Position numbers and translations under genes: made by a program
NCBI RefSeq assembly: GCF_029953595.1
Contig: NZ_CP124535.1
Span: 2,711,001 to 2,775,000, forward strand
Reading direction: 5' to 3'
DNA: 64,000 nt
Source of the DNA: Fuscovulum ytuae
GTDB lineage: Bacteria; Pseudomonadota; Alphaproteobacteria; Rhodobacterales; Rhodobacteraceae
Notes under the pieces: model-generated
Database searches by the model: none
Told to the model about the DNA's origin: nothing
The model's input: the letters and a program-made list of their open reading frames with translations, nothing else
Shown here: positions 1-64,000 of the stretch, piece by piece
Position numbering within the stretch: the stretch's first letter is position 1
Layout of the letters: each line of letters opens with the position of its first letter

Positions 1-1442
1 ATGCCCCCGGTTTCACAAATCTTGGGCAGCAGCCAGCGTGCCTCTGCCCGCCGGGTATGGCCCACGGAAAGGCGGTACCACACGGATGGGCCAAAATCAC
101 CCTTCTCCCGCGGAGGCAGGGCAGCCGGGGGTGGCAGGCTATCTGATAGGACCTCAGGCGCGGACCGTCCCTCCCGCCAAAGGCGAACAAAGGCGGCAGC
201 AACCTGTTCTGCGCCATATCGTTCAATGAGGGCAGCCCCCATCGATTCCTCATCCCCGGGCGGCAAACCAAGGGCGCTATGTTCCAACAAACGCATATCT
301 TCACGCGCCTGAACTTCATCCGCGCCGGGGGCCTTGCCCCACTCTGCCTCTACCTTTGCACCTTGCAAAAGGCGCTGTGCCTTGCGGAATTCGGCGGGCG
401 GAACGATCAGGGCAGATACACCTTTGCGCCCTGCGCGACCGGTGCGGCCAGACCTGTGCAGCAGCGTTTCCGAATTGGAGGGAAGGTCGGCATGAACCAC
501 AAGTTCCAACCCCGGCAGGTCGATCCCACGTGCGGCAACATCAGTGGCAATACATACCCGCGCCCGCCCATCGCGGAGCGCTTGCAGGGCATGCATGCGT
601 TCTGACTGGCTCAGCTCACCCGATAGGGCGACGGCTTGAAAACCACGATTGGCCATCCGGGCGTAAAGGTGATTCACATTCGCGCGGGTCTTGCAGAAGA
701 CGATAGCCGTGCGCGCCTCGTAAAACCGCAGAAGATTGAAGATCGCATGTTCCCGGTCACGGGCCTGTACGGATAGGGCGCGATACTCGATGTCGACATG
801 CTGCTTCGCCTCACCCTGCGCAACGATCCGCATCGCATCGTGCTGGAAAGTGCCGGCCAAACGTTCGATCTCTTTTGGAACGGTGGCGGAAAACATCAGG
901 GTTCGACGGTCTTCCGGCGCGGCGGCAAGGATGAATTCAAGATCCTCGGCAAAGCCAAGATCGAGCATCTCATCTGCTTCGTCCAAGACGACGGCCTTGA
1001 CGCCAGACAGATCTAGCGATCCGCGTTCAATATGGTCACGCAAGCGGCCCGGCGTCCCAACGACGACATGCGCACCACGTTCCAGCGCCCGCCGTTCGTT
1101 GCGATAATCCATCCCACCAACGCAAGAAGCCAGCATCGCACCCGCTTCGGCGTAAAGCCATTCGAATTCGCGCCGCACTTGCAGAGCGAGTTCGCGCGTC
1201 GGCGCAACGATCAGGGCAAGGGGTTTGTCTGCGAAAAGCAGACGGTCCTGCCCGGCAAGCACATCCTGCGCAATCGCAAGTCCGAAGGCGACTGTCTTAC
1301 CGGATCCGGTTTGCGCGGAAACAAGAAGGTCCCTCGCTGCCAGCTCGTCACCAAGAACGGCTTCTTGAACGGCAGTCAGGCTATCATAGCCCTTGGCCGC
1401 CAATGCCGCAGCCAAGGGCGCGGCAATCATCATCTCTTTCAT
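1..1442 (-). CDS. DEAD/DEAH-box ATP-dependent RNA helicase (C-terminus beyond window)
   Basis: This is an RNA-remodelling ATPase of the DEAD-box family, likely acting in ribosome assembly or mRNA decay. The protein starts MKEMMIAAPLAAAL at 1442 and stays open to the window edge, about 480 codons. Helicase motifs appear in order: the Q-motif region (GYDSLTAVQ), Walker A AQTGSGKT near residue 43, PTRELALQV, GTPGRL, Walker B DEAD in VLDEADEML, SAT in MFSATVPKE, IATDVAARGIDLP, and motif VI RSGRTGRAGRKG. After motif VI an extension of about 130 residues begins, rich in Ala and Arg. Members of the DeaD/DbpA branch carry an RNA-binding domain there, but its end lies outside the window. I therefore call the family only and do not choose between deaD and dbpA. 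Confidence 0.93.
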   Translation of the reverse strand, partial: MKEMMIAAPLAAALAAKGYDSLTAVQEAVLGDELAARDLLVSAQTGSGKTVAFGLAIAQDVLAGQDRLLFADKPLALIVAPTRELALQVRREFEWLYAEAGAMLASCVGGMDYRNERRALERGAHVVVGTPGRLRDHIERGSLDLSGVKAVVLDEADEMLDLGFAEDLEFILAAAPEDRRTLMFSATVPKEIERLAGTFQHDAMRIVAQGEAKQHVDIEYRALSVQARDREHAIFNLLRFYEARTAIVFCKTRANVNHLYARMANRGFQAVALSGELSQSERMHALQALRDGRARVCIATDVAARGIDLPGLELVVHADLPSNSETLLHRSGRTGRAGRKGVSALIVPPAEFRKAQRLLQGAKVEAEWGKAPGADEVQAREDMRLLEHSALGLPPGDEESMGAALIERYGAEQVAAAFVRLWREGRSAPEVLSDSLPPPAALPPREKGDFGPSVWYRLSVGHTRRAEARWLLPKICETGG

Positions 1443-1599
1443 GTCTTTTCCCGAAGGGGCGGCCAATGCGCCCGTGAAGCACCAGTTATCGGCACCTCAT
1501 TCCCCTTCGCAGGACCGGCCTCCCAAACCGCCGCCTGCCCCGGAATCCGCGGGCCGTAAGGGCGGGCATAGGGTAAAACGGCCCGCTTGTATACCCGCG

Positions 1600-1848
1600 T
1601 TAAAAGCGAAGGGCGTGCAGCAGGTCAAAGCGAACCTCTGGCTCACCGTCTGATTTGGCCGAAGCGGAGAGGATCGAAAGACCCGTCACAACATCTGACC
1701 GTGTGGTCGTAACCCCGCTGCCGGCATTTTCGACCGTCATGGCAATGTGCGCCATCGGACCGCGCAGCATAAGCGTTTCAGCGGTTTCAACCGCAAGAAG
1801 TGGGGTGATCGTCACAGGGACAAGTAGGGCAAGAGTGCGGATCATCAT
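1600..1848 (-). CDS. small predicted secreted protein, unknown function
   Basis: An 82-residue protein that I do not recognise. The N-terminus MMIRTLALLVPVTITPLLA is a plausible signal peptide: one basic residue, then a hydrophobic core. The mature part would be about 60 residues, mixed polar, without cysteines. A GGAG ribosome-binding sequence lies 7 bases before the chosen ATG. It lies just upstream of the DEAD-box helicase gene on the same strand, separated by about 157 bp, and diverges from the DUF4170/waaA/lpxK operon. The interval 1443-1599 between it and the helicase holds no further gene that I can see. It could still be a spurious frame, but the signal peptide and ribosome-binding site favour a real gene. 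Confidence 0.5.
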   Translation of the reverse strand: MMIRTLALLVPVTITPLLAVETAETLMLRGPMAHIAMTVENAGSGVTTTRSDVVTGLSILSASAKSDGEPEVRFDLLHALRF

Positions 1849-2043
1849 GGCATGGCTCCGGGTGAAATCGTCACGCCTTCAATTGCAAGGCCGGTGCCGG
1901 AGTTGTGCGCCCGGTCCGTAAGGAGGGAGGGAGACCCATTCTTCCGAAGGTATCTGGGATGGGGCGTAGGTCTCTTGACCCTGCGCGCACCGCCGCTAGG
2001 CTGCGCGCCAATTCAATGAATACCCTTGTCCGGAGCGAAACGC

Positions 2044-2289
2044 ATGACCCAGCGCCTACACCTTGTCTTTGGCGGCGAACTGGTGACGCCTGAAAAGAAC
2101 ATCTTCAAGGACGTTAGCAAGATCCACATCGTGGGGATGTTCCCGGATTATGCATCGGCCTTTTCTGCCTGGAAGGCCGAAGCGCAGCGCACCGTTGATA
2201 ATGCGCATATGCGATACTTCATTGCCCATATCCATCGCTTGAGGGATGAGGCACAGTCGGGTTCCGCAACCGAGGAACTGGGTGCCTGA
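2044..2289 (+). CDS. DUF4170-type small protein, first gene of the Kdo/lipid A operon
   Basis: An 81-residue soluble protein (MTQRLHLVFGGELVTPEK...) resembling the alphaproteobacterial DUF4170 family, whose function is unknown. The N-terminus reads like a beta strand followed by a short insertion, and the middle (FPDYASAFSAWKAEAQRTV) is a helix. An in-frame GTG/ATG further upstream is possible, but GGAG seven bases before this ATG fixes the start. The stop is only 13 bp before the waaA start, so the two are probably co-transcribed. In related genomes this small gene also tends to sit beside the Kdo transferase, which suggests, but does not prove, a link to lipopolysaccharide assembly. The segment 1849-2043 upstream is the divergent promoter region. 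Confidence 0.75.
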   Translation: MTQRLHLVFGGELVTPEKNIFKDVSKIHIVGMFPDYASAFSAWKAEAQRTVDNAHMRYFIAHIHRLRDEAQSGSATEELGA

Positions 2290-2302
2290 GAGCCGCCCCC
2301 GT

Positions 2303-3499
2303 ATGGCCTATTCCCTAGGGCTCACGCTTTATAATCTTGGAGGTCGACGCGACGCTGGACCGAGTGTGGAGCGTTTGCCAAGACCGCAGGGCCGACTGGT
2401 CTGGTTGCACGCGCCATCGGCCGAGTCGGCACGTGCTTTGTTGGAACTTGGCCGTAGATTGAAGGAAGAGGATGGCCTGCCCTTTCTTCTGACCTGTCCT
2501 GATCCCTTGCCGCAACGCAAAGGAACCTTGATCGAGTTGCCACCGCCCGACAACCCGCAGGATGTGCGCGCTTTCCTTGATCATTGGCGGCCAGACATTG
2601 CCATCCTGTCTGACGGCGAAATCCGTCCCGCCCTCGTTCATGAGGCGATCGAACGGAAGTTGCCGCTGATGATCGTCGCAGGAAGACAACCTTCGTTCCT
2701 GCGTGAACGGGATGGATGGTATCCCGGTCTCATGCGTGGACTTTTGGCGGAATTCCATGCCGTTCTGACAATTGACGAACCCTCTGCCCGCGCCTTTCGA
2801 AAGGCGGGGGCAACTCTTTCGGCTGTGGAGGTCACGGGCAAGCTCGAAGAGGAAAGCGCCGCCCTCCCCTGCCTTGAAGCAGAGCGCGACGCCCTGGCAA
2901 GGCAACTTGCTACGCGTCCTGTCTGGTTAGCGGCGGCACTGCCCGAAGCGGAAGAGCAAGCCGTGATTGCCGCCCACAGGGCAGCCCTAAGATTGGCGCA
3001 CCGATTGTTGCTTATTGTGGTTCCCGCAGATCCTGCGCGAAGCCTTCCTTTGGCAGAGCGGATGGAGAAAGAGGAAGGTTGGACCGTTGCCCTGCGAGCC
3101 GAAGAACAGGAGCCAGACCCTGAAACGGAAGTTTATGTCGCGGACTCGGATCGTGAATTCGGGCTGTGGTATCGTCTTGCCCCGGTCACCTATCTTGGTG
3201 GCAGCCTCGCCGGGGACGGCTGCATCCGCGACCCGCTTGAGCCGGCAGCGTTAGGGTCGGCCATCTTATACGGTCCGCGGCCCGGACCTCATGGCGTTGT
3301 CTTTGGCCGCTTGGGTGCAGCGCGGGCGGCGCGGGCTGTAGGATCGGCTACGGATTTGGCCGAGGCATTGGGTGATCTGCTTTCGCCCGATCGGGCAGCA
3401 CGCCTAGCGCAAGCGGCATGGGCTGTCGCATCAGATGGGGCCGAGGTTACGGATCGCGTTCTTACAAAGATCCGCAACATCATGGATGGGGAAGGCTGA
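2303..3499 (+). CDS. waaA: 3-deoxy-D-manno-octulosonic acid (Kdo) transferase
   Basis: WaaA transfers Kdo from CMP-Kdo to the lipid A precursor at the cytoplasmic face of the inner membrane. The chosen start gives 398 residues. The N-terminal Rossmann-like domain contains [11 protein letters not shown] (residues 32-42), the region where the family carries its catalytic glutamate. The C-terminal domain contains the donor-site segment [21 protein letters not shown] and ILYGPRPG. It is shorter than the roughly 420-residue enterobacterial enzymes: the usual N-terminal membrane anchor is reduced to about 20 residues, and the typical HAxSxGE motif reads HAPSAES, with Glu one position early. Its stop overlaps the lpxK start by one base (TGATG), so the genes are translationally coupled. 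Confidence 0.87.
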
Positions 3500-4488
3500 T
3501 GCGCCCGCCCGCCTTCTGGTACACCGCACCCGAACGACCCGCGTTTGTGGCAAGGCTATTGACGCCATTAGCCCTTGTTTATGCAGCAGCAACCGCCCGT
3601 CGATTGCGGCAGCAGGGGTATCGGGCAAAATGCCCCGTGATCTGCGTTGGCAATCTGAATGCAGGCGGAACCGGAAAGACGCCCACTGTTATCGCCTTGC
3701 TGGAAAGCTTTGCAGCACGTGGTGTTGTGGCACATGTCGTATCGCGCGGGTACGGTGGTCAGTTAGAGGGACCAGTCCAAGTTCAGGAGCGTTCGCATTC
3801 GCCGAAGGACGTGGGGGACGAACCTTTGCTTCTTGCCGCCTTTGCCCCCGTCTGGGTGGCAAAGGACCGTGCGGCAGCTGTGCGCGCGGCAGAGGCCGCG
3901 GGCGCGCAAGTCATTATCATGGATGATGGGTTTCAGAACCCGTCCGTCCAAAAGGACCTTAGCATCATTGTCGTTGATGCCCTGCGCGGCTTTGGGAATG
4001 GCCGCTGTCTTCCTGCCGGCCCCTTGCGTGAACCAGTGGAAATCGGTTTGCGTCGGGCCGATCTTTTAGTGTCGATAGGCGATGCGGCGGCACAGTCGTC
4101 CTTCGCGTCGCGCTGGGCTTTGCATGTGAAAGTGCCGCATTTGAAGGGTGAACTCGCCCCCTTGCAGATGGGAATGGATTGGACAGGGCTGCGCGTGATC
4201 GCCTTTGCCGGCATCGGACATCCTGAGAAGTTTTTTGCCACGCTGCGCGCCGAAGGCGTGGAACTTGTTCGGACGGTGCCTTTGGACGATCACCAGCCCC
4301 TGACAGACGCGCTTATGGGGCGGCTAGAATTAGAGGCAAAGACGATCGGTGCGCAGCTTGTGACCACGGAAAAGGACGCCGTGCGGCTGCCTGCTTCTTT
4401 TCGGCAGAAAGTTTTGACCTTGCCGGTCAGGTTGCGTTGGCAGGATGACAGCCCTTTGGTCGCAGCCTTGACCCAGCTTGGCCTTTAG
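3499..4488 (+). CDS. lpxK: tetraacyldisaccharide 4'-kinase
   Basis: LpxK phosphorylates the 4' position of the tetraacyldisaccharide to give lipid IVA, the step just before Kdo addition by the upstream gene product. The start at 3499 overlaps the waaA stop by one base; longer in-frame versions would lie inside waaA. At 329 residues the length is normal. A membrane-associated N-terminal helix ([17 protein letters not shown]) is followed by [16 protein letters not shown], in which GGTGKTP (56-62) is the P-loop. DDGFQNPSV and GPLREP are further LpxK signatures, and [11 protein letters not shown] closes the C-terminal part. The gene converges on the CoA-transferase gene and overlaps it by four bases at the stop codons. 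Confidence 0.95.
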
Positions 4489-5612
4489 GGAGTGACGTCT
4501 GCCTGATGTTCACCAAGCTTCGGCGCCGGGCGATCAAGGGAAAGGCTGGCGTCGGAAAAGGTGAAGGGCGATCGCACACCCGGAATCCCTTCGGGATCAA
4601 GGCGCATACCGCGGGCGATGACCTGAGGGTCCGAAAAAACCTCTGACAGATCATTGATCGGGCCTGCGGGCACACCTTGCGCTTCGCAAGCGGCAAGGAG
4701 ATCGGCCTTCTTCCAACGCAAGGTCGCCTCTGTCAGTGCCTCTGTCAGCGGCGCGCGGTTGCGGATGCGGTCGGCGTTGGTCAGGTAGTCCGGCGCTTCG
4801 GCCAACGCATCAAGGCCCAGGATGGAACACAACTTGCGATATTGCCCATCATTCCCGGTGGCCAGAATGATCCAGCCGTCTGCGCAATCAAACACCGCAT
4901 AGGGCGCAAGGTTCGGATGGGCGTTGCCCATCTTTGCCGGTGCCTCTCCAGTGGTAAGGTAGTTCATGTTCTGGTTCGCCATGATCGCCGTGGCGACATC
5001 CATCAAGGCCATGTCGATCTGCTGTCCCTTGCCTGTCACCCCGCGCTGGATAAGGGCGGCAAGGATCGCTGTCGCGGCATAAACCCCTGTAAATACATCG
5101 GTTACTGCAACACCGACCTTCTGGGGCTGGCCATCTGGTTCGCCCGTCACGCTCATCAATCCGGCCATGCCTTGGATGATGAAATCGTATCCTGCGCGGT
5201 GGGCATAGGGGCCGGTTTGGCCGAAGCCGGTGATGGAACAATAGATCAGACGGGGGTTCAACTTTTGCAGCGAAGGCCAGTCGAGGCCGTATTTGGCAAG
5301 GCCACCCACCTTGAAATTCTCGATCACCACATCGGCGTCGGCGACCAGTCGGCGCACCATTTCCTGCCCTTCAGGGGTGCGGAAATCGCAGATGACGGAA
5401 CGCTTGCCGCGGTTCGTGGCATGAAAATAGGCGGCCGAGCGGTCACCGTCCCGATCGATGAAGGGAGGCCCCCAACGGCGGGTGTCATCGCCTTCTGGCG
5501 CTTCGACCTTGATAACGTCTGCACCAAGGTCAGCAAGCGTCTGACCGGCCCATGGACCGGCCAGAATCCTTGCAAGTTCAATGACTTTTATGCCTGCAAG
5601 GGGTGTGGCCAT
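4485..5612 (-). CDS. family III CoA-transferase (CaiB/BaiF type)
   Basis: A 375-residue CoA-transferase of the formyl-CoA/carnitine class, which moves CoA between carboxylic acids. [19 protein letters not shown] is the family N-terminus, with [19 protein letters not shown] following. The catalytic aspartate is expected in [29 protein letters not shown] and [16 protein letters not shown] are also typical. The acyl substrate cannot be deduced. It lies directly upstream of no obvious pathway gene: one base separates its start from the stop of the DsbA-like gene, so these two may share a transcript. Confidence 0.9.
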
Positions 5613-5613
5613 C

Positions 5614-6240
5614 TTACTCGGCCAGCTTGGCGTCGATGATGGACTTCATATCGGCAAAAGACATGTTGGAATGCTTTTCACCATCAATGATGAAGCTGGG
5701 GGTGCCTTCGATTCCGTCGGCCTCCATGTTCTTTTCGAAATGGGCGACCATCGCTTCGGCCTTAGCGCCGTCTTTCAAGCAGGAGTCGAGGGTGGCGTCG
5801 TCCAGACCGGCTGCTTTGCCGATGGTGCGGAGGTTGCCGACCACTACATTTGGGTCATTCGAGGCTGCCCACTCCTTCTGCTGGTCGAAGAGCATGTCGA
5901 CGATGCCGAAATAGCGCATTTCGCCACCGCAGCGGGCGACCATGGCGGCCCAGAGGCCGTAGCGGTCGAAATACACCTCGCGGTAGGTGAACTGCACCTT
6001 GCCCGTGTCGATATATTCGGACTTGAGCTGTGGCCACACATTGGCGTGGAATGTCGCGCAATGCGGGCAGGTGAAAGAGGCATATTCCGTGATCTTCATC
6101 GGCGCATCGGCAGAACCCAATGAAAAGTCAGTGATTTCCACGGCGGGCGTGTCCGTCGCGGCAGCCTCTTGCGCACTGGCCGAGACAGGAAGCAGGGCGG
6201 CGATGGCAAGGGTTGCGGCGGTGGCGAGGGTCTTCAGCAT
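5614..6240 (-). CDS. periplasmic DsbA-family thiol:disulfide oxidoreductase
   Basis: A 208-residue exported thioredoxin-fold protein. The signal peptide MLKTLATAATLAIAALLPVS ends with a likely cleavage after ASA near residue 23. The active site is FTCPHCATFH, with the CPHC dithiol at residues 58-61. The helical insertion and the C-terminal TPSFIIDGEKHSNMSF, which contains the cis-proline loop GTPSF, match the DsbA/BdbD group. It probably forms or isomerises disulfides in exported proteins. It follows dciA with a 13-base gap on the same strand. The adjacency to mutY and dciA recalls a conserved rhodobacteral neighbourhood rather than a shared pathway. Confidence 0.92.
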   Translation of the reverse strand: MLKTLATAATLAIAALLPVSASAQEAAATDTPAVEITDFSLGSADAPMKITEYASFTCPHCATFHANVWPQLKSEYIDTGKVQFTYREVYFDRYGLWAAMVARCGGEMRYFGIVDMLFDQQKEWAASNDPNVVVGNLRTIGKAAGLDDATLDSCLKDGAKAEAMVAHFEKNMEADGIEGTPSFIIDGEKHSNMSFADMKSIIDAKLAE

Positions 6241-6253
6241 GGGGTCTGCCTTT

Positions 6254-6778
6254 TCAGTTTCTGCGGCGAGTTAAGATGTTTTGGGCCAGCGCTTCAAGGG
6301 CCGCCCTTAGTCCGGGGTCCGTGATTGGGGCGGCTTTTTCGCGTGCCTCATCACCGATTTTCTGTGCCGCAAACTGTGCAGCATTCTGTGGCCACAGAAA
6401 CTCGGCCTGTCCTTCGGAAAAGCCGGTCGCGGCGGTTTGTGTCAGGGTGATGCGCGAGATGGCGGCATAGCCGTAAACAGCATTCACCTTCTCGATCATC
6501 CGGGGAACTTGCATTTGCACCATGGGTGCATGGGCCGAGGCGACCAGAAGGGTTAGCGTCGCGCCAAGACCTTCGCGGCCATAGCCAATCTTCACGGGGC
6601 GGGTCATGCGGGCAAGGTCTTCGCCCACCACCTCGGGCCAATGGGTGAGAAGGCGGGCGACGGCAAAGCCCCTGCTTTCGGTGGCATGGCGGATCGGGTC
6701 ACGCAGGAAGCCCGACGCGGCCTCAAACCCGCGCATGCGGCGGGCTGGATCAGGAGGGGGGAGGGGCTTGCGGGACAT
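6254..6778 (-). CDS. dciA: DUF721/DciA-family protein (probable replicative helicase loader/operator)
   Basis: A 174-residue protein of the DUF721 family, which includes DciA, the ancestral bacterial factor that loads the DnaB replicative helicase. The conserved core lies at GFAVARLLTHWPEVVGEDLARMTRPVKI, followed by beta-strand segments (TLTLLVASAHAPMVQMQ) and MIEKVNAVYGYAAISRI. I chose the ATG at 6778 because GAAGGAAC lies just before it; an upstream in-frame ATG at 6808 lacks a clear site. The C-terminal third contains the peptide FLWPQNAAQFAAQK, which is encoded by a copy of a 12-bp-periodic repeat that also occurs between genes elsewhere in this window. It diverges from mutY. Confidence 0.82.
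   Translation of the reverse strand: MSRKPLPPPDPARRMRGFEAASGFLRDPIRHATESRGFAVARLLTHWPEVVGEDLARMTRPVKIGYGREGLGATLTLLVASAHAPMVQMQVPRMIEKVNAVYGYAAISRITLTQTAATGFSEGQAEFLWPQNAAQFAAQKIGDEAREKAAPITDPGLRAALEALAQNILTRRRN
6362..6397. repeat. 12-bp-periodic repeat, copy 1 (inside dciA)
   Basis: Three consecutive 12-base units beginning ctgtgccgcaaa, ctgtgcagcatt and ctgtggccacag. The same unit types occur at 12961-13008 and 42581-42628. Here they are read on the minus strand in frame as WPQ-NAAQ-FAAQ. The second and third units match copy 2, and the first matches a unit of copy 3. Confidence 0.75.
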
Positions 6779-6882
6779 CTGTTCCTTCCGGGTGGCCCTT
6801 CGGCCCATGCCCGCTATTCTAGCGATGGGGCGCGGCGGTGCAAATGCGGGCGGGGCTGTGCGGGGAACAAAAGGCGTAAAGA

Positions 6883-7944
6883 ATGCGTGACAGCGATGCG
6901 AGCGGTTTGTCCGATGTGCTGCTGGATTGGTACGACCGCCATGCGCGCGTTATGCCGTGGCGGGTGCCGCCTGAGGAAAAGAAGGCGGGCGTGAAGCCCG
7001 ATCCTTACCGCGTCTGGCTTTCTGAAGTGATGCTGCAACAGACGACCGTGGCGGCGGTGCGGGATTATTTCCGTCGCTTCACCGACCGCTGGCCCACAGT
7101 GGCCAATCTGGCCGCAGCTGAGGATGCCGATGTGATGGGCGAATGGGCAGGCCTTGGCTATTACGCCCGTGCCCGCAACCTGTTGGCCTGTGCGCGGGCC
7201 GTGGTGCGGGATCATGGCGGGGTGTTTCCGGCAACGCGGGAGGGATTGCTGACCTTGCCGGGGATTGGCCCCTATACGGCATCGGCCATCGCCGCCATCG
7301 CGCATGACGAAGCGGCCACTGTGGTGGATGGGAATGTGGAGCGGGTGATGGCCCGGCTTTGGCTGGTGGAAGAGCCGCTGCCGGGCGCAAAAGCGGCACT
7401 AACACGGCTGGCAGAGCTTCTGACGCCTGCTGCGCGACCGGGGGATTATGCGCAGGCAGTGATGGATCTGGGGGCCACGATCTGCACACCGCGCAATCCA
7501 GCTTGCGGCATCTGCCCATGGCGCGACCCGTGCCGCGCCCGCGCTGAAGGGGTGCAGGCAAGCCTGCCGCGCAAATTGGAAAAGGCCGCGAAACCGGTGC
7601 GGCAGGGCGTGATATGGATCGCGCGCCGGGAAGATGGCGCATGGCTCGTGGAACGGCGGCCAGAGCGCGGGCTCTTGGGTGGGATGCTGGGCTTTCCGGG
7701 TTCCGATTGGGACGGTGGTGGCGGTGCGGAGCCTTTGGCGGCCGACTGGCAGGATATAGGCGAGGTTCGCCATACCTTTACGCATTTCCAACTTATCCTG
7801 CGCTGCTGCGTGGCGCGGGTCGGTAGCGGGGCGGATGCCGTGCGGGGGAATTTCCAGCCGCATGCGGAATTTCGGCCATCAGACCTGCCCACCGTGATGC
7901 GCAAGGCATTTGACCTAGCGGAAAGCGTCCTTTCGCCGTCTTGA
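6883..7944 (+). CDS. mutY: A/G-specific adenine DNA glycosylase
   Basis: MutY removes adenine mispaired with 8-oxoguanine. The protein has 353 residues. The helix-hairpin-helix LPGIGPYTASAIAAIA is near residue 125, and the catalytic aspartate lies in VVDGNVERV near residue 149. The iron-sulfur ligands are C-x6-C-x2-C-x5-C in CTPRNPACGICPWRDPC (about residues 201-217). The early segment WLSEVMLQQTTV is the MutY substrate motif. The C-terminal ~110 residues form the NUDIX-like 8-oxoG recognition domain (GMLGFPGSDW; HTFTHFQLILRC). It is divergent from dciA, and mutM, the partner enzyme of the same repair pathway, lies 38 kb away in this window. Confidence 0.97.
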   Translation: MRDSDASGLSDVLLDWYDRHARVMPWRVPPEEKKAGVKPDPYRVWLSEVMLQQTTVAAVRDYFRRFTDRWPTVANLAAAEDADVMGEWAGLGYYARARNLLACARAVVRDHGGVFPATREGLLTLPGIGPYTASAIAAIAHDEAATVVDGNVERVMARLWLVEEPLPGAKAALTRLAELLTPAARPGDYAQAVMDLGATICTPRNPACGICPWRDPCRARAEGVQASLPRKLEKAAKPVRQGVIWIARREDGAWLVERRPERGLLGGMLGFPGSDWDGGGGAEPLAADWQDIGEVRHTFTHFQLILRCCVARVGSGADAVRGNFQPHAEFRPSDLPTVMRKAFDLAESVLSPS

Positions 7945-7951
7945 GTGCTGG

Positions 7952-9136
7952 ATGGCTGCGGCTATTCTGCCGCAAGTCCCTGTGATTGGTGTTCACGTCA
8001 TGATCCCTGCTGTCGACATCGCCAAACCGACCCATGCCCTGCCCTTCTGGATGTCGCTGGCCCTTGTGCCAGTGGCAGTGCTTGGGGCGATGTGGGGTGG
8101 CTGGGCGACCCTGTTGCTGCCAGCTTCGACCTGGTGGTTGTTCATGCTTTTGGATCGGCTGACGGGGAAGGATGAGGAGAACCCCGATCCAACCACGCCA
8201 GAGGCGGTGCTGGGCTGGTATCGGTGGATCACCCTGATCTGGTTTCCAGTGCAGTTCGCGCTGCTGATCTGGCTGCTGTGGTATGTGCCGGGGGCGGCGC
8301 ATCTGGGGCCGTGGGAGAAGGTGGGCGTCTTCTTCGGGATGGGCGTGGTTTCGGGGACGATCGGAATCAACTACGCCCATGAGTTGATGCACCAGAAATC
8401 AAAGGTGGAGCGGTGGTTGGCCGATCTTCTGTTGGCTTCGGTTCTTTACAGCCATTTCCGGTCTGAACATCTGCGGGTGCATCACGTCTGGGTTGGCACG
8501 CCGCGCGATCCGGTGACGGCGCGGTATAATGAGGGATTTCACCGGTTCTTCCCGCGCGTTCTGTGGCAATGCCGCAGGTCGGCCTGGTCGGCGGAGGTGG
8601 GGATGCTGCGCCGCAAGGGGCTGCCTTGGTGGAGCAGGATCAACCCCTATTGGCGATACTGGACCTTGCAGGGGGGGATGGTGCTGCTGGCGCTGGCCGT
8701 TGGTGGCTGGGTCGGGCTGGGGCTTTTTGTGGTGCAGGCCTTTGTCGCGGTGTGGCAGTTGGAGTTGGTGAATTACATCGAACATTACGGGCTGACGCGG
8801 TTGCATCTGGGGGATGGTCGGTACGAGCATGTGCTGCCGCGCCATTCTTGGAACAGCAGTTACAAGGCGTCGAACTGGCTTCTGATCAATTTGCAGCGGC
8901 ATTCGGATCATCATTACAAGCCGGATCGGCGGTTCCCGCTGTTGCAGACCTATGGCGATGACGACGCGCCGGAATTGCCGCTGGGCTATCCGGTGATGAC
9001 GATTGCGGCGATGATCCCGCCGGTGTGGAAGCGGATCATGAACCCGCGGGTGAAGGCATGGCGCAAGCGGTTTTACCCGGATGTCACGGATTGGAAGCCG
9101 TATAACAAGGGGCTGACGCCCCTGCCCGACAGATAG
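7952..9136 (+). CDS. alkB: membrane alkane 1-monooxygenase
   Basis: An integral-membrane di-iron hydroxylase that oxidises the terminal carbon of medium-chain alkanes. The protein has 394 residues. The three family histidine clusters are present: HELMH, SEHLRVHH and LQRHSDHHYKP, plus the diagnostic NYIEHYG segment. About six hydrophobic spans precede or separate them. It begins 7 bp after mutY; an in-frame ATG at 8000 is an alternative start, and neither has a strong ribosome-binding site. No rubredoxin or rubredoxin reductase gene lies nearby, so electron supply must come from elsewhere. The stop is followed by a shared intergenic terminator region before the convergent ccrM. Confidence 0.93.
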   Translation: MAAAILPQVPVIGVHVMIPAVDIAKPTHALPFWMSLALVPVAVLGAMWGGWATLLLPASTWWLFMLLDRLTGKDEENPDPTTPEAVLGWYRWITLIWFPVQFALLIWLLWYVPGAAHLGPWEKVGVFFGMGVVSGTIGINYAHELMHQKSKVERWLADLLLASVLYSHFRSEHLRVHHVWVGTPRDPVTARYNEGFHRFFPRVLWQCRRSAWSAEVGMLRRKGLPWWSRINPYWRYWTLQGGMVLLALAVGGWVGLGLFVVQAFVAVWQLELVNYIEHYGLTRLHLGDGRYEHVLPRHSWNSSYKASNWLLINLQRHSDHHYKPDRRFPLLQTYGDDDAPELPLGYPVMTIAAMIPPVWKRIMNPRVKAWRKRFYPDVTDWKPYNKGLTPLPDR

Positions 9137-9179
9137 CAAAAAACGGAAAAGGCCCCGCCACGGACAAACGCGGCGGGGC
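9137..9179 (-). terminator. Rho-independent terminator of ccrM
   Basis: GCCCCGCC (9152-9159) and GGCGGGGC (9172-9179) form a perfect 8-bp stem with a 12-base loop. Read on the minus strand, the stem is followed by a T-rich tract (complement of 9137-9150, aaaaaacggaaaa). It is oriented to stop transcripts from ccrM and could also act on alkB. Confidence 0.8.
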
Positions 9180-9233
9180 AGTGGCGCCGCGGGCGGACCA
9201 CGGCGCAGGCGTAACTTTTGCGGGGTGTTCGGA

Positions 9234-10445
<1,212 letters not shown>

Positions 10446-10447
<2 letters not shown>

Positions 10448-11087
10448 AACGGGTTATAGAATGTTCTTGATACAAGATATTGTGGACGGGCTTGAACGAA
10501 CGCCTATGGTGTGGGGTTATTCCAAAATCTAGAAGCGCCCGAAGATGGGCGGGAGTCGGGTAACCAGCGTTAACTTCCCAGCCATAACCGGGAAATTGTT
10601 GCGCCAAATCCACCATGATCCGGTCACGTGTGACCTTTGCCACAATGGATGCAGCCGCGATGGAGAGAGAACGGGCATCGCCTTTGACCACCGCTTCGGC
10701 ACTGCAACCGATGCCTTTCGGGATCATGTTGCCGTCGATGAGAGCATGATCTGGAAAGGTTGCCAGACCCTTTACAGCCCGTTCCATGGCCAGATGGCTG
10801 GCGCGGAGGATGTTGAGTTCGTCGATTTCCGCCACCGATGCATGGGCAATGGAGACATCGGCCACGGCCATGATGGCGCCGAAAAGGGCGTTGCGCCGCG
10901 TCTCGGTCAGGGTCTTTGAATCGTTCAGCCCATCGGGGATGCGGGCCGGGTCGAGGCGCACGGCGGCGGCGGTGACGGGGCCGGCAAGGGGGCCGCGGCC
11001 CACCTCATCGACGCCCACGACGCAGGCATGGCCACAGGAGAAGGCGGCGGTTTCGAAGGTGAAGTCGGGGCGGGTTTTCGGCGGCAT
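10446..11087 (-). CDS. rnhB: ribonuclease HII
   Basis: RNase HII cuts RNA in RNA-DNA hybrids and removes single ribonucleotides misincorporated into DNA. The protein has 213 residues. [16 protein letters not shown] carries the first catalytic Asp and Glu, [10 protein letters not shown] is the DSK motif, HALIDGN carries the next aspartate, and [15 protein letters not shown] the fourth. The C-terminal [20 protein letters not shown] is the usual substrate-binding end. ccrM lies 90 bp downstream on the same strand, an arrangement I recall from related alphaproteobacteria. Confidence 0.96.
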
Positions 11088-11173
11088 CCTTGGGACGTAG
11101 CGGATGCATGGCTTTGGGGGAAGGGTGGAAAAGGGTGGGGGTGGGGGCTGCTCACCCCCCCACCCCCGAAGGC

Positions 11174-11205
11174 GGGCGCGGGTCTGGCAAGGATGACCCG
11201 CGCCC
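11174..11205. terminator. stem-loop between a small secreted protein gene and rnhB
   Basis: GGGCGCGGGT (11174-11183) pairs perfectly with ACCCGCGCCC (11196-11205) around a 12-base loop. Further toward rnhB, a second G-rich/C-rich inverted region lies at about 11131-11167. Neither is followed by a clear T-tract on the minus strand, so termination is plausible but not certain. Confidence 0.45.
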
Positions 11206-11222
11206 TTGTGGCTACCCGGCGG

Positions 11223-11747
11223 TCAATACCGGGCGCCTTCTACCCGGAAGCCAGCCTCACGCAGGCATTGATCCGAGTAGATGCGATCACGCTGCCCGTA
11301 GATGCGCGCCGAGCGGGCGCAGTACTGCGGCAGGCGGTAGTCAAAGCCCTGTTGGCGCAGGCAGTTTTCGCCATAGACGATGGCGGTGCCAGATTGGCCG
11401 CTGATTTCGATGGCGCAGACTGATGGCACGCGGGGGTGGCGCGCAGGGCGAGGTTGGTGGCCGTGCTTGGGTTCCTGCGGGGCATACTGGTATTGCTGCT
11501 GACCCCGGTTGCGATTGGCCTGGCTGGCGATGATGCCGACGATGGCAAGCGCTGCCAGTGCCTTGGCCAGATCGTCATTATCGGCACGTGCGGGAATGGA
11601 TGTGCCGACCAAAAGGCCCAGCGCGGTGGCCGCCGCAGCAACGGTTGCGGCAAGACGGCGACCGATGCGGCGACGATCTTCGCCGCGCGGCCGCGGCAGG
11701 CTGGCGGTGATGTGGACGGTTTCGGCAAGGGTTTCGGAGCGTGTCAT
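11223..11747 (-). CDS. predicted membrane-anchored or secreted protein with a cysteine-containing C-terminal domain
   Basis: A 174-residue protein of unknown function. The start at 11747 was chosen because GGAGG lies five bases before it; the longer open frame to 11894 has no such site. The first 35 residues are polar and basic (RPRGEDRRRIGRR), followed by a single hydrophobic span LAATVAAAATALGLLVGTS ending in an ARA-like cleavage site. The middle is rich in Gln, Pro and His. The C-terminal about 60 residues contain four cysteines (SVCAIEISGQ, GENCLRQQGF, LPQYCARSAR, SDQCLREAGF) in an imperfect internal duplication, CLRQQGF resembling CLREAGF. This suggests a disulfide-stabilised periplasmic domain. 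The region 11748-11948 is the divergent promoter space. Confidence 0.65.
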   Translation of the reverse strand: MTRSETLAETVHITASLPRPRGEDRRRIGRRLAATVAAAATALGLLVGTSIPARADNDDLAKALAALAIVGIIASQANRNRGQQQYQYAPQEPKHGHQPRPARHPRVPSVCAIEISGQSGTAIVYGENCLRQQGFDYRLPQYCARSARIYGQRDRIYSDQCLREAGFRVEGARY

Positions 11748-11948
11748 CTTGGCCTCCGTTGTGGGATGGGCGGATCGGATCGGGCTGATGATCCGGGATA
11801 GGCCAAGGCTGGGGCCGATGGGGCCGGACAGGCAATAACGCGGGATTGTTATGGGATAACGGCGGCATAAACCCTTTTCCCGCGCCTCTGTCATTGCCTA
11901 GCGGGCGGGGTGCGGGCAGAGTGCAGGGCATAAACGGAGGTCGTTGTG

Positions 11949-12239
11949 ATGAAGCGCCTTTTCCTTGCCGTGGCAGCGGTGCTGGCCCTTGGGCAGCAGG
12001 CTTCTGCCGAATGCTATGCCGATTACAAGGCAAAGCAGGACGATCCCTTGCGCCTGCATTATGGGGTGGCACAGGTCAGTGATGGGGCCTGTGGGGCTGG
12101 CCCTGGCGCGGCCGAGGGGGAACTTGCCCCGCGTCTTGCGGCGGGCGGGTGGACCCTGTTGAACGTGCTGTCGGTCTTTGGGCCAGAGGGGCTGGGAGAA
12201 AGGAAATCGAGTGCAGGAGAATACTTCCTCCGCTTCTGA
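11949..12239 (+). CDS. small secreted protein, unknown function
   Basis: A 96-residue protein with a clear signal peptide: MKRLFLAVAAVLALGQQASA, predicted cleavage before ECYADYK. The mature part has two cysteines (ECYADY and DGACGAG) that could form a disulfide, and a C-terminal half with hydrophobic strands (GWTLLNVLSVFG). GGAGG lies eight bases before the ATG; a GTG one codon upstream is an alternative start. Its last 29 bases overlap the start of the membrane winged-helix gene, which suggests co-translation. I know no characterised homologue. Confidence 0.6.
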   Translation: MKRLFLAVAAVLALGQQASAECYADYKAKQDDPLRLHYGVAQVSDGACGAGPGAAEGELAPRLAAGGWTLLNVLSVFGPEGLGERKSSAGEYFLRF

Positions 12240-12915
12240 GAGCCTGAAGGCGGGCAACCGCGTCGTTGCCGGGGGGATCGTGGCGATTGTCACGATCTTG
12301 CTGGGGGCGGCGGTGTTTTTGTTCATGAACCTGCCCGACGCCAATGCCTTCAATGCCAAGGTGGAACGGTTGTTCGTCGAGAATGACGATCTGACCAGTT
12401 TCGCCGATATCAAGCTGTTGGAAATCTTGGCCCAATCGGGCACGGCCTTTTCTGAAGTGCTGGCGTCCTATCGGATGGTGATCTTTGTTTTGCTGGTCTT
12501 TGCCACTGCCCTGATGGTGGCGGCGCTGGTGTTTTTGGTGACGATCATCGCGCTGAACCGGCGCATTTCGGCCATCCAGCGGTCGGGGATACAGGTGGCG
12601 AGCCTGCTGATCAGCCGTGAGGGGCGGGCCGTCTATATCAATGATATGGAGTTCCAGTTGACCGAAGCGGCGCTGGAAACGCTGGCCGTGCTGGCCGAGG
12701 CGCGGATGGATGACGAGGTCCTGACGGGTGCGCAGATCGAGGCGGTGATTTCGGGCCGCAGCGAGGCGGATTGCGATGAGGCCGCCGGGGCGACGCGGGT
12801 AAAGCGGCTGCGGGATGCGCTGGGCAATCAGTTGGTGAGCGAACTTTTGGTCAAGACGATCGCGCGGCGGGGCTATGTGCTGGCGGTGGGGAAGGATGCG
12901 ATCCGGATGGTCTAA
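12211..12915 (+). CDS. two-pass membrane protein with C-terminal winged-helix-like domain
   Basis: A 234-residue protein using a GTG start at 12211, preceded by AAAGGAAA. It has a short N-terminal tail, a first hydrophobic span (VVAGGIVAIVTILLGAAVFL, about residues 20-40), an extracytoplasmic loop of about 65 residues, and a second span (VIFVLLVFATALMVAALVFL). The C-terminal part of about 120 residues is probably cytoplasmic. It resembles an OmpR/ToxR-type winged helix: LTEAALETLAVLAEA, then TRVKRLRDALG as a recognition-helix-like segment, and KTIARRGYVLAVG as the wing. This is the reverse of ToxR/CadC order, where the DNA-binding domain is N-terminal. The call is my inference from pattern; a non-DNA-binding role is possible. 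Confidence 0.6.
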   Translation: MQENTSSASESLKAGNRVVAGGIVAIVTILLGAAVFLFMNLPDANAFNAKVERLFVENDDLTSFADIKLLEILAQSGTAFSEVLASYRMVIFVLLVFATALMVAALVFLVTIIALNRRISAIQRSGIQVASLLISREGRAVYINDMEFQLTEAALETLAVLAEARMDDEVLTGAQIEAVISGRSEADCDEAAGATRVKRLRDALGNQLVSELLVKTIARRGYVLAVGKDAIRMV

Positions 12916-12960
12916 GGGCCTGAGGACGCTGGATTAATCTGCCATTTTCGCCACAATCGG

Positions 12961-13008
12961 TTGTGCCCTGTTTTGTGCCGGGATTTGTGCAGCATTCTGT
13001 GGCCACGC
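12961..13008. repeat. 12-bp-periodic repeat, copy 2 (intergenic)
   Basis: Four consecutive 12-base units start at 12961, 12973, 12985 and 12997: ttgtgccctgtt, ttgtgccgggat, ttgtgcagcatt and ctgtggccacgc. A flanking stretch aatcgg immediately before is shared with copy 3 at 42581. It lies between the winged-helix gene and its downstream hairpin. Confidence 0.75.
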
Positions 13009-13063
13009 GCGGCGGGTTTTCGGGGCGTTAAGGATTGCGGACGAATCGCTTGGCGGCTGGCGG

Positions 13064-13103
13064 CCGGGGGCTGTCTGCCCCCGGACCCCCGAGAGTATTT
13101 TTT
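13064..13103 (+). terminator. hairpin terminator after the membrane winged-helix gene
   Basis: CCGGGGG (13064-13070) and CCCCCGG (13078-13084) form a perfect 7-bp stem. It is followed by acccccgagag and a run of T at 13097-13103. The layout (GC hairpin, then cccgagagtatttttt, then ccaagatgaag) resembles a 3'-end element I recall being repeated in Rhodobacteraceae genomes. Confidence 0.65.
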
Positions 13104-13126
13104 CCAAGATGAAGCTGGGGGGAAGA

Positions 13127-13591
13127 TTAAAGGAAACCGATCCAGCGGCCCGCGAGCAGGACGCCGAGCCAGAGCGATGCTGACACTATCGCCATGAGGC
13201 GCAGCGCGGGCGGGGGGGAAGCCCCCGACAGCACCTGCGCCCATGCCCGGCTGCGGGTGACGAGGGCGGCGTTCAGGAGGGCTGCGGCAAGGAGGGCGAG
13301 CTTGATCTGAAAGGCGGGGTTGGTGGCGTATTCGGTGGGATTGGTCGTGAAGAGGGCCACCCCTGTGAGGAGCGCAAGAGTCAGTCCCAGAAGGGCCATG
13401 CCGCGCAGGAGGGGGGCGATGATGGGAAGAGGCGTGCGGGGGAAGGCGCCGGCAAGGCGCAGGTCCAGCGGCAGGATCGCCCCGATCAGAAGCGCGAGGC
13501 CAAGGATATGGGTCGCATTCACCAGCAGATAGGCCGTGCCTGACCCGCGCAGGAGGCTAGCGAGGGGCAGGGCGGCGATGGTGTCGAGCAT
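13127..13591 (-). CDS. small integral membrane protein (possibly CopD/DUF6644-like)
   Basis: A 154-residue protein with about four hydrophobic spans: NATHILGLALLIGAILPLDL, LLRGMALLGLTLALLTGVAL, IKLALLAAALLNAALV and LMAIVSASLWLGVLLAGRW. The histidine in the first span and the FQIKLALLAAA segment resemble the CopD-like membrane fold, but I cannot confirm a metal-related role. The start at 13591 overlaps the stop of the upstream HHGW-containing secreted protein by one base (TGATG), so the two are co-translated and probably work together. A longer frame upstream would lie within that neighbour. Confidence 0.6.
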   Translation of the reverse strand: MLDTIAALPLASLLRGSGTAYLLVNATHILGLALLIGAILPLDLRLAGAFPRTPLPIIAPLLRGMALLGLTLALLTGVALFTTNPTEYATNPAFQIKLALLAAALLNAALVTRSRAWAQVLSGASPPPALRLMAIVSASLWLGVLLAGRWIGFL

Positions 13592-13983
13592 CAGCTGTCG
13601 ATGCGTTCGGGGTAGAAATCGTGGTTCGTGCCGTTCAGCGTGATGCGGACGGCCTTCATCACCGCGCTGCCATCCAAGGCGCGGTTGCCAAGGATGGTAA
13701 CGGACTCGCCCGGTTTGGCCGTGCCTTCGACAAAGCCCGCGCTTTGGGTGCGGCGAGGATTGCCCAATTCGATGGTCCATTCGCGGCCTTCGGCATCGGT
13801 CACCGTCAGTTCGGGATGCGGTGGGGCAAGGGAGATGGCAGTGATGGTGGCCTTGAGGATGGTTTCCTCGGCCTCGGCCCAGTTCCAGCCGTGATGGGCG
13901 AAGATGGGCGTTGCGAGCGTGACAGAAGCCCCTGCGAGGGCGGACGCAAGGAGGAGGGCGCGGAAGGAGGCGGGTTTCTTCAT
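13591..13983 (-). CDS. secreted DUF6152-like protein with HHGW motif
   Basis: A 130-residue exported protein. The signal peptide MKKPASFRALLLASALAGAS is followed by IFAHHGWNWAEAEE; the HHGW motif at the start of the mature protein is the mark of the DUF6152-type family as I know it. The rest is a small beta-rich domain (HPELTVTDAEGREWTIELG, KPGESVTILGNRALDGS), possibly an OB-like fold. The ATG at 13983 has AAAGG eight bases upstream; an in-frame GTG three codons earlier is possible. It is coupled to the membrane protein downstream. Function is unknown. Confidence 0.65.
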   Translation of the reverse strand: MKKPASFRALLLASALAGASVTLATPIFAHHGWNWAEAEETILKATITAISLAPPHPELTVTDAEGREWTIELGNPRRTQSAGFVEGTAKPGESVTILGNRALDGSAVMKAVRITLNGTNHDFYPERIDS

Positions 13984-14181
13984 CGGCGGCACCTTTCTTG
14001 GGTTGTTCCTGCGCAGCTAGGGTTGGGTTGCCCGCGCGCCAAGGGGGATCACCGGATGGTGAGGCTGCGTGGCCGTGTCATGGTGGTGTCATGTGGGGGT
14101 CTTACGGGGCTTGCGCAGGGGGGGGTATGGACCTAAATACCCCCGCTCTTGTTTCCCTTTGGTCCCGGGGGGGATTTCGTG

Positions 14182-15276
14182 ATGATCCAGACGCCTTTCT
14201 ATCTGATCGACCGCGCGAAGCTGGCGCGGAATATGGCCGTGATGGATGAGTTGCGCGACGGGTCGGGGGCGAAGGTTCTGCTGGCGCTGAAATGCTTTGC
14301 CACTTGGCCGGTGTTCGACCAGATGCGCGAACATATGGATGGCACCACGTCGTCGAGCCTTTATGAGCTGCGACTGGGGCGTGAGAAGTTCGGCAAGGAG
14401 ACACATGCCTATTCAGTGGCATGGCCGGAGCAAGAGATCGCGGAAGCGGTGGGCTATGCCGACAAGATCATCTTCAATTCGGTGGGCCAGTTGGAGCGGT
14501 TCGACAACCAGTCGGCCAGCATTGCGCGGGGGCTGCGGCTGAACCCGCGGTTTTCCACCAGCGGTTTCGATCTGGCCGATCCGGCGCGGCCCTTTAGCCG
14601 TCTGGGCGAATGGGATGCCGGGAAGATCGAGCGGGTGATGGATCGGGTTTCCGGGTTCATGATCCACTACAATTGCGAGAATGCGGATTTCGATCTGTTC
14701 GACCGGCAACTGACCCGGATCGAAGAGGAGTTCGGCGGCCTTCTGGCGCGGTTGACATGGGTGAGCCTTGGTGGCGGCATCCATTTCACCGGCGAGGGCT
14801 ATCCGGTGGCCAAGCTGGCGGCGCGGTTGAAGGCGTTTTCGGATCGGTTCGGGGTGCAGGTCTATCTGGAACCGGGGGAGGCGGCGATCACGGGGGCGGC
14901 AAGCCTTGAGGTGACGGTGCTGGACATCCTGAACAACGGCAAGGACCTTGCTATCGTTGATAGCAGTGTGGAGGCGCATATGCTTGACCTTCTCATCTAT
15001 CGGCAGGCGGGGAAGATGGAGGTCGCGGGGGATCATCCTTACATGATCTGCGGCAAGTCCTGTCTGGCGGGGGATATCTTTGGCGAGTTCAACTTTCCCG
15101 CGCCATTGACTGTGGGCGACCGACTGAGCATCGCAGATGCGGCGGGTTACACGATGGTCAAGAAGAACTGGTTCAACGGGGTGAAGATGCCGAGCATCGT
15201 CATCAAGGAGTTGGACGGGTCGATGACCGTGGCGCGGGAATTCGGCTATGCCGATTTTGCCGGGAACCTTGGCTGA
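14182..15276 (+). CDS. nspC: carboxynorspermidine/carboxyspermidine decarboxylase
   Basis: A PLP-dependent decarboxylase of the alanine-racemase fold that converts carboxy(nor)spermidine to (nor)spermidine. The 364-residue protein starts MIQTPFYLIDRAKLARNM, which is typical of NspC. KVLLALKCFATWPVF contains the PLP lysine, DGTTSSSLYE is the following signature, VSLGGGIHFTGEGYP the glycine loop that binds the phosphate, and YMICGKSCLAGD the C-terminal active-site cysteine region. These motifs separate it from diaminopimelate decarboxylase. The synthase gene follows 55 bp downstream, giving a complete two-gene route from putrescine that avoids S-adenosylmethionine decarboxylase. Confidence 0.92.
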   Translation: MIQTPFYLIDRAKLARNMAVMDELRDGSGAKVLLALKCFATWPVFDQMREHMDGTTSSSLYELRLGREKFGKETHAYSVAWPEQEIAEAVGYADKIIFNSVGQLERFDNQSASIARGLRLNPRFSTSGFDLADPARPFSRLGEWDAGKIERVMDRVSGFMIHYNCENADFDLFDRQLTRIEEEFGGLLARLTWVSLGGGIHFTGEGYPVAKLAARLKAFSDRFGVQVYLEPGEAAITGAASLEVTVLDILNNGKDLAIVDSSVEAHMLDLLIYRQAGKMEVAGDHPYMICGKSCLAGDIFGEFNFPAPLTVGDRLSIADAAGYTMVKKNWFNGVKMPSIVIKELDGSMTVAREFGYADFAGNLG

Positions 15277-15331
15277 AACCTTGGCTGAAATTGCCGGATC
15301 TTCCGGCCCTTCCTGAAGGGGGTGTTTTACC

Positions 15332-16570
15332 ATGAAACGCAACGTGTTGATCATTGGCGCAGGTGGCGTGGCGCAGGTCGTGGCGCATAAATGCGCGCAA
15401 AACAACGATCGGCTGGGCGATCTGCATATCGCGTCGCGGACCGTGGCGAAATGCGAGGCGATCATTGCGTCGGTGCAGGAAAAGGGTGCGATGAAGGTGC
15501 CGGGCGTCTTTGCCGCCCATGCCGTTGATGCGATGGACAGCGCGGCGGTGGCGGGGTTGATCCGTCAGCTGGGGGTGGAGATCGTCATCAATGTCGGCTC
15601 GGCCTTTGTGAACATGCCCGTGCTGGAGGCCTGTATCGAGACGGGCGTGGCCTATATGGACACGGCAATTCACGAAGACCCCGGCAAGATCTGCGAGACG
15701 CCGCCGTGGTATGGGAATTACGAATGGAAGCGCCGCGATCGGTGCAAGGCGGCGGGGGTGACCGCGATCCTTGGCGTGGGGTTTGACCCCGGCGTGGTGA
15801 ACGCTTGGGCGCGGGTGGCGGAGGATGAATTCCTCGACGAGATCACGTCGATCGATATCGTCGATATCAATGCCGGGTCGCATGGGAAGTATTTCGCGAC
15901 GAACTTTGACCCTGAGATCAACTTTCGCGAGTTTACGGGGACGGTTTATTCCTGGCAGGGCGGGGCGTGGCAGTCGAACCGGATGTTCGAGGTGGGCCGC
16001 GTTTGGGATATGCCTGTGGTGGGGGAGCAGAAGGCCTATCTTACCGGGCATGATGAGGTGCATTCCCTGTCGGCCCGGTATCCGGGGGCGGATGTGCGGT
16101 TCTGGATGGGGTTTGGCGACCATTACATCAACGTCTTCACGGTGCTGAAGAACCTTGGCCTGTTGTCGGAGAAACCGGTGCGGACGGCCGAGGGGCTGGA
16201 GGTGGTGCCGTTGAAGGTGGTGAAGGCGGTGTTGCCGGATCCGGCGTCGCTGGCCCCCGGTTATTCGGGGAAGACCTGCATTGCCACCATCGCGAAGGGG
16301 GTCAAGGACGGCAAGCCTGCGGAGGTGATGCTGTATAACGTGGCCGATCACAAGGAAGCCTTCGAGGAGGTCGGCTCGCAGGGGATTTCCTATACCGCCG
16401 GGGTGCCGCCGGTGGCGGCGGCGCTGCTGGTGGCGGAAGGTGTATGGGATGTGGGGACTATGGTGAATGTGGAGGCGTTGGACCCGAAGCCCTTCATGAA
16501 CCTTCTGAATGTCATGGGTCTGCCGAACCGGGTGAAGGATGCGGGCGGCGACCGGGAACTGGCGTTCTGA
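15332..16570 (+). CDS. carboxynorspermidine synthase (saccharopine dehydrogenase family)
   Basis: A 412-residue NAD(P)-dependent enzyme that condenses aspartate semialdehyde with a diamine to give carboxy(nor)spermidine, the substrate of the adjacent NspC. The N-terminus VLIIGAGGVAQVVAHKCAQN is a Rossmann loop (GAGGVA), with IASRTVAKCE as the cofactor-specificity strand. INVGSAFVNMPVLEACIETG and YMDTAIHEDP are family signatures, and GVGFDPGVVNAWARVA marks the bacterial carboxynorspermidine branch. GAAGGGGG precedes the ATG. A rho-independent terminator lies directly after the gene, ending the two-gene operon. Confidence 0.92.
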   Translation: MKRNVLIIGAGGVAQVVAHKCAQNNDRLGDLHIASRTVAKCEAIIASVQEKGAMKVPGVFAAHAVDAMDSAAVAGLIRQLGVEIVINVGSAFVNMPVLEACIETGVAYMDTAIHEDPGKICETPPWYGNYEWKRRDRCKAAGVTAILGVGFDPGVVNAWARVAEDEFLDEITSIDIVDINAGSHGKYFATNFDPEINFREFTGTVYSWQGGAWQSNRMFEVGRVWDMPVVGEQKAYLTGHDEVHSLSARYPGADVRFWMGFGDHYINVFTVLKNLGLLSEKPVRTAEGLEVVPLKVVKAVLPDPASLAPGYSGKTCIATIAKGVKDGKPAEVMLYNVADHKEAFEEVGSQGISYTAGVPPVAAALLVAEGVWDVGTMVNVEALDPKPFMNLLNVMGLPNRVKDAGGDRELAF

Positions 16571-16607
16571 TTTCTGGGGATCGCTGGGGTGGAACCCCAC
16601 CCTACGG

Positions 16608-16635
16608 AGGGCGTGCCTGTGGGTGCGCCCTTTTT
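16608..16635 (+). terminator. Rho-independent terminator of the nspC operon
   Basis: AGGGCGTGCC (16608-16617) pairs with GGTGCGCCCT (16622-16631) around a TGTG loop, with two G-T wobble pairs, and runs into TTTTT. It lies between two convergent genes, and the last base of the tract nearly abuts the stop of the downstream nuclease gene. Confidence 0.75.
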
Positions 16636-16638
16636 GGT

Positions 16639-17490
16639 TCAGAGCGTCAGGTCGAGATGCAGGGGGAAGTGGTCGGAGGCTAGGTTGGCGGTGTCGGGCC
16701 AGACCCTTGCGACATGAGGGGCGAGATCTGGCGTCAGGAAGATGTGGTCAAGCTGCCGGAGACGGATTTCGCATGCGATGTCCTTGACATGGGTGTGAAG
16801 GCCAAGGCCCGCTGCCGGGTCGGTCAGGCCATCGGCGTAGCGCGCGCCGGGGTGGTAGGGGGTTTGGCCCAGAAGGGCGCGGTATTCGGCGCTGCCCGGT
16901 TCCATGTTGAAATCGCCCGCCCAGATGGCGCGGGTGGGATTGGGGGGTTCGGCTTCGCCTTCGGTCCAGTTGCGGGTGGGTTCGTCGTCGGTGCCGCTCC
17001 ATGGTCCGCCTTCGGCTATGGGGTTTCCTAACACCCGTTTCAGAAATGCGATCTGGTCGAGCCGTTCCTCCACCCCGACATGGGCGAGGTGGATGTTGAC
17101 GAGCTTGATCGGACCCGAGGGGTGGGCGATGACAGCCTCAAGCGCGGCGGTCTGGGTATTGATCGGGTCAAGCATCCGGCGTTTGGGCAGCGGCCATGTG
17201 CGCGACCACAGGATCGGCCAGCGCGACAGGATGAGGGGGCCGAATTGGCGGCGTTTCTGGCGTTCGCCGGGAAGGGCCATGTCGAAGGCAGGGGCGTAGA
17301 CCATGTGGTGGTCGGGGAGGAGCGCCGACAGGATCGCGGGTTGATCGTCGTGATTGGTGCGGGACCAGTGGCGGTCAACCTCTTGCACGGCGATCAGGTC
17401 GCGGTCGCGGATCGTGTCGGCGATGCGGGTCAGGCTGTAGAGGCCATCCGCGCCAAAGCCGTATTGGATGTTGTAGGTGGTGAGTTTCAT
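16639..17490 (-). CDS. endonuclease/exonuclease/phosphatase-family protein
   Basis: A 283-residue protein of the DNase I-like fold. Its motifs are LTTYNIQYGF, IAVQEVDRHW (the metal-binding glutamate), LVNIHLAHVG, IWAGDFNMEPGS and the terminal SDHFPLHLDL, carrying the catalytic histidine. No signal peptide is present. The family covers nucleases and phospho-ester hydrolases such as sphingomyelinase-like enzymes, and the substrate cannot be chosen from sequence. It lies just downstream of the FGGY kinase gene, nine bases from that stop, and may be the last gene of the sugar operon, although it could also be independent. Confidence 0.85.
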   Translation of the reverse strand: MKLTTYNIQYGFGADGLYSLTRIADTIRDRDLIAVQEVDRHWSRTNHDDQPAILSALLPDHHMVYAPAFDMALPGERQKRRQFGPLILSRWPILWSRTWPLPKRRMLDPINTQTAALEAVIAHPSGPIKLVNIHLAHVGVEERLDQIAFLKRVLGNPIAEGGPWSGTDDEPTRNWTEGEAEPPNPTRAIWAGDFNMEPGSAEYRALLGQTPYHPGARYADGLTDPAAGLGLHTHVKDIACEIRLRQLDHIFLTPDLAPHVARVWPDTANLASDHFPLHLDLTL

Positions 17491-17499
17491 GGCGGCAGG

Positions 17500-18960
17500 C
17501 TAGCCGCGCCGCGCGCTTTCCACCAGCGCGTCGAAGCGGGCCTTCCTTGGGGCGAGGCGGGCGGCCAAGGCGGGGTCGGGGTCGATGGTGGCGCGCATCG
17601 GCAAGGGTGCGGCGAGGACATCGGGAGAGGCCCCCGCCGCGACGGCGGCAAGGCGCGCCGCGCCTGCCGGGCCGCCGATATCGGATCGTGCCGGCAGGGC
17701 GACGGATTCGCCGATGGCGGTGGCGATGAGGGCGGTCCAGAGGGCAGAACGGGTGCCACCGCCCACGGCGATGAACCGTTGGGGGATCGCCCCCACCTCG
17801 CGCTGGGCTGTGATGCAATCGGCGAATTGGAAAGCGACGCCTTCCATCGTGGCGTAGCCCATCATGGCGCGGTCGACGCCGGGATGCAGCCCTTCAAGCC
17901 GCCCCGTTGCCTGTGGGCGGTTGGCCGGGGTGCGGATGCCGGTGAGGCAGGGGAGGAAGACCGGCGCGGCATCGGTTTTGCGGGTATCCATCGCCTCGGC
18001 CTCACCCGCCAAGGCCGCGGCGGTGGTGGCGGAGAGGCGGGCGGTCCAGTCCAGCGCGGCGGTAGCGGACATGACGACACCCATGGAGAGGAACGTATCG
18101 GGCGCGGCATGGGCAGAGGTAAGGATGGCGCGCTGCGGGCCGGGGTGGAAGGTGGCATCGACGATGCAGGCGACACCCGAGGTGCCGATGGTGAGGACGG
18201 CATCGCCGGGGCGGGCCGCGCCTGCGCCCAAGGTGGAGGCCATGTTGTCGCCTGCGCCCGCCGCGACAGGGATGCCGGGTTTCATCCCCCAGCGGGCGGC
18301 CAGTTGGGGGCGGAGGCCGCCTGCCGCCTGCCATGCCTGCGTGAGGGGGGGAAGGTGGTCAGGGTTCCAGCCTGCGATTTCGCAAAGCTGGTGGTCCCAT
18401 TGCCCGGTGCGGCAATCCATCAATTGGGTGCCACCTGCATCGGTGGGTTCGGAGGCCACCTCGCCCGTCAGGGCAAGGCGGACGTAATCCTTGGTAAGCA
18501 GGAGCATGCGCGCGTCGCGCATCACCTGCGGTTCGTGCTTGGCCAGCCAGAGGAGTTTCGGCGCGGTGATGCCGGGGTCGGGCGTGCCGTTGGTGCGCTG
18601 GCCGATATCCGGGCAGCGTTGCAGAAGTTCGGCGCATTCGGTGATGCTGCGTTGATCGTTCCAGAGGATCGCGGGGCGCAGGGGTTTGTGGGACTTGTCG
18701 AGGAGGAGTGCGCAGAGCATCTGGCCTGACAGGCCTATGGCGGAGACGGCGGCCATTTCGCGGGGGGCAGAGGCGGCAAGGCGGTCGAGGCAGGACCAGA
18801 CGGCGGTGACCCAATCTTCGGCATCTTGTTCGGACCAGCCGACATAGGGGATCGACACGGCGATGGGCTGGGCTGCGTCGGCGAGCACGGTTTCGGCATC
18901 CTGCAGGATGACGGCCTTTACGCCCGATGTGCCAAGGTCGATGCCGATGGTCAGGGTCAT
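17500..18960 (-). CDS. FGGY-family carbohydrate kinase (xylulokinase-like)
   Basis: A 486-residue sugar or polyol kinase with the two-domain actin-like fold. IGIDLGTSGVKAVILQD is the phosphate-1 loop, VGWSEQDAEDW and IGLSGQMLCALLLD are xylulokinase-like motifs, and AILWNDQRS is the substrate loop. The C-terminal ADP-binding motif is FIAVGGGTRSALWTAL. It differs from the second kinase in this window (59763-61202), which sits in a true xylose operon: here SGQMLCALL replaces SGQMHGATL, so a different sugar or polyol is likely. It overlaps the upstream SorC regulator gene by four bases. Confidence 0.9.
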   Translation of the reverse strand: MTLTIGIDLGTSGVKAVILQDAETVLADAAQPIAVSIPYVGWSEQDAEDWVTAVWSCLDRLAASAPREMAAVSAIGLSGQMLCALLLDKSHKPLRPAILWNDQRSITECAELLQRCPDIGQRTNGTPDPGITAPKLLWLAKHEPQVMRDARMLLLTKDYVRLALTGEVASEPTDAGGTQLMDCRTGQWDHQLCEIAGWNPDHLPPLTQAWQAAGGLRPQLAARWGMKPGIPVAAGAGDNMASTLGAGAARPGDAVLTIGTSGVACIVDATFHPGPQRAILTSAHAAPDTFLSMGVVMSATAALDWTARLSATTAAALAGEAEAMDTRKTDAAPVFLPCLTGIRTPANRPQATGRLEGLHPGVDRAMMGYATMEGVAFQFADCITAQREVGAIPQRFIAVGGGTRSALWTALIATAIGESVALPARSDIGGPAGAARLAAVAAGASPDVLAAPLPMRATIDPDPALAARLAPRKARFDALVESARRG

Positions 18961-19922
18961 GCGGACACCAGCGCGCGGGCGGTGTTTTCTTCGGTTACGA
19001 AGGTATCGATCAGGCCAAGGCCAAGGATGGCGCGGCAGACGGGCACCTTATGCGCGCCGCCTGCGGCGAGGATGACATTAGGGATGCGGACCAGATCGGG
19101 GATGCCGATGCCAATGACCTTTTCGTTGATCGGGTGGTCGATGGGCCGCCCATTGGCGTCGATCACGGTGCCGAGAATATCGCCCACGCCGCCTGCGGCG
19201 CGCAGTTCATCGATCGACGTGCCGCTGGGCAGTGCGTCGCGCATCAGAAGCGAGCGTTTCGACAGATCGCCTGCCGCCATGGCCAGCGCATCGACGGCGC
19301 GGATGCGTTCGAGGATGTCGCGGAAGACATCGAGTTGCATGATCGTGTCGCGGCTTTCGGCGCTGCCTGCGTAAAGGGGGGCGGTGAAATAGCTGTGCTG
19401 CGCGCCGAGGAGGTCGGCCAGTCGGGTGGTGATTTCGAAACTGTTGAGGTCCGATCCGCGGGTGAGGCCGCCCATGACGGAGATCACCTCAAGATCCGGG
19501 CGTTCGATGGCGGCGAGGAAGCGGGTGGCGATGTTGAGCGTGCCGCCCCAAGACATGCCAAAGCTTTTCACGCCGGAGTCGGCGAGGGTTTCGGATAGAA
19601 GGTTGCCCAGCGCCGCGCCCGTGATCGTTTGCACGTCGCTTTCCTGTGCCGGAGCGGGCGCGACATAGGCCTGTTTCAGGCCGAATCTTTCGCAAAGCTG
19701 CTGTTCCAGATCGAAGCAGGCGGCGAAGGCGGTGTTGAAGGTGATGCGGACAAGGCCGATGCGGTGCGCCTCGGACAGGGCCTTGTTCACGCGGAGGCGG
19801 GTCGCGCCGAGTTTTTCGGCAACCTTTTCCTGTGTCAGGCCTTCGACGTAATAGGCCCAAGCCACCTGCGCGAGGAAGCGCTGTTCGGCGTCGATCTGCG
19901 GCAGTTTCGGGGCGCGCGCCAT
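18957..19922 (-). CDS. SorC/DeoR-family sugar-binding transcriptional regulator
   Basis: A 321-residue regulator. The N-terminal helix-turn-helix (LTQEKVAEKLGATRLRVNKAL, positions about 29-49) is split here for reading as LTQEKVAEKLG and TRLRVNKALSEA. The C-terminal sugar-phosphate-binding domain is related to phosphosugar isomerases: SFGMSWGGTLNIATRFL, VISVMGGLTRG and ILAAGGAHKVPVCRAIL. SorC regulators respond to a phosphorylated sugar made by the adjacent kinase, which fits the neighbour downstream. It probably controls both divergent operons of this locus from the 128-bp region at 23091-23218. It lies 10 bp after the permease gene. Confidence 0.9.
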   Translation of the reverse strand: MARAPKLPQIDAEQRFLAQVAWAYYVEGLTQEKVAEKLGATRLRVNKALSEAHRIGLVRITFNTAFAACFDLEQQLCERFGLKQAYVAPAPAQESDVQTITGAALGNLLSETLADSGVKSFGMSWGGTLNIATRFLAAIERPDLEVISVMGGLTRGSDLNSFEITTRLADLLGAQHSYFTAPLYAGSAESRDTIMQLDVFRDILERIRAVDALAMAAGDLSKRSLLMRDALPSGTSIDELRAAGGVGDILGTVIDANGRPIDHPINEKVIGIGIPDLVRIPNVILAAGGAHKVPVCRAILGLGLIDTFVTEENTARALVSA

Positions 19923-19932
19923 CCGTATCCTT

Positions 19933-20760
19933 TTACTTGACCGCGCCCATCGTGAGGCCGCGCACCAGATGTTTCGACGCGATCAGGGCGAAGATCAACA
20001 CCGGGATGACGATCAGCGTCGATGTGGCCATGATCTTTCCATAGGGCACATCGTAACCTTCCATGAAGGTGATCGCCATCGCGGGGGCGGTTTTCGCGGC
20101 CTTGGGCGCAAGGATGTAGGCGAAAAGCAGTTCGTTCCACGAGAAGATGAAGGAAAGGATGGAAGACACCGCCACGCCGGGCATGGCGAGGGGCAGGCAG
20201 ATGGAGCGGAAGATGCGCCATTGGGAGGCACCCTCTAGAAGCGCGGCCTCGTCCAATTCGCGCGGGATGGAGCGGAATTGATCGGTGCAGATCCAGATGA
20301 CGATGGGCAGGGTGAAGGTCAGATACATCAGGATCAGCGCGAGATGGGTGTCGCGCAGGCCAAGTTCGCGGCTAAGGAGGAAGACCGGGAAGGCAAGGAC
20401 GACGGGGCTGACGAAGCGGTTGGTGATGAACCAGAACCACAGGTCCTGTTTGCCGCGGAATTCAAAGCGGGCCAGCGCATAGGCGGCGGGTGTGCCAAGA
20501 AGAACGGCGAGCGTCGTGGTGCAGACGGCCACGATGATGGAATTGATGAGCGCGAAGCCGACGCGGTCTTCGAAGAGCACCTCCCAGTAGTTCGCCAGCG
20601 TGGGGGTAAAGACCCATGCGGGCGGGGATTGGAGGGCCACGACCTGTGTTTTCAGGCTGGTGGTGACCATCCAGTAAAAGGGGAAGATGCAGAACAGAAG
20701 GATCAGCAGCAGGAGCAGCCCTTCGGCCCAGAGCGCGCGGCGTTGCAGGGGGGCGGCCAT
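19933..20760 (-). CDS. CUT1-type sugar ABC transporter permease (MalG-like)
   Basis: A 275-residue inner-membrane permease with six predicted spans, beginning with LLLLLILLFCIFPFYWMV. The EAA loop that docks the ATPase is DEAALLEGASQWRIFRSICLP, read as EAALLEGASQWRIFR. TPAYALARFEFRG and the long conserved C-terminal region (SWNELLFAYIL) identify the MalG branch of the carbohydrate-uptake 1 class. It overlaps the partner permease gene by one base at 20760. The transported compound is unknown. Confidence 0.92.
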   Translation of the reverse strand: MAAPLQRRALWAEGLLLLLILLFCIFPFYWMVTTSLKTQVVALQSPPAWVFTPTLANYWEVLFEDRVGFALINSIIVAVCTTTLAVLLGTPAAYALARFEFRGKQDLWFWFITNRFVSPVVLAFPVFLLSRELGLRDTHLALILMYLTFTLPIVIWICTDQFRSIPRELDEAALLEGASQWRIFRSICLPLAMPGVAVSSILSFIFSWNELLFAYILAPKAAKTAPAMAITFMEGYDVPYGKIMATSTLIVIPVLIFALIASKHLVRGLTMGAVK

Positions 20761-21638
20761 CAGTTCACCTCGCGGTAGAAGAAGCGGATGTAGAGCCGGG
20801 CGAGGAAGATGGTGATCGCCAGCATGATGATCGCCTGCGCCGAGGCGAGGCCGATGTCGAATTGCCGGTTGCCGACGCGTTCGATCAGGACGGCGATGAA
20901 TTCGGTGGCCGATCCGGGGCCACCGCGCGTCATCGTAAAGGGCATGTCAAAGAGTTTCAGCGTATCGGCGGTGCGCAGGATCAAGACGGCGACAAGGGAC
21001 GGGATGAGGAAGGGCAGTTGCACATAGCGCAGGACGGTCCATTGGGATTTCGTCTCTAACATGGCCGCTTCTTCGATTTCCGGCGGGACGGTGGAGAGGC
21101 CCGCCAGCAGGACGAGGGCCACGAAGGGCGTCCATTGCCAGATGTCCCAGATGATGACGGCGATGAAGGCGTTGGTGGGATCGCCGATGAAGTTGATGGC
21201 ATCAATGCCGATCCAGCCAAGCATCTGGTTTATCACACCGTATTTCTGGTTCAGCATGACCTGCGCCAGAAGACCCACGACGGCATAGGTCGTGGCCATG
21301 GGCAGCACCAGCGACAGGCGGGCGAGCGTCTTGAAAAAGGTTAGGCCGGGGCGGTGCAGGACGATGGCGATCAAGAGGCCCAAGGCGATCTGGATCGGGA
21401 CCGAGATCAGGAAGAGGGTCGCGGTGCGGCCCATTGCCTGCCAGAAGGTGGGATCGGTCAACACCTCGGCATAGTTGGAGAGGCCGACGAATTTCGTCTG
21501 CGCCTGTTTGGTGAGGTTGAAGTTGTGAAGGCTTTTCCAGACCGCATAGAGCAGGGGCACGATCCCCACGATAAGCAAGGCGGCGACGGCAGGGCCGAGA
21601 AAGGCGAAGATCGTCTTGCGGCGCACATGAGCGGTCAT
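20760..21638 (-). CDS. CUT1-type sugar ABC transporter permease (MalF-like)
   Basis: A 292-residue permease with six predicted spans. LLIVGIVPLLYAVWKSLHNF is the first span, and the EAA motif is EEAAMLETKSQWTVLRYVQLP (read in parts). FKTLARLSLVLPMATTYAVV and GGPGSATEFIAVLI are typical of the MalF/UgpA branch. It is the first permease gene after the substrate-binding protein, and the 114-bp gap between them holds a perfect 10-bp hairpin. It pairs with the MalG-like permease that overlaps its end. Confidence 0.92.
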   Translation of the reverse strand: MTAHVRRKTIFAFLGPAVAALLIVGIVPLLYAVWKSLHNFNLTKQAQTKFVGLSNYAEVLTDPTFWQAMGRTATLFLISVPIQIALGLLIAIVLHRPGLTFFKTLARLSLVLPMATTYAVVGLLAQVMLNQKYGVINQMLGWIGIDAINFIGDPTNAFIAVIIWDIWQWTPFVALVLLAGLSTVPPEIEEAAMLETKSQWTVLRYVQLPFLIPSLVAVLILRTADTLKLFDMPFTMTRGGPGSATEFIAVLIERVGNRQFDIGLASAQAIIMLAITIFLARLYIRFFYREVN

Positions 21639-21661
21639 GAAGCGGGGTCCTTCTGCGAGAT

Positions 21662-21688
21662 GTCCCCGGCCCTTGTAAGGCCGGGGAC
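21662..21688 (-). terminator. intra-operon hairpin after the sugar-binding protein gene
   Basis: GTCCCCGGCC (21662-21671) pairs perfectly with GGCCGGGGAC (21679-21688) around a 7-base loop. No T-tract follows on the minus strand, so it may slow 3' decay of the upstream binding-protein message or cause partial termination. An analogous 12-bp stem follows xylF at 63475. Confidence 0.7.
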
Positions 21689-21752
21689 GGATGCGCCGTC
21701 ACGGGAGCATGGGCGCATCATTTTGCCAGTCTGACAGGTGGCTGCGCCAGCC

Positions 21753-23090
21753 TTATTGAGCCAGCGGCTTTTTGCCGTCGTAATAGCCCGCTTCGGCGAG
21801 GACCGCTTCCATCTGTTCGCCGATGGTCTTGGCACCTTCTTCGATGCTGACTTCGCCCAGCATCATCTTGGTGCCCCATTCCTGAACGATTTCAGTGATC
21901 GAGGGCCATTCGGCGAAGCGCGGACGGAATTCCGGCACGCCATCCTGCCAAGATTCGACCAGCGCCGGGATGAACTTGTAGGTCGCGGCAAGGGCCGGGT
22001 CGGCATAGGCCGATTGACGGGCCGGGACGCCGCCCATTTCCAGATAGCGCCCGGCATTGGCGGCCGAGGTGACCCACTGGATGAAGAGCCAGCCAGCGGC
22101 CTGTTCCGCCTCGTCGGCCTGCGACGCGACGGCGAGGGAGAAGCCGCCCAGCGCGGGCTTGCGGCCTGCGGGGCCGGTCGGTTCGGGGGCGATTTCGACG
22201 CAATCGGCCACGGTCGAGGTTTCGGGGTTCACCACGGTGGAATAGAAGGCCGACCATTCGGTGATCATCGCCACATCGCCCTGCGCGAAGGCGTTGACGG
22301 TTTCGGCATGGTCATAAGCGACGATGCCTTCGGGCATGAATTTCATCAGGTCCTGACGGAACTGAAGGCCCGCCTGCGATTCGGGTGACAGAAGGTTCGA
22401 CCGGAATTCGGCGTTCAGGAAGGACCCGCCGAAGGGCCAGAGGAAGCGGGCGAAGCTGTCTGCCGACTGGGTTTCGTTCCGCTTGGATTGCAGGGCATAG
22501 GCGTATTTGCCGTCTTTGGTCAGGGCGGGGCCGTAGGTATCCATCACCTCTTGCCAGGTGGCCGGAGGTTTATCGAAACCGGCGGCCTCCAACATGCAGC
22601 GGTTGTAGAAGAGAAGGCCCGAATAGTTATCGAAGGGCAGGCCGTAATTCACCCCGTTCCACGACCCGAAGGCGTTCAGGACGAGGGGGAAGAAATCGTC
22701 CATGTTCAGCGCCGGATCGGCGAGGTCCGGGTTGTTGATGAAGGTTTCGGACGGCACGACCCAGCCGTTTTCGGCAAAGTTGCCCATCCAGACGAGGTCG
22801 ATCAGCGCGATATCAAGATCGCCGCCCGCGACGAAATCGCGGACCTGTTCGCCCAGCGCGTTTTCATAGGGAACGACGGTGTAATTGACCTTGATCCCGG
22901 TCGCGGCCTCGAATTCCGGCAGCATCTGGATCGCGGCGTTGTAGCCCGGACGATCGAGGAAGAGCACCTCGAGTTCCGTGCCGGCATAGGGTTTGGCGGC
23001 TTCTTCCAGCGACCAGGCATTGGCTTGGGCGCCCAGTGCAAGCGTGGATGCGGCAAGCGCCAGCGCACTGACGTGCATCTTGAGTTTCAT
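21753..23090 (-). CDS. extracellular sugar-binding protein of the CUT1 ABC transporter
   Basis: A 445-residue periplasmic solute-binding protein. The signal peptide is MKLKMHVSALALAASTLALG with likely cleavage after AQANA. The mature protein follows the family 1 (MalE/UgpB) pattern: ELEVLFLDRPGYNAAIQML, GIKVNYTVVPYENALGEQV, WNGVNYGLPFDNYSGLLFYN and PALGGFSLAVASQADEA. GGAGG lies seven bases before the start. It is the first gene of the leftward operon and diverges from the ATPase gene. Ligand specificity cannot be read; the associated enzymes point to a sugar or polyol. Confidence 0.92.
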   Translation of the reverse strand: MKLKMHVSALALAASTLALGAQANAWSLEEAAKPYAGTELEVLFLDRPGYNAAIQMLPEFEAATGIKVNYTVVPYENALGEQVRDFVAGGDLDIALIDLVWMGNFAENGWVVPSETFINNPDLADPALNMDDFFPLVLNAFGSWNGVNYGLPFDNYSGLLFYNRCMLEAAGFDKPPATWQEVMDTYGPALTKDGKYAYALQSKRNETQSADSFARFLWPFGGSFLNAEFRSNLLSPESQAGLQFRQDLMKFMPEGIVAYDHAETVNAFAQGDVAMITEWSAFYSTVVNPETSTVADCVEIAPEPTGPAGRKPALGGFSLAVASQADEAEQAAGWLFIQWVTSAANAGRYLEMGGVPARQSAYADPALAATYKFIPALVESWQDGVPEFRPRFAEWPSITEIVQEWGTKMMLGEVSIEEGAKTIGEQMEAVLAEAGYYDGKKPLAQ

Positions 23091-23218
23091 CTTTTTTCCT
23101 CCCAGCGGGTTAAGCGTTTGAACCGTTGACTTCCATTTGTAACGCCTAGCATATAAATGTATCGCAAGCGCATCCTGTCAACCGGGAAAAATGCGCGGCA
23201 GGAACGGGAGGGCGGCGG
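23091..23218. promoter_or_regulatory. divergent promoter region of the two sugar operons
   Basis: 128 bp between the binding-protein and ATPase starts. It is AT-richer than the surroundings, with TTGACT at about 23126 and the sequence catataaatgtatcgc near 23150. Both transcription units start here, so the SorC regulator probably binds in it; I found no convincing palindrome to name as the operator. Confidence 0.55.
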
Positions 23219-24283
23219 ATGGCCGAGGTGAAGCTGGTCGGGGTGGACAAGTTCTATGGGGCGCAGCAGGCGCTGCATGGGGTTTCTCTGGACATTGCCG
23301 ATGGCGAATTCGTCGTCTTTGTGGGGCCTTCGGGATGTGGGAAGTCCACGCTGCTGCGATCCATTGCGGGGCTTGAGTCGATTTCGGGCGGGACGGTTTC
23401 TATCGGTGGGCGGGATGTGACAGCCCTTGCGCCATCCGAACGAGACGTGGCGATGGTGTTTCAGTCCTATGCCCTTTATCCGCACATGACGGTGCGCGAG
23501 AACATGGATTTCGGAATGAAAATCAACAACTTCACCCCAGCAGACCGGGAGCGGCGAATCGCCGAGGCGGCGCGGGTGTTGCAGTTGGAGCCCTATCTGG
23601 ACCGCAAGCCTGCGCATCTGTCTGGCGGGCAGCGGCAGCGGGTGGCGATCGGGCGGGCCATTGTGAAGCAGCCGAAGGTGTTTCTGTTCGACGAACCCCT
23701 ATCGAACCTTGATGCCAAGCTGCGTGTGCAGATGCGGGTCGAGTTGGAGGCGCTGCATTCGGAACTGAAGGCCACGATGATCTATGTGACCCATGATCAG
23801 GTCGAGGCGATGACCATGGCCGACAAGATCGTGGTCCTGAACGCGGGGCGGGTGGAGCAGGTGGGGCAGCCGATGGACCTGTATCATCGGCCGCGCACCG
23901 AATTCGTGGCGGGGTTCATCGGCGCGCCGAGCATGAATTTCCTCGATATCCGGTCCGAGGGCGGTCGCGTCGCCTGCGGGGAGACGGTGATCGGGACAGC
24001 CGCACCCGTGCCGGGCGCGGTGCGGCTGGGGATCAGGCCCGAACATATGGGGCTGGTGGCCCCCGGCGCGGGCGAGATGGATGGGACGGTCATCCTGCGA
24101 GAGACGCTTGGGGGCGATGCCTATCTTTATGTGCAGACGGCTGGCGGGCAGATGGTGGTGCGGGCCGAGGGCGATACCGCGCTGGATCATGGGGCGACGG
24201 TGGGGTTGTCCTTTCCGGCGCATCGCATCCATCTTTTCGGGGCAGATGGCGTGACGCTGTCTTCGGGGGGCGTGGCGGCATGA
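23219..24283 (+). CDS. sugar ABC transporter ATPase (MalK/UgpC type)
   Basis: A 354-residue ATPase that powers the CUT1 importer encoded on the other strand. Walker A is GPSGCGKSTLLR near residue 37, the Q-loop FQSYALYPHMTV, the signature LSGGQRQRVAIGRA and Walker B KVFLFDEPLSNLDAK, then the H-loop in IYVTHDQVEAM. The C-terminal about 110 residues form the OB-like regulatory domain (AVRLGIRPEHMGLV). GGGAGG lies seven bases before the ATG. The gene heads the rightward operon and overlaps the next gene by four bases (ATGA). Confidence 0.95.
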   Translation: MAEVKLVGVDKFYGAQQALHGVSLDIADGEFVVFVGPSGCGKSTLLRSIAGLESISGGTVSIGGRDVTALAPSERDVAMVFQSYALYPHMTVRENMDFGMKINNFTPADRERRIAEAARVLQLEPYLDRKPAHLSGGQRQRVAIGRAIVKQPKVFLFDEPLSNLDAKLRVQMRVELEALHSELKATMIYVTHDQVEAMTMADKIVVLNAGRVEQVGQPMDLYHRPRTEFVAGFIGAPSMNFLDIRSEGGRVACGETVIGTAAPVPGAVRLGIRPEHMGLVAPGAGEMDGTVILRETLGGDAYLYVQTAGGQMVVRAEGDTALDHGATVGLSFPAHRIHLFGADGVTLSSGGVAA

Positions 24284-25629
24284 CGGCGGCGGCACTTATT
24301 GCAGGGGCGGTGGCGAAATCGGCCACAGTGGCAGAGGTGCTGGTGGGGCGCGGGGTTCTGGCGCAGACGGGGGCGTTGTTTCGGCGGCAGTTCGGGGATG
24401 GGCCTGCCTGCGTCATCGCCGATGAAAATACCTGGATTGCGGCAGGGGCTGCGGTTGAGGCGTCGCTGAAGGCGGCGGGTGTGGCGGTCAGGCATCACGT
24501 GATGCCGGGGCGGCCCCGGTTGAAGTCAACGGTCGATTTGGCCAACAGCCTGCGCGATGTGCTGGCGGTGGATCAGGCGGTTCCGGTGGCGGTAGGGTCG
24601 GGCGTGATCAACGATGTGGTCAAACACGCGGCCTTTGGCCTGCGGCGCGATTATCTATGCGTGGGCACGGCGGCGAGCATGGATGGCTATACCTCGGCCG
24701 GGTCGCCGCTTTCGGATAAGGGGTTCAAGAAGACGATCCAGTGCCGCCCCGCAAAAGCGGTGATCGGCGATCTGGATGTGATCGCCGCAGCCCCTGCCGA
24801 GATGACGGGGTGGGGATATGGTGACCTAGCGGGCAAGGTGCCTGCGGGGGGCGATTGGATCATCGCTGATGCGCTGGGCATCGAGGCGGTGGATGATGTG
24901 GCATGGCCCTTGGTGCAAGGCGGACTGCGTGGATGGCTTGGGGCGCCAGAGGCAGTTGCCGCCGGGGATGCGGCGGCGCTGGAGGGGTTGTTCACCGGGC
25001 TGACGCTGGTGGGTTTGGCGATGGAGTTGCATGGGTCGTCGCGGCCCGCTTCGGGTGCCGATCACCAGATCGCGCATCTGTGGGAGATGGACGATCTGAA
25101 ATTCGGCGGCGAACGGGTAAGCCATGGGGCCTGTGTGGCAGTGGGCTGCGTGATGGCGCTGCGGCTGTTTGACTGGCTGCTGGGGCAGGATATGACGCGG
25201 CTGGATGTGGCGGCGGCGGTGGCGGCGGCCCCCTCGCTTGGTGTGAAAATCGCGGCCATCCATGCGGCCTTTGGCCCTGGCGAGATTGCCGCGCGGGCTG
25301 TGGAAGAGGTGCGGGCCAAACATGTGGAAGGCGCGAACCTGCGCGCGCGGTTGGAGCGTGTGCGGGAGGGTTGGCCCCTTCTGGCAGAGCGGTTGAGGGC
25401 GCAGGTGATGGCACCTGATCTGATGGTGGGCATGCTGCATCGTGCGGGCGCGCCTGCCGAGGCGGCGGAGATTGGGGTGGGGCGGGATTACCTCCGCCGG
25501 ACGACCCTGAACGCGCGGTTCCTGCGCAGCCGATACACGGTGCTGGATTTGCTGGAAGAATGCGGGATGCTGGAGGCGGCGGTGGAGGCATCCTTGCCTT
25601 TGCCCGCGCGGAAGGAGGGGCGCGCATGA
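24280..25629 (+). CDS. glycerol-1-phosphate dehydrogenase-like (AraM/EgsA family) enzyme
   Basis: A 449-residue member of the iron/zinc-dependent alcohol dehydrogenase superfamily, closest by motif to AraM and archaeal sn-glycerol-1-phosphate dehydrogenase. The nucleotide site is [14 protein letters not shown], followed by [13 protein letters not shown]. Metal ligands are expected in GYGDLAGK (Asp), [11 protein letters not shown] (His) and [11 protein letters not shown] (His). In this context it probably oxidises a polyol phosphate rather than making archaeal lipids, since no lipid gene is near and it sits in a transport-kinase operon. The C-terminus is longer than in AraM. Both ends overlap neighbours by four bases. 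Confidence 0.8.
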
Positions 25630-26186
25630 GTTACGCAGAGCAGGTGGCGCGCGCGGCAGACGAGCTGCGCGCAGCGGCGGCGGGGGTGGACCCTTCGGCG
25701 CTGGCGGGAATGGTAGAGGACTTGGCGGGTGCAGGGCGCGTGGTCTGCTATGGCGTCGGGCGCGAGGGCCTGATGATGCGGGCGCTGGCGATGCGGCTGT
25801 ATCACATGGGGCTGGATGCGCATGTGGTGGGGGATATGTCCTGCCCGCCTGTGGGCGCGGGTGATCTGTTGGTTGTCAGCGCGGGGCCGGGGGCGTTTTC
25901 CACAGTGCTGGGCCTGATGGGGGTGGCCAAGGGTGCAGGCGCGCGGGTGGCCTGCGTCACGGCGCAACCCGGTGGGGCGGTGCCACAGGGGGCGGATCGG
26001 GTGCTGATGATCCCGGCGCAGACGATGGCGGATGACACGGGGCCACGCGTGGCGAGCGTGCTGCCGATGGGATCGCTGTTTGAAGGGGCGCAGTATCTGG
26101 TGTTCGAGATGCTGATCCTGATGCTGCGGGATCGGTTGGGGGTTTCGCCCGAGGCGATGCGCGACCGGCATACGAATCTGGAGTGA
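25626..26186 (+). CDS. SIS-domain sugar-phosphate isomerase-like protein
   Basis: A 186-residue single SIS domain, similar in size and pattern to 6-phospho-3-hexuloisomerase. The fold motifs are [39 protein letters not shown] (the phosphate-binding Ser cluster region), [12 protein letters not shown] and [17 protein letters not shown]. The start overlaps the dehydrogenase stop by four bases, and the stop is six bases before the next gene, so it is tightly coupled. It probably interconverts aldose and ketose phosphates in the pathway. The exact substrate is unknown, and no hexulose-phosphate synthase gene accompanies it. Confidence 0.82.
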
Positions 26187-26191
26187 CGGGC

Positions 26192-26962
26192 ATGGCCGAA
26201 TGGGAAGCGCGGTTTTCGCTGGCCGGGCGCAAGGCGCTGGTTACCGGGGCGTCGAAGGGGATCGGGTTCGAGATTTGCAAGGTCTTTGCCGATGCCGGGG
26301 CGGATATCGTGGCAGTGGCGCGGGACACGGCCGGGTTGCTGGAGGTGAAGCGCGAGGTAGAGGCGCGGGGGCGTCGCTGTCTGGTGATCGAGGCAGAGAT
26401 GGGCACGGCGGATGGCCCCGTTACGGCTGCGCGTGAGGCGTTGGAGGCCTGGGGGACCATTGATATCCTTGTGAACAACGCGGCGATTGCGCGGATCGCG
26501 CCTGCGGTGGAGTTGTCGCTGGCCGATTGGGATGAAACGATGGCGGTGAATGTGCGCGCGCCGTTTCTTTTGGCGCAGACGCTTGGCCCCGCGATGATTG
26601 CGCAGCGCTGGGGGAAGGTGATCAACATTTCGTCCCAGACGGGGGTGATCGCGCTGGATGACCATGCGGCCTATGCGACGTCAAAGGGGGCGTTGAATGC
26701 GCTGACCAAATCGCTCTGCGCGGAATGGGCGCGGCATAATGTGCAGGTCAATGCCATTTGCCCGACGGTGATCCTGACGCCGATGGGCAAGGCGGTTTGG
26801 GGGCCCGAGGAAAAGGGCGGGCCGATGCGTGCCGCCACGCCCGCGCGACGGTTTGGTGAGACGGTGGAAGTGGCGGATATGGCGCTGTATCTGGCCTCGC
26901 CCGCATCGGGGTTGGTGAATGGGGCGATCCTGATGATCGAGGGGGGCTATTCCAGTGTCTGA
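26192..26962 (+). CDS. short-chain dehydrogenase/reductase (polyol/sugar type)
   Basis: A 256-residue classical SDR. ALVTGASKGIGFEICKVF is the dinucleotide-binding motif TGxxxGIG, DILVNNAAIARIAP the NNA motif, and VINISSQTGVIALDDHAAYATSKGAL (Ser...Tyr-x3-Lys) the catalytic site, read in parts. PTVILTPMGKAVWG and LVNGAILMIEGGYSS close the protein. It resembles D-threitol/L-xylulose-type dehydrogenases. The ATG at 26192 was chosen because GGAG lies eight bases before it; GTG at 26183 is an alternative. It overlaps the HAD gene by eight bases. Confidence 0.88.
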   Translation: MAEWEARFSLAGRKALVTGASKGIGFEICKVFADAGADIVAVARDTAGLLEVKREVEARGRRCLVIEAEMGTADGPVTAAREALEAWGTIDILVNNAAIARIAPAVELSLADWDETMAVNVRAPFLLAQTLGPAMIAQRWGKVINISSQTGVIALDDHAAYATSKGALNALTKSLCAEWARHNVQVNAICPTVILTPMGKAVWGPEEKGGPMRAATPARRFGETVEVADMALYLASPASGLVNGAILMIEGGYSSV

Positions 26963-27860
26963 GGATTTGCGGGACGCGGAGGCCGCGTTCCTGCGTTACG
27001 AGGCGGTGCGGGCGCGGCTGCCTGTGGCGCGGTTCTCGGCGGCACCCGTCTTTGCGCGCACCCTTTCCGAGGTGGCCGATCGTTGGGATGGCTTCGTGCT
27101 GGATGCGTTTGGGGTGCTGAACGTGGGTGAGACGCCCATCCCTGGCGCGGTGGCGCGGATGGCCGAGCTGCGGGCGCGGGGCAAGAAGCTGTGCGTGCTG
27201 ACCAATGCTGCGAGCTACACGCGGGCGGAAGCATTACGGAAATATCGTAATCTGGGATTCGACTTTTCCGCAGAGGAAGTGGTGTCCAGCCGGGATGTGG
27301 CAGCAGCGCGCATCGGGCGGTTGATGCCCGGCGCGCATTGGGCGGCCATCGCGGCAGAAGGGGACGGGTTTTCCGATCTGCCGGGGCGGGTGGGGGATGC
27401 GGTGGCGGAGCCTGCGCTTTTCGATGTGGCGGATGGGGTTCTGTTCCTGTCATCGGTGCGCTGGACGCCTGTCCTGCAAGCGCGGCTGATGGAGGCGATG
27501 GCGCGGCGGCCGATCCCCATCGTGGTGGCCAATCCCGATCTGGTGGCCCCGCGTGAGGATGGGTTTTCGCAAGAGCCGGGGCTGTTTGCGCATGCCATTT
27601 TGGATGCGCTGGGCGGTGTGGCGCATTGGTATGGCAAGCCCTTTGCCGACGGGTTCCATGATGCCTGCGCGCGAACCGGCCTGCCGCCCGAACGGTTGGC
27701 GATGGTGGGGGATACGCTGCATACCGATGTGCTGGGTGGTTGTGCGGCGGGGATGGGGGCGGTGCTGGTGGCGGATCACGGGTTGTTCGCGGGGCGGGAC
27801 GTGCGGGGCTATATCGCGCGTTCGGGCATCGTGCCGGACGCGGTTGTGGCGACCACCTGA
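26955..27860 (+). CDS. HAD-superfamily class IIA sugar phosphatase-like hydrolase
   Basis: A 301-residue haloacid-dehalogenase-fold protein with a GTG start inside the end of the SDR gene. Motif I is FVLDAFGVLNVGETPIPGA: the nucleophile Asp followed by Ala-Phe-Gly-Val-Leu, the pattern of the NagD-like class IIA subgroup with DxWGVL. Motif II is KLCVLTNAASYTRA, and the late motifs are YGKPFADGFHDAC and MVGDTLHTDVLGG. It probably dephosphorylates a sugar or polyol phosphate. It is the last gene of the five-gene rightward operon, and the convergent chemoreceptor gene ends 41 bp downstream. Confidence 0.85.
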   Translation: MSEDLRDAEAAFLRYEAVRARLPVARFSAAPVFARTLSEVADRWDGFVLDAFGVLNVGETPIPGAVARMAELRARGKKLCVLTNAASYTRAEALRKYRNLGFDFSAEEVVSSRDVAAARIGRLMPGAHWAAIAAEGDGFSDLPGRVGDAVAEPALFDVADGVLFLSSVRWTPVLQARLMEAMARRPIPIVVANPDLVAPREDGFSQEPGLFAHAILDALGGVAHWYGKPFADGFHDACARTGLPPERLAMVGDTLHTDVLGGCAAGMGAVLVADHGLFAGRDVRGYIARSGIVPDAVVATT

Positions 27861-27901
27861 GGCGGGTGGCATCGCGCGGGCACCCGGAACTGACCGCCGG
27901 G

Positions 27902-30208
27902 TCAGGCCACCTGCGGCTGGCGTCTGGGAGGGCCATCGACCGAGGCCACGCGAAAGCGCAGGACCATGTCGCGCAGGTGGCGAGATTCATTTGTCAGGAC
28001 GCGGGTGGCGGCGGTGGTTTCTTCTGCCATGGCTGCGTTTTGTTGCATGGTCTGGTCCAGCTGCCCGGTGGCAAGGTTCACCTCGTTGATGCCCCCGGAT
28101 TGCGCCTGCGCCGCCTTGGTGATTTCGTTCACCTGCTGCGCGATCTGTTCCACACCGCTGACAATGCCACGAAGTGCTTCGCCCGCATTGCTGACAAGTT
28201 TGGCACCGTGGGTCACCTGTTCATCCGATTCGGAAATGAGGCCAGTGATTTCACCGGCGGCCTGCGACGATCGTTGCGCGAGGGCGCGGACCTCAGACGC
28301 GACGACGGCGAAACCGCGGCCTGCCTCGCCGGCCCGTGCCGCCTCGACCGCGGCGTTGAGGGCGAGGAGGTTTGTTTGCCGCGCGATGTGATCGATGACA
28401 TCGATGATCGTCGCAATCTTGCGCGACGAGGATTCAATTCGGGACATGGCGTGGATGGCTTGGCGGACCACCTCGCCGCTTTCTTGCGCGCGGTCGTTCA
28501 CTTGTGTTGCGACCTTGTTGGCCTGAGTGGCCATGGCTGCGGCAGAGGCGATGGCGGTTGTCATTTCGCCCAGAGCGGCAGCGGTTTCCTCCAGCGTTGC
28601 GGCCGAACTTTCAGTGCGGCGAGAGAGTTCGTCGGATGAGGCGGAGATCTCAAGCGCGTTGTCGTTGATCTTTCCGGCGCGGTCGACGATGGCACCGATC
28701 ACCTCGGACAGCGATTCGATCGCGCTGTTGAAATCCTTGCGGAGCGGTTCATAGGCCGCAGGGAATGGGTCGCCCAGATGGACGGAGAGGTCGCCCGCGG
28801 CGAGCTGTTTCATCGCTGAAGCAAGGACAGAAACGATCCGATCCTGTTCGGCGGCGCGGGCTTCGCGCTGGCGGAGATCTTCTTGTTCGCGGCGCAACTT
28901 TTCGGCCTGTTCATCGGCGCGACGCTTACGCTCTGTCTCTTCGCGTCGGCGGTTTTCGCGGTCTTCGCGTTCGGCGCGGGCGCGGGCCTCTTCTTCGCGG
29001 CGGGCGTCTTCGGTGGCGAGCCTTTGGCGTTCGAGAAGGTTGTCGCGGAAGACGGCAAGGGCGCGGGCCAGGCGACCGATTTCGCCGCCCTGCCGATCAA
29101 ATCCGAGGACGGGGGCGAAATCGCCGCCGGCCAAGCGCTCGGTCACGCCGATGACACGACGCAGGGGGCGCAGGATCATGAAGAGGGTGACGGCGACGGC
29201 ACCGAGGGCAGCAAGAACCGTAAGCCCTGCAACCGAAACCATGGTCAGCCGTCCGTCTTCGGCGGCGGTGATCAGGGTGCTGCTTGCCGTCTTGATTTCG
29301 TCTATCGCGGCTTGTTCCAGTTCGCGGGCAGATGCGCTGATGCCGCCAAGGAGATCGGCCACCTCACGCGATGATTCGCTTGCGGCATCCCGCGCCGCGA
29401 TGGTGGCCGAGCGGCCCGCGAGGACACCCCCTTCTGCGGAGGAGAGGGTAATGATCCGGTCCACGGCCGGCGGTATGGTCGCATCATCGGCGAAATTCGC
29501 GGCAAGGCCACGGATCTTGCTGAACAGGGCGTTGGCCTTTGACTGGGCGGCGGTGATCTGATCGGGGTGGTCGGCGGTGGCACCGGTCAGGATCACGGAG
29601 TGCAGATCGCCGAGAAGGCGTTCAAGCTCGGTCGCGTGGGCCATCCGGGTGAGAAAGGTGCGGAGTTCGCCTGCGGGTTGGTTCGGATCGGTGCTGCGGA
29701 CCGACAGATAGGACATGTTGGAGATGTGGATGAGACGATCCCCCGCCGCGGTGACCGCTTCGCCGAGCGAGGCGACCTTTTCGCGGGTGGAGATGTTGCT
29801 TGCGATATCTTCGGCACGGGTCTGCGCGATGGTGGAAAGGAGTTCGGCAACCCGGTCGGTTCGTTTCGTGAGGCCCGGCGTGCCATCGCCGTGAATTTCA
29901 ATTTTGCCGGTGCGAAGAGAATCAAGCGCGATGAGCGCGTCGTCGATGTGGGAGGACATCTTTTCGGGATCATATTCGATCAGCAGATGCGACAATTCCT
30001 TGGTCAGGTCGCCGGACCGTTCAATGATATCGGAACTTCTAGCGAGGTTTGGCATCTCTGTCTGGACGAAATCGGACAGGGCAACGGAGAAGCGACCGAA
30101 TTGCGTGAAGCTGATCCATGTGGTGACAAAAAGCAGGCCAGAGACAAGGGCGAGGACGCCCCCGAATTTGAACCCGATGCTGCCCGTGAACGCCGCGGCC
30201 TTAGTCAT
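27902..30208 (-). CDS. methyl-accepting chemotaxis protein
   Basis: A 768-residue chemoreceptor. The ATG at 30208 was chosen because the longer frame lacks a ribosome-binding site and its extension is unlike a signal anchor. A first transmembrane span ([19 protein letters not shown]) is followed by about 310 extracytoplasmic residues, largely helical. The second span is [20 protein letters not shown], then HAMP ([19 protein letters not shown]). A highly charged coil of Arg/Glu repeats of about 55 residues leads to a second HAMP-like segment, and the signalling tip is [20 protein letters not shown]. No C-terminal CheR-binding pentapeptide is visible; it ends PPRRQPQVA. No che genes are nearby. 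Confidence 0.95.
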
Positions 30209-30535
30209 GGCTGCCTTACCCCTGATGCGAACAGAAACCCAAGATTGAAGGCCGCGCGGCAAAGGTTGCCGTCGCGTCTTTCTGTGATCTTGGGCCAAAC
30301 AAGTTAAGGCTCTGCTTAGCGCCACAGACCGATGCGCACCGACAATGGCCTTGCCGTTTCATTCTATTTCAAAGTTTTGGCTTCCGTCGATTTTGGCGCT
30401 ATGGGAGAGTAACGCCCTATTGGGGCCAGTCGTTGGGGTGCCGGGTGTGATCGCGTGCAGAGGTGTTCCGCTATGGTGCCGACGGTCCTTTATGGTGATC
30501 TTCAGAAGATCCCTGCGGGGCATGCGGCATAGGGC
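30209..30535. other. non-coding interval before the hydrolase/sulfotransferase-like gene
   Basis: 327 bases between divergent genes, with no gene I can support. It is AT-richer near 30355-30410 (attctatttcaaagttttgg), which may hold the promoters. A TTAA-N8-TTAG sequence at 30304-30319 resembles a CtrA box with the wrong spacing. Confidence 0.5.
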
Positions 30536-32392
30536 ATGATGGACGGGGCGGCAAAGGACGACAGAACCGCCTTGGCACCGGAGGCAGCGACGGCCTTCTG
30601 CCAGCGTTTGTATGAGAATGCCGATTTTTACGTGGATTATGACGGGCCCGATCCGGCGCGGGTGGATCGGTTTGTCATGACCTTTCCTGATATGACGCAT
30701 CCCACTGGCCCAGACGCGCCGGGATGGGGCAAAGGGTTTTTGCGCAAACGCGGGGCGGCGGTGATCTCGCTCACTTATGCGAAGACCAATTGGTATCAAT
30801 CGGACGGGTTCTTTGCGGCCGTCGAGGCGGCCCGCGACTTTGTTGCCGGGCGGGCGCCGATTTCGGCCTATGGGGCCAGCATGGGTGGCTATGGTGCGAT
30901 ACTGGCAGGCAAGAGGTTGGGCTCGGATCGGGTGATCGCTGTTAGCCCGCAGTTCAGCATCGAGCAGAATGTCACCCCTTTCGATCACCGATACCGCGCG
31001 GCAGCGGCGGAGATCGGGCCTTTCATTCATGATGTATCGGATCAGATCAGCGACGAGATTTCCTATTTCGTCATGCATGACCCGACCCATGACCTGGACC
31101 AACGGCATGTAGACCTGTTCCCGAAGGTCGCCAAATGGCACAGCATCCTCCAGCCCGGCAGCGGGCATGGCGTGCTGGAGATGTTGATTCAGGCAGGCGG
31201 GACGGATGCGCTGTTCCGTCTGATCATGGGGACCGGGGATCATCTGGCGCTACGACAGGCGCTGCGTGCGGGCCGCCGCAACAGCCCGCGATATATCCGC
31301 CGGATCGGTGAATTTTGCGTGGCTCTGCCCAGACGCAAGAATTTGGCGCAGGTGATGATTGGTGAGGCCGAGAGGGCCGGGATGAGGAGGCTGGCTTCCC
31401 GTTGGCAGTATGGGCTGGCTGAACGAGACGCCAATGTTGGCGTGGCCCGCCCTTTGGAAGAGATGCTTTTGCATATCGGCCTGCCCGGCCTTGGCGGCGG
31501 TGGATTGCAGGCGCATTTGGCCAGTAACCGGGCGGCCTATGGCGATCAGGGGGTGGAGTATTGCGGTGATCTTGCCCTTGGCGGGGGGGCGCCACCCGAT
31601 CATCGCTGGCTGAGCGAGGCATTGCTGTCGGGCGACATGGGCCGCCTGCGCGCCTTGCGCGAGTGTGAAGTGCATGCGCCCCGGATGATGCTGTCGGATG
31701 AAGACCTGTTTCTGGAGATGCCCTATATCCGCCGGGTCATGTTCAAGCAGTTTCGCGCCTTGTTCAGCGACGTGCCGATGCGGGTTCTGGTCTGCACGCA
31801 GGACAAGAGGGCCTGGCAGAGGCAGTTCTATAAACATGCGCTGGAAATGGTGGGGCGGCCCCGGTCACGCGGCGTGGCGGAACATTGGGGGCATGGCGAC
31901 AGCTTTGCCGATTTCTTTGGCAGGCCCGTGATCGCGAAGCTGTGCGACTGGGATCAGATGTTCGAAGAGGCCTTGCGCTGTTTTGGGGCCGAGGTGGTGG
32001 AGGAGATTGCCCTTCAGCCCCAAAGCAACGCTGTGGACGAGGTTCTGGGTCGGCTGGGGCTTCGCCCCGTCACAGCGGGCAGGGAAACCCAAGGCAAAGC
32101 GGGCTTGAGCGATGTCGATGCCGAGATTCTGCGGCAGGCGAATGCGCAGAGCGCGGCGATGCGGGGGATAATGCGTATCCTTCTGGGGCTACCACCAGTG
32201 GCGGAGGGGCCGGTGCAGATCAAGCCCCGGATTTTGCGGAAGATCCGTAGCATGGCGGATGAGTTGGATTGGTCGTCGCTGCAGTATCGGGAGAACCCAC
32301 CGCTGATCTATGATCGGGTGGCGTTCGAGGGCCGGAAGGACGCGCTGAGGGCGTTGGTTGCGTCTATCTGTGCCCAATCGGATGCGACCTAG
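30536..32392 (+). CDS. alpha/beta-hydrolase fused to a degenerate sulfotransferase-like domain
   Basis: A 618-residue two-domain protein of unknown role. The N-terminal half resembles an alpha/beta hydrolase: ISAYGASMGGYGAILAG holds a nucleophile elbow GxSxGG with Ser near residue 115, and a candidate histidine lies in PGSGHGVLEM near residue 210. From about residue 310 the pattern is that of bacterial sulfotransferases: LLHIGLPGLGGGGLQAHLAS aligns with the family motif LPKTGTTSLQxxL, and LSDEDLFLEMPYIRRV, MRVLVCTQDKRAWQRQFYKH and FGRPVIAKLCDWDQMF follow in the same order. The PAPS-loop lysine and threonines are replaced by GLGGGG, so sulfate transfer is doubtful. The assignment is my inference. 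Two in-frame ATGs overlap at the start. Confidence 0.7.
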   Translation: MMDGAAKDDRTALAPEAATAFCQRLYENADFYVDYDGPDPARVDRFVMTFPDMTHPTGPDAPGWGKGFLRKRGAAVISLTYAKTNWYQSDGFFAAVEAARDFVAGRAPISAYGASMGGYGAILAGKRLGSDRVIAVSPQFSIEQNVTPFDHRYRAAAAEIGPFIHDVSDQISDEISYFVMHDPTHDLDQRHVDLFPKVAKWHSILQPGSGHGVLEMLIQAGGTDALFRLIMGTGDHLALRQALRAGRRNSPRYIRRIGEFCVALPRRKNLAQVMIGEAERAGMRRLASRWQYGLAERDANVGVARPLEEMLLHIGLPGLGGGGLQAHLASNRAAYGDQGVEYCGDLALGGGAPPDHRWLSEALLSGDMGRLRALRECEVHAPRMMLSDEDLFLEMPYIRRVMFKQFRALFSDVPMRVLVCTQDKRAWQRQFYKHALEMVGRPRSRGVAEHWGHGDSFADFFGRPVIAKLCDWDQMFEEALRCFGAEVVEEIALQPQSNAVDEVLGRLGLRPVTAGRETQGKAGLSDVDAEILRQANAQSAAMRGIMRILLGLPPVAEGPVQIKPRILRKIRSMADELDWSSLQYRENPPLIYDRVAFEGRKDALRALVASICAQSDAT

Positions 32393-32477
32393 GGGCGGGC
32401 TGTTCATCACCTTGCGCCCGTAGGGACGGGACAAGCGACACCGTGGCCAGACCGTATTCATCAAGGAAGGAGGTCAG

Positions 32478-32553
32478 TGGTGAGCCCGACAGGATTCGAA
32501 CCTGTGACCCACTGATTAAAAGTCAGTTGCTCTACCAACTGAGCTACGGGCCC
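32478..32553 (-). tRNA. tRNA-Lys (anticodon TTT)
   Basis: A 76-base tRNA on the minus strand, including an encoded CCA end. The acceptor arms GGGCCCG and CGGGCTC pair with one G-T wobble. The anticodon loop is CTTTTAA with TTT as anticodon. The T arm contains GGTTCGAATCC. It lies between the hydrolase fusion gene and dapF, facing the opposite way. Confidence 0.97.
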
Positions 32554-32647
32554 ACGAGCGGGGTGATTAGTTGCGCCACGGCGGGGGGTCAAGGGCAAAA
32601 AAGGCTTGGCTCTGGATAATTTGGGGACCGGGGCGTATATGGGCGGG

Positions 32648-33499
32648 ATGATGGAAAAGCGGCCCCCGGATGGCCTGGCCTTCATGAAAATGCATGGGCT
32701 GGGCAATGATTTCGTCGTCATCGACTCGCGCGGGCGCGGGGCGGAGACGGCTGGGCGGGTGACGCCAGCGCTGGCGCGGGCGCTGGGCGATCGGAACCGG
32801 GGCGTTGGGTTCGACCAGCTGGCCGAAATCCGCGATGCGGCGGGGGCGGATTTCGCGCTGGATTTCTGGAACAGCGATGGCAGCCGGGCGGGGGCCTGCG
32901 GCAATGCCACGCGCTGCGTTTCGGATCACATGATGCGGCAGTTGGGGCGCGAGGCGGTGACATTGGTCACAGCGCGTGGCGGGCTGTCGGCGGTGCGGCG
33001 GGGCGATGGGCTGGTGTCGGTGAATATGGGGCCGCCCGTTCTGGACTGGCGCGACGTGCCCCTGTCGCGCGAGGTGGACCTTTTGCATCTGCCGCTGGAG
33101 GGCGACCCTGTGGCAGTGGGGATGGGGAATCCGCATGCGGTGTTCTTTGTGCCGGATGCGGAAAGCGTGGATGTGGCCGGATGGGGCGCGCGGGTGGAGC
33201 ATGACCCGCTGTTCCCGGCGCGGACGAATGTGGAATTTGCGTCTCTGGTTGGCCCCGATCATCTGCGGATGCGGGTGTGGGAGCGGGGGACGGGCATCAC
33301 GCTGGCCTGCGGATCGGGGGCCTGTGCCACGGCGGTTGCGGCGCATCTGCGCGGCCTGACGGGACGGCGCGTGGTGATGGATGTGGATGGCGGGCGGCTG
33401 GAGTTGGACTGGCGCGACGATGGGGTCTGGATGACCGGACCGGTGGCGCATGTCTTTGACGGCTGGCTGAGCCCGGAGTTTCTGGCAGCCGTCGCATGA
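32648..33499 (+). CDS. dapF: diaminopimelate epimerase
   Basis: DapF converts LL- to meso-diaminopimelate for lysine and peptidoglycan synthesis. The protein is about 283 residues, depending on the start; ATGs at 32639, 32648 and 32651 are all in frame and I chose the middle one. [17 protein letters not shown] is the conserved N-terminus. The first catalytic cysteine lies in [11 protein letters not shown] and the second in [22 protein letters not shown] is also conserved. It overlaps the mtaB start by four bases (ATGA), forming a two-gene operon next to tRNA-Lys. Confidence 0.95.
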
Positions 33500-34749
33500 G
33501 TGTTCCTGTCTTTGCCACGCTGGGCTGCCGTCTGAACGCCTATGAGACGGAAGCGATGAAAGAGCTTTCCGCCGCTGCGGGGGTTGAGAATGCGGTCATC
33601 GTGAACACCTGCGCGGTGACGGCGGAAGCGGTGCGAAAGGCCAAGCAGGAAATCCGGCGGTTGTCGCGCGAACATCCGGGGGCGACGATCATCGTCACCG
33701 GCTGTGCGGCGCAGACGGAACCCGAGACATTCGCCGCGATGCCCGAAGTGGCGCGGGTGATCGGCAATCATGAAAAGATGCAGGCGGAAACATGGGTGGG
33801 CCTGCGCGCACCGGACCTGATCGGGGTGACCGAGAAGGTGCAGGTCGATGACATCATGTCGGTGCGGGAAACGGCGGGCCATCTGATCGACGGGTTCGGG
33901 CGGCATCGGGCCTATGTGCAGGTGCAAAACGGTTGCGATCATCGCTGCACCTTTTGCATCATCCCCTACGGGCGCGGGAATTCGCGGTCTGTCCCTGCGG
34001 GGGTGGTGGTGGAGCAGATCAAGCGGCTGGTGGACAAGGGGTTCAAAGAGGTTGTGCTGACCGGGGTGGACCTGACCTCGTGGGGGGCGGACCTTCCGGC
34101 GCAGCCCCGGCTGGGCGATCTGGTGATGCGGATATTGCGGCTGGTGCCGGATCTGCCCCGGCTGCGGATCAGTTCCATCGATTCGATCGAGGCCGATGAG
34201 GCGCTGATGGACGCGATTGCGACAGAGCCACGGTTGATGCCGCATCTGCATTTGTCTTTGCAGGCGGGGGATGACCTGATCCTGAAGCGGATGAAGCGGC
34301 GGCATCTGCGGGATGACGCAATCCGGTTCTGCGAAGAGGCGCGGCGGTTGCGGCCTGATATGGTGTTCGGGGCGGATATCATCGCGGGTTTCCCGACCGA
34401 GACGGAAGAGATGTTCCAGCAATCGGTCGATCTGGTGCGGGATTGCGGACTGACCTTTCTGCATGTCTTTCCGTTTTCGCCCCGCAAGGGGACACCTGCC
34501 GCCCGGATGCCGCAGGTGAAAGGGCCTGTGATCAAGGAGCGGGCGGCGCGGCTGCGGGCGGCGGGAGAGGCGGCGCTTGCCGCGCATCTGGCGGCGCAGG
34601 TGGGGGTTTCGCACCAGATACTGCTGGAAGGCCCGCGCATGGGCCGGACGGAGCAGTTCACTGAGGTAGAGTTCACCACCGACCAGCCGGAAGGCCAGAT
34701 CGTGACGGCACGGGTGACGGGGTTCGCGGGTGGGCGGTTGGTGGCCTAG
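33496..34749 (+). CDS. mtaB: tRNA t6A37 methylthiotransferase
   Basis: A radical-SAM enzyme that converts t6A37 to ms2t6A37 in tRNAs reading ANN codons. The protein has 417 residues. The N-terminal MTTase domain carries three cluster cysteines in [20 protein letters not shown] and [10 protein letters not shown]. The radical-SAM motif is [15 protein letters not shown] (CxxxCxxC). [12 protein letters not shown] is the MtaB-type signature that separates it from MiaB and RimO. The C-terminal about 60 residues form a TRAM domain. tRNA-Lys(TTT), a known target, is encoded 1 kb upstream. It converges with the LacI-family gene and overlaps it by four bases. Confidence 0.94.
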
Positions 34750-35807
34750 CGGCGGATCGTATCGCCCGGTTGCAGTGTCGGGGTAAGTTCGATCACCTCG
34801 CCCCCGATCACGCCCTCATGTTTGCCGGCGATGATCTCGGCCGCGCGGCGGCCGATTTCGAGGCGGCAGGCATCCATGGTGGCAAGGCGACGGGGCAGGC
34901 CGTCAAGGAGTTCCACACCGTTGAAGCCTGCAAGGCCGATCTTGCCGGGCACGTCGATGCCCTTTTCAAGGCACCACAAAAGGCCGCCAGCGCCGATCAT
35001 GTCGTTGGAATAGTAGAGGAAATCCACATCGGGCGTGCGTTTCAGCACGGCTTCGGTCATTTCGCGGCCCTTCAGAAGGGCAGAGCCGCCGGAATAGAAT
35101 TCGCGATCAGCCAGCGTAAGGCCCGCCTTGGCGAGAGCCTCTTCAAAACCTGCAAGGCGTTTCTTCGCGCGGTGATCATAGGGCATCATCGTGCCGCAAA
35201 AGGCGATGCGGCGGTAGCCTGCGGCGATGATCGCCTCGGCCATCTGGCGGCCCGCGCGGCGGTGCGAGATGCCCACGGCGCTATCGATGGCGGTTCCGTC
35301 GATATCCATGATCTCGACAGTCGGGATGCCTGCCTGCGCCAGCATGGCGCGCGAGGCATCGGTATGTTCCAACCCTGCCACGATCATCCCAGATGGACGC
35401 CATGACAGCATTTCGTAGATCACCGCTTCTTCGCGTTCGGGGGAATAGTTGGTGACGCCCACGACAGGTTGCAGACCCGTGTCTTCCAGCGTGTCGGAGA
35501 TACCGGTGAGCACCTCGGGGAAGACCATGTTGGACAGGGAGGGAATGATGACACCCACAAGGTTGACGCGCTGTGAGGCCAAGGCGCCTGCGATCTTGTT
35601 CGGCACATAGCCCAAGCTGCGGGCCGCTTCCAAGACACGCTCACGCGTGGCTTCAGAGACATCGCCCCGATTGCGCAGGACGCGGCTGACCGTCATTTCG
35701 CTGACACCGGATGCTTCGGACACATCGCGGAGGGTAAGGGTGCGCCGGGGATCGAAACCGGGGGGCTTGGTCACGGGGTAAAGGTCCTGCCTGTTCTGGT
35801 TGGACAT
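34746..35807 (-). CDS. LacI-family transcriptional regulator (GntR gluconate-type)
   Basis: A 353-residue repressor. The helix-turn-helix LRDVSEASGVSEMTVSRVL (residues 26-44) and hinge helix VPNKIAGALASQRVNLVG are standard LacI features. The ligand-binding domain contains VIIPSLSNMVFPEVLTGI and IGLAGFNGVELLDG. SLGYVPNKIAGALAS and the FNGVELL segment resemble the gluconate repressor GntR. The start at 35807 follows AGGG; a longer frame to 35852 overlaps the operator. No gluconate genes are in view, so its targets lie elsewhere, apart from itself: two palindromic sites occur directly upstream. Confidence 0.9.
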   Translation of the reverse strand: MSNQNRQDLYPVTKPPGFDPRRTLTLRDVSEASGVSEMTVSRVLRNRGDVSEATRERVLEAARSLGYVPNKIAGALASQRVNLVGVIIPSLSNMVFPEVLTGISDTLEDTGLQPVVGVTNYSPEREEAVIYEMLSWRPSGMIVAGLEHTDASRAMLAQAGIPTVEIMDIDGTAIDSAVGISHRRAGRQMAEAIIAAGYRRIAFCGTMMPYDHRAKKRLAGFEEALAKAGLTLADREFYSGGSALLKGREMTEAVLKRTPDVDFLYYSNDMIGAGGLLWCLEKGIDVPGKIGLAGFNGVELLDGLPRRLATMDACRLEIGRRAAEIIAGKHEGVIGGEVIELTPTLQPGDTIRR

Positions 35808-35821
35808 TGTTAGCCCTAAAC
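35808..35821. promoter_or_regulatory. second, weaker GntR-type operator overlapping the regulator's leader
   Basis: TGTTAGCCCTAAAC matches the pattern TGTTA-N4-TAACA in all of the first arm and three of five positions of the second. It directly precedes the regulator's start codon, 46 bp centre to centre from the stronger site, a spacing compatible with looping or roadblock repression. Confidence 0.4.
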
Positions 35822-35852
35822 TACCCCCTTGTCCAAGAGACGATGATCGCAT

Positions 35853-35868
35853 ATGTTACCGCTAACAG
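35853..35868. promoter_or_regulatory. candidate GntR-type operator upstream of the LacI-family gene
   Basis: ATGTTACCGCTAACAG contains perfect arms TGTTA and TAACA around CCGC. It closely resembles the Escherichia coli GntR operator pattern ATGTTA-N4-TAACAT. It lies 46 bp upstream of the regulator start, so autoregulation is likely. Confidence 0.65.
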
Positions 35869-36044
35869 GTCGGGGCGAAAGCGATTGACCGATACATATC
35901 CTGCGCGTCCTGCAAGCTCTCAACCCAGACGCAACGGACCCGAGGGGGGAAGTGGTGGGCCAAAAATTCACTTCCCCCTTTTTCTTTTCCTGATCCAGCC
36001 AAGGTTGCACCGTATCGCGTTTTCGCGCATCAAGGCGGGCGTGT

Positions 36045-36120
36045 GGTCCCGTAGCTCAACGGATAGAGCGTCCCCCTCCTAAGGGGAAGGTTGCAGGTTC
36101 AAGTCCTGCCGGGATCGCCA
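36045..36120 (+). tRNA. tRNA-Arg (anticodon CCT)
   Basis: A 76-base tRNA with an encoded CCA. The acceptor GGTCCCG pairs with CGGGATC with one wobble. The anticodon loop is CTCCTAA with CCT, flanked by a CCCC/GGGG stem. The T loop reads GGTTCAAGTCC. It is transcribed away from the LacI-family regulator. Confidence 0.96.
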
Positions 36121-36216
36121 GTTTCCCTTTACGTCGGAAAGATGCGGGCTGTGGGCGGGTGTCGCATTGCGGGCGGGGCTGTCGCGGCGTCTGATGGGCC
36201 AGCGATGGAGGCCCCC

Positions 36217-39074
<2,858 letters not shown>

Positions 39075-39125
39075 TTATAGCGGGGTAAGGGGGGAATGTC
39101 ACGCCTTGGGCACAAGATATTGCGG

Positions 39126-39746
39126 TCAGGTGAAGGGGATGACCAGCCCGACGAGGATAAGCAGAATGCCGGAACCGATATTCATCCGTCGGACCGCTGC
39201 GGGGCTGGAAAGCAGGCGGCGCGCGCGGTCAAGGAACCAGGCAAGGCCAAGGTTGCCGACCATGGGAACGAAGGCGGAAATGGCGATGATCGCGATGATG
39301 TCTGGGGTTTGCAACGCGCCGAGGTCAAAGAAACCGGGCAGCGCGCCCATGTAGAAAAGGATGGCCTTGGGGTTGCCGATCACGGCCGCGACGCCGACGG
39401 AGAAACCTGCCCAGAGGCCCGGTTTTGTCAGGCGCGAGTCGGCGTTCAGCGTGGCCGTCGGTTTGCGGATGAGCATGACCCCCATCAAGAGGAAGATCAC
39501 AGCTGCGACCCAGCGCAGGACCGACAGATAATCGCCATAGACGCTGTGGACCCATGTCAGACCAAGGATCGCCATCAGGGGCCAGATCAGATCGCCCAGC
39601 GCCACGCCCACAGCAAGCGGCCAAGCCCCGGCCATGCCGCCCGACAGAGCGCGGGCCGTGAGGGCGACCCAGACGGGGCCGGGGACGGCCCAGAGTGCGG
39701 CCATGCCGCCTGCGTAAAGAAGAAGTTGGTAGGCGGTAACGGTCAT
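39126..39746 (-). CDS. LysE-family amino-acid/metabolite exporter
   Basis: A 206-residue membrane protein with six predicted spans, typical of the LysE/RhtB translocators that export amino acids or homoserine lactones. The N-terminal MAALWAVPGPVWVALTARAL holds the PGP motif, GAWPLAVGVALGDLIWPLM the second span, and [20 protein letters not shown] the conserved NPK motif. Its start overlaps the VOC gene stop by four bases, so both are coupled to recF upstream. Placing a transporter between recF and gyrB is unusual, and the substrate is unknown. Confidence 0.88.
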   Translation of the reverse strand: MTVTAYQLLLYAGGMAALWAVPGPVWVALTARALSGGMAGAWPLAVGVALGDLIWPLMAILGLTWVHSVYGDYLSVLRWVAAVIFLLMGVMLIRKPTATLNADSRLTKPGLWAGFSVGVAAVIGNPKAILFYMGALPGFFDLGALQTPDIIAIIAISAFVPMVGNLGLAWFLDRARRLLSSPAAVRRMNIGSGILLILVGLVIPFT

Positions 39747-40177
39747 TTCGGATCGGGCAGGGTGAGGGTTCCGTCAGCGGAAAGCGGCCAGAAGGGGTTC
39801 ATCGCCACTTCCCAGACATGGCCGTCAGGATCGGCCCAATAGCCGGAATAGCCGCCCCAGAACACCTTTTCCGGTGCCTTTAGCGCGGTTGCCCCTGCCG
39901 CAAGGGCGGCGGCGAAGGCGGTGTCCACCTCGGCCTCTGTCGCGAAGTTCTGCGCAAGGGTGACGGCCCCGGTGCCAAGGGGGGCGTCGGGGCGGCCCTG
40001 ATCCTTGGCCAGATCGGTCAGGCCGAACAGGGCGAGCGCTTGGCCATGGAGTTGGAAGAAGGCGACGCCGGGCTGGCTATCGAGATGTTCCTGCCAGCCG
40101 AAACGGGCATAGAAGGCGCGGGCGGTGGGCAGGTCACGGGTGCCGAGCGTGATGAGGGTGATGCGCTGCGGCGTCAT
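39743..40177 (-). CDS. VOC-superfamily (glyoxalase/bleomycin-resistance-like) protein
   Basis: A 144-residue protein of the vicinal oxygen chelate fold, with two beta-alpha-beta-beta-beta halves: ITLITLGTRDLPTARAFYAR and GYSGYWADPDGHVWEVAMNP, the second carrying the typical end of the domain (WxxPDGHxWEV). Metal-ligand positions are partly present (Glu in WEVA), but the first His is not evident, so catalysis is uncertain. It overlaps recF upstream and lysE downstream by four bases each, forming a coupled recF-VOC-lysE unit. Confidence 0.85.
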   Translation of the reverse strand: MTPQRITLITLGTRDLPTARAFYARFGWQEHLDSQPGVAFFQLHGQALALFGLTDLAKDQGRPDAPLGTGAVTLAQNFATEAEVDTAFAAALAAGATALKAPEKVFWGGYSGYWADPDGHVWEVAMNPFWPLSADGTLTLPDPK

Positions 40178-41277
40178 GTTTCGGTGACCTTGGACATGCC
40201 GCCCTCTTCGGCGACGGTGAAGCTTTGCGCCCTGTTTCCCAGACTGTCAAACAGGCCGGGTTCCGTGCCTGTCATCAGGGCCTGCGCGCCGAGGGCGCAG
40301 ATTTCATCATAAAGCGCGGCGCGGCGGTTCTGATCCAGATGAGCGGCGACCTCGTCCAGCAAAAGGATGGGCGGGGTGCCAAGATCGGCGGCCAAAGCCC
40401 GGGCATTGGCAAGGATGAGCGAGATCAGGAGCGCCTTCTGTTCCCCGGTGGAACATTGGTCGGCGGGTGTGCCCTTGGCGCTGTAGATGGCGGCCAGATC
40501 GGCGCGATGTGGGCCAAGAAGCGTGCGCCCGGCGGCCATGTCGCGGCGGCGGTTGGCGGCAAGGGCGGGGGCGAGGTCGTCGGGCATATCCTCACCCTCT
40601 GGCCCGATCAGCGACAGGTCGGCGGCGGGGAAGGCCGTTTCCGCCCCGGCCTGCGCGGCGGCGAGGCGGGCAAGTGCGTGCTGGCGGTTGGCGGTGATCT
40701 GGGCGGCCGCCTCGGCCATCTGGGTTTCCAACGCGGTGTACCAATGCGCGTCCTGCACCATGTCCTTGAGCAGGCGGTTGCGGTCGCGCATGGCTTTTTC
40801 GTAGGTCAGCACCACCTCGGCGTGATCCGGGGCGAAGCTGAGGGTTGTGCGATCAAGGAAGCGGCGGCGACCTTCGGCGGATTCGATCCAAAGCCTGTCC
40901 ATCGCGGGGACCAGCCAGAGGATGCGCAGGATGCGGGCGAGCGCCACTTGGGGCGCGGCCTTGCCGTCGATGCGGGTCTGACGCGACTCACCGCCTTCGG
41001 CGAAGGTTTCAAGATCGTGGAAGGGGGCCGTGGTTTCGGCGCGGATTTTCCAGCCGATGGCATCAGGTTTGCGGGCCAGTTCATCCGTTGCCGCGCGACG
41101 CAGGCCACGGCCGGGGGAGAGGAGGGAGACGGCCTCTAATATGTTGGTTTTGCCCGCCCCGTTGGGGCCAGAGAGGGCCACGGGACGCCCGTCCAACTCC
41201 AACCGCGCGGCGCGGTGGCTGCGGAAGTGGGAGAGGGTGAGTGTCGAGAGGGTCAGGCCACCCACCCCAATCTCCAT
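40174..41277 (-). CDS. recF: DNA replication and repair protein RecF
   Basis: RecF binds gapped DNA and helps load RecA. The protein has 367 residues. LTLSHFRSHRAARLELDG is the typical N-terminus; Walker A is SGPNGAGKTNILEAVSLL (residues 37-45). The signature region is STGEQKALLISLILANARAL and Walker B is PPILLLDEVAAHLDQNRRAA. The length and domain order are normal. It starts 26 bp after dnaN on the same strand and its stop overlaps the VOC gene, giving the order dnaA-dnaN-recF-VOC-lysE-gyrB. Confidence 0.96.
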   Translation of the reverse strand: MEIGVGGLTLSTLTLSHFRSHRAARLELDGRPVALSGPNGAGKTNILEAVSLLSPGRGLRRAATDELARKPDAIGWKIRAETTAPFHDLETFAEGGESRQTRIDGKAAPQVALARILRILWLVPAMDRLWIESAEGRRRFLDRTTLSFAPDHAEVVLTYEKAMRDRNRLLKDMVQDAHWYTALETQMAEAAAQITANRQHALARLAAAQAGAETAFPAADLSLIGPEGEDMPDDLAPALAANRRRDMAAGRTLLGPHRADLAAIYSAKGTPADQCSTGEQKALLISLILANARALAADLGTPPILLLDEVAAHLDQNRRAALYDEICALGAQALMTGTEPGLFDSLGNRAQSFTVAEEGGMSKVTET

Positions 41278-41303
41278 TCTTCTTCAGGATCAGCGTGTGA
41301 GCG

Positions 41304-42422
41304 TCACACCCGCATCGGCATGACGACATAGACTGCGCTGGTGTCGTTGCCTTCGCGCATGAGGGTGGGGTCGCCGGAGGAATTGAAGAGGAAGACGGCA
41401 TTCTCGCGGTCAACCTGGCTGGCGATTTCGAGCAAGTATTTGGCGTTGAAGCCAATTTCCAGCCGTTCATCGCCATAGGCAACGGCGAGTTCCTCTTCGG
41501 CGGCGCCCGAGTCGGGGGCGTTGACGGAGAGGATCAGGCGGTCTTCGTCGAGCGAGAGTTTCACGGCGCGCGAGCGTTCGGAGGAGACGGTGGCGACACG
41601 GTCGACGGCCTTGGCGAATTCGGAGGCGTCCACCTCAAGCCGACGGGTGTTTTGGGTGGGGATGACGCGGGTGTAATCGGGGAAGGTACCGTCGATGACC
41701 TTGGACGTCAGGGTGATGGCCGGGGTGGCGAAGCGGACCTTGGTTTCGCTGACCGAGACGGCGATGGCAGCATCGTCTTCGTCGAGGAGTTTGCGAAGCT
41801 CGCCCACCGTCTTGCGCGGGACGATCACGCCCGCCATGCCCTGCGCGCCTTCCGGCAGGGGGGCGTCGATGCGGGCGAGGCGGTGGCCATCGGTCGCGAC
41901 GCAGCGCAGGACGGGGCCGTCTTCACCGGTGGCGGTGTGCATATAGACGCCGTTCAGGTAATACCTTGTTTCCTCGGTTGAAATTGCGAATTTCGCCTTG
42001 TCGAAGAGGCGGCGCAATTCGCCGGCCTTGGCCGAGAAGTTCGTCGTGTATTCCGACGAGGCCATAACGGGGAAGTCTTCCTTCGGCAGCGTGGCAAGGC
42101 TGAAGGTGGAGCGGCCTGCCGTGATCGTCAGGCGGCCAGAGGCGCTGTCTTCGGACAGGTTCACCAACGCGCCGTCGGGGAGTTTGCGGACGATTTCATG
42201 CAGCATCACGGCGGATACTGTGGTGGCACCGGCGCGTTCCACCATGGCTGGGGCGCGGTCGACCACTTCGATATCCAGATCGGTGGCGCGGAAACTGACC
42301 TGTGCGCCATCCGCCTCGATCAGCACATTGGCAAGGATCGGGATGGTGTTGCGGCGTTCCACGACGGATTGCGCCTGCGCCAAGGCCTTGAGCAGCGTGC
42401 CGCGTTCGATCGAGAGTTTCAT
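41304..42422 (-). CDS. dnaN: DNA polymerase III beta sliding clamp
   Basis: The processivity clamp, 372 residues. I used the ATG at 42422, where AAGGGAT lies eight bases before, rather than the one three codons earlier. MKLSIERGTLLKALAQAQSV is the standard N-terminus, with RRNTIPILANVLIEA following. The three clamp domains are present; GTFPDYTRVIPTQNTRRLEV marks the second-to-third domain link, and the C-terminus SAVYVVMPMRV is the typical clamp ending. It lies downstream of dnaA with a 257-bp gap containing a 12-bp-periodic repeat. Confidence 0.97.
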   Translation of the reverse strand: MKLSIERGTLLKALAQAQSVVERRNTIPILANVLIEADGAQVSFRATDLDIEVVDRAPAMVERAGATTVSAVMLHEIVRKLPDGALVNLSEDSASGRLTITAGRSTFSLATLPKEDFPVMASSEYTTNFSAKAGELRRLFDKAKFAISTEETRYYLNGVYMHTATGEDGPVLRCVATDGHRLARIDAPLPEGAQGMAGVIVPRKTVGELRKLLDEDDAAIAVSVSETKVRFATPAITLTSKVIDGTFPDYTRVIPTQNTRRLEVDASEFAKAVDRVATVSSERSRAVKLSLDEDRLILSVNAPDSGAAEEELAVAYGDERLEIGFNAKYLLEIASQVDRENAVFLFNSSGDPTLMREGNDTSAVYVVMPMRV

Positions 42423-42580
42423 GGTGACCATCCCTTGCTCTTGCCCCCCATGGGGATGCAGAAAGTAGCCGTTTTCAGGCGGTTCACAAGCGGTTTGGCG
42501 TCTTTGCGGCGCGGGGCGCGGCGCAATTGTCGCAACGGCTTGCGTGCGTTGGCTTTACCTGGGCTTTCGGGGCAAATCGG

Positions 42581-42628
42581 TTGTGCCCTGTTTTGTGCCG
42601 CCTTTTGTGCCGCAAACTGTGGCCACGC
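42581..42628. repeat. 12-bp-periodic repeat, copy 3 (between dnaA and dnaN)
   Basis: Four 12-base units start at 42581, 42593, 42605 and 42617: ttgtgccctgtt, ttgtgccgcctt, ttgtgccgcaaa and ctgtggccacgc. It shares the flank aatcgg and the first unit with copy 2, and has the ccgcaaactgtgg join seen in copy 1. The rest of the dnaA-dnaN gap (42423-42679) holds no gene I can support. Confidence 0.75.
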
Positions 42629-42679
42629 GCGGGGCCACAGCAATTCCTTAACGAATCATCGGAAACGGCCCTGCGCGGA

Positions 42680-44044
42680 TCAGCCCTGCAACAGACGGCG
42701 GAGCATTTGCAGATCGTCGTTGAGCTGGCTGTCGGTGGCCATCAGTTCTTCGATCTTGCGAACGCCATGCATGATGGTCGTGTGGTCGCGCCCACCAAAG
42801 CGACGGCCGATTTCAGGAAGCGAGCGGGGCGTCAGCTGCTTGGCCAGATACATGGCGATCTGGCGCGGGCGGGCGATGGTGCGGACGCGCTTTGGCCCGA
42901 TCATGTCGGACAGGCGGATGTTGTAATGTTCGGCGACCTTGCGCTGAATCTCTTCGATCGTGAGCTTGCGGTCCGAGGCGCGGAGGATATCGGCCAGACA
43001 GTCCTGCGCCAGTTCCAGCGTAATCTCGCGCCCCACGAGGGAGGCGAAAGCGAAGAGGCGGGTCAGCGCGCCTTCCAGCACGCGGACATTTGTCGTGATG
43101 CGATGGGCGAGGAATTCCAACACGCCACCCGAAATGGCGAGGCCCTTATATTGATTGCGATACTGTTCCACCTTCTGTTGAAGGATGCCGAGGCGGAGTT
43201 CGTAATCGGTGGGATGAAGATCGACCACCAGCCCGCATTGCAGGCGGGATTTGATGCGATCTTCGAGATCCTTAATCTCGCCCGGTGCGCGGTCGGCGGA
43301 GATGACGATCTGCTTGTTCTGATCAACCAGCGCGTTGAAGGTGTGGAAGAATTCTTCCTGTGTGCTGTCCTTGCCTGCGATGAATTGCACGTCATCAACC
43401 ATCAGGACATCGACGGAACGGAAGAGTTCCTTGAAATCCATGATCTGACGTTCGCGGAGCGCCTGCACGAAGCGATACATGAACTGTTCGGCCGAGAGGT
43501 AAAGCACGCGCAGATGCGGCTGGCGGGTTTGCAGTTCATGCGCGATGGCATGCATCAGGTGCGTCTTACCCAGACCCACGCCGCCATAAAGGAACAGCGG
43601 GTTGAAAGTGACGGGGCCGCCTTCGGCGACACGGCGGGCGGCGGCATGGGCGAGTTCGTTGGGCTTGCCCACGACAAAGCTGTCAAAGGTGAAACGGGCA
43701 TCCAGCGGCGCGCCGGGCATATCTTCGGTTTCGGCGGTGCGGGCAGGTTTGGCTTTGGGCGCGGCGGCGGGTGCCGTGGGTGCGGCGACCGGGGCGGCGG
43801 GGCGGCTGGACACGGTGAATTCGACACGTTCCACCTGCGCGCCTGCCGTGTTCAGCTGGGCGCGGATGTGATCGGCGAAGTTGCGGTTGACCCAGTCACC
43901 GAAGAAAGACGTCGGCACCTCGAATCGCGCCACACCATTGCGGAGGTGCGAGAGTTTCAGCGGTTCGATCCAGGTTGCGTAGTTGGTGCGGCCTACCCTC
44001 TTGATCAGTTCCTCGCGGACCAAACCCCAAGTCTCGTTCGTCAT
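42680..44044 (-). CDS. dnaA: chromosomal replication initiator protein DnaA
   Basis: DnaA binds 9-bp boxes and opens the replication origin. The start MTNETWGLVREELIK at 44044 gives 454 residues; a longer frame to 44113 has no family support. The AAA+ region holds NPLFLYGGVGLGKTHLMHA (Walker A near residue 152), MVDDVQFIAGKDSTQEEFFH (Walker B) and the arginine-finger region. The C-terminal DNA-binding helix-turn-helix ends in the signature FGGRDHTTIMHGVRKIEEL near residue 413. The linker is Ala/Pro-rich. It is followed by dnaN and preceded by rpsT. Confidence 0.98.
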   Translation of the reverse strand: MTNETWGLVREELIKRVGRTNYATWIEPLKLSHLRNGVARFEVPTSFFGDWVNRNFADHIRAQLNTAGAQVERVEFTVSSRPAAPVAAPTAPAAAPKAKPARTAETEDMPGAPLDARFTFDSFVVGKPNELAHAAARRVAEGGPVTFNPLFLYGGVGLGKTHLMHAIAHELQTRQPHLRVLYLSAEQFMYRFVQALRERQIMDFKELFRSVDVLMVDDVQFIAGKDSTQEEFFHTFNALVDQNKQIVISADRAPGEIKDLEDRIKSRLQCGLVVDLHPTDYELRLGILQQKVEQYRNQYKGLAISGGVLEFLAHRITTNVRVLEGALTRLFAFASLVGREITLELAQDCLADILRASDRKLTIEEIQRKVAEHYNIRLSDMIGPKRVRTIARPRQIAMYLAKQLTPRSLPEIGRRFGGRDHTTIMHGVRKIEELMATDSQLNDDLQMLRRLLQG

Positions 44045-44662
44045 TCTTTCTGACCCGTGCGGCGACATGCTTCTGAATCTGTGACAGATCCGGCACGCCT
44101 GTTGTTGTTGCACCGGCTGTTGCCGGGGCCATCCCCTTTCGGATCAGGTGGCAAAACATGGCAGCGCCGTTTGGCGTGGTTCGGAGACAGGTTTCACACC
44201 GCCCCTTCGCCGGGGCACCCACAACCCTGTTTCCGGCCAACGCAGCCGACGTATCATGGCAAGTAAACCACGGATTCGCATCCTTGGCCTGCCTGCCCGA
44301 TCTGATTGCCGCACAACCTGTGCAGACACCACAACCATTTGATTCACAGACATTTTCGGCGGCAATTCACACGCTTGGCAGCCTTGCGAACCGTCCGATT
44401 TCTGTCTGCGAACCCGTCATGTCCCCCAAGACGAGAGTGAATCGCACCCTGACGCTAACAAGCCGCCGCGAGGAGGTGCAACCGAACTTCAAGCTTGACA
44501 CAGGGATGACAAAATCGAATCCGGCGGCCTGTGCAAATCGGCAACGGGGGGTTGCAAAAACGCATGGAATACATGCCCTGATTGGTATGTGTCTTAAGCA
44601 AAAAAGTAGAAAGGGCGCAGCCTTTCGGATGCGCCCCACGCGACGATGGATCGTCGAAAATG
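44045..44662. promoter_or_regulatory. long non-coding region upstream of dnaA with GANTC sites and DnaA-box-like 9-mers
   Basis: 618 bases without a gene between rpsT and dnaA. Five GANTC sites occur at 44075-44079, 44273-44277, 44341-44345, 44439-44443 and 44517-44521. Against the relaxed DnaA box TTWTNCACA, two 9-mers have a single mismatch: TGATTCACA at 44340-44348, and the complement of TGTGCAAAT at 44530-44538. Two more (44190-44198, 44363-44371) match seven of nine. The rpsT terminator is at its right end. This could be the dnaA control region or part of an origin; no perfect box is present. Confidence 0.5.
44600..44636 (-). terminator. Rho-independent terminator of rpsT
   Basis: GGGCGCA (44613-44619) pairs with TGCGCCC (44630-44636); inner CC/GG pairs close a GAAA tetraloop as read on the minus strand. 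It is followed on that strand by tttctactttttt. It lies 26 bases after the rpsT stop. Confidence 0.85.
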
Positions 44663-44938
44663 TTAGGAGGCCGGGGTGGCCAATGCCTTGGCGCGGGCGG
44701 CGAGGCGCGACATCTTGCGCGCCACGGTGTTGGCGTGCAGCACGCCCTTGGTCACGCCGCGGTCCAGTTCCGGCTGGGCGGCGCGCAGGGCGGCGAGGGC
44801 GGCTTCGGCATTGCCCGATGCGATCGCCTCTTCGACCTTGCGGACGAAGGTGCGGATGCGCGAGCGGCGGGCCTTGTTGATCGCGAAGCGGGTTTCGGAC
44901 TGGCGCGCGCGCTTTTTGGACTGGGCGGTATTTGCCAT
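44663..44938 (-). CDS. rpsT: 30S ribosomal protein S20
   Basis: A 91-residue basic ribosomal protein. [20 protein letters not shown] is the standard S20 start, and [20 protein letters not shown] and [19 protein letters not shown] are conserved rRNA-binding helices. It is upstream of dnaA on the same strand, as in many alphaproteobacteria, but a strong terminator separates them. An in-frame ATG at 45004 would add an unrelated 22-residue extension and is rejected. The interval 44939-45094 contains its promoter. Confidence 0.97.
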
Positions 44939-45094
44939 GGGCTTTCGGTTCCTGTGGGTCTTGCGTTTCAGATCGATTGCGCAAAAGACCCGAGGCCCGT
45001 CCAACGGGACGGAATCGATTCTTGCCTAAGCGGGCCCACGCGCATGTGACCGGGGCCTATAGGCCAAGTGGCAAAGAAAGAAAAGATGGAAAGA

Positions 45095-45871
45095 TCACCG
45101 GTCGCGGAATTGCGGTTGGCGCTTTTCCATGAAGGCGGCCATGCCTTCCTTCTGATCTTCGGAGGCGAAGGCGGCGTTGAACATACGGCGTTCGAAGCGG
45201 ATGCCTTCGGAGAGGGTGGTTTCAAAGGCGCGGTTGACCGATTCCTTCACGAGCATCGCGGTGAGGGCGGATTTTTCGGCGATCTTGCCCGCGATTTTCA
45301 GGGTTTCGGTGACAAGGTCCTTGGCTGGGACGATGCGGCTGATCAGGCCTGCACGTTCGGCCTCGGCCGCGTCCATGAAGCGGCCTGTCAGGTTCATGTC
45401 CATCGCCTTGGCCTTGCCTATGGCGCGGGTGAGGCGTTGGGTGCCGCCCATGCCCGCGACGATGCCGAGGTTGATTTCGGGCTGGCCGAATTTGGCAGTG
45501 TCGGCGGCGATGATGAAATCACACATCATGGCCAATTCGCAGCCACCACCAAGGCAGTAGCCCGACACGGCGGCGATGAGGGGTTTGCGGCAGCGGGCGA
45601 TGGCGTCGGCCTCGGCGGCGAAGAGGTCGTCGAAATAGACGTCGGTAAAGGTTTTCTCGGCCATCTCCTTTACGTCGGCGCCAGCGGCGAAGGCCTTTTC
45701 CGTCCCGGTGAGGACGATGCAACGGATCTTGTCGTTGCGGTCGGCGGCGGTGATGGCCTGTGCGAGTTCCTGCATCAGCCGCGCGTTGAGGGCATTGAGC
45801 GCCTCGGGGCGGTTGAGGCGGATGAGGGCGGTGTAATCCTCGATCTCGACGATCAGGGTGTCATAGGCCAT
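45095..45871 (-). CDS. enoyl-CoA hydratase/isomerase
   Basis: A 258-residue crotonase-fold protein, most like short-chain enoyl-CoA hydratase of beta-oxidation. [19 protein letters not shown] is the N-terminal signature. The oxyanion hole is formed by [12 protein letters not shown] and [16 protein letters not shown]. The catalytic glutamates are expected in [11 protein letters not shown] and [16 protein letters not shown]. The C-terminal [20 protein letters not shown] is typical. It lies between rpsT and mutM on the same strand, with about 75 bp to mutM. Confidence 0.93.
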
Positions 45872-45946
45872 CGGTGGCTCCGGCTTCTTTTGGCTGGGAG
45901 GACTCCTAGCAGTAACGGGGGCGTTATCAAGGGTGGTTACGGAACG

Positions 45947-46810
45947 TCATCGCTGGCAGGTGGGGCAGAAGAAGGAAGACCGGCCCGATTGCACGATGCG
46001 GCGGATGGTGGCGGTGCAGCCGGGGGTGACGCAGGGTTCGCCTTCGCGGCCGTAAACTTGGAAGCTGTGCTGGAAATAGCCAAGTTCGCCATCGGCCTGC
46101 CGGTAGTCGCGCAAGGACGAGCCGCCGGCGGTGATCGCCTCGGCCAGAACGTCGCGGATCAGGGGGACGAGGGTGGCGGCGCGGGCTGCGCTGATGCGGG
46201 CGGCCTTGCGCGCGGGGTGGATGCGGGCGCGGTAGAGGGTTTCGCAGACATAGATGTTACCCAAGCCCGCGACGATGTGCTGGTCGAGCAGGGCGGATTT
46301 GATGGGGGTATTGCGGCCCTTCAGCCGGGCGGCGAGATAGGGTTCATCGAAGGCGTTGCCCAGCGGCTCGGGGCCGAGTTGCGCCAGAAGCGGGTGGGCC
46401 TCGGCGGTGGCGGTGGGCATAAGGTCCATCGCGCCGAAGCGGCGGGCATCGTTGAAAGTGATGCGGGTGCCATCTTCCATATCAAGGATAACATGATCGT
46501 GTTTGGCGGGAGCGGGGTGGTGGTGGTGCCATTCGCCCAAGGTTTCGCGACCTGCCGGAGAGGAGATCAGCATGCGGCCTGACATGCCGAGATGGATAAG
46601 GAGTGTCTCGTCGGTGGACAGGTCGGCGAGGATATATTTGGAGCGGCGGCGCAAGGATAGAATGCGCGCGCCCGTCAGGCGGTCTGCCATCCGGGGCGGG
46701 AAGGGCCAACGCAGATCGGGGCGGTTGACCTGGGCGCGGGTGATGCGGCGGCCTTCCATCGCGGGAAGCAGGCCACGGCGGACGGTTTCAACCTCGGGCA
46801 GTTCGGGCAT
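45947..46810 (-). CDS. mutM: formamidopyrimidine-DNA glycosylase
   Basis: MutM (Fpg) excises 8-oxoguanine. The start at 46810 exposes the obligatory Pro2-Glu3: [20 protein letters not shown], catalytic after Met removal. The 287-residue protein has the H2TH domain ([40 protein letters not shown]) and a C-terminal zinc finger with [20 protein letters not shown] followed by FFCPTCQR. An eight-residue upstream extension from another ATG would bury Pro2 and is rejected. It diverges from ubiE and acts in the same repair pathway as mutY at 6883. Confidence 0.97.
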
Positions 46811-46901
46811 GGCGTTCTCGGCGGCTGGCGGCATGTGGGCGCATTGCAGCGCCTAGGATCGGCCCTATAAGGAGTTGCAGGCAAAGGAACGGCAAGACCA
46901 G

Positions 46902-47654
46902 ATGAGCGAAGAACGCGACGGCACCACGCATTTCGGCTTTCAGACCGTGCCGGAGGCCGAGAAGGCCGGGATGGTGCATGGCGTCTTTACCCGGGTGGCC
47001 AGCCGCTATGACATCATGAATGATCTGATGTCGGGGGGCGTTCACCGTCTGTGGAAGGATGCGATGATGGACTGGCTGGCCCCACGGCCGGGTCAGCGCC
47101 TGCTGGATGTGGCAGGGGGGACGGGGGATATCGCGTTCCGGTTCCTGAAACGCGCGCCGTCGGCATCGGCGGTGGTGTTGGACATGACCGAATCCATGCT
47201 GGTGGCGGGCCGAAAGCGGGCCGAGGCAGAGCGGCAGGCGGAGCGGTTGGATTGGGTGGTGGGTGATGCGATGGCCCTGCCCTTCCCTGACAATTCCTTT
47301 GACGTTTACACAATCAGCTTTGGCATAAGGAACGTGACGCGGGTGCAGGATGCGCTGAACGAGGCGTATCGGGTTCTAAAGCCCGGCGGGCGGTTGATGG
47401 TGCTGGAGTTCAGCCAGATTCCGAATGACCTGATGCAGAAGGTCTATGACGCCTATTCCTTCAATGTGATCCCGGTGATGGGCCAGATCGTAGCGAAGGA
47501 TCGGGACAGCTATCAGTATCTGGTCGAGTCGATCCGCAAATTCCCGGATCAGGAGACATTCGCGGGCATGATCCGCAAGGCGGGTTTTGGGCAGGTGAAA
47601 TATCGCAACCTGTCTTTGGGCATCGCGGCGCTGCATTCGGGTTGGAAGATCTGA
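46902..47654 (+). CDS. ubiE: demethylmenaquinone/ubiquinone C-methyltransferase
   Basis: UbiE methylates the benzoquinol ring in ubiquinone (and menaquinone) synthesis. The protein has 250 residues from the ATG at 46902. [20 protein letters not shown] and [20 protein letters not shown] are the UbiE N-terminal signatures. The S-adenosylmethionine motif I is [32 protein letters not shown] and [15 protein letters not shown] follow. The stop is directly adjacent to the ubiB start, so the two form a quinone operon. Confidence 0.97.
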
Positions 47655-49184
47655 ATGAGGGGGCCGCATAATATCTGGCGCCTGATCCGCACGGGCGCGA
47701 CGCTGGAACGCACCGGGGCGATGGCCGTGGTGCTTGAGGCGTTTCGGGCACCGCCGTCGATTCGGATCGCGGCGCGGCTGCTTGGCTGGCCGTTCAAATG
47801 GCTGGGGTTGAAGGGTGATCCGGCGCTGCCGCCTGCGACGCGGGCGCTGACGGCGCTGGGTCCGGCTTATATCAAGTTCGGGCAGATCCTTTCCACGCGG
47901 CCCGACATCGTGGGCGAGGAACTGTCGCAGCAGTTGAAATATCTGCAGGACCAGTTGCCGCCTTTCCCGCGCACTGTGGCCAAGAAGATGATCGAGGCGG
48001 AGCTTGAGCTGCCCGTCGATCAGGTGTTTTCGGAATTTTCCGAGCCCGTGGCGGCGGCGTCCATCGCGCAGGTGCATCGGGCGCGGCTGGCGGATACGGG
48101 GGAAGAGGTTGCGGTCAAGGTGCTGCGCCCCGGGATCGAGCGGGCGTTTCGTAAGGATATCGATGCCTTTTACCTGATCGCGCGCACGATCGAGATCGTG
48201 GCCCCGCAGACGCGGCGGCTGCGCCCCATGGATGTGATCGCCCATTTCGAGGGCGTGGTGATGGGCGAGTTGGACTTGCGGCTGGAATCCTCGGCCGCGG
48301 CCGAGTTCGCGGCGAATACGGAAAAGGATGAAGGGTTTCGGGTGCCGAAGCCGATCTGGTTCCTGTCGGGCAAGACGGTGATGACGCTGGGATGGGCGGA
48401 AGGCATCGGGATGAATGACAACGCCGCAATCGATGCGGCGGGGCATGATCGCAATGCGCTGGGGGCGCGGGTGCTTTCGCTGTTCCTGAACCATGCGCTG
48501 CGGGATGGGTTCTTTCACGCCGACATGCATCAGGGGAACCTGAAGGTGGGGGCGGATGGGGCGATTATCGCCTATGATTTCGGGATCATGGGGCGGATCG
48601 ACGAATATACCCGCCGAGTCTATGCCGAGATCCTGATGGGGTTCATCCGCAAGGATTATCGCCGTGTGGCCGAGGTGCATTTCGAGGCAGGTTATGTGCC
48701 TGCGGATCGGGATATCGACGAATTCGCGCGGGCTTTGCGGGCGGTGGGCGAGCCGATCTTTGGCATGGATGCCAGCCGGATTTCGATGGCACGGCTGCTG
48801 GCCTATCTGTTTGAGGTGACAGAACGGTTCGGGATGCAGACGCGGACGGAGTTGATCCTGTTGCAACGGACGATGGTGGTGGTGGAAGGTGTGGCACGAT
48901 CGCTCGATCCGCATATCAACATTTGGCAGGTCGCGAAGCCGGTGGTGGAAAGCTATGTCGCGCGGAATGTGGGGCCTGCGGCGCTGCTGCGTGATCTGGT
49001 GTTGACGGCGCGGGTTCTGTCGCGGTTCGGGCCAAAGCTGCCGCGGATGGTGGAGGCGGCGCTGATCGCGCAGGCGGACCCGCCGAAGCCGTTGGCGCCG
49101 CCACGGCGGCGGTCGCGGTGGTATCTGATCCCGCTGGGGGCTGCGGTCTTTGCGGCGGGGATCGGGCTGGGGTCGTTTCTTTAG
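47655..49184 (+). CDS. ubiB: ubiquinone biosynthesis regulatory kinase-like protein UbiB
   Basis: A 509-residue member of the ABC1/ADCK/UbiB atypical kinase family needed for ubiquinone assembly. The family KxGQ motif is in AYIKFGQILSTRPDIV, followed by LQDQLPPFP. The Ala-rich nucleotide loop is AAASIAQVHRARL, and VAVKVLRPGIERAFRKD carries the lysine. The metal-binding region is FFHADMHQGNLKVG and IAYDFGIMGRI. One C-terminal membrane span (LIPLGAAVFAAGIGLGSFL) anchors it. It abuts ubiE and converges with a phosphotransferase gene, the stops overlapping by four bases. Confidence 0.95.
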   Translation: MRGPHNIWRLIRTGATLERTGAMAVVLEAFRAPPSIRIAARLLGWPFKWLGLKGDPALPPATRALTALGPAYIKFGQILSTRPDIVGEELSQQLKYLQDQLPPFPRTVAKKMIEAELELPVDQVFSEFSEPVAAASIAQVHRARLADTGEEVAVKVLRPGIERAFRKDIDAFYLIARTIEIVAPQTRRLRPMDVIAHFEGVVMGELDLRLESSAAAEFAANTEKDEGFRVPKPIWFLSGKTVMTLGWAEGIGMNDNAAIDAAGHDRNALGARVLSLFLNHALRDGFFHADMHQGNLKVGADGAIIAYDFGIMGRIDEYTRRVYAEILMGFIRKDYRRVAEVHFEAGYVPADRDIDEFARALRAVGEPIFGMDASRISMARLLAYLFEVTERFGMQTRTELILLQRTMVVVEGVARSLDPHINIWQVAKPVVESYVARNVGPAALLRDLVLTARVLSRFGPKLPRMVEAALIAQADPPKPLAPPRRRSRWYLIPLGAAVFAAGIGLGSFL

Positions 49185-49957
49185 GCGATGCTGAAAGCGG
49201 TGGCGTAATCGGCATCGCCGCGCGCCGCCTTCCACGCGCAATGGGCGCGGATGCGCCAGTGATACAGCGGAAGGAGCGTTCGGGTCCGGTCTGCGATGGC
49301 CTGATCGGGGTATGCGTTCAGGATCGCCTCGGCCCAGCCTTCGGGCGGTTTTGCGCCGGTATAGAGCCACATCATGGCCGGAGAGGCGAGGGTGGCAAGG
49401 TCTTCGGCTGGGTCGCCGAGGCCGGGGCATTGCCAATCGATCAGCAATGGGCCCTGCGCCGTGGCAAGGATGTTGCCGGGGACGGGGTCGGCATGGACGG
49501 GGCGCGGCGGGATGGGGGGAAGCTGCGGATCGGGGGGCGGGAGCAGGTCTTGTGGCGCGAAGCGGGCGGCATCGGCAAGGATGGCGGCGCTGCCATTGGG
49601 CAGGGGGCGGAAGGTGCCTTGTGGGACGGGGGTCATGTGCAGGCGGTGCAGCATGCGGGCGACGGGGGCAGGATCGCCGCGCCAAGGCGTGCCATCCACA
49701 TGGTCATAGATGAGCCAGTCATCGCCCGACGCGCGCAGGCGGGGGGCGAGGGCATGGGGGGAAAAGAGGGCAAGGGCGCGCGCCTCGGCCTGCGGGTCGT
49801 TCGGGAAAAGGGGGCTGGCGGCGGCCGGGTCGTGGCGTTTCAGGACAAGGGGCCCGATGCGCCAAAGGCGGTTGGTGCGGCCACCGGGCAGCGGTTCCCA
49901 TGCCGCTTGGGCGGGAAGGAGGCGGGCGAGGGCGGCTGTGGCGGGGTCGTGCGGCAT
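49181..49957 (-). CDS. aminoglycoside/choline-kinase-like phosphotransferase (APH family)
   Basis: A 258-residue protein of the protein-kinase-like APH superfamily. The start MPHDPATAALARLL at 49957 removes a 12-residue extension. LPGGRTNRLWRIGPLVLKRH contains the glycine loop and ATP-binding lysine. The catalytic loop is PRPVHADPVPGNIL (HxDxxxxN), and LLIDWQCPGLGDPAEDLATL is the DxD-like metal-binding segment. The substrate may be choline, an aminoglycoside-like sugar or another small alcohol. It follows flgD with 45 bp and may be read from the same transcript, but has no obvious flagellar role. Confidence 0.85.
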   Translation of the reverse strand: MPHDPATAALARLLPAQAAWEPLPGGRTNRLWRIGPLVLKRHDPAAASPLFPNDPQAEARALALFSPHALAPRLRASGDDWLIYDHVDGTPWRGDPAPVARMLHRLHMTPVPQGTFRPLPNGSAAILADAARFAPQDLLPPPDPQLPPIPPRPVHADPVPGNILATAQGPLLIDWQCPGLGDPAEDLATLASPAMMWLYTGAKPPEGWAEAILNAYPDQAIADRTRTLLPLYHWRIRAHCAWKAARGDADYATAFSIA

Positions 49958-50002
49958 GGCGGCGGACCGTAGCGAGATGGCCCGCCGCTGCAAGGGGGTG
50001 GA

Positions 50003-50659
50003 TCAGCCATCGCGCAGGGCGAGGACGTCCTTTTCGGCCACCTCAACCCCGCCTTTGAGGATAAGGAGGACGGAATTTCCATCGCGCCGCGCCTCTTCGA
50101 TGGGGGCGAAGCTGGCTACGGGGTCGGTGGCGATGACGGCATCACCCCGGCTGCTTTCGACGGTCAGGCTGTAGCGGCCTTTGGGCAGGGGGGAACCCGT
50201 GGCATCGGCACCCAGCCATTGATAGGCGCCGCCTGACAGGGGCAGGGTTTCACGGGCCAGAACTGACCCGGCCATGTCGCGAATGACGAGGACGGCCTGA
50301 TCGGCGGCGGCGGCGGGTTCGGGGAAAAGGGTGACCGGGCTGCCGTCGAAATGGACATCGGCGGTGGTGCGCGCCTCTTTCCCGATCCAGCCGGAGAGTT
50401 GTGCAAGGTTCATGAAGCCCAGCTGCGAAGAAAGACCCGTGATCAGGCTGTTCGTTTGCACCTGCTGTTCCACCCCCGAAAAGGTGGCCAGTTGCAGTGC
50501 GAAATCAGTGGAGTCGAGCGGGTTGAGTGGATCCTGATTCTGCAACTGCGTCGTCAGCATCTTGAGGAAGGTGGTGAAATCCGAAGTGATCGCTGCGGGG
50601 GCATTGCCGCCTTGCGCAGGGCGCTGCGCGGCGGAGAGGGGATTGGTTGTGATGTCCAA
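50003..50659 (-). CDS. flgD: flagellar hook assembly scaffold FlgD
   Basis: FlgD caps the growing hook and is required for adding FlgE subunits. I used a TTG start at 50659 (AAAGGA eight bases before), giving 218 residues; the open frame upstream lies inside the fliK 3' end. The N-terminal export/assembly segment contains DFTTFLKMLTTQLQNQDPLN, the family signature, followed by DSTDFALQLATFSGVEQQVQ. The central region is the FlgD Ig-like domain (VRDMAGSVLARETLPLSG; GRYSLTVESSRGD). It lies 13 bp after fliK on the same strand. Confidence 0.93.
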   Translation of the reverse strand: MDITTNPLSAAQRPAQGGNAPAAITSDFTTFLKMLTTQLQNQDPLNPLDSTDFALQLATFSGVEQQVQTNSLITGLSSQLGFMNLAQLSGWIGKEARTTADVHFDGSPVTLFPEPAAAADQAVLVIRDMAGSVLARETLPLSGGAYQWLGADATGSPLPKGRYSLTVESSRGDAVIATDPVASFAPIEEARRDGNSVLLILKGGVEVAEKDVLALRDG

Positions 50660-50672
50660 GCTGGGGGTCCTT

Positions 50673-53063
50673 TCACAGACGCAGATCAAGCAGGCCAAGG
50701 CCTGCGGTGGGAAGGCGATGCAGGGGGGCGGGGTCTGACCCTTGCGATTGTGGTGAGGACGCGCCGCCGCCCGCCCCGCCTGAGCGGGCATCACCGCCCG
50801 GTGATCCCGCGCCTGATTGGCCGCCGCCGGGCGCAAAGCTAAGGCTGGCCTGCGCAAAGCCCGCCTGCCGCAATTCGGCGAGGATCTGATCCCCCTGTCG
50901 GCGAAGAAGATCGAGCGTGGCAGCTGCGTCGACCATGAGGTGAAGGTGCAGGCCTTCGCCGCGCGACGTCACCTCAAACCGGAGGGCGCCGAGTTCGACC
51001 GGGGCGAGGGTGACCGAAACGATCCCTTCCTTGCCGATATTGGGCAGGATCTGCCGGATGACGAGATCGGGCAGGGCTGTTGGAGGGGCTTGAGGGAGGG
51101 AGGTTTTTCCGACGACCGCGTCGCCACGCGGAAGGGCGCGATCTGCCAAAGGCAGGTCCGCGGCGATGGGGTCGGGTGCGACATAGGCCATGGGTTCCAG
51201 CAAAACGGGAGCTCCGCCCAAGGGGGCAGGTCCGGCAACCGCCTTAGGGCGGATGGTCGCGTTTGGCTGATCCCGTGCGGTCGGCTGATCGGTGGGGGTG
51301 AGGACATGCGCGGCGGTTGCGGGGTGCGGGTCTGCCGTGAGCCAAGAGGTGGGGGCGGATGGCGTTGGGTGCGAGAGGGGTGGGGGGGCGTGGTCATTTA
51401 AGGGCGCAGGCTGTGCCATGCCGAGGACCGCCATCGTTGTCGGTGCCGTGGTCATGAGGGGAGGGGGGGGCGCCACCGCAGGGGGCGGTGCCGCAGACGC
51501 ATTGGGGCGGATGGTCGCGTTTGGCTGATCCCGTGCGGTCGGCTGATCGGGGGGAGTGAGGACATGCGCGACGGTCGCGGGGCGCGGGTCTGCCGTTAGC
51601 CAAGCGGTGGGGGCGGATGGCGTTGGGCGCGAGAGGGGTGAGGGGGCGTGGTCAGGCAGGGGCGCAGGCTGTGCCATGCCGGAGACCGCCATCGTTGTCG
51701 GTGCCGTGATCATGAAGGGAGAGGGGGGCGCCACTGCAGACGCAGGGTCATCTTGCAGGGGAATAGCTGAGACGGGTGCCTGTTTGGCCATCGCGACGGG
51801 CAGCGGCGCGATATCCGCCCTGTCAGACGGGGGCAGGCGCGGCGCAAGGTCAGCTGTGATGAGGGATGGTTTGGGGTGGCTGTGTCCTAGCGTGGGCGCG
51901 TGTTCCACCTGCGCCATGGGCGGGTTGGGTGTGGTCGTCCGTTCGACAACGGTCAGTGGGAAAGCCGTGGGCACCGTCAGCGATGGGATGGGCGCGTGGG
52001 CGATGGGTGTGCTTGGCTGGCCCGTGCCGCCAAGGCCGTTCCCGGCCACAGGTGGGGCGACCGTGGATTGGGATGGCATGGTGGTCTGCTCGACCGGGTT
52101 CCTCGGGCTTGGCGCGAGGTCGCCCAGCGGGGGGGCCGTGCCTGCCGCCCCTACCATGGGGGCAGCGGTTCGGCCCGACGCTGCCACGGTTTGCGGGGTC
52201 TGGCCCGCCGGAGTTGTGGCGCGCGGCGGCGGGTCTTGGACAGGCATTGCCATCTGTTCGATCGGGGCTGGCCAGCCAGCGGGGGTGATCGGCGGCGGGG
52301 CGGAAGGTGCGACGGCGGGCTGGAACGGACCTGAACCTTTGGCCAGCGGGGTCGCGGTGGGGGCATCGCCCCCTTTTGCCGCAGGTTGAGGCGGGTAGGA
52401 GATTTTGTCCGCCACTGCAGGCGATGCCTGACTGGCCGATTGCGGGGCGCGTGCAGAAGGTTCGACCACCTGGTCGCTGAGACGGGCCGCGGCCTGCACC
52501 GGTGCAAACAAGCGCGCGCCGGGCGGGTTATCCGGCCGGCTTTGGGTCATTGGGGCGGGCCATGGTGAAGGCGCGCCCGATGCCGCAGCGCCCAGCGCTA
52601 AGCCGGGGGAGGGCGGAAAAAGATGCATCGCATTTTCCGCATTTTCCGCAAATTTCGGGATGGGTTTTACAGCGTCCTCGATGGCGGGGGGTGCCGATGT
52701 CTCAGGCCCAAGCTGCAGGTCCGGGGTGGAAGGGGGCTGCGACGGCACCGCCCAGAAGGGCAATGGGAGAGAGGCATCGGGCGATTCGCTGGCCTGCGGT
52801 GCGGGCATCTGATCCCGTTCCGCCGGGGCGGACGCATCCGCGGCAGTGGCCATATCCGGCGCGTCATCGGCACCTCTTTCCGGGGATGGCTTGGGCGCGG
52901 CGGCGGGCAGGGGTTGCGCAAAAATCGTAAGAAAATCGGGCGAAACGCGCCCGTCCACGGCAAATCTGACCAAGGGATCGGCGGGGCTGCGGCCGCCGAC
53001 GGGGACGGGCAGCGCCGGATCAAGAACTGGGGCCAATGGGACGGAGACGGGGGAAGGGGTCAT
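50673..53063 (-). CDS. fliK: flagellar hook-length control protein FliK
   Basis: A 796-residue FliK. The secreted molecular-ruler part is long and rich in Pro, Ala and Thr. The C-terminal hook-substrate switch domain is recognisable: VTLAPVELGALRFEVTSRGE, then LHLHLMVDAAATLDLLRRQG and LRQAGFAQASLSFAPGG. An in-frame tandem duplication of 86 residues spans about residues 440-606 (motif APTTMAV...GMAQPAP...ARDQPNATIRP twice). The start at 53063 was preferred over 53096. It diverges from flgJ across a 110-bp gap holding a CtrA-like box, and flgD follows. The unusual length may reflect the duplication. Confidence 0.88.
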   Translation of the reverse strand: MTPSPVSVPLAPVLDPALPVPVGGRSPADPLVRFAVDGRVSPDFLTIFAQPLPAAAPKPSPERGADDAPDMATAADASAPAERDQMPAPQASESPDASLPLPFWAVPSQPPSTPDLQLGPETSAPPAIEDAVKPIPKFAENAENAMHLFPPSPGLALGAAASGAPSPWPAPMTQSRPDNPPGARLFAPVQAAARLSDQVVEPSARAPQSASQASPAVADKISYPPQPAAKGGDAPTATPLAKGSGPFQPAVAPSAPPPITPAGWPAPIEQMAMPVQDPPPRATTPAGQTPQTVAASGRTAAPMVGAAGTAPPLGDLAPSPRNPVEQTTMPSQSTVAPPVAGNGLGGTGQPSTPIAHAPIPSLTVPTAFPLTVVERTTTPNPPMAQVEHAPTLGHSHPKPSLITADLAPRLPPSDRADIAPLPVAMAKQAPVSAIPLQDDPASAVAPPSPFMITAPTTMAVSGMAQPAPLPDHAPSPLSRPTPSAPTAWLTADPRPATVAHVLTPPDQPTARDQPNATIRPNASAAPPPAVAPPPPLMTTAPTTMAVLGMAQPAPLNDHAPPPLSHPTPSAPTSWLTADPHPATAAHVLTPTDQPTARDQPNATIRPKAVAGPAPLGGAPVLLEPMAYVAPDPIAADLPLADRALPRGDAVVGKTSLPQAPPTALPDLVIRQILPNIGKEGIVSVTLAPVELGALRFEVTSRGEGLHLHLMVDAAATLDLLRRQGDQILAELRQAGFAQASLSFAPGGGQSGAGSPGGDARSGGAGGGASSPQSQGSDPAPLHRLPTAGLGLLDLRL
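51247..51745. repeat. tandem duplication of an 86-codon unit inside fliK
   Basis: Two in-frame copies of about 258 bp lie head to tail (about 51505-51745 and 51247-51487, minus strand). They share TAPTTMAV, GMAQPAP, PTPSAPT, WLTADP and DQPTARDQPNATIRP, and differ at scattered codons, for example SGM versus LGM and ADPRPA versus ADPHPA. Exact edges may be off by a few bases. Confidence 0.85.
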
Positions 53064-53108
53064 GCGACAGCTTTCTTGGGGTCTGTCCCGCAGCATCTGC
53101 GCAACCGA

Positions 53109-53123
53109 TTACCGATCCTTTAC
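53109..53123. promoter_or_regulatory. candidate CtrA box between fliK and flgJ
   Basis: TTAC-N7-TTAC, six of eight positions of the CtrA pattern TTAA-N7-TTAA with exact spacing, lying centrally in the divergent fliK/flgJ promoter region. CtrA controls flagellar genes in Rhodobacterales. Alone it is weak evidence. Confidence 0.35.
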
Positions 53124-53173
53124 CCGAAGGCAGGAAACTGGCCGCCACACCCCATTGGATGGAGCGTTGCGCG

Positions 53174-53464
53174 ATGACCCCTGATCTGTTGCCGCTGAGG
53201 CCCCCTGCCCTGCCCGGGGCGCGCCTGATCGAAAGGGCGCAGGCGTTGGAGGGCGCCTTTCTTGCCGAAATGCTGCGCCATACCGGGCTTGGGTCCGGGG
53301 ACGGAGAAGGATTTGGAAGTCTACAGGGCGCCTTTGGTGGCGGGATCGGTGAAGAGCAGTTTGCGTCCTTCCTACGTGAGGCGATGGCGAAACGGATGGT
53401 CGATGCGGGTGGGATCGGCTTGACCGAATCGCTGCTGCGGTCGCTGGGGCCGCGCGAAGGATGA
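53174..53464 (+). CDS. flgJ: flagellar rod-binding protein FlgJ (N-terminal domain only)
   Basis: A 96-residue protein matching the rod-binding domain of FlgJ: ERAQALEGAFLAEMLRHTGL, GGGIGEEQFASFLREAMAKR and IGLTESLLRSLG. As in other alphaproteobacteria the muramidase domain of enteric FlgJ is missing. I chose the ATG at 53174; ATG at 53159 and further upstream frames are less convincing. It overlaps flgN by four bases and diverges from fliK, so the two small genes form one unit with the flagellin remnant downstream. Confidence 0.85.
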   Translation: MTPDLLPLRPPALPGARLIERAQALEGAFLAEMLRHTGLGSGDGEGFGSLQGAFGGGIGEEQFASFLREAMAKRMVDAGGIGLTESLLRSLGPREG

Positions 53465-53844
53465 CGGCGCGCGCAGAGAAGGTAGAGGCGGTGTTGCGCG
53501 CGATGCGGGCCGATCTGCGGCGGGGTGATTATGCCGGGCTGGAGGCGCATGCAGAAGATTTGCGGGACTCTATGCCCGATCTGGCCGAACTGCCGAAACC
53601 CGTGCTGGCGCGCATCTTGCGAGAGGCGGAGGGCAATGCCGCCTGTCTTTCCGCGGCGATCATGGGCCTGCGGGACGGGCGGCGGCGTCTGGATGAGATC
53701 GCCTCGGCGAACCAAGGCGCAGCCTATGATGCGCAGGGCCGTCGTCATGTTCTGGACGGGACGGATCGGCGGCTGACGATTGGTTCAAATTCCAAGGATT
53801 TTGGGATGCCGGATCAGGAAAGGATTAACCCCCGCCGGGTTTGA
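53461..53844 (+). CDS. flgN: FlgN-like flagellar export chaperone
   Basis: A 127-residue mostly helical protein. KVEAVLRAMRADLRRGDYAG, a mid-section with ILREAEGNAACLSAAIMGLR, and RRRLDEIASANQGAAYDAQG ending in the aromatic-Asp-x-x-Gly-Arg pattern fit FlgN, the chaperone of hook-filament junction proteins FlgK and FlgL. Identity is by pattern, so moderate. Its clients FlgK and FlgL are not encoded in this window, which matters for the flagellin/flgE junction just downstream. Confidence 0.7.
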   Translation: MTARAEKVEAVLRAMRADLRRGDYAGLEAHAEDLRDSMPDLAELPKPVLARILREAEGNAACLSAAIMGLRDGRRRLDEIASANQGAAYDAQGRRHVLDGTDRRLTIGSNSKDFGMPDQERINPRRV

Positions 53845-53933
53845 TGGCGGGGCATCCCAGAGGGGGTGGCGCAACGGCATAGGGCCGTTCGCATGGGGCA
53901 GAAGGCCTGGGCTTCAGTCGCGCCAAAGGCGCC

Positions 53934-55352
53934 CTAAAACAGGAAAGACGACATGTCTTCGATTCTTACGAATACCGGCGCGATGGTTGCGCTGCAGACG
54001 ATGAAAAGCATCAACATGAGCATGACCCGGACGCAGTCCGAAATCTCGACGGGCAAGACCGTGGCCACGGCAAAGGACAATGCGACCGTCTGGATGACCT
54101 TCGCGTTGGAGGAATAGGCCCGCTGCGTTTCGATGAGTGAGGTCAGTTCTGACGCGACATCCGTGGTGGACCCTTCGCGCGAAAAGCCCACCATCGTCCC
54201 GACCGGGCCAGTGCCCGCATCCCAAAGCGTGAAGACACCCGATTGCGGCGAGACCTGATAGGTCTGGTTGCCCAAAGCGCGCAGGCCGTTGACGTTTGGC
54301 ACATCGACCAGCGGGATCTGGTAGAGGCGGCGGGTGAAACCAGTGTCGTAGGTGGCTTTGATGAAGCCTTCCTCATCCACCTCAAGCCCGGTGAGGGTGC
54401 CGACGGGGGACCCGTTCTTGGTGATGCCGACGGGGGCGAAGCTGTCGGACAGCTGAGTGACACCCGTCGCCTCACCCGGAGCGCCGACGAATATGTCGAG
54501 AGGACCGCCAAGCAGCGCAACGTTCAGCATGCCGGTCGCGGCATCGTAACTGCCAGCGGAGAGCGGGGTCACCGAGGCGATGGAGCCGCCGGTGCCACGG
54601 TTGGCGTCGAATTCAAAGGTGAATTCCCCGATCAAGGCGTTTGATTGCAGGGGGTCGTTGATGCGGACAGTCCAGATATTGGAGGTGCCGCTGGTGGGAA
54701 TGGTGGGTGTGAAGGATAGGTCAAGTGTCCTTGGCGCACCCAGATTGTCGAAATACTCGATCGAGAGAGGAAGGGCATCGCCATTCCCGCTTGAGGCGGT
54801 GTTGTTGGCGGGGAGGTTCAGCCCAAGGTTCACCCGCGTGGTCGGGTCACCGACACGTTGGTTCGCATCAATGCGGACGGGAACAAGGCCGATATCGGAA
54901 TCGCGTGGAAATTCGCGGACGGTGCCATCCACATTGACCGGCCAGCCCAGCAGAACAAGGCCCGTCGGCGTGGAGAGATAGCCCTGTTCATCGGTTCTAA
55001 ACGACCCCGTCCGCGTCAGTTGCATGGTGTTTTGGGACGGATCATTGCCATCGCCCGCCTGCGGACGGACCGGAAGCATCCCGCGCCCGGAAATCGCGAT
55101 ATCAAGCGCATTGCCCGTTGCCACAAGCGGCCCGGTTTCATCCAAAAGCCGCAGGGTCGAGGCGCGCACCCCACCGGCCGAGAATTTTGCCCCGCCCGGC
55201 CCGTTGCCGATCATCAGGCTTTCGAAATCGGTCTGTGCCCGCCGGTAGCCGAAGGTGGAGGAGTTGGCGAGGTTGTCGGAAATTGTCGCCAGCCGCGTGG
55301 CATTGGCATTCAGCCCGGCCACGCCTGCGTTGAGCGAAGAGGAAATCGTCAT
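53934..55352 (-). CDS. flgE: flagellar hook protein FlgE with replaced C-terminus
   Basis: Residues 1 to about 421 are a normal hook protein: the N-terminal rod-type coil MTISSSLNAGVAGLNANATR, LATISDNLANSSTFGYRRAQ, the variable central domains, and SELTSLIETQRAYSSNAKVI near the end. FlgE normally finishes about 15 residues later with a helix like DEMLQTxxxLKR. Here, after AKVIQTV, about 50 residues follow (ALSFAVATVLPVEISDCV...) that are the antisense reading of a flagellin gene 5' part and are strongly hydrophobic. The helix that packs the D0 domain is therefore lost. The protein may not polymerise properly. See the flagellin remnant at 53953-54117. Confidence 0.88.
   Translation of the reverse strand: MTISSSLNAGVAGLNANATRLATISDNLANSSTFGYRRAQTDFESLMIGNGPGGAKFSAGGVRASTLRLLDETGPLVATGNALDIAISGRGMLPVRPQAGDGNDPSQNTMQLTRTGSFRTDEQGYLSTPTGLVLLGWPVNVDGTVREFPRDSDIGLVPVRIDANQRVGDPTTRVNLGLNLPANNTASSGNGDALPLSIEYFDNLGAPRTLDLSFTPTIPTSGTSNIWTVRINDPLQSNALIGEFTFEFDANRGTGGSIASVTPLSAGSYDAATGMLNVALLGGPLDIFVGAPGEATGVTQLSDSFAPVGITKNGSPVGTLTGLEVDEEGFIKATYDTGFTRRLYQIPLVDVPNVNGLRALGNQTYQVSPQSGVFTLWDAGTGPVGTMVGFSREGSTTDVASELTSLIETQRAYSSNAKVIQTVALSFAVATVLPVEISDCVRVMLMLMLFIVCSATIAPVFVRIEDMSSFLF
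53953..54117 (+). pseudogene. fliC: 5' remnant of a flagellin gene (fliC), truncated by a junction with flgE
   Basis: A 54-codon open frame with a good ribosome-binding site (AGGAAAG). Residues 1-46 or so are a flagellin N-terminus: MSSILTNTGAMVALQTMKS, then TRTQSEISTGKTVATAKDN, the spoke of the flagellin D0/D1 domain. After DNATVW the reading is MTFALEE and a stop, which comes from the antisense strand of flgE. The junction lies within about 54086-54093 (ccgtctgg), a sequence expected in both genes. The remaining ~85% of flagellin is absent. It follows flgN on the same strand. Confidence 0.85.
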
Positions 55353-55409
55353 GGATGCACCTTTCTGCTGCCGAACCCCTGAGTCGGCGGCATCATGGCG
55401 CGGAAGGGA

Positions 55410-55424
55410 TTAATGCGTGCCTAA
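55410..55424. promoter_or_regulatory. candidate CtrA box upstream of flgE
   Basis: TTAA-TGCGTGC-CTAA, seven of eight positions of TTAA-N7-TTAA, located 58 bp upstream of the flgE start within the 76-bp motB-flgE gap. It is also the centre of an inverted repeat GGATTA/TAATCC. Confidence 0.5.
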
Positions 55425-55428
55425 TCCT

Positions 55429-56283
55429 TCAAATCCCTGACAATGCCGAAGCGCGACGCAGAAGCACGACCTCGATCCGGTTGTTGCGGGCGGCGGTCGG
55501 GTCCGTGCTGGCGGGGCGGCGGTCGGCATAGCCGGTGACGCGGTGCAGTCGGGCCGGATCAAGGGTCGTTTCGGCCAGAAGCGCGCGCGCCTGTTCTGCC
55601 CTTGCGGTGGAAAGATCCCATGCGGGATCGCGGCGCAGCGGGGCGGGATAGGCGCGGACATGGCCGTTCACCGCGATCCGGTTGGTGGCCAGCGCCGCCA
55701 CTTCGGCCACCACGGCCATAAGGTCGCGCAGAAGAGGCGAGGGTTCGGCGGTTTCTTCGCGGAACAGGCGGCCTTCGGCGGTATCGAACAGCTCAATCAC
55801 CAACCCTTCGTCAGACAGGCGCGTGATGACATGCTGGCGCAGCAAATCTGAAACCGCGCTTTCCCCGGAATAGGAGAGAAGGCGCTTTTCAGCCTCACGC
55901 AGGGTGGCCTCTTCCGCGGCGTCGTCCGGTGAGAGCGGGCCGCCATCGGAGCGAGGGCGGGCGGTCTGGATCGGGTTGTTGGCCGATGCCCCGGACCCGT
56001 TCAGCGCAAGCGTCGGTTCGGACAGGATCGATTCACCCCCAAAGGGGCCATCGCCGCCCCCAGCGACCCGATTGATGGGCACGGTGGGGTTGAAGTAGTC
56101 GGCGATACCATCGCGTTGCTGTTCTGTCGTGGCATTCAGTAGCCACATGAGAAGAAAGAAAGCCATCATCGCCGTCACGAAGTCGGCATAGGCGACTTTC
56201 CATGCGCCGCCATGATGGCCGCCCCCGGCGACCACCTTCTTGCGTTTGACGACGATCGGCGCCGCGTTCCGCTGCCCGGTCAT
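55429..56283 (-). CDS. motB: flagellar stator protein MotB
   Basis: A 284-residue stator subunit that anchors MotA to peptidoglycan. The N-terminal VVAGGGHHGGAWKVAYADFV and TAMMAFFLLMWLLNATTEQQ contain the single membrane span with the proton-channel aspartate in YADFVTAMMAF. The periplasmic OmpA-like domain includes NRIAVNGHVRAYP, DLSTARAEQARALL and VTGYADRRPASTDPTAARNN, the peptidoglycan-binding motif. motA is not in the window. It lies between an uncharacterised gene and flgE on the minus strand; a six-of-eight TTTA-N7-CTAA box overlaps the upstream gene's stop. Confidence 0.93.
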   Translation of the reverse strand: MTGQRNAAPIVVKRKKVVAGGGHHGGAWKVAYADFVTAMMAFFLLMWLLNATTEQQRDGIADYFNPTVPINRVAGGGDGPFGGESILSEPTLALNGSGASANNPIQTARPRSDGGPLSPDDAAEEATLREAEKRLLSYSGESAVSDLLRQHVITRLSDEGLVIELFDTAEGRLFREETAEPSPLLRDLMAVVAEVAALATNRIAVNGHVRAYPAPLRRDPAWDLSTARAEQARALLAETTLDPARLHRVTGYADRRPASTDPTAARNNRIEVVLLRRASALSGI

Positions 56284-56341
56284 ACCACACCCCAATTTTC
56301 ACACCCGGGGTCGAGGTTAGGCGCGAAGGGTTTATCTGCCG

Positions 56342-57259
56342 CTAACGGATCGGATTTTCGATATCTTGGGGCAGGCCGCAAAGATGTAGGCGCGTGAACA
56401 GGCCAATTGCTGCGTAATCTGCGCAAAATTGCCGGGCGACGCCATGGGTGAGCGCGGTGTCGAGAACGATGGGGTCTGCGGGCGAGATCACCTCGAACCG
56501 CGCGCGGGGTTGGCCGGTGCGCAGGGACAGGAAATCGGCCAGTTCGGAATTGGTCCAGCCGGAGACGCCGATGAGGTGGAGTTCGAATCGCTGAAAGCTG
56601 CGGTCGACGGCGATGACATCCTGATGGGATAGATGGGCCAGGGCGCGGTCACGCAGGATGGCGGGCAGGCCTTCGGCTAAAGCGCCTGTCGGTGCGCTTG
56701 CCAAGGCGGCGAAGGGGCGGAGTTGGCGCAGGATGGCCGCGCGCCGTTCCTTGCCAAGGGGGCGGGCGGGAAAGATGTCATACCGGGCGGTGAGGGGGTC
56801 AGATGTCAGGTGGATCAACCCGCGCAGGTGGCGAAGTTTCGTCGGTGACATGAGCCTGCGTTCTGCAGAGTCGGCAGGCAGGACCAGCCCGCCAGGGCCA
56901 AGCAGGCGGGCATGGACCGTGCCAACATCCATGTCGAGCAGGCGTGCCAGACGTTGGGTGAGACGCGCATGATCGGCCCAGATTGCAGGTTGCAGCGACA
57001 GATCGGTGCCGGGCTGATCGGTGTCGGGGCGAATGGAGGCGGGCCAGCCCAAGGCCTGAAGCAATGTCCGAAGGCGAGTCGCGTCGCTGCGCGAAAGCCC
57101 TTTTCGTGCAGGTTCTTGGGGAGAGGAGAGGCAGAGATTTAGACTGTTGGGATCAAGGTCGAGATAGCGGGCCACGACGGCGCGCTGAACCGCGCCGCCC
57201 AAGCTGGGCGATCCAAGATAAAGGCCATAGCTGCATTCGCCGGAGAGCGAGGCGGACAT
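56342..57259 (-). CDS. uncharacterised protein of the flagellar cluster
   Basis: A 305-residue soluble protein that I do not recognise. It has no signal peptide or membrane span. The sequence is Leu- and Arg-rich with helical stretches (LTQRLARLLDMDVGTVHARL; RAAILRQLRPFAALAS; LPAILRDRALAHLSHQDVIA). Two weakly helix-turn-helix-like segments occur near residues 95-115 and 230-250 (GWTNSELADFLSLRTGQPRA). It precedes motB by 58 bp on the same strand and has a CtrA-like box upstream, so it is probably part of the flagellar regulon. Confidence 0.6.
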   Translation of the reverse strand: MSASLSGECSYGLYLGSPSLGGAVQRAVVARYLDLDPNSLNLCLSSPQEPARKGLSRSDATRLRTLLQALGWPASIRPDTDQPGTDLSLQPAIWADHARLTQRLARLLDMDVGTVHARLLGPGGLVLPADSAERRLMSPTKLRHLRGLIHLTSDPLTARYDIFPARPLGKERRAAILRQLRPFAALASAPTGALAEGLPAILRDRALAHLSHQDVIAVDRSFQRFELHLIGVSGWTNSELADFLSLRTGQPRARFEVISPADPIVLDTALTHGVARQFCADYAAIGLFTRLHLCGLPQDIENPIR

Positions 57260-57331
57260 GGCTGATCGGTCCTTTCACATGGCCAGGCGGCGGGTTGTGT
57301 GAGGCGAGCCTACCGCAACCCTATGGCATAG

Positions 57332-57346
57332 TTAAGGTATTTTGAA
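57332..57346. promoter_or_regulatory. candidate CtrA box upstream of the motB unit
   Basis: TTAA-GGTATTT-TGAA, seven of eight positions of the CtrA pattern with correct spacing, 73 bp upstream of the first gene of the leftward flagellar unit, in the 105-bp gap after the aldo/keto reductase gene. Confidence 0.45.
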
Positions 57347-57364
57347 GTCGGGCCTTGGCAAGCG

Positions 57365-58393
57365 CTATTCTGAGGAAGACTTTGCCCAGAGGTTGATATC
57401 CTCTTCCCGGCTGATGCGGTCGATTTCGGCAAGTTCCTCGGGCGTGAAATCAAGGTTGTGGATTGCGCCTGCGCAATCGATGACCTGTTCGGGTTTCGAC
57501 GCGCCGATGAGGGCGGTGGTGATGCCGCCATTGCGCAGGACCCATGCGATGGCCATCTGAGCCAGGGTTTGGCCACGCTTTTGCGCCAATGCGTCAAGCG
57601 CGCGGACAGAAGCGAGGGCGCTGTCGGTGATTGTGGCGGGGTCGAGCGATTTGCCTTGCGCGGCGCGGCTGCCTGCCGGGATGCCGCCCAGGTACTTCTT
57701 CGTCAGGATGCCTTGCGCCAGTGGCGTGAAGGCAATGGAGCCGAGGCCGAGTTCGGCCAAGGTGTCCTTCAGACCATCGGTTTCCACCCAGCGGTTCAAG
57801 AGGTTGTAGCTGGGCTGATGGATGATGAAGGGCGTTTTTAGTTCGGTCAGGATGGCATGCGCCTCGCGCGTGCGTTGGCTATTGTAGCTGGAAATTCCAA
57901 CATAAAGCGCGCGGCCGGAGCGGACGATGTGATCAAGCGCCAGCATCGTTTCTTCCAACGGGGTGTTGGGATCGAAGCGGTGGGAATAGAAGATGTCGAC
58001 GTAATCCAGCCCCATCCGTTTCAGCGATTGGTCGCAGGAAGCGATCATGTATTTGCGGCTGCCCCATTCGCCATAGGGGCCGTCCCACATCAGATAGCCC
58101 GCCTTGGACGAGATGATGAGTTCATCGCGATATCCGGCGAAATCGTTCTTCAGAATTTCGCCGAAAGCCTCTTCGGCGCTGCCGGGGGGCGGGCCGTAGT
58201 TATTGGCAAGGTCGAAATGCGTGATGCCAAGGTCAAAGGCCGTCTGGCAGATGACGCGTTTCGTTTCATGCGGGGTGTCATGGCCGAAATTGTGCCAGAG
58301 GCCGAGGGAGATGGCGGGAAGTTTCAGGCCCGACTTGCCGCAGTTGCGGTAGACCATTTTGGAATAGCGGTCGGCGGCGGGGGTGTAGGGCAT
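57365..58393 (-). CDS. aldo/keto reductase (YghZ/L-glyceraldehyde-3-phosphate reductase type)
   Basis: A 342-residue NADPH-dependent TIM-barrel reductase. The start at 58393 follows GGAG by six bases; a longer start at 58408 lacks one. GKSGLKLPAISLGLWHNFGH is the YghZ-type N-terminus, HFDLANNYGPPPGSAEEAFG has the catalytic Asp and Tyr, and ELIISSKAGYLMWDGPYGEW the lysine. HRFDPNTPLEETM and PSYNLLNRWVE are also conserved. The family reduces glyceraldehyde 3-phosphate, methylglyoxal or similar aldehydes. It is the last gene of the xylose operon, 72 bases after xylA. Confidence 0.9.
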   Translation of the reverse strand: MPYTPAADRYSKMVYRNCGKSGLKLPAISLGLWHNFGHDTPHETKRVICQTAFDLGITHFDLANNYGPPPGSAEEAFGEILKNDFAGYRDELIISSKAGYLMWDGPYGEWGSRKYMIASCDQSLKRMGLDYVDIFYSHRFDPNTPLEETMLALDHIVRSGRALYVGISSYNSQRTREAHAILTELKTPFIIHQPSYNLLNRWVETDGLKDTLAELGLGSIAFTPLAQGILTKKYLGGIPAGSRAAQGKSLDPATITDSALASVRALDALAQKRGQTLAQMAIAWVLRNGGITTALIGASKPEQVIDCAGAIHNLDFTPEELAEIDRISREEDINLWAKSSSE

Positions 58394-58464
58394 GGGGTTC
58401 TCCGTCATGGAAAGCGGCGGCGCGAGGGTCGCACCGCCGCGAAGTCATGTGCAGTTTGACCAGA

Positions 58465-59766
58465 TCAGATGAAGCGGTTCCAGAGGTTTTCGAGCCGTTC
58501 CTGACGGCCCGACTTCGGTTCGGGGTTCAGGTTGCGGGCGGTGACCACAGCGGCGGCATCTTCCAGCGATCCGGTAAGAAGGCCCTGCGCTTCGGGCTTT
58601 TGCCACCCGGCATAGCGGTCGGCGCGGGTTTTTTCGAGCGATCCGTCAGAAAGCAGCGCGGCGGCTGCCTTCAACGCCCGCGCGCAGGTATCCATGCCGC
58701 CAACATGCGCGAGGATGAGGTCTTCGGGATCAAGCGACTGGCGGCGGATTTTGGCGTCGAAATTGGTGCCACCTGTCGTGTAGCCGCCCGCGCGCAGGAT
58801 TTCGTAGAAAGCCAGCGCCTTTTCCGCATGGTTGTTCGGGAATTGGTCCGTGTCCCAGCCGGATTGGTAATCGTTCCGGTTCATGTCGATGGAACCAAAG
58901 ATGCCGAGCGAGGCGGCGAGGGCGATTTCATGTTCGAAACTGTGGCCCGCAAGGATGGCGTGGCCCTGCTCGATGTTCACCTTCACCTCTTTTTCCAGCC
59001 CGAACTGGACAAGGAAGCCGTAGACCGTGGCCACGTCGTAGTCATACTGGTGCTTGGACGGTTCCTGCGGTTTGGGTTCGATCAGGATCGTGCCCTTGAA
59101 GCCGATCTTATGTTTGTATTCCACAACCTGCTGCAGGAAACGGCCAGCATGTTCACGCTCGGCCTTCAGGTCGGTGTTCAGGAGCGTTTCATAGCCTTCG
59201 CGCCCGCCCCAGAGGACATAGTTCGCGCCACCCAACTGGTGCGTGGCGTCCATGTTGGCCTTCACCGTCGCAGCGGCATAGGCATAGACATCTGGATCGG
59301 GGTTCGTGGCGGCACCCGACATCCAGCGGCGGTGGCTGAACATGTTCGCGGTGCCCCAGAGGAGCTGCGTCTTGTGCGAGGATTGCTTTTGCCCAAGGTA
59401 TTCGACGATCTCATCCAGATTGCGCTTTGACTCTGCAAAGGTCGCGCCTTCGGGGCGGACATCGGCATCGTGAAAGCAGTAGAAGGGTGCGCCGAGGATG
59501 TCGAACATCTCGAAGGCCACATCGGCCTTGAGGCGCGCAAGCGCCATGGTGTCGCCGAACCATGGGCGGTCGAAGGTCTGGCCACCGAAGGGATCGCCGC
59601 CCGGCCATGCGAAGCTGTGCCAATAGGCAATGGCAAAGCGCATGTGATCTTCCATCCGCTTGCCGAGGATCATTTCATCGGGGTTGTAATGGCGGAAGGC
59701 GAATTCGTTGGTGGAGGTGGGCCCCTCGTATTTGATCTGGGGAATGCCCTTGAAGAAGTCGGTCAT
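58465..59766 (-). CDS. xylA: xylose isomerase
   Basis: XylA converts D-xylose to D-xylulose. The protein has 433 residues, the length of the class II enzymes. [20 protein letters not shown] is the typical N-terminus. [20 protein letters not shown] carries the active-site His-Asp and [18 protein letters not shown] the metal-site region. [20 protein letters not shown] has the metal-binding Glu, and [20 protein letters not shown] the further metal ligands. The start overlaps xylB by four bases (ATGA), and the aldo/keto reductase gene follows. Confidence 0.97.
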
Positions 59767-61202
59767 GTCAGTCCCTTGATAGCGGATTGGGCGGCCTTGT
59801 AACGGGCATGGCCTGTGTCGAAGGCGGCCGTGAGGTTGCGATCGGGGTCAATTGTGCGCGCGATGGGGGGAAGGGTGGCGATTTCCGCCCCCGCCCCGGT
59901 GGCGGCCATAAGGGCGAGGCGAGCGGCCCCGAAGGCCCCGCCAAAATCGCCCGCGACGGGCAGATGGACAGGGATGCCCAGCGCCGTCGCGATTGCCTTT
60001 AGCCAGTAGTCGGAGCGGGAGCCGCCGCCGACTGCAAGCAGACGGTCGATCCGCGTGCCCGTGGCGGCCAGCGCATCGCGGCTGTCGCGGATGGCGAAGG
60101 TGACGCCTTCCAGCACGGCGCGGGTCGCGGCGGCGCGGTCCGTGGCATGTTCAAGGCCAAGGAAGGCTCCGCGGATCGCGGCATCGTTCAGCGGTGTGCG
60201 TTCGCCGCCGAGATAGGGCAGGAACAGCGTCTTGCCGGGTGCCTTGAGATCGCCCAAGCCGCCTGTCAGGGTGGCGGCACTGTCGCCCACCAGACCTGCA
60301 TACCAATTCAGCGCATCGGTGGCGGCAAGGATCACGCCCATCTGGTGCCATGTATTTGGCAAGGCATGGCAGAAGGTGTGGACGGCGGTTTCGGGGGCGG
60401 GTTGATAGCCGTCATTGGCGGCGAAGAGGACGCCCGAAGTGCCCAACGAAACAAAGGCATCGCCAGCTTTGACCACGCCAACACCCACGCCCGATGCGGC
60501 GTTGTCACCGCCGCCGCCCGCGATAACGACGCCTTTCGGAAGGCCCCAACGAGAGGCCAGCGCATCGCGGAGCTTGCCCGATGGTTCCGACCCTTCGACA
60601 AGGCGGGGCATATGGGCACGGGTCAGGCCGGTGGCAGTCAGGCAGTCATCCGACCAGTCACGCGCGCCTGTATCAAGCCAGCTTGTTCCCGCGGCATCGG
60701 ACATTTCGGCCACATGTTCACCGGTCAGCCAGAGGCGGAGGTAATCCTTCGGCAAAAGGATGCGCGCGACCTTTTCCCAGATGCGGGGTTCGTGGCGCTG
60801 CACCCAGACAAGTTTCGGGGCAGTGAAGCCGGGAAAGACGATATTGCCCGTGACGCGGCGAAAGAGGGGATCGCCATCAAGCTCGGCTGCCTCTTCATGG
60901 CTGCGGGTGTCGTTCCAGAGGATGCAGGGGCGCAGCACCTCATCCGCCTGATCGAGGAGGGTTGCGCCATGCATTTGGCCCGACAGGCCAATGGCGCGGA
61001 CCTGCGACAGGCCATGTGGGGCAAGGGCATCCATAACGGTTTCCGCCGCCGCGATCCAATCGGCGGGGGATTGTTCAGACCAGCCTTCATGGGGCCGGGA
61101 AACGGCAAGAGGGGCGCTGGCCTCGGCCAGCACCCCTTGTGCGTCATCGATCAGCACGCCCTTCAGGCCGGATGTGCCGAGGTCGAGGCCGATATACATC
61201 AC
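59763..61202 (-). CDS. xylB: xylulokinase
   Basis: XylB phosphorylates D-xylulose to xylulose 5-phosphate for the pentose phosphate pathway. The protein has 479 residues. [20 protein letters not shown] is the phosphate loop, [20 protein letters not shown] the sugar-binding motif typical of xylulokinase, [16 protein letters not shown] the catalytic region, and [17 protein letters not shown] the FGGY-region signature. It overlaps xylA and xylG by four bases each. The kinase at 17500-18960 is a paralogue with a divergent sugar-binding motif. Confidence 0.97.
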
Positions 61203-61963
61203 GCAGCCTTTGCCGGTTTCTTGCCGAGGATGATCATCCCGAGGATGTCTTCGTCGGTGACCTCGTTCACGTTGACGGTTCCGACAAGCTGGCCGTTCTT
61301 CATGACCGAGGCGCGGTCGCAGAGTTTCATGACGTTGTGGATGTCATGTTCGATCAGGAAGATGCCCAGACCCTGTGCTTTCAATTCCTCGATCAGTTCC
61401 GACACCATCTGCGTTTCATGCGGGCCAAGCGCAGCGGTGGGTTCGTCCATGATCAGGATCTTGGCGTTGAAATAGACCGCGCGGGCGATGGCAACCGATT
61501 GGCGCTGACCGCCGGACAGGGCGGAAACGGGAACGTTGAACTTGCGGAAGTTGGGGTTGAGACGGGCCATGATCTTGCGCGTCTCTGCCTCCATCTTCGT
61601 TTCGTCGACGAAGCCGAAGCTGTTCACCAATTCGCGGCCAAGGAAGAGGTTGGAGGCCGCATCAAGGTTATCTGCCAAGGCAAGCGTCTGGTAGATCGTT
61701 TCGATGTTCTGAGAGCGGGCGTCGCGGGGGTTGTTGATCTCGACCCGCTGGCCGTTGATGTAGATGTCGCCGGCATCGGGTTGATAGGCCCCGGACAGGC
61801 ATTTGATGAGGGTCGATTTGCCCGCGCCGTTATGGCCCAGAAGGCCCACCACTTCGCCGGGGTAAAGATCGACCGTCACATGGTCGACCGCCTTGATCCC
61901 GCCGAAGGAGATAGAGATGTCGCGCATCTCGACCAAGGGGGTGCCGCGATTGGGTTTTGTCAT
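61199..61963 (-). CDS. xylG: D-xylose ABC transporter ATPase (single-domain XylG)
   Basis: A 254-residue ATPase of the CUT2 class. Walker A is [15 protein letters not shown] near residue 41, the Q-loop is [13 protein letters not shown], the signature [15 protein letters not shown] and Walker [16 protein letters not shown], then the H-loop [10 protein letters not shown]. Enteric XylG carries two ATPase domains in about 510 residues, but only one is present here, so the complex would use a homodimer. It lies 14 bp after xylH and overlaps xylB by four bases. Confidence 0.93.
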
Positions 61964-61977
61964 GATCTGGTCCCCCC

Positions 61978-63369
61978 TTATTTGATGCGCTTGCGATAGA
62001 CGATGTCGAGCCAGACGGCGACGACGAGGGCGATGCCGATGACGATCCGCTGGTAGGAGCCATCGCCGAAGCCGATCAGAACCATGCCCGTTTGCAGCGA
62101 GGTCAGGATCAGCGCGCCGATGATGGCGCCGTAGATGGTGCCCACGCCCCCGGCGAGCGAGGTGCCCCCCACGACGGCGGCGGCGATGACGTAAAGTTCG
62201 TCAAGGTTGCCCATCGCGTTCGTGGCCGAGTTCTGGCGGGCCGAGCCGATAACGGCGGCGATCCCGGCCAGCGCCCCCATCAGGGTGAAGATCTTCACTG
62301 TCATGGCGCGGGTATTGATACCCGACAGAGCTGCCGCTTCGGGGTTGCCGCCGATGGCAAAGACATAGCGGCCAAAGCGGGTGCGGGTCATCAGGATGGT
62401 CATGAAGATGGCGACCACGATCATGATGAGCACGGGGAAGGCATAGCCGTGGCCGAAGCTGGCACAGACATCGGTGTAGATGGTGTCGTTGCTTTGTGCG
62501 CAGGCAGGTGCCTCTTGCCCGATGGAGGCGAAGTATTTCTGGATGTTGCCGCGCGGCCAGATGTAGGAGTTGAAAAGCGCGGTGGTGCCCAGGATGGCCC
62601 CGATTATGATGCCGCCGACGAACCATTCCGCCCAGATCGGGCGCAAGGGGAAGTCGTGCAGTTTGCGCGACTTGCGGCCGTTCAGGATCGCCCAGACGAC
62701 GAAGAGGCTGGCGATAATGCCGAATATCCAGCTGCCGGTCTGGCCGAGGGCACCGAAGGAGCCGCCACCAATCAGCGCGAAGGTTTCATCCAGCGGCGCG
62801 ATGGTCTTGCCACCTGCCACGAGGAAGGCCGCGCCGCGCCAGACGAGCAGGCCGCCGAGGGTGACGATGAAGGAGGGAATGCCAAGATAGGCGATCATCC
62901 CGCCTTGCAGGGCACCGATGATGGCGCCCATCAGGATGCCGAAGATCACGGTGATGATCCAGATCGCAGGATGGCCCAGACCCAGCGCCGGGGTCAGCCA
63001 TTCGACCTGCAAAAGGCCCATATACATGCCAACCATGCCCATGATCGACCCCACGGAGAGGTCGATGTTACGGGTGATGATGACCAGCACCATGCCGGTG
63101 GCCATGATGCCGATATAGGCGGTCTGGACCGAAAGGTTCCAAAGGTTGCGCGGGGTGAGGAAGCCGTTTGCGTCGACCTGCGCCGCGCCCAGAAGCATGG
63201 AGGGACGGTCAAGGATGATGACCGAATAGGCCTCGAAGGCGAACCAGATCAGCAGCAGCGCACCGATCATGCCCAGAAGGCGGGGATCGATTTCTGTCGC
63301 GCGCAGGAAACGGCCAAAGCCGCCCTCCTGACGGGTCTGCGAGGTCGGAGTTTGCGATGTATCGGTCAT
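61978..63369 (-). CDS. xylH: D-xylose ABC transporter permease
   Basis: A 463-residue CUT2 permease with about ten predicted spans. The first is [40 protein letters not shown] is the family signature, as is [20 protein letters not shown]. It is longer than the roughly 390-residue enteric XylH because of a segment after residue 240 ([20 protein letters not shown], then a cysteine pair region around [14 protein letters not shown]) that forms an extra loop. The C-terminal [20 protein letters not shown] is conserved. It starts 149 bp after xylF, with a strong hairpin between. Confidence 0.93.
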
Positions 63370-63474
63370 GTCCTCATCCAGCCTGAGAGGGATCGGGCAA
63401 AGGACCGGCCGCAGCCCGACGGGGATGCGTGCAGGGTCGTTTGGTGGCCGTTGGCCATATGCCCGGAAAGAGGT

Positions 63475-63504
63475 TCGGCGCCGCCCGGATCAGGGCGGCG
63501 CCGA
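63475..63504 (-). terminator. intra-operon hairpin after xylF
   Basis: TCGGCGCCGCCC (63475-63486) pairs perfectly over 12 bases with GGGCGGCGCCGA (63493-63504) around a GGATCA loop. It lies 15 bases after the xylF stop, before xylH. It likely protects or favours the xylF message; no T-tract follows. Confidence 0.75.
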
Positions 63505-63518
63505 GGGGTAGGATCAGA

Positions 63519-64000
63519 TCACTGGCAAGCAGCGACGTCGGGCATTGCGCCCTCGCAGGCCTGCTCTTTCGAGATGTGGCCAGCGTCGATCGCGATGTTC
63601 AGCGTGTCCTTGGTGATCGGCGTCGGGTCCAGAAGGATGGCGTTCATTTCAACGCCCTTCTCGCCGCCCGAGAACTTGGTCGCGCCAGCGATCGAGTCCA
63701 GAGCCGCCCCATCGGCCAGAGCCGAGGCGATTTCACCAGCGGCCTTGCCGAGGTCACGTGCGTTCTTCCAAACCGAAACGGTCTGGGTGCCGCGCGCAAC
63801 GCGGTTGATCGCGGCGAGGTCGCCGTCCTGACCACCCAGCGGAACGTTCAGGCCCTGCGCCGCAAGAGCAGCAGCTGCACCACCGGCCATACCGTCGTTC
63901 TGCGCGAGAACGGCGTCGATGGCGTTGTTGTTGGCGGTCAGGATCTGTTCCATGTTCTTCTGGGCGTTCTCGGGCTTCCAGCCGTCCGAGTTCGCTTCGC
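63519..64000 (-). CDS. xylF: D-xylose ABC transporter substrate-binding protein (N-terminus beyond window)
   Basis: The C-terminal ~160 residues of a CUT2 periplasmic binding protein, in frame from the window edge. The visible part includes GWKPENAQKNMEQILTANNN, NAIDAVLAQNDGMAGGAAAA (the sugar-contact loop NDGMAGG), VPLGGQDGDLAAINRVARGT and TQTVSVWKNARDLGKAAGEI. The C-terminus EQACEGAMPDVAACQ has two cysteines that may pair. The signal peptide lies outside the window. It is the first gene of the operon xylF-xylH-xylG-xylB-xylA-AKR, as the neighbours downstream are in that order. Confidence 0.92.
   Translation of the reverse strand, partial: EANSDGWKPENAQKNMEQILTANNNAIDAVLAQNDGMAGGAAAALAAQGLNVPLGGQDGDLAAINRVARGTQTVSVWKNARDLGKAAGEIASALADGAALDSIAGATKFSGGEKGVEMNAILLDPTPITKDTLNIAIDAGHISKEQACEGAMPDVAACQ

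Follow-up and report, generated by a model that had tools for sequence, protein, structure and literature searches.

A base-identical joint between flagellin and flgE recurs where the archetypal flagellar cluster has been deleted in Rhodobacterales

In the window, the 64,000-nt stretch of Fuscovulum ytuae DNA analysed here, a flagellin gene and the hook-protein gene flgE meet tail to tail at a joint that leaves neither gene intact, within a short group of flagellar genes (Table 1). The locus is a remnant of the archetypal Rhodobacterales flagellar cluster, which corresponds to the fla1-type in the accessible text of Tomasch et al. 2025 (PMC12363192).

Table 1. Features around the flagellin–flgE joint (window coordinates)
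Feature	Position	Strand	Basis or remark
flgD	50003..50857	-	Pfam FlgD, FlgD_ig
fliK	50673..53096	-	Pfam Flg_hook
flgJ (rod-binding domain only)	53174..53464	+	Pfam Rod-binding, 28.1 bits on the ORF from 53036
flgN-position gene, 127 aa	53461..53844	+	No Pfam match; named from its position and the earlier note
flgE-frame tail: 49 antisense-flagellin codons and stop	53934..54084	-	Sequence reading
Flagellin head, codons 1–44 of archetypal flagellin	53953..54084	+	Pfam Flagellin_N, 31.9 bits (protein residues 4–47)
Truncated flagellin reading frame, 54 aa	53953..54117	+	Terminating TAG comes from antisense flgE
Joint (last flagellin base | first flgE base)	54084..54085	.	Comparison with intact G010 and intact flagellin heads
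flgE codons 1–423, hook protein minus last 12 residues	54085..55352	-	Pfam Flg_bbr_C, Flg_bb_rod; 87% to intact G010 FlgE
motB of the same cluster remnant	55429..56295	-	Pfam MotB_plug and OmpA
305-aa gene beside motB	56342..57259	-	No Pfam match; same place in relatives, kept in most of the genus

Read as sequence, the first 44 flagellin codons run directly into antisense flgE at 54084|54085, and on the opposite strand the flgE frame (53934–55352 as a whole, starting at 55352) passes from 423 normal codons into 49 antisense-flagellin codons. Over residues 1–47, the flagellin-head frame shows 95.7% identity with the intact flagellin of the nearest intact genome, G010. In intact relatives the FlgE C-terminus is ...VIQTV-DEMLQETTNIKR, and 12 flgE codons are thus lost in the window. 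The joint reads DNA-T-VW, in which ACC (Thr) is flgE sequence, and Thr at the second codon after DN was found in 0 of 45 and 0 of 13 intact flagellin heads (a few genomes being counted twice); the crossover is therefore placed at 54084|54085, just left of ccgtctgg. An earlier note on this DNA, made from the sequence alone, had correctly described a flagellin that starts at 53953 and turns into antisense flgE, while its lengths need revision: the flagellin part is 44 rather than about 46 codons by the position of the joint, and flgE has lost 12 rather than about 15 codons when compared with the ends in intact relatives. The octamer ccgtctgg, in which that note had put the join, is indeed present at 54086–54093 and lies beside the crossover instead of containing it.

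What separates the two sites in intact genomes has been deleted here. In G010, whose FlgE is 87% identical to that of the window, the sites lie on one contig in matching orientation with 24,505 bp between them, bearing out the earlier suggestion of a deletion; the corresponding stretch measures 24,702 bp in G013 and 28,200 bp in G463, of the genus Sulfitobacter. The flanking gene order is the same in the intact genomes G010 and G008 on both sides of the gap, as expected for a remnant of the archetypal cluster. G008 belongs to the genus of the window and has the same FlgE as Tabrizicola sp. TH137, a match by which that genus would probably be Tabrizicola. The archetypal FlhA gene sits inside the deleted stretch (C85:65623 in G010). 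The source genome (4.19 Mb in 3 contigs, completeness 100, the window occupying 2,711,001–2,775,000 of the 3.90-Mb contig) has a single FlhA, which is part of another flagellar system, as are 5 of its 6 Flg_bb_rod matches, the sixth being the FlgE of the window; the absence of the remainder of the cluster was judged from these FlhA and rod-protein matches. An inversion that had moved the missing genes elsewhere was considered and rejected, since the genome retains neither the FlhA nor the rod proteins of this cluster and has no second copy of the joint region.

The other flagellar system lies about 0.4 Mb from the window, at 2.345–2.404 Mb (G000 C1:2345745-2404000; L004, L005 and L016), looks complete and is of a different type from the deleted one. 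It encodes an intact 490-aa flagellin, FlgI, FlgD, FlgE, MotB, FliD, FlhB, RpoN and a sigma-54 activator, together with an FlgL-like protein (Flagellin_N only) and an FlgK-like frame with a rod-protein match; this last frame is at least 1,317 aa long. Its sigma-54, sigma-54 activator and FliD (by Pfam) are shared with the Fla1 system of C. sphaeroides, of which we take them to be the marks (fla3-type in Tomasch et al.). The likeness is one of gene content only, and this Fla1-like system is not the deleted one. Nor is the window a relic of the second system, whose FlgE is only about 30% identical. The earlier note had remarked on the absence of flgK, flgL and flgI from the locus; flgI as well as flgL-like and flgK-like genes occur in the second system. 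The guess in that note that a flagellin lives elsewhere is right as to the presence of an intact gene, which belongs, however, to a different flagellar system.

The same joint is found in other genomes. We searched 60 relatives, and genome contigs, with the whole flgE frame, and matches in relatives continued across the joint into antisense flagellin; 22 joined loci were confirmed on DNA. The joint is base-identical in all 27 loci that were read at base level, which represent 26 genomes (L149 and L057 look like one genome) and at least 12 GTDB genera including that of the window. In each of the 27 the last flagellin codon is followed by ACN, the codon that flgE has there, and the joint context is DN[A/S], with the exceptions DSA (G005) and DGS (G431). 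Of 14 matches obtained in a family sample of 394 genomes, 13 are joined; the other, L150 (G133), shows no FlgE motif and is an intact flagellin. Within the genus of the window (n = 19), 7 genomes are joined, 11 are intact and 1 is without a FlgE match. Archetypal FlgE was found in 35 of 62 genomes of the genus Sulfitobacter, 7 of which are joined (5 newly read); 2 of the 35 are cut by contig ends and 3 were judged by match range only. One further match in this genus search (G502) ran to 441, yet the locus is intact. The remaining 27 of the 62 have no archetypal FlgE row, and it seems that the locus can also be lost altogether.

Deletion, and its recurrence at one base, are thus shown, and the joined loci in relatives rule out a single event restricted to the source strain. 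Other truncations of the flgE end were absent from 80 loci and from the genus of the window, apart from contig-end cuts and one frameshift. No flagellins truncated at other joints were found with a query that would miss heads cut much earlier; 13 weak flagellin matches proved to belong to different flagellins, of which one is truncated by the end of its contig. Among 21 joined genomes, 13 have no FlhA and 8 have one, and five intact genomes have 2 or 3. On this gene content the 13 genomes without FlhA probably have no flagellum, and some joined genomes, including the source genome, are predicted to retain another one. Loss of filament formation, which the earlier note had offered as one explanation, is not implied by the gene content of the source genome and may hold for those 13.

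How the joined loci are related was examined on trees and in the sequence beside the joint. On a FlgE tree of 119 rows (from which the duplicates L138 and L149 and the frameshifted L142 were left out), 17 changes are required to place the 20 joined rows, starred branches forcing 15 of these, and the mean for shuffled labels is 18.8; with the genus Sulfitobacter added (143 rows, dropping L021 and L047, copies of L022 and L019), 24 joined rows need 22 changes, 18 of them forced, against a shuffled mean of 22.4. Joined rows are scattered on these trees like shuffled labels. A protein tree of the neighbouring akr-xylA-xylB genes for the genus of the window (17 rows) requires 5 changes, 4 of them forced. 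Over the 30 bp next to the joint on each side, in a comparison without the G468, G431 and G182 heads and the G435 flgE end, G000 is closest to intact G010 (97% on both sides) and G002 to intact G013 (93 and 100%), identities that exceed those to every joined genome compared. G006 is tied, with 90 and 93% to both joined G017 and intact G001. For CW3, the flgE side is 93% identical to joined LH_M50 versus 80% to intact G463, and the flagellin side is 80% identical to both alike.

Single positions were compared in the same way. In 12 of 15 comparisons by eye, the codon before the joint (Ala or Ser) agrees with that in the flagellin of the closest intact relative, where about half would agree by chance; it departs from the local flagellin in the Loktanella locus, G158/G170 and G199. 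The codon pair GGA-TCN, found in 1 of 58 intact heads, is common to G431 and a Sedimentitalea MAG. On the flgE side, where 25 joined ends were set against 115 intact ones, 0 of 60 positions mark the joined alleles at p < 0.05. On the flagellin side (22 joined and 58 intact heads, three joined heads being unparsed), 5 of 60 positions differ at p < 0.05 in a test uncorrected for relatedness, none of them within 9 bp of the joint; the intact heads in this test were filtered to exclude Thr, and the Thr counts above (0/45, 0/13) come from other head sets. Taken together, these comparisons suggest that most joined loci are likely to have arisen by independent deletions.

At the two sites, 25 intact genomes share an imperfect 12-bp direct repeat with a mean of about 9 of 12 matches, outside which the flanks are 27–28% identical, that is, random. 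Intact kin share about 1–3 bases at the crossover itself, which lies at the edge of the repeat and outside its best matching block, the shared motif being mainly right of the joint. The first base right of the joint is a constant mismatch between the parents, and all 27 joined loci have the base of flgE there. In four intact genomes, 1,567 to 139,675 of 8.9 million 12-bp pairs are at least as good as that of the joint, and exact repeats of 12–15 bp are present elsewhere in the same two regions. Repeat-mediated deletion would lead one to expect a crossover within a repeat common to the two parents, and a repeat better than the surrounding pairs; both were looked for and not found. The microhomology that the earlier note had read as a signature is therefore weak as a cause, because the crossover sits at the repeat edge and equally good matches exist for a great many other pairs. 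Both sites also carry a partial inverted repeat, forced by an Ala-Lys pair in both proteins. When direct and inverted repeats are scored together, the joint ranks in the top 4 (G013) and top 2 (a Marivivens MAG) of 5.6 million pairs; across 11 genomes, 1 to 4,550 pairs are as good on both counts (37–4,550 in the nine genomes other than these two) and up to 21,417 by sum. A hairpin of the joined sequence beats shuffles in 2 of 5 sequences, the fifth of which was mistyped at its start.

Slippage or template switching deletes DNA between short direct repeats. The present case shares with that textbook deletion two similar short sites in direct orientation, of which one hybrid copy is left, and is unlike it in that the repeat is imperfect, is 24–28 kb apart, is not the best available pair and has the crossover at its edge. 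The reading towards which we lean is that about 24.5 kb of the archetypal cluster, from flagellin codon 44 to flgE codon 423, has been deleted repeatedly and with base precision, most likely by a jump during replication or repair. Strongly conserved protein sequence (AKDN[A/S]-AVW in flagellin and NAKVIQTV-DE in FlgE) fixes both sites and thereby supplies intact genomes with the same direct and partial inverted repeats 24–28 kb apart. Replication or repair would occasionally jump between them, the new flgE-sense strand continuing on flagellin; a strand that copies flgE and then switches to flagellin would retain the base of flgE in every event. The jump would belong to lagging-strand synthesis if the origin lies beside dnaA, as we infer. 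Descendants without a flagellum, or with another one, would persist as young twigs with their outer genes mostly open. The evidence as a whole points to an as yet unexplained deletion hotspot rather than a one-off accident; it weakly suggests a template switch as the mechanism, and weakly that the deletion events are young.

In joined genomes the motB, flgE, flgJ, fliK and flgD frames are mostly open (the motB of G158 and G002 being unresolved); fliK is without a match in four of 19 joined loci, besides the short L049, and G310 has a frameshift in FlgE. In L057, G468 and G471 a TGA in place of the Trp codon ends the flagellin head. Branches to joined FlgE carry 66 nonsynonymous and 326 synonymous changes in six triples, two of which share a sister, against 29/296 in the intact sisters, and two control triples give 33/213. 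Either the deletions are young or FlgE is still functional; youth is favoured because the export path should be missing without FlhA. One case speaks for a retained role of FlgE and against youth: the joined genomes G006 and G018, which keep another flagellum, are 98% identical over 17.4 kb, and their FlgE differ by 1 nonsynonymous and 14 synonymous changes (P = 1.1e-7 under neutrality), with 3/11 in MotB and 2/7 in the matched part of FlgD. At these loci (G006 C1:276604 and G018 C4:196013; L131 and L136), FlgE and MotB look to be under purifying selection with the cluster gone. An in-frame stop in the flgN of both genomes was considered as a sign of a pseudogene and dismissed, since it is the protein's normal end.

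Instead of arising repeatedly, one old deletion allele might have spread by homologous recombination, for instance through gene transfer agents, with later exchange making its flanks local. Such agents carry about 4 kb, enough for the joint and too little for the missing 24 kb. This would explain the identical joint for free and agrees with the label-like scatter of joined rows on the FlgE trees; a short donor tract would easily escape notice because species differ little in the first 30 bp, and the flgE side of CW3, closer to LH_M50 than to G463, and the tie of G006 between G017 and G001 fit as well. Yet in G000 and G002 the match to the intact sister extends as far as the joint from either side, most comparisons show the local flagellin's codon before the joint, and the flgE side has no marker base common to joined alleles, and we consider a spreading allele unlikely. 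A dedicated enzyme, either a site-specific recombinase or a single-strand nicking-joining enzyme cutting both sites between -1 and 0, would account for a base-precise, recurrent joint with little homology and a fixed polarity (flagellin left and flgE right in 27 of 27), and the position of the shared motif, mainly right of the joint, would suit it. Such an enzyme is hypothetical, however, its sites would be ordinary conserved coding sequence and the shared motif is short, which makes it still less probable. The bolder proposal that Rhodobacterales have a built-in, enzyme-driven excision of their main flagellar cluster, a one-way switch from swimming to non-swimming, strikes us as improbable.

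Recurrence at one base would also be seen if selection retained only this join, the cut hook protein (ending after VIQTV) or the 54-aa head being useful without its flagellum. The apparent constraint on FlgE, MotB and the matched part of FlgD between G006 and G018, and the mostly open outer genes in genomes without FlhA, could be read in this sense. The constraint presumes, however, that the common ancestor of G006 and G018 was joined, which follows from parsimony alone; the new tails vary among genomes in length and sequence, the FlgE of G310 is frameshifted, the head ends at the Trp codon in the three cases above, the flagellar export route should be missing without FlhA and the joined branches have a somewhat raised ratio. 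We hold selection of this kind to be quite doubtful. An assembly artefact or a chimeric contig, the latter suspected in the earlier note, is extremely improbable, as the same joint stands in 27 loci of 26 genomes, four of which consist of one contig (G006, G182, G310 and G410), and the source genome nowhere encodes the FlhA of the deleted cluster.

In the accessible text of Tomasch et al. 2025 (PMC12363192), fla1 is described as vertically inherited with sporadic independent losses, being absent, for example, from 7 of 50 clade 1 genomes. Those losses concern the same cluster with the same gene order, motB-flgEKLI ... flgD; breakpoints are not given in that text, whereas losses of the type in the window share a base-exact joint and keep the outer genes. 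We found no literature report of the shared joint, and the accessible parts of PMC12363192 and PMC13386836 contain no description of it. Flagella are commonly lost, but standard deletion mechanisms do not predict that unrelated lineages share a breakpoint when long repeats are lacking. Should the hotspot be real, a single PCR spanning the two conserved genes would give the rate and pathway of motility loss in the laboratory, and would show whether large gene losses in Rhodobacterales are steered by mutation beyond selection alone. The joint also provides an easy genomic marker for lineages without the archetypal flagellum.

Finally, the surroundings of the joint are conserved to different degrees. 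The motB gene is next to flgE in all 19 joined loci compared, an ORF of about 100–127 aa occupies the flgN place in 15 of 19, and ubiB adjoins flgD in 15 of the 18 loci whose flanks are long enough, the exceptions being G182, G431 and CW3; mutM, rpsT and dnaA lie further out in many joined loci. In the window, an APH-type phosphotransferase gene (49181–49993; Pfam APH, 66 bits) lies between ubiB and flgD; it is found in the same place in joined genomes of the genus and, outside the genus, in only two joined loci. The 305-aa gene beside motB shows 34–62% identity within the genus where it is found, and evolves much faster than its neighbours akr, xylA and xylB.
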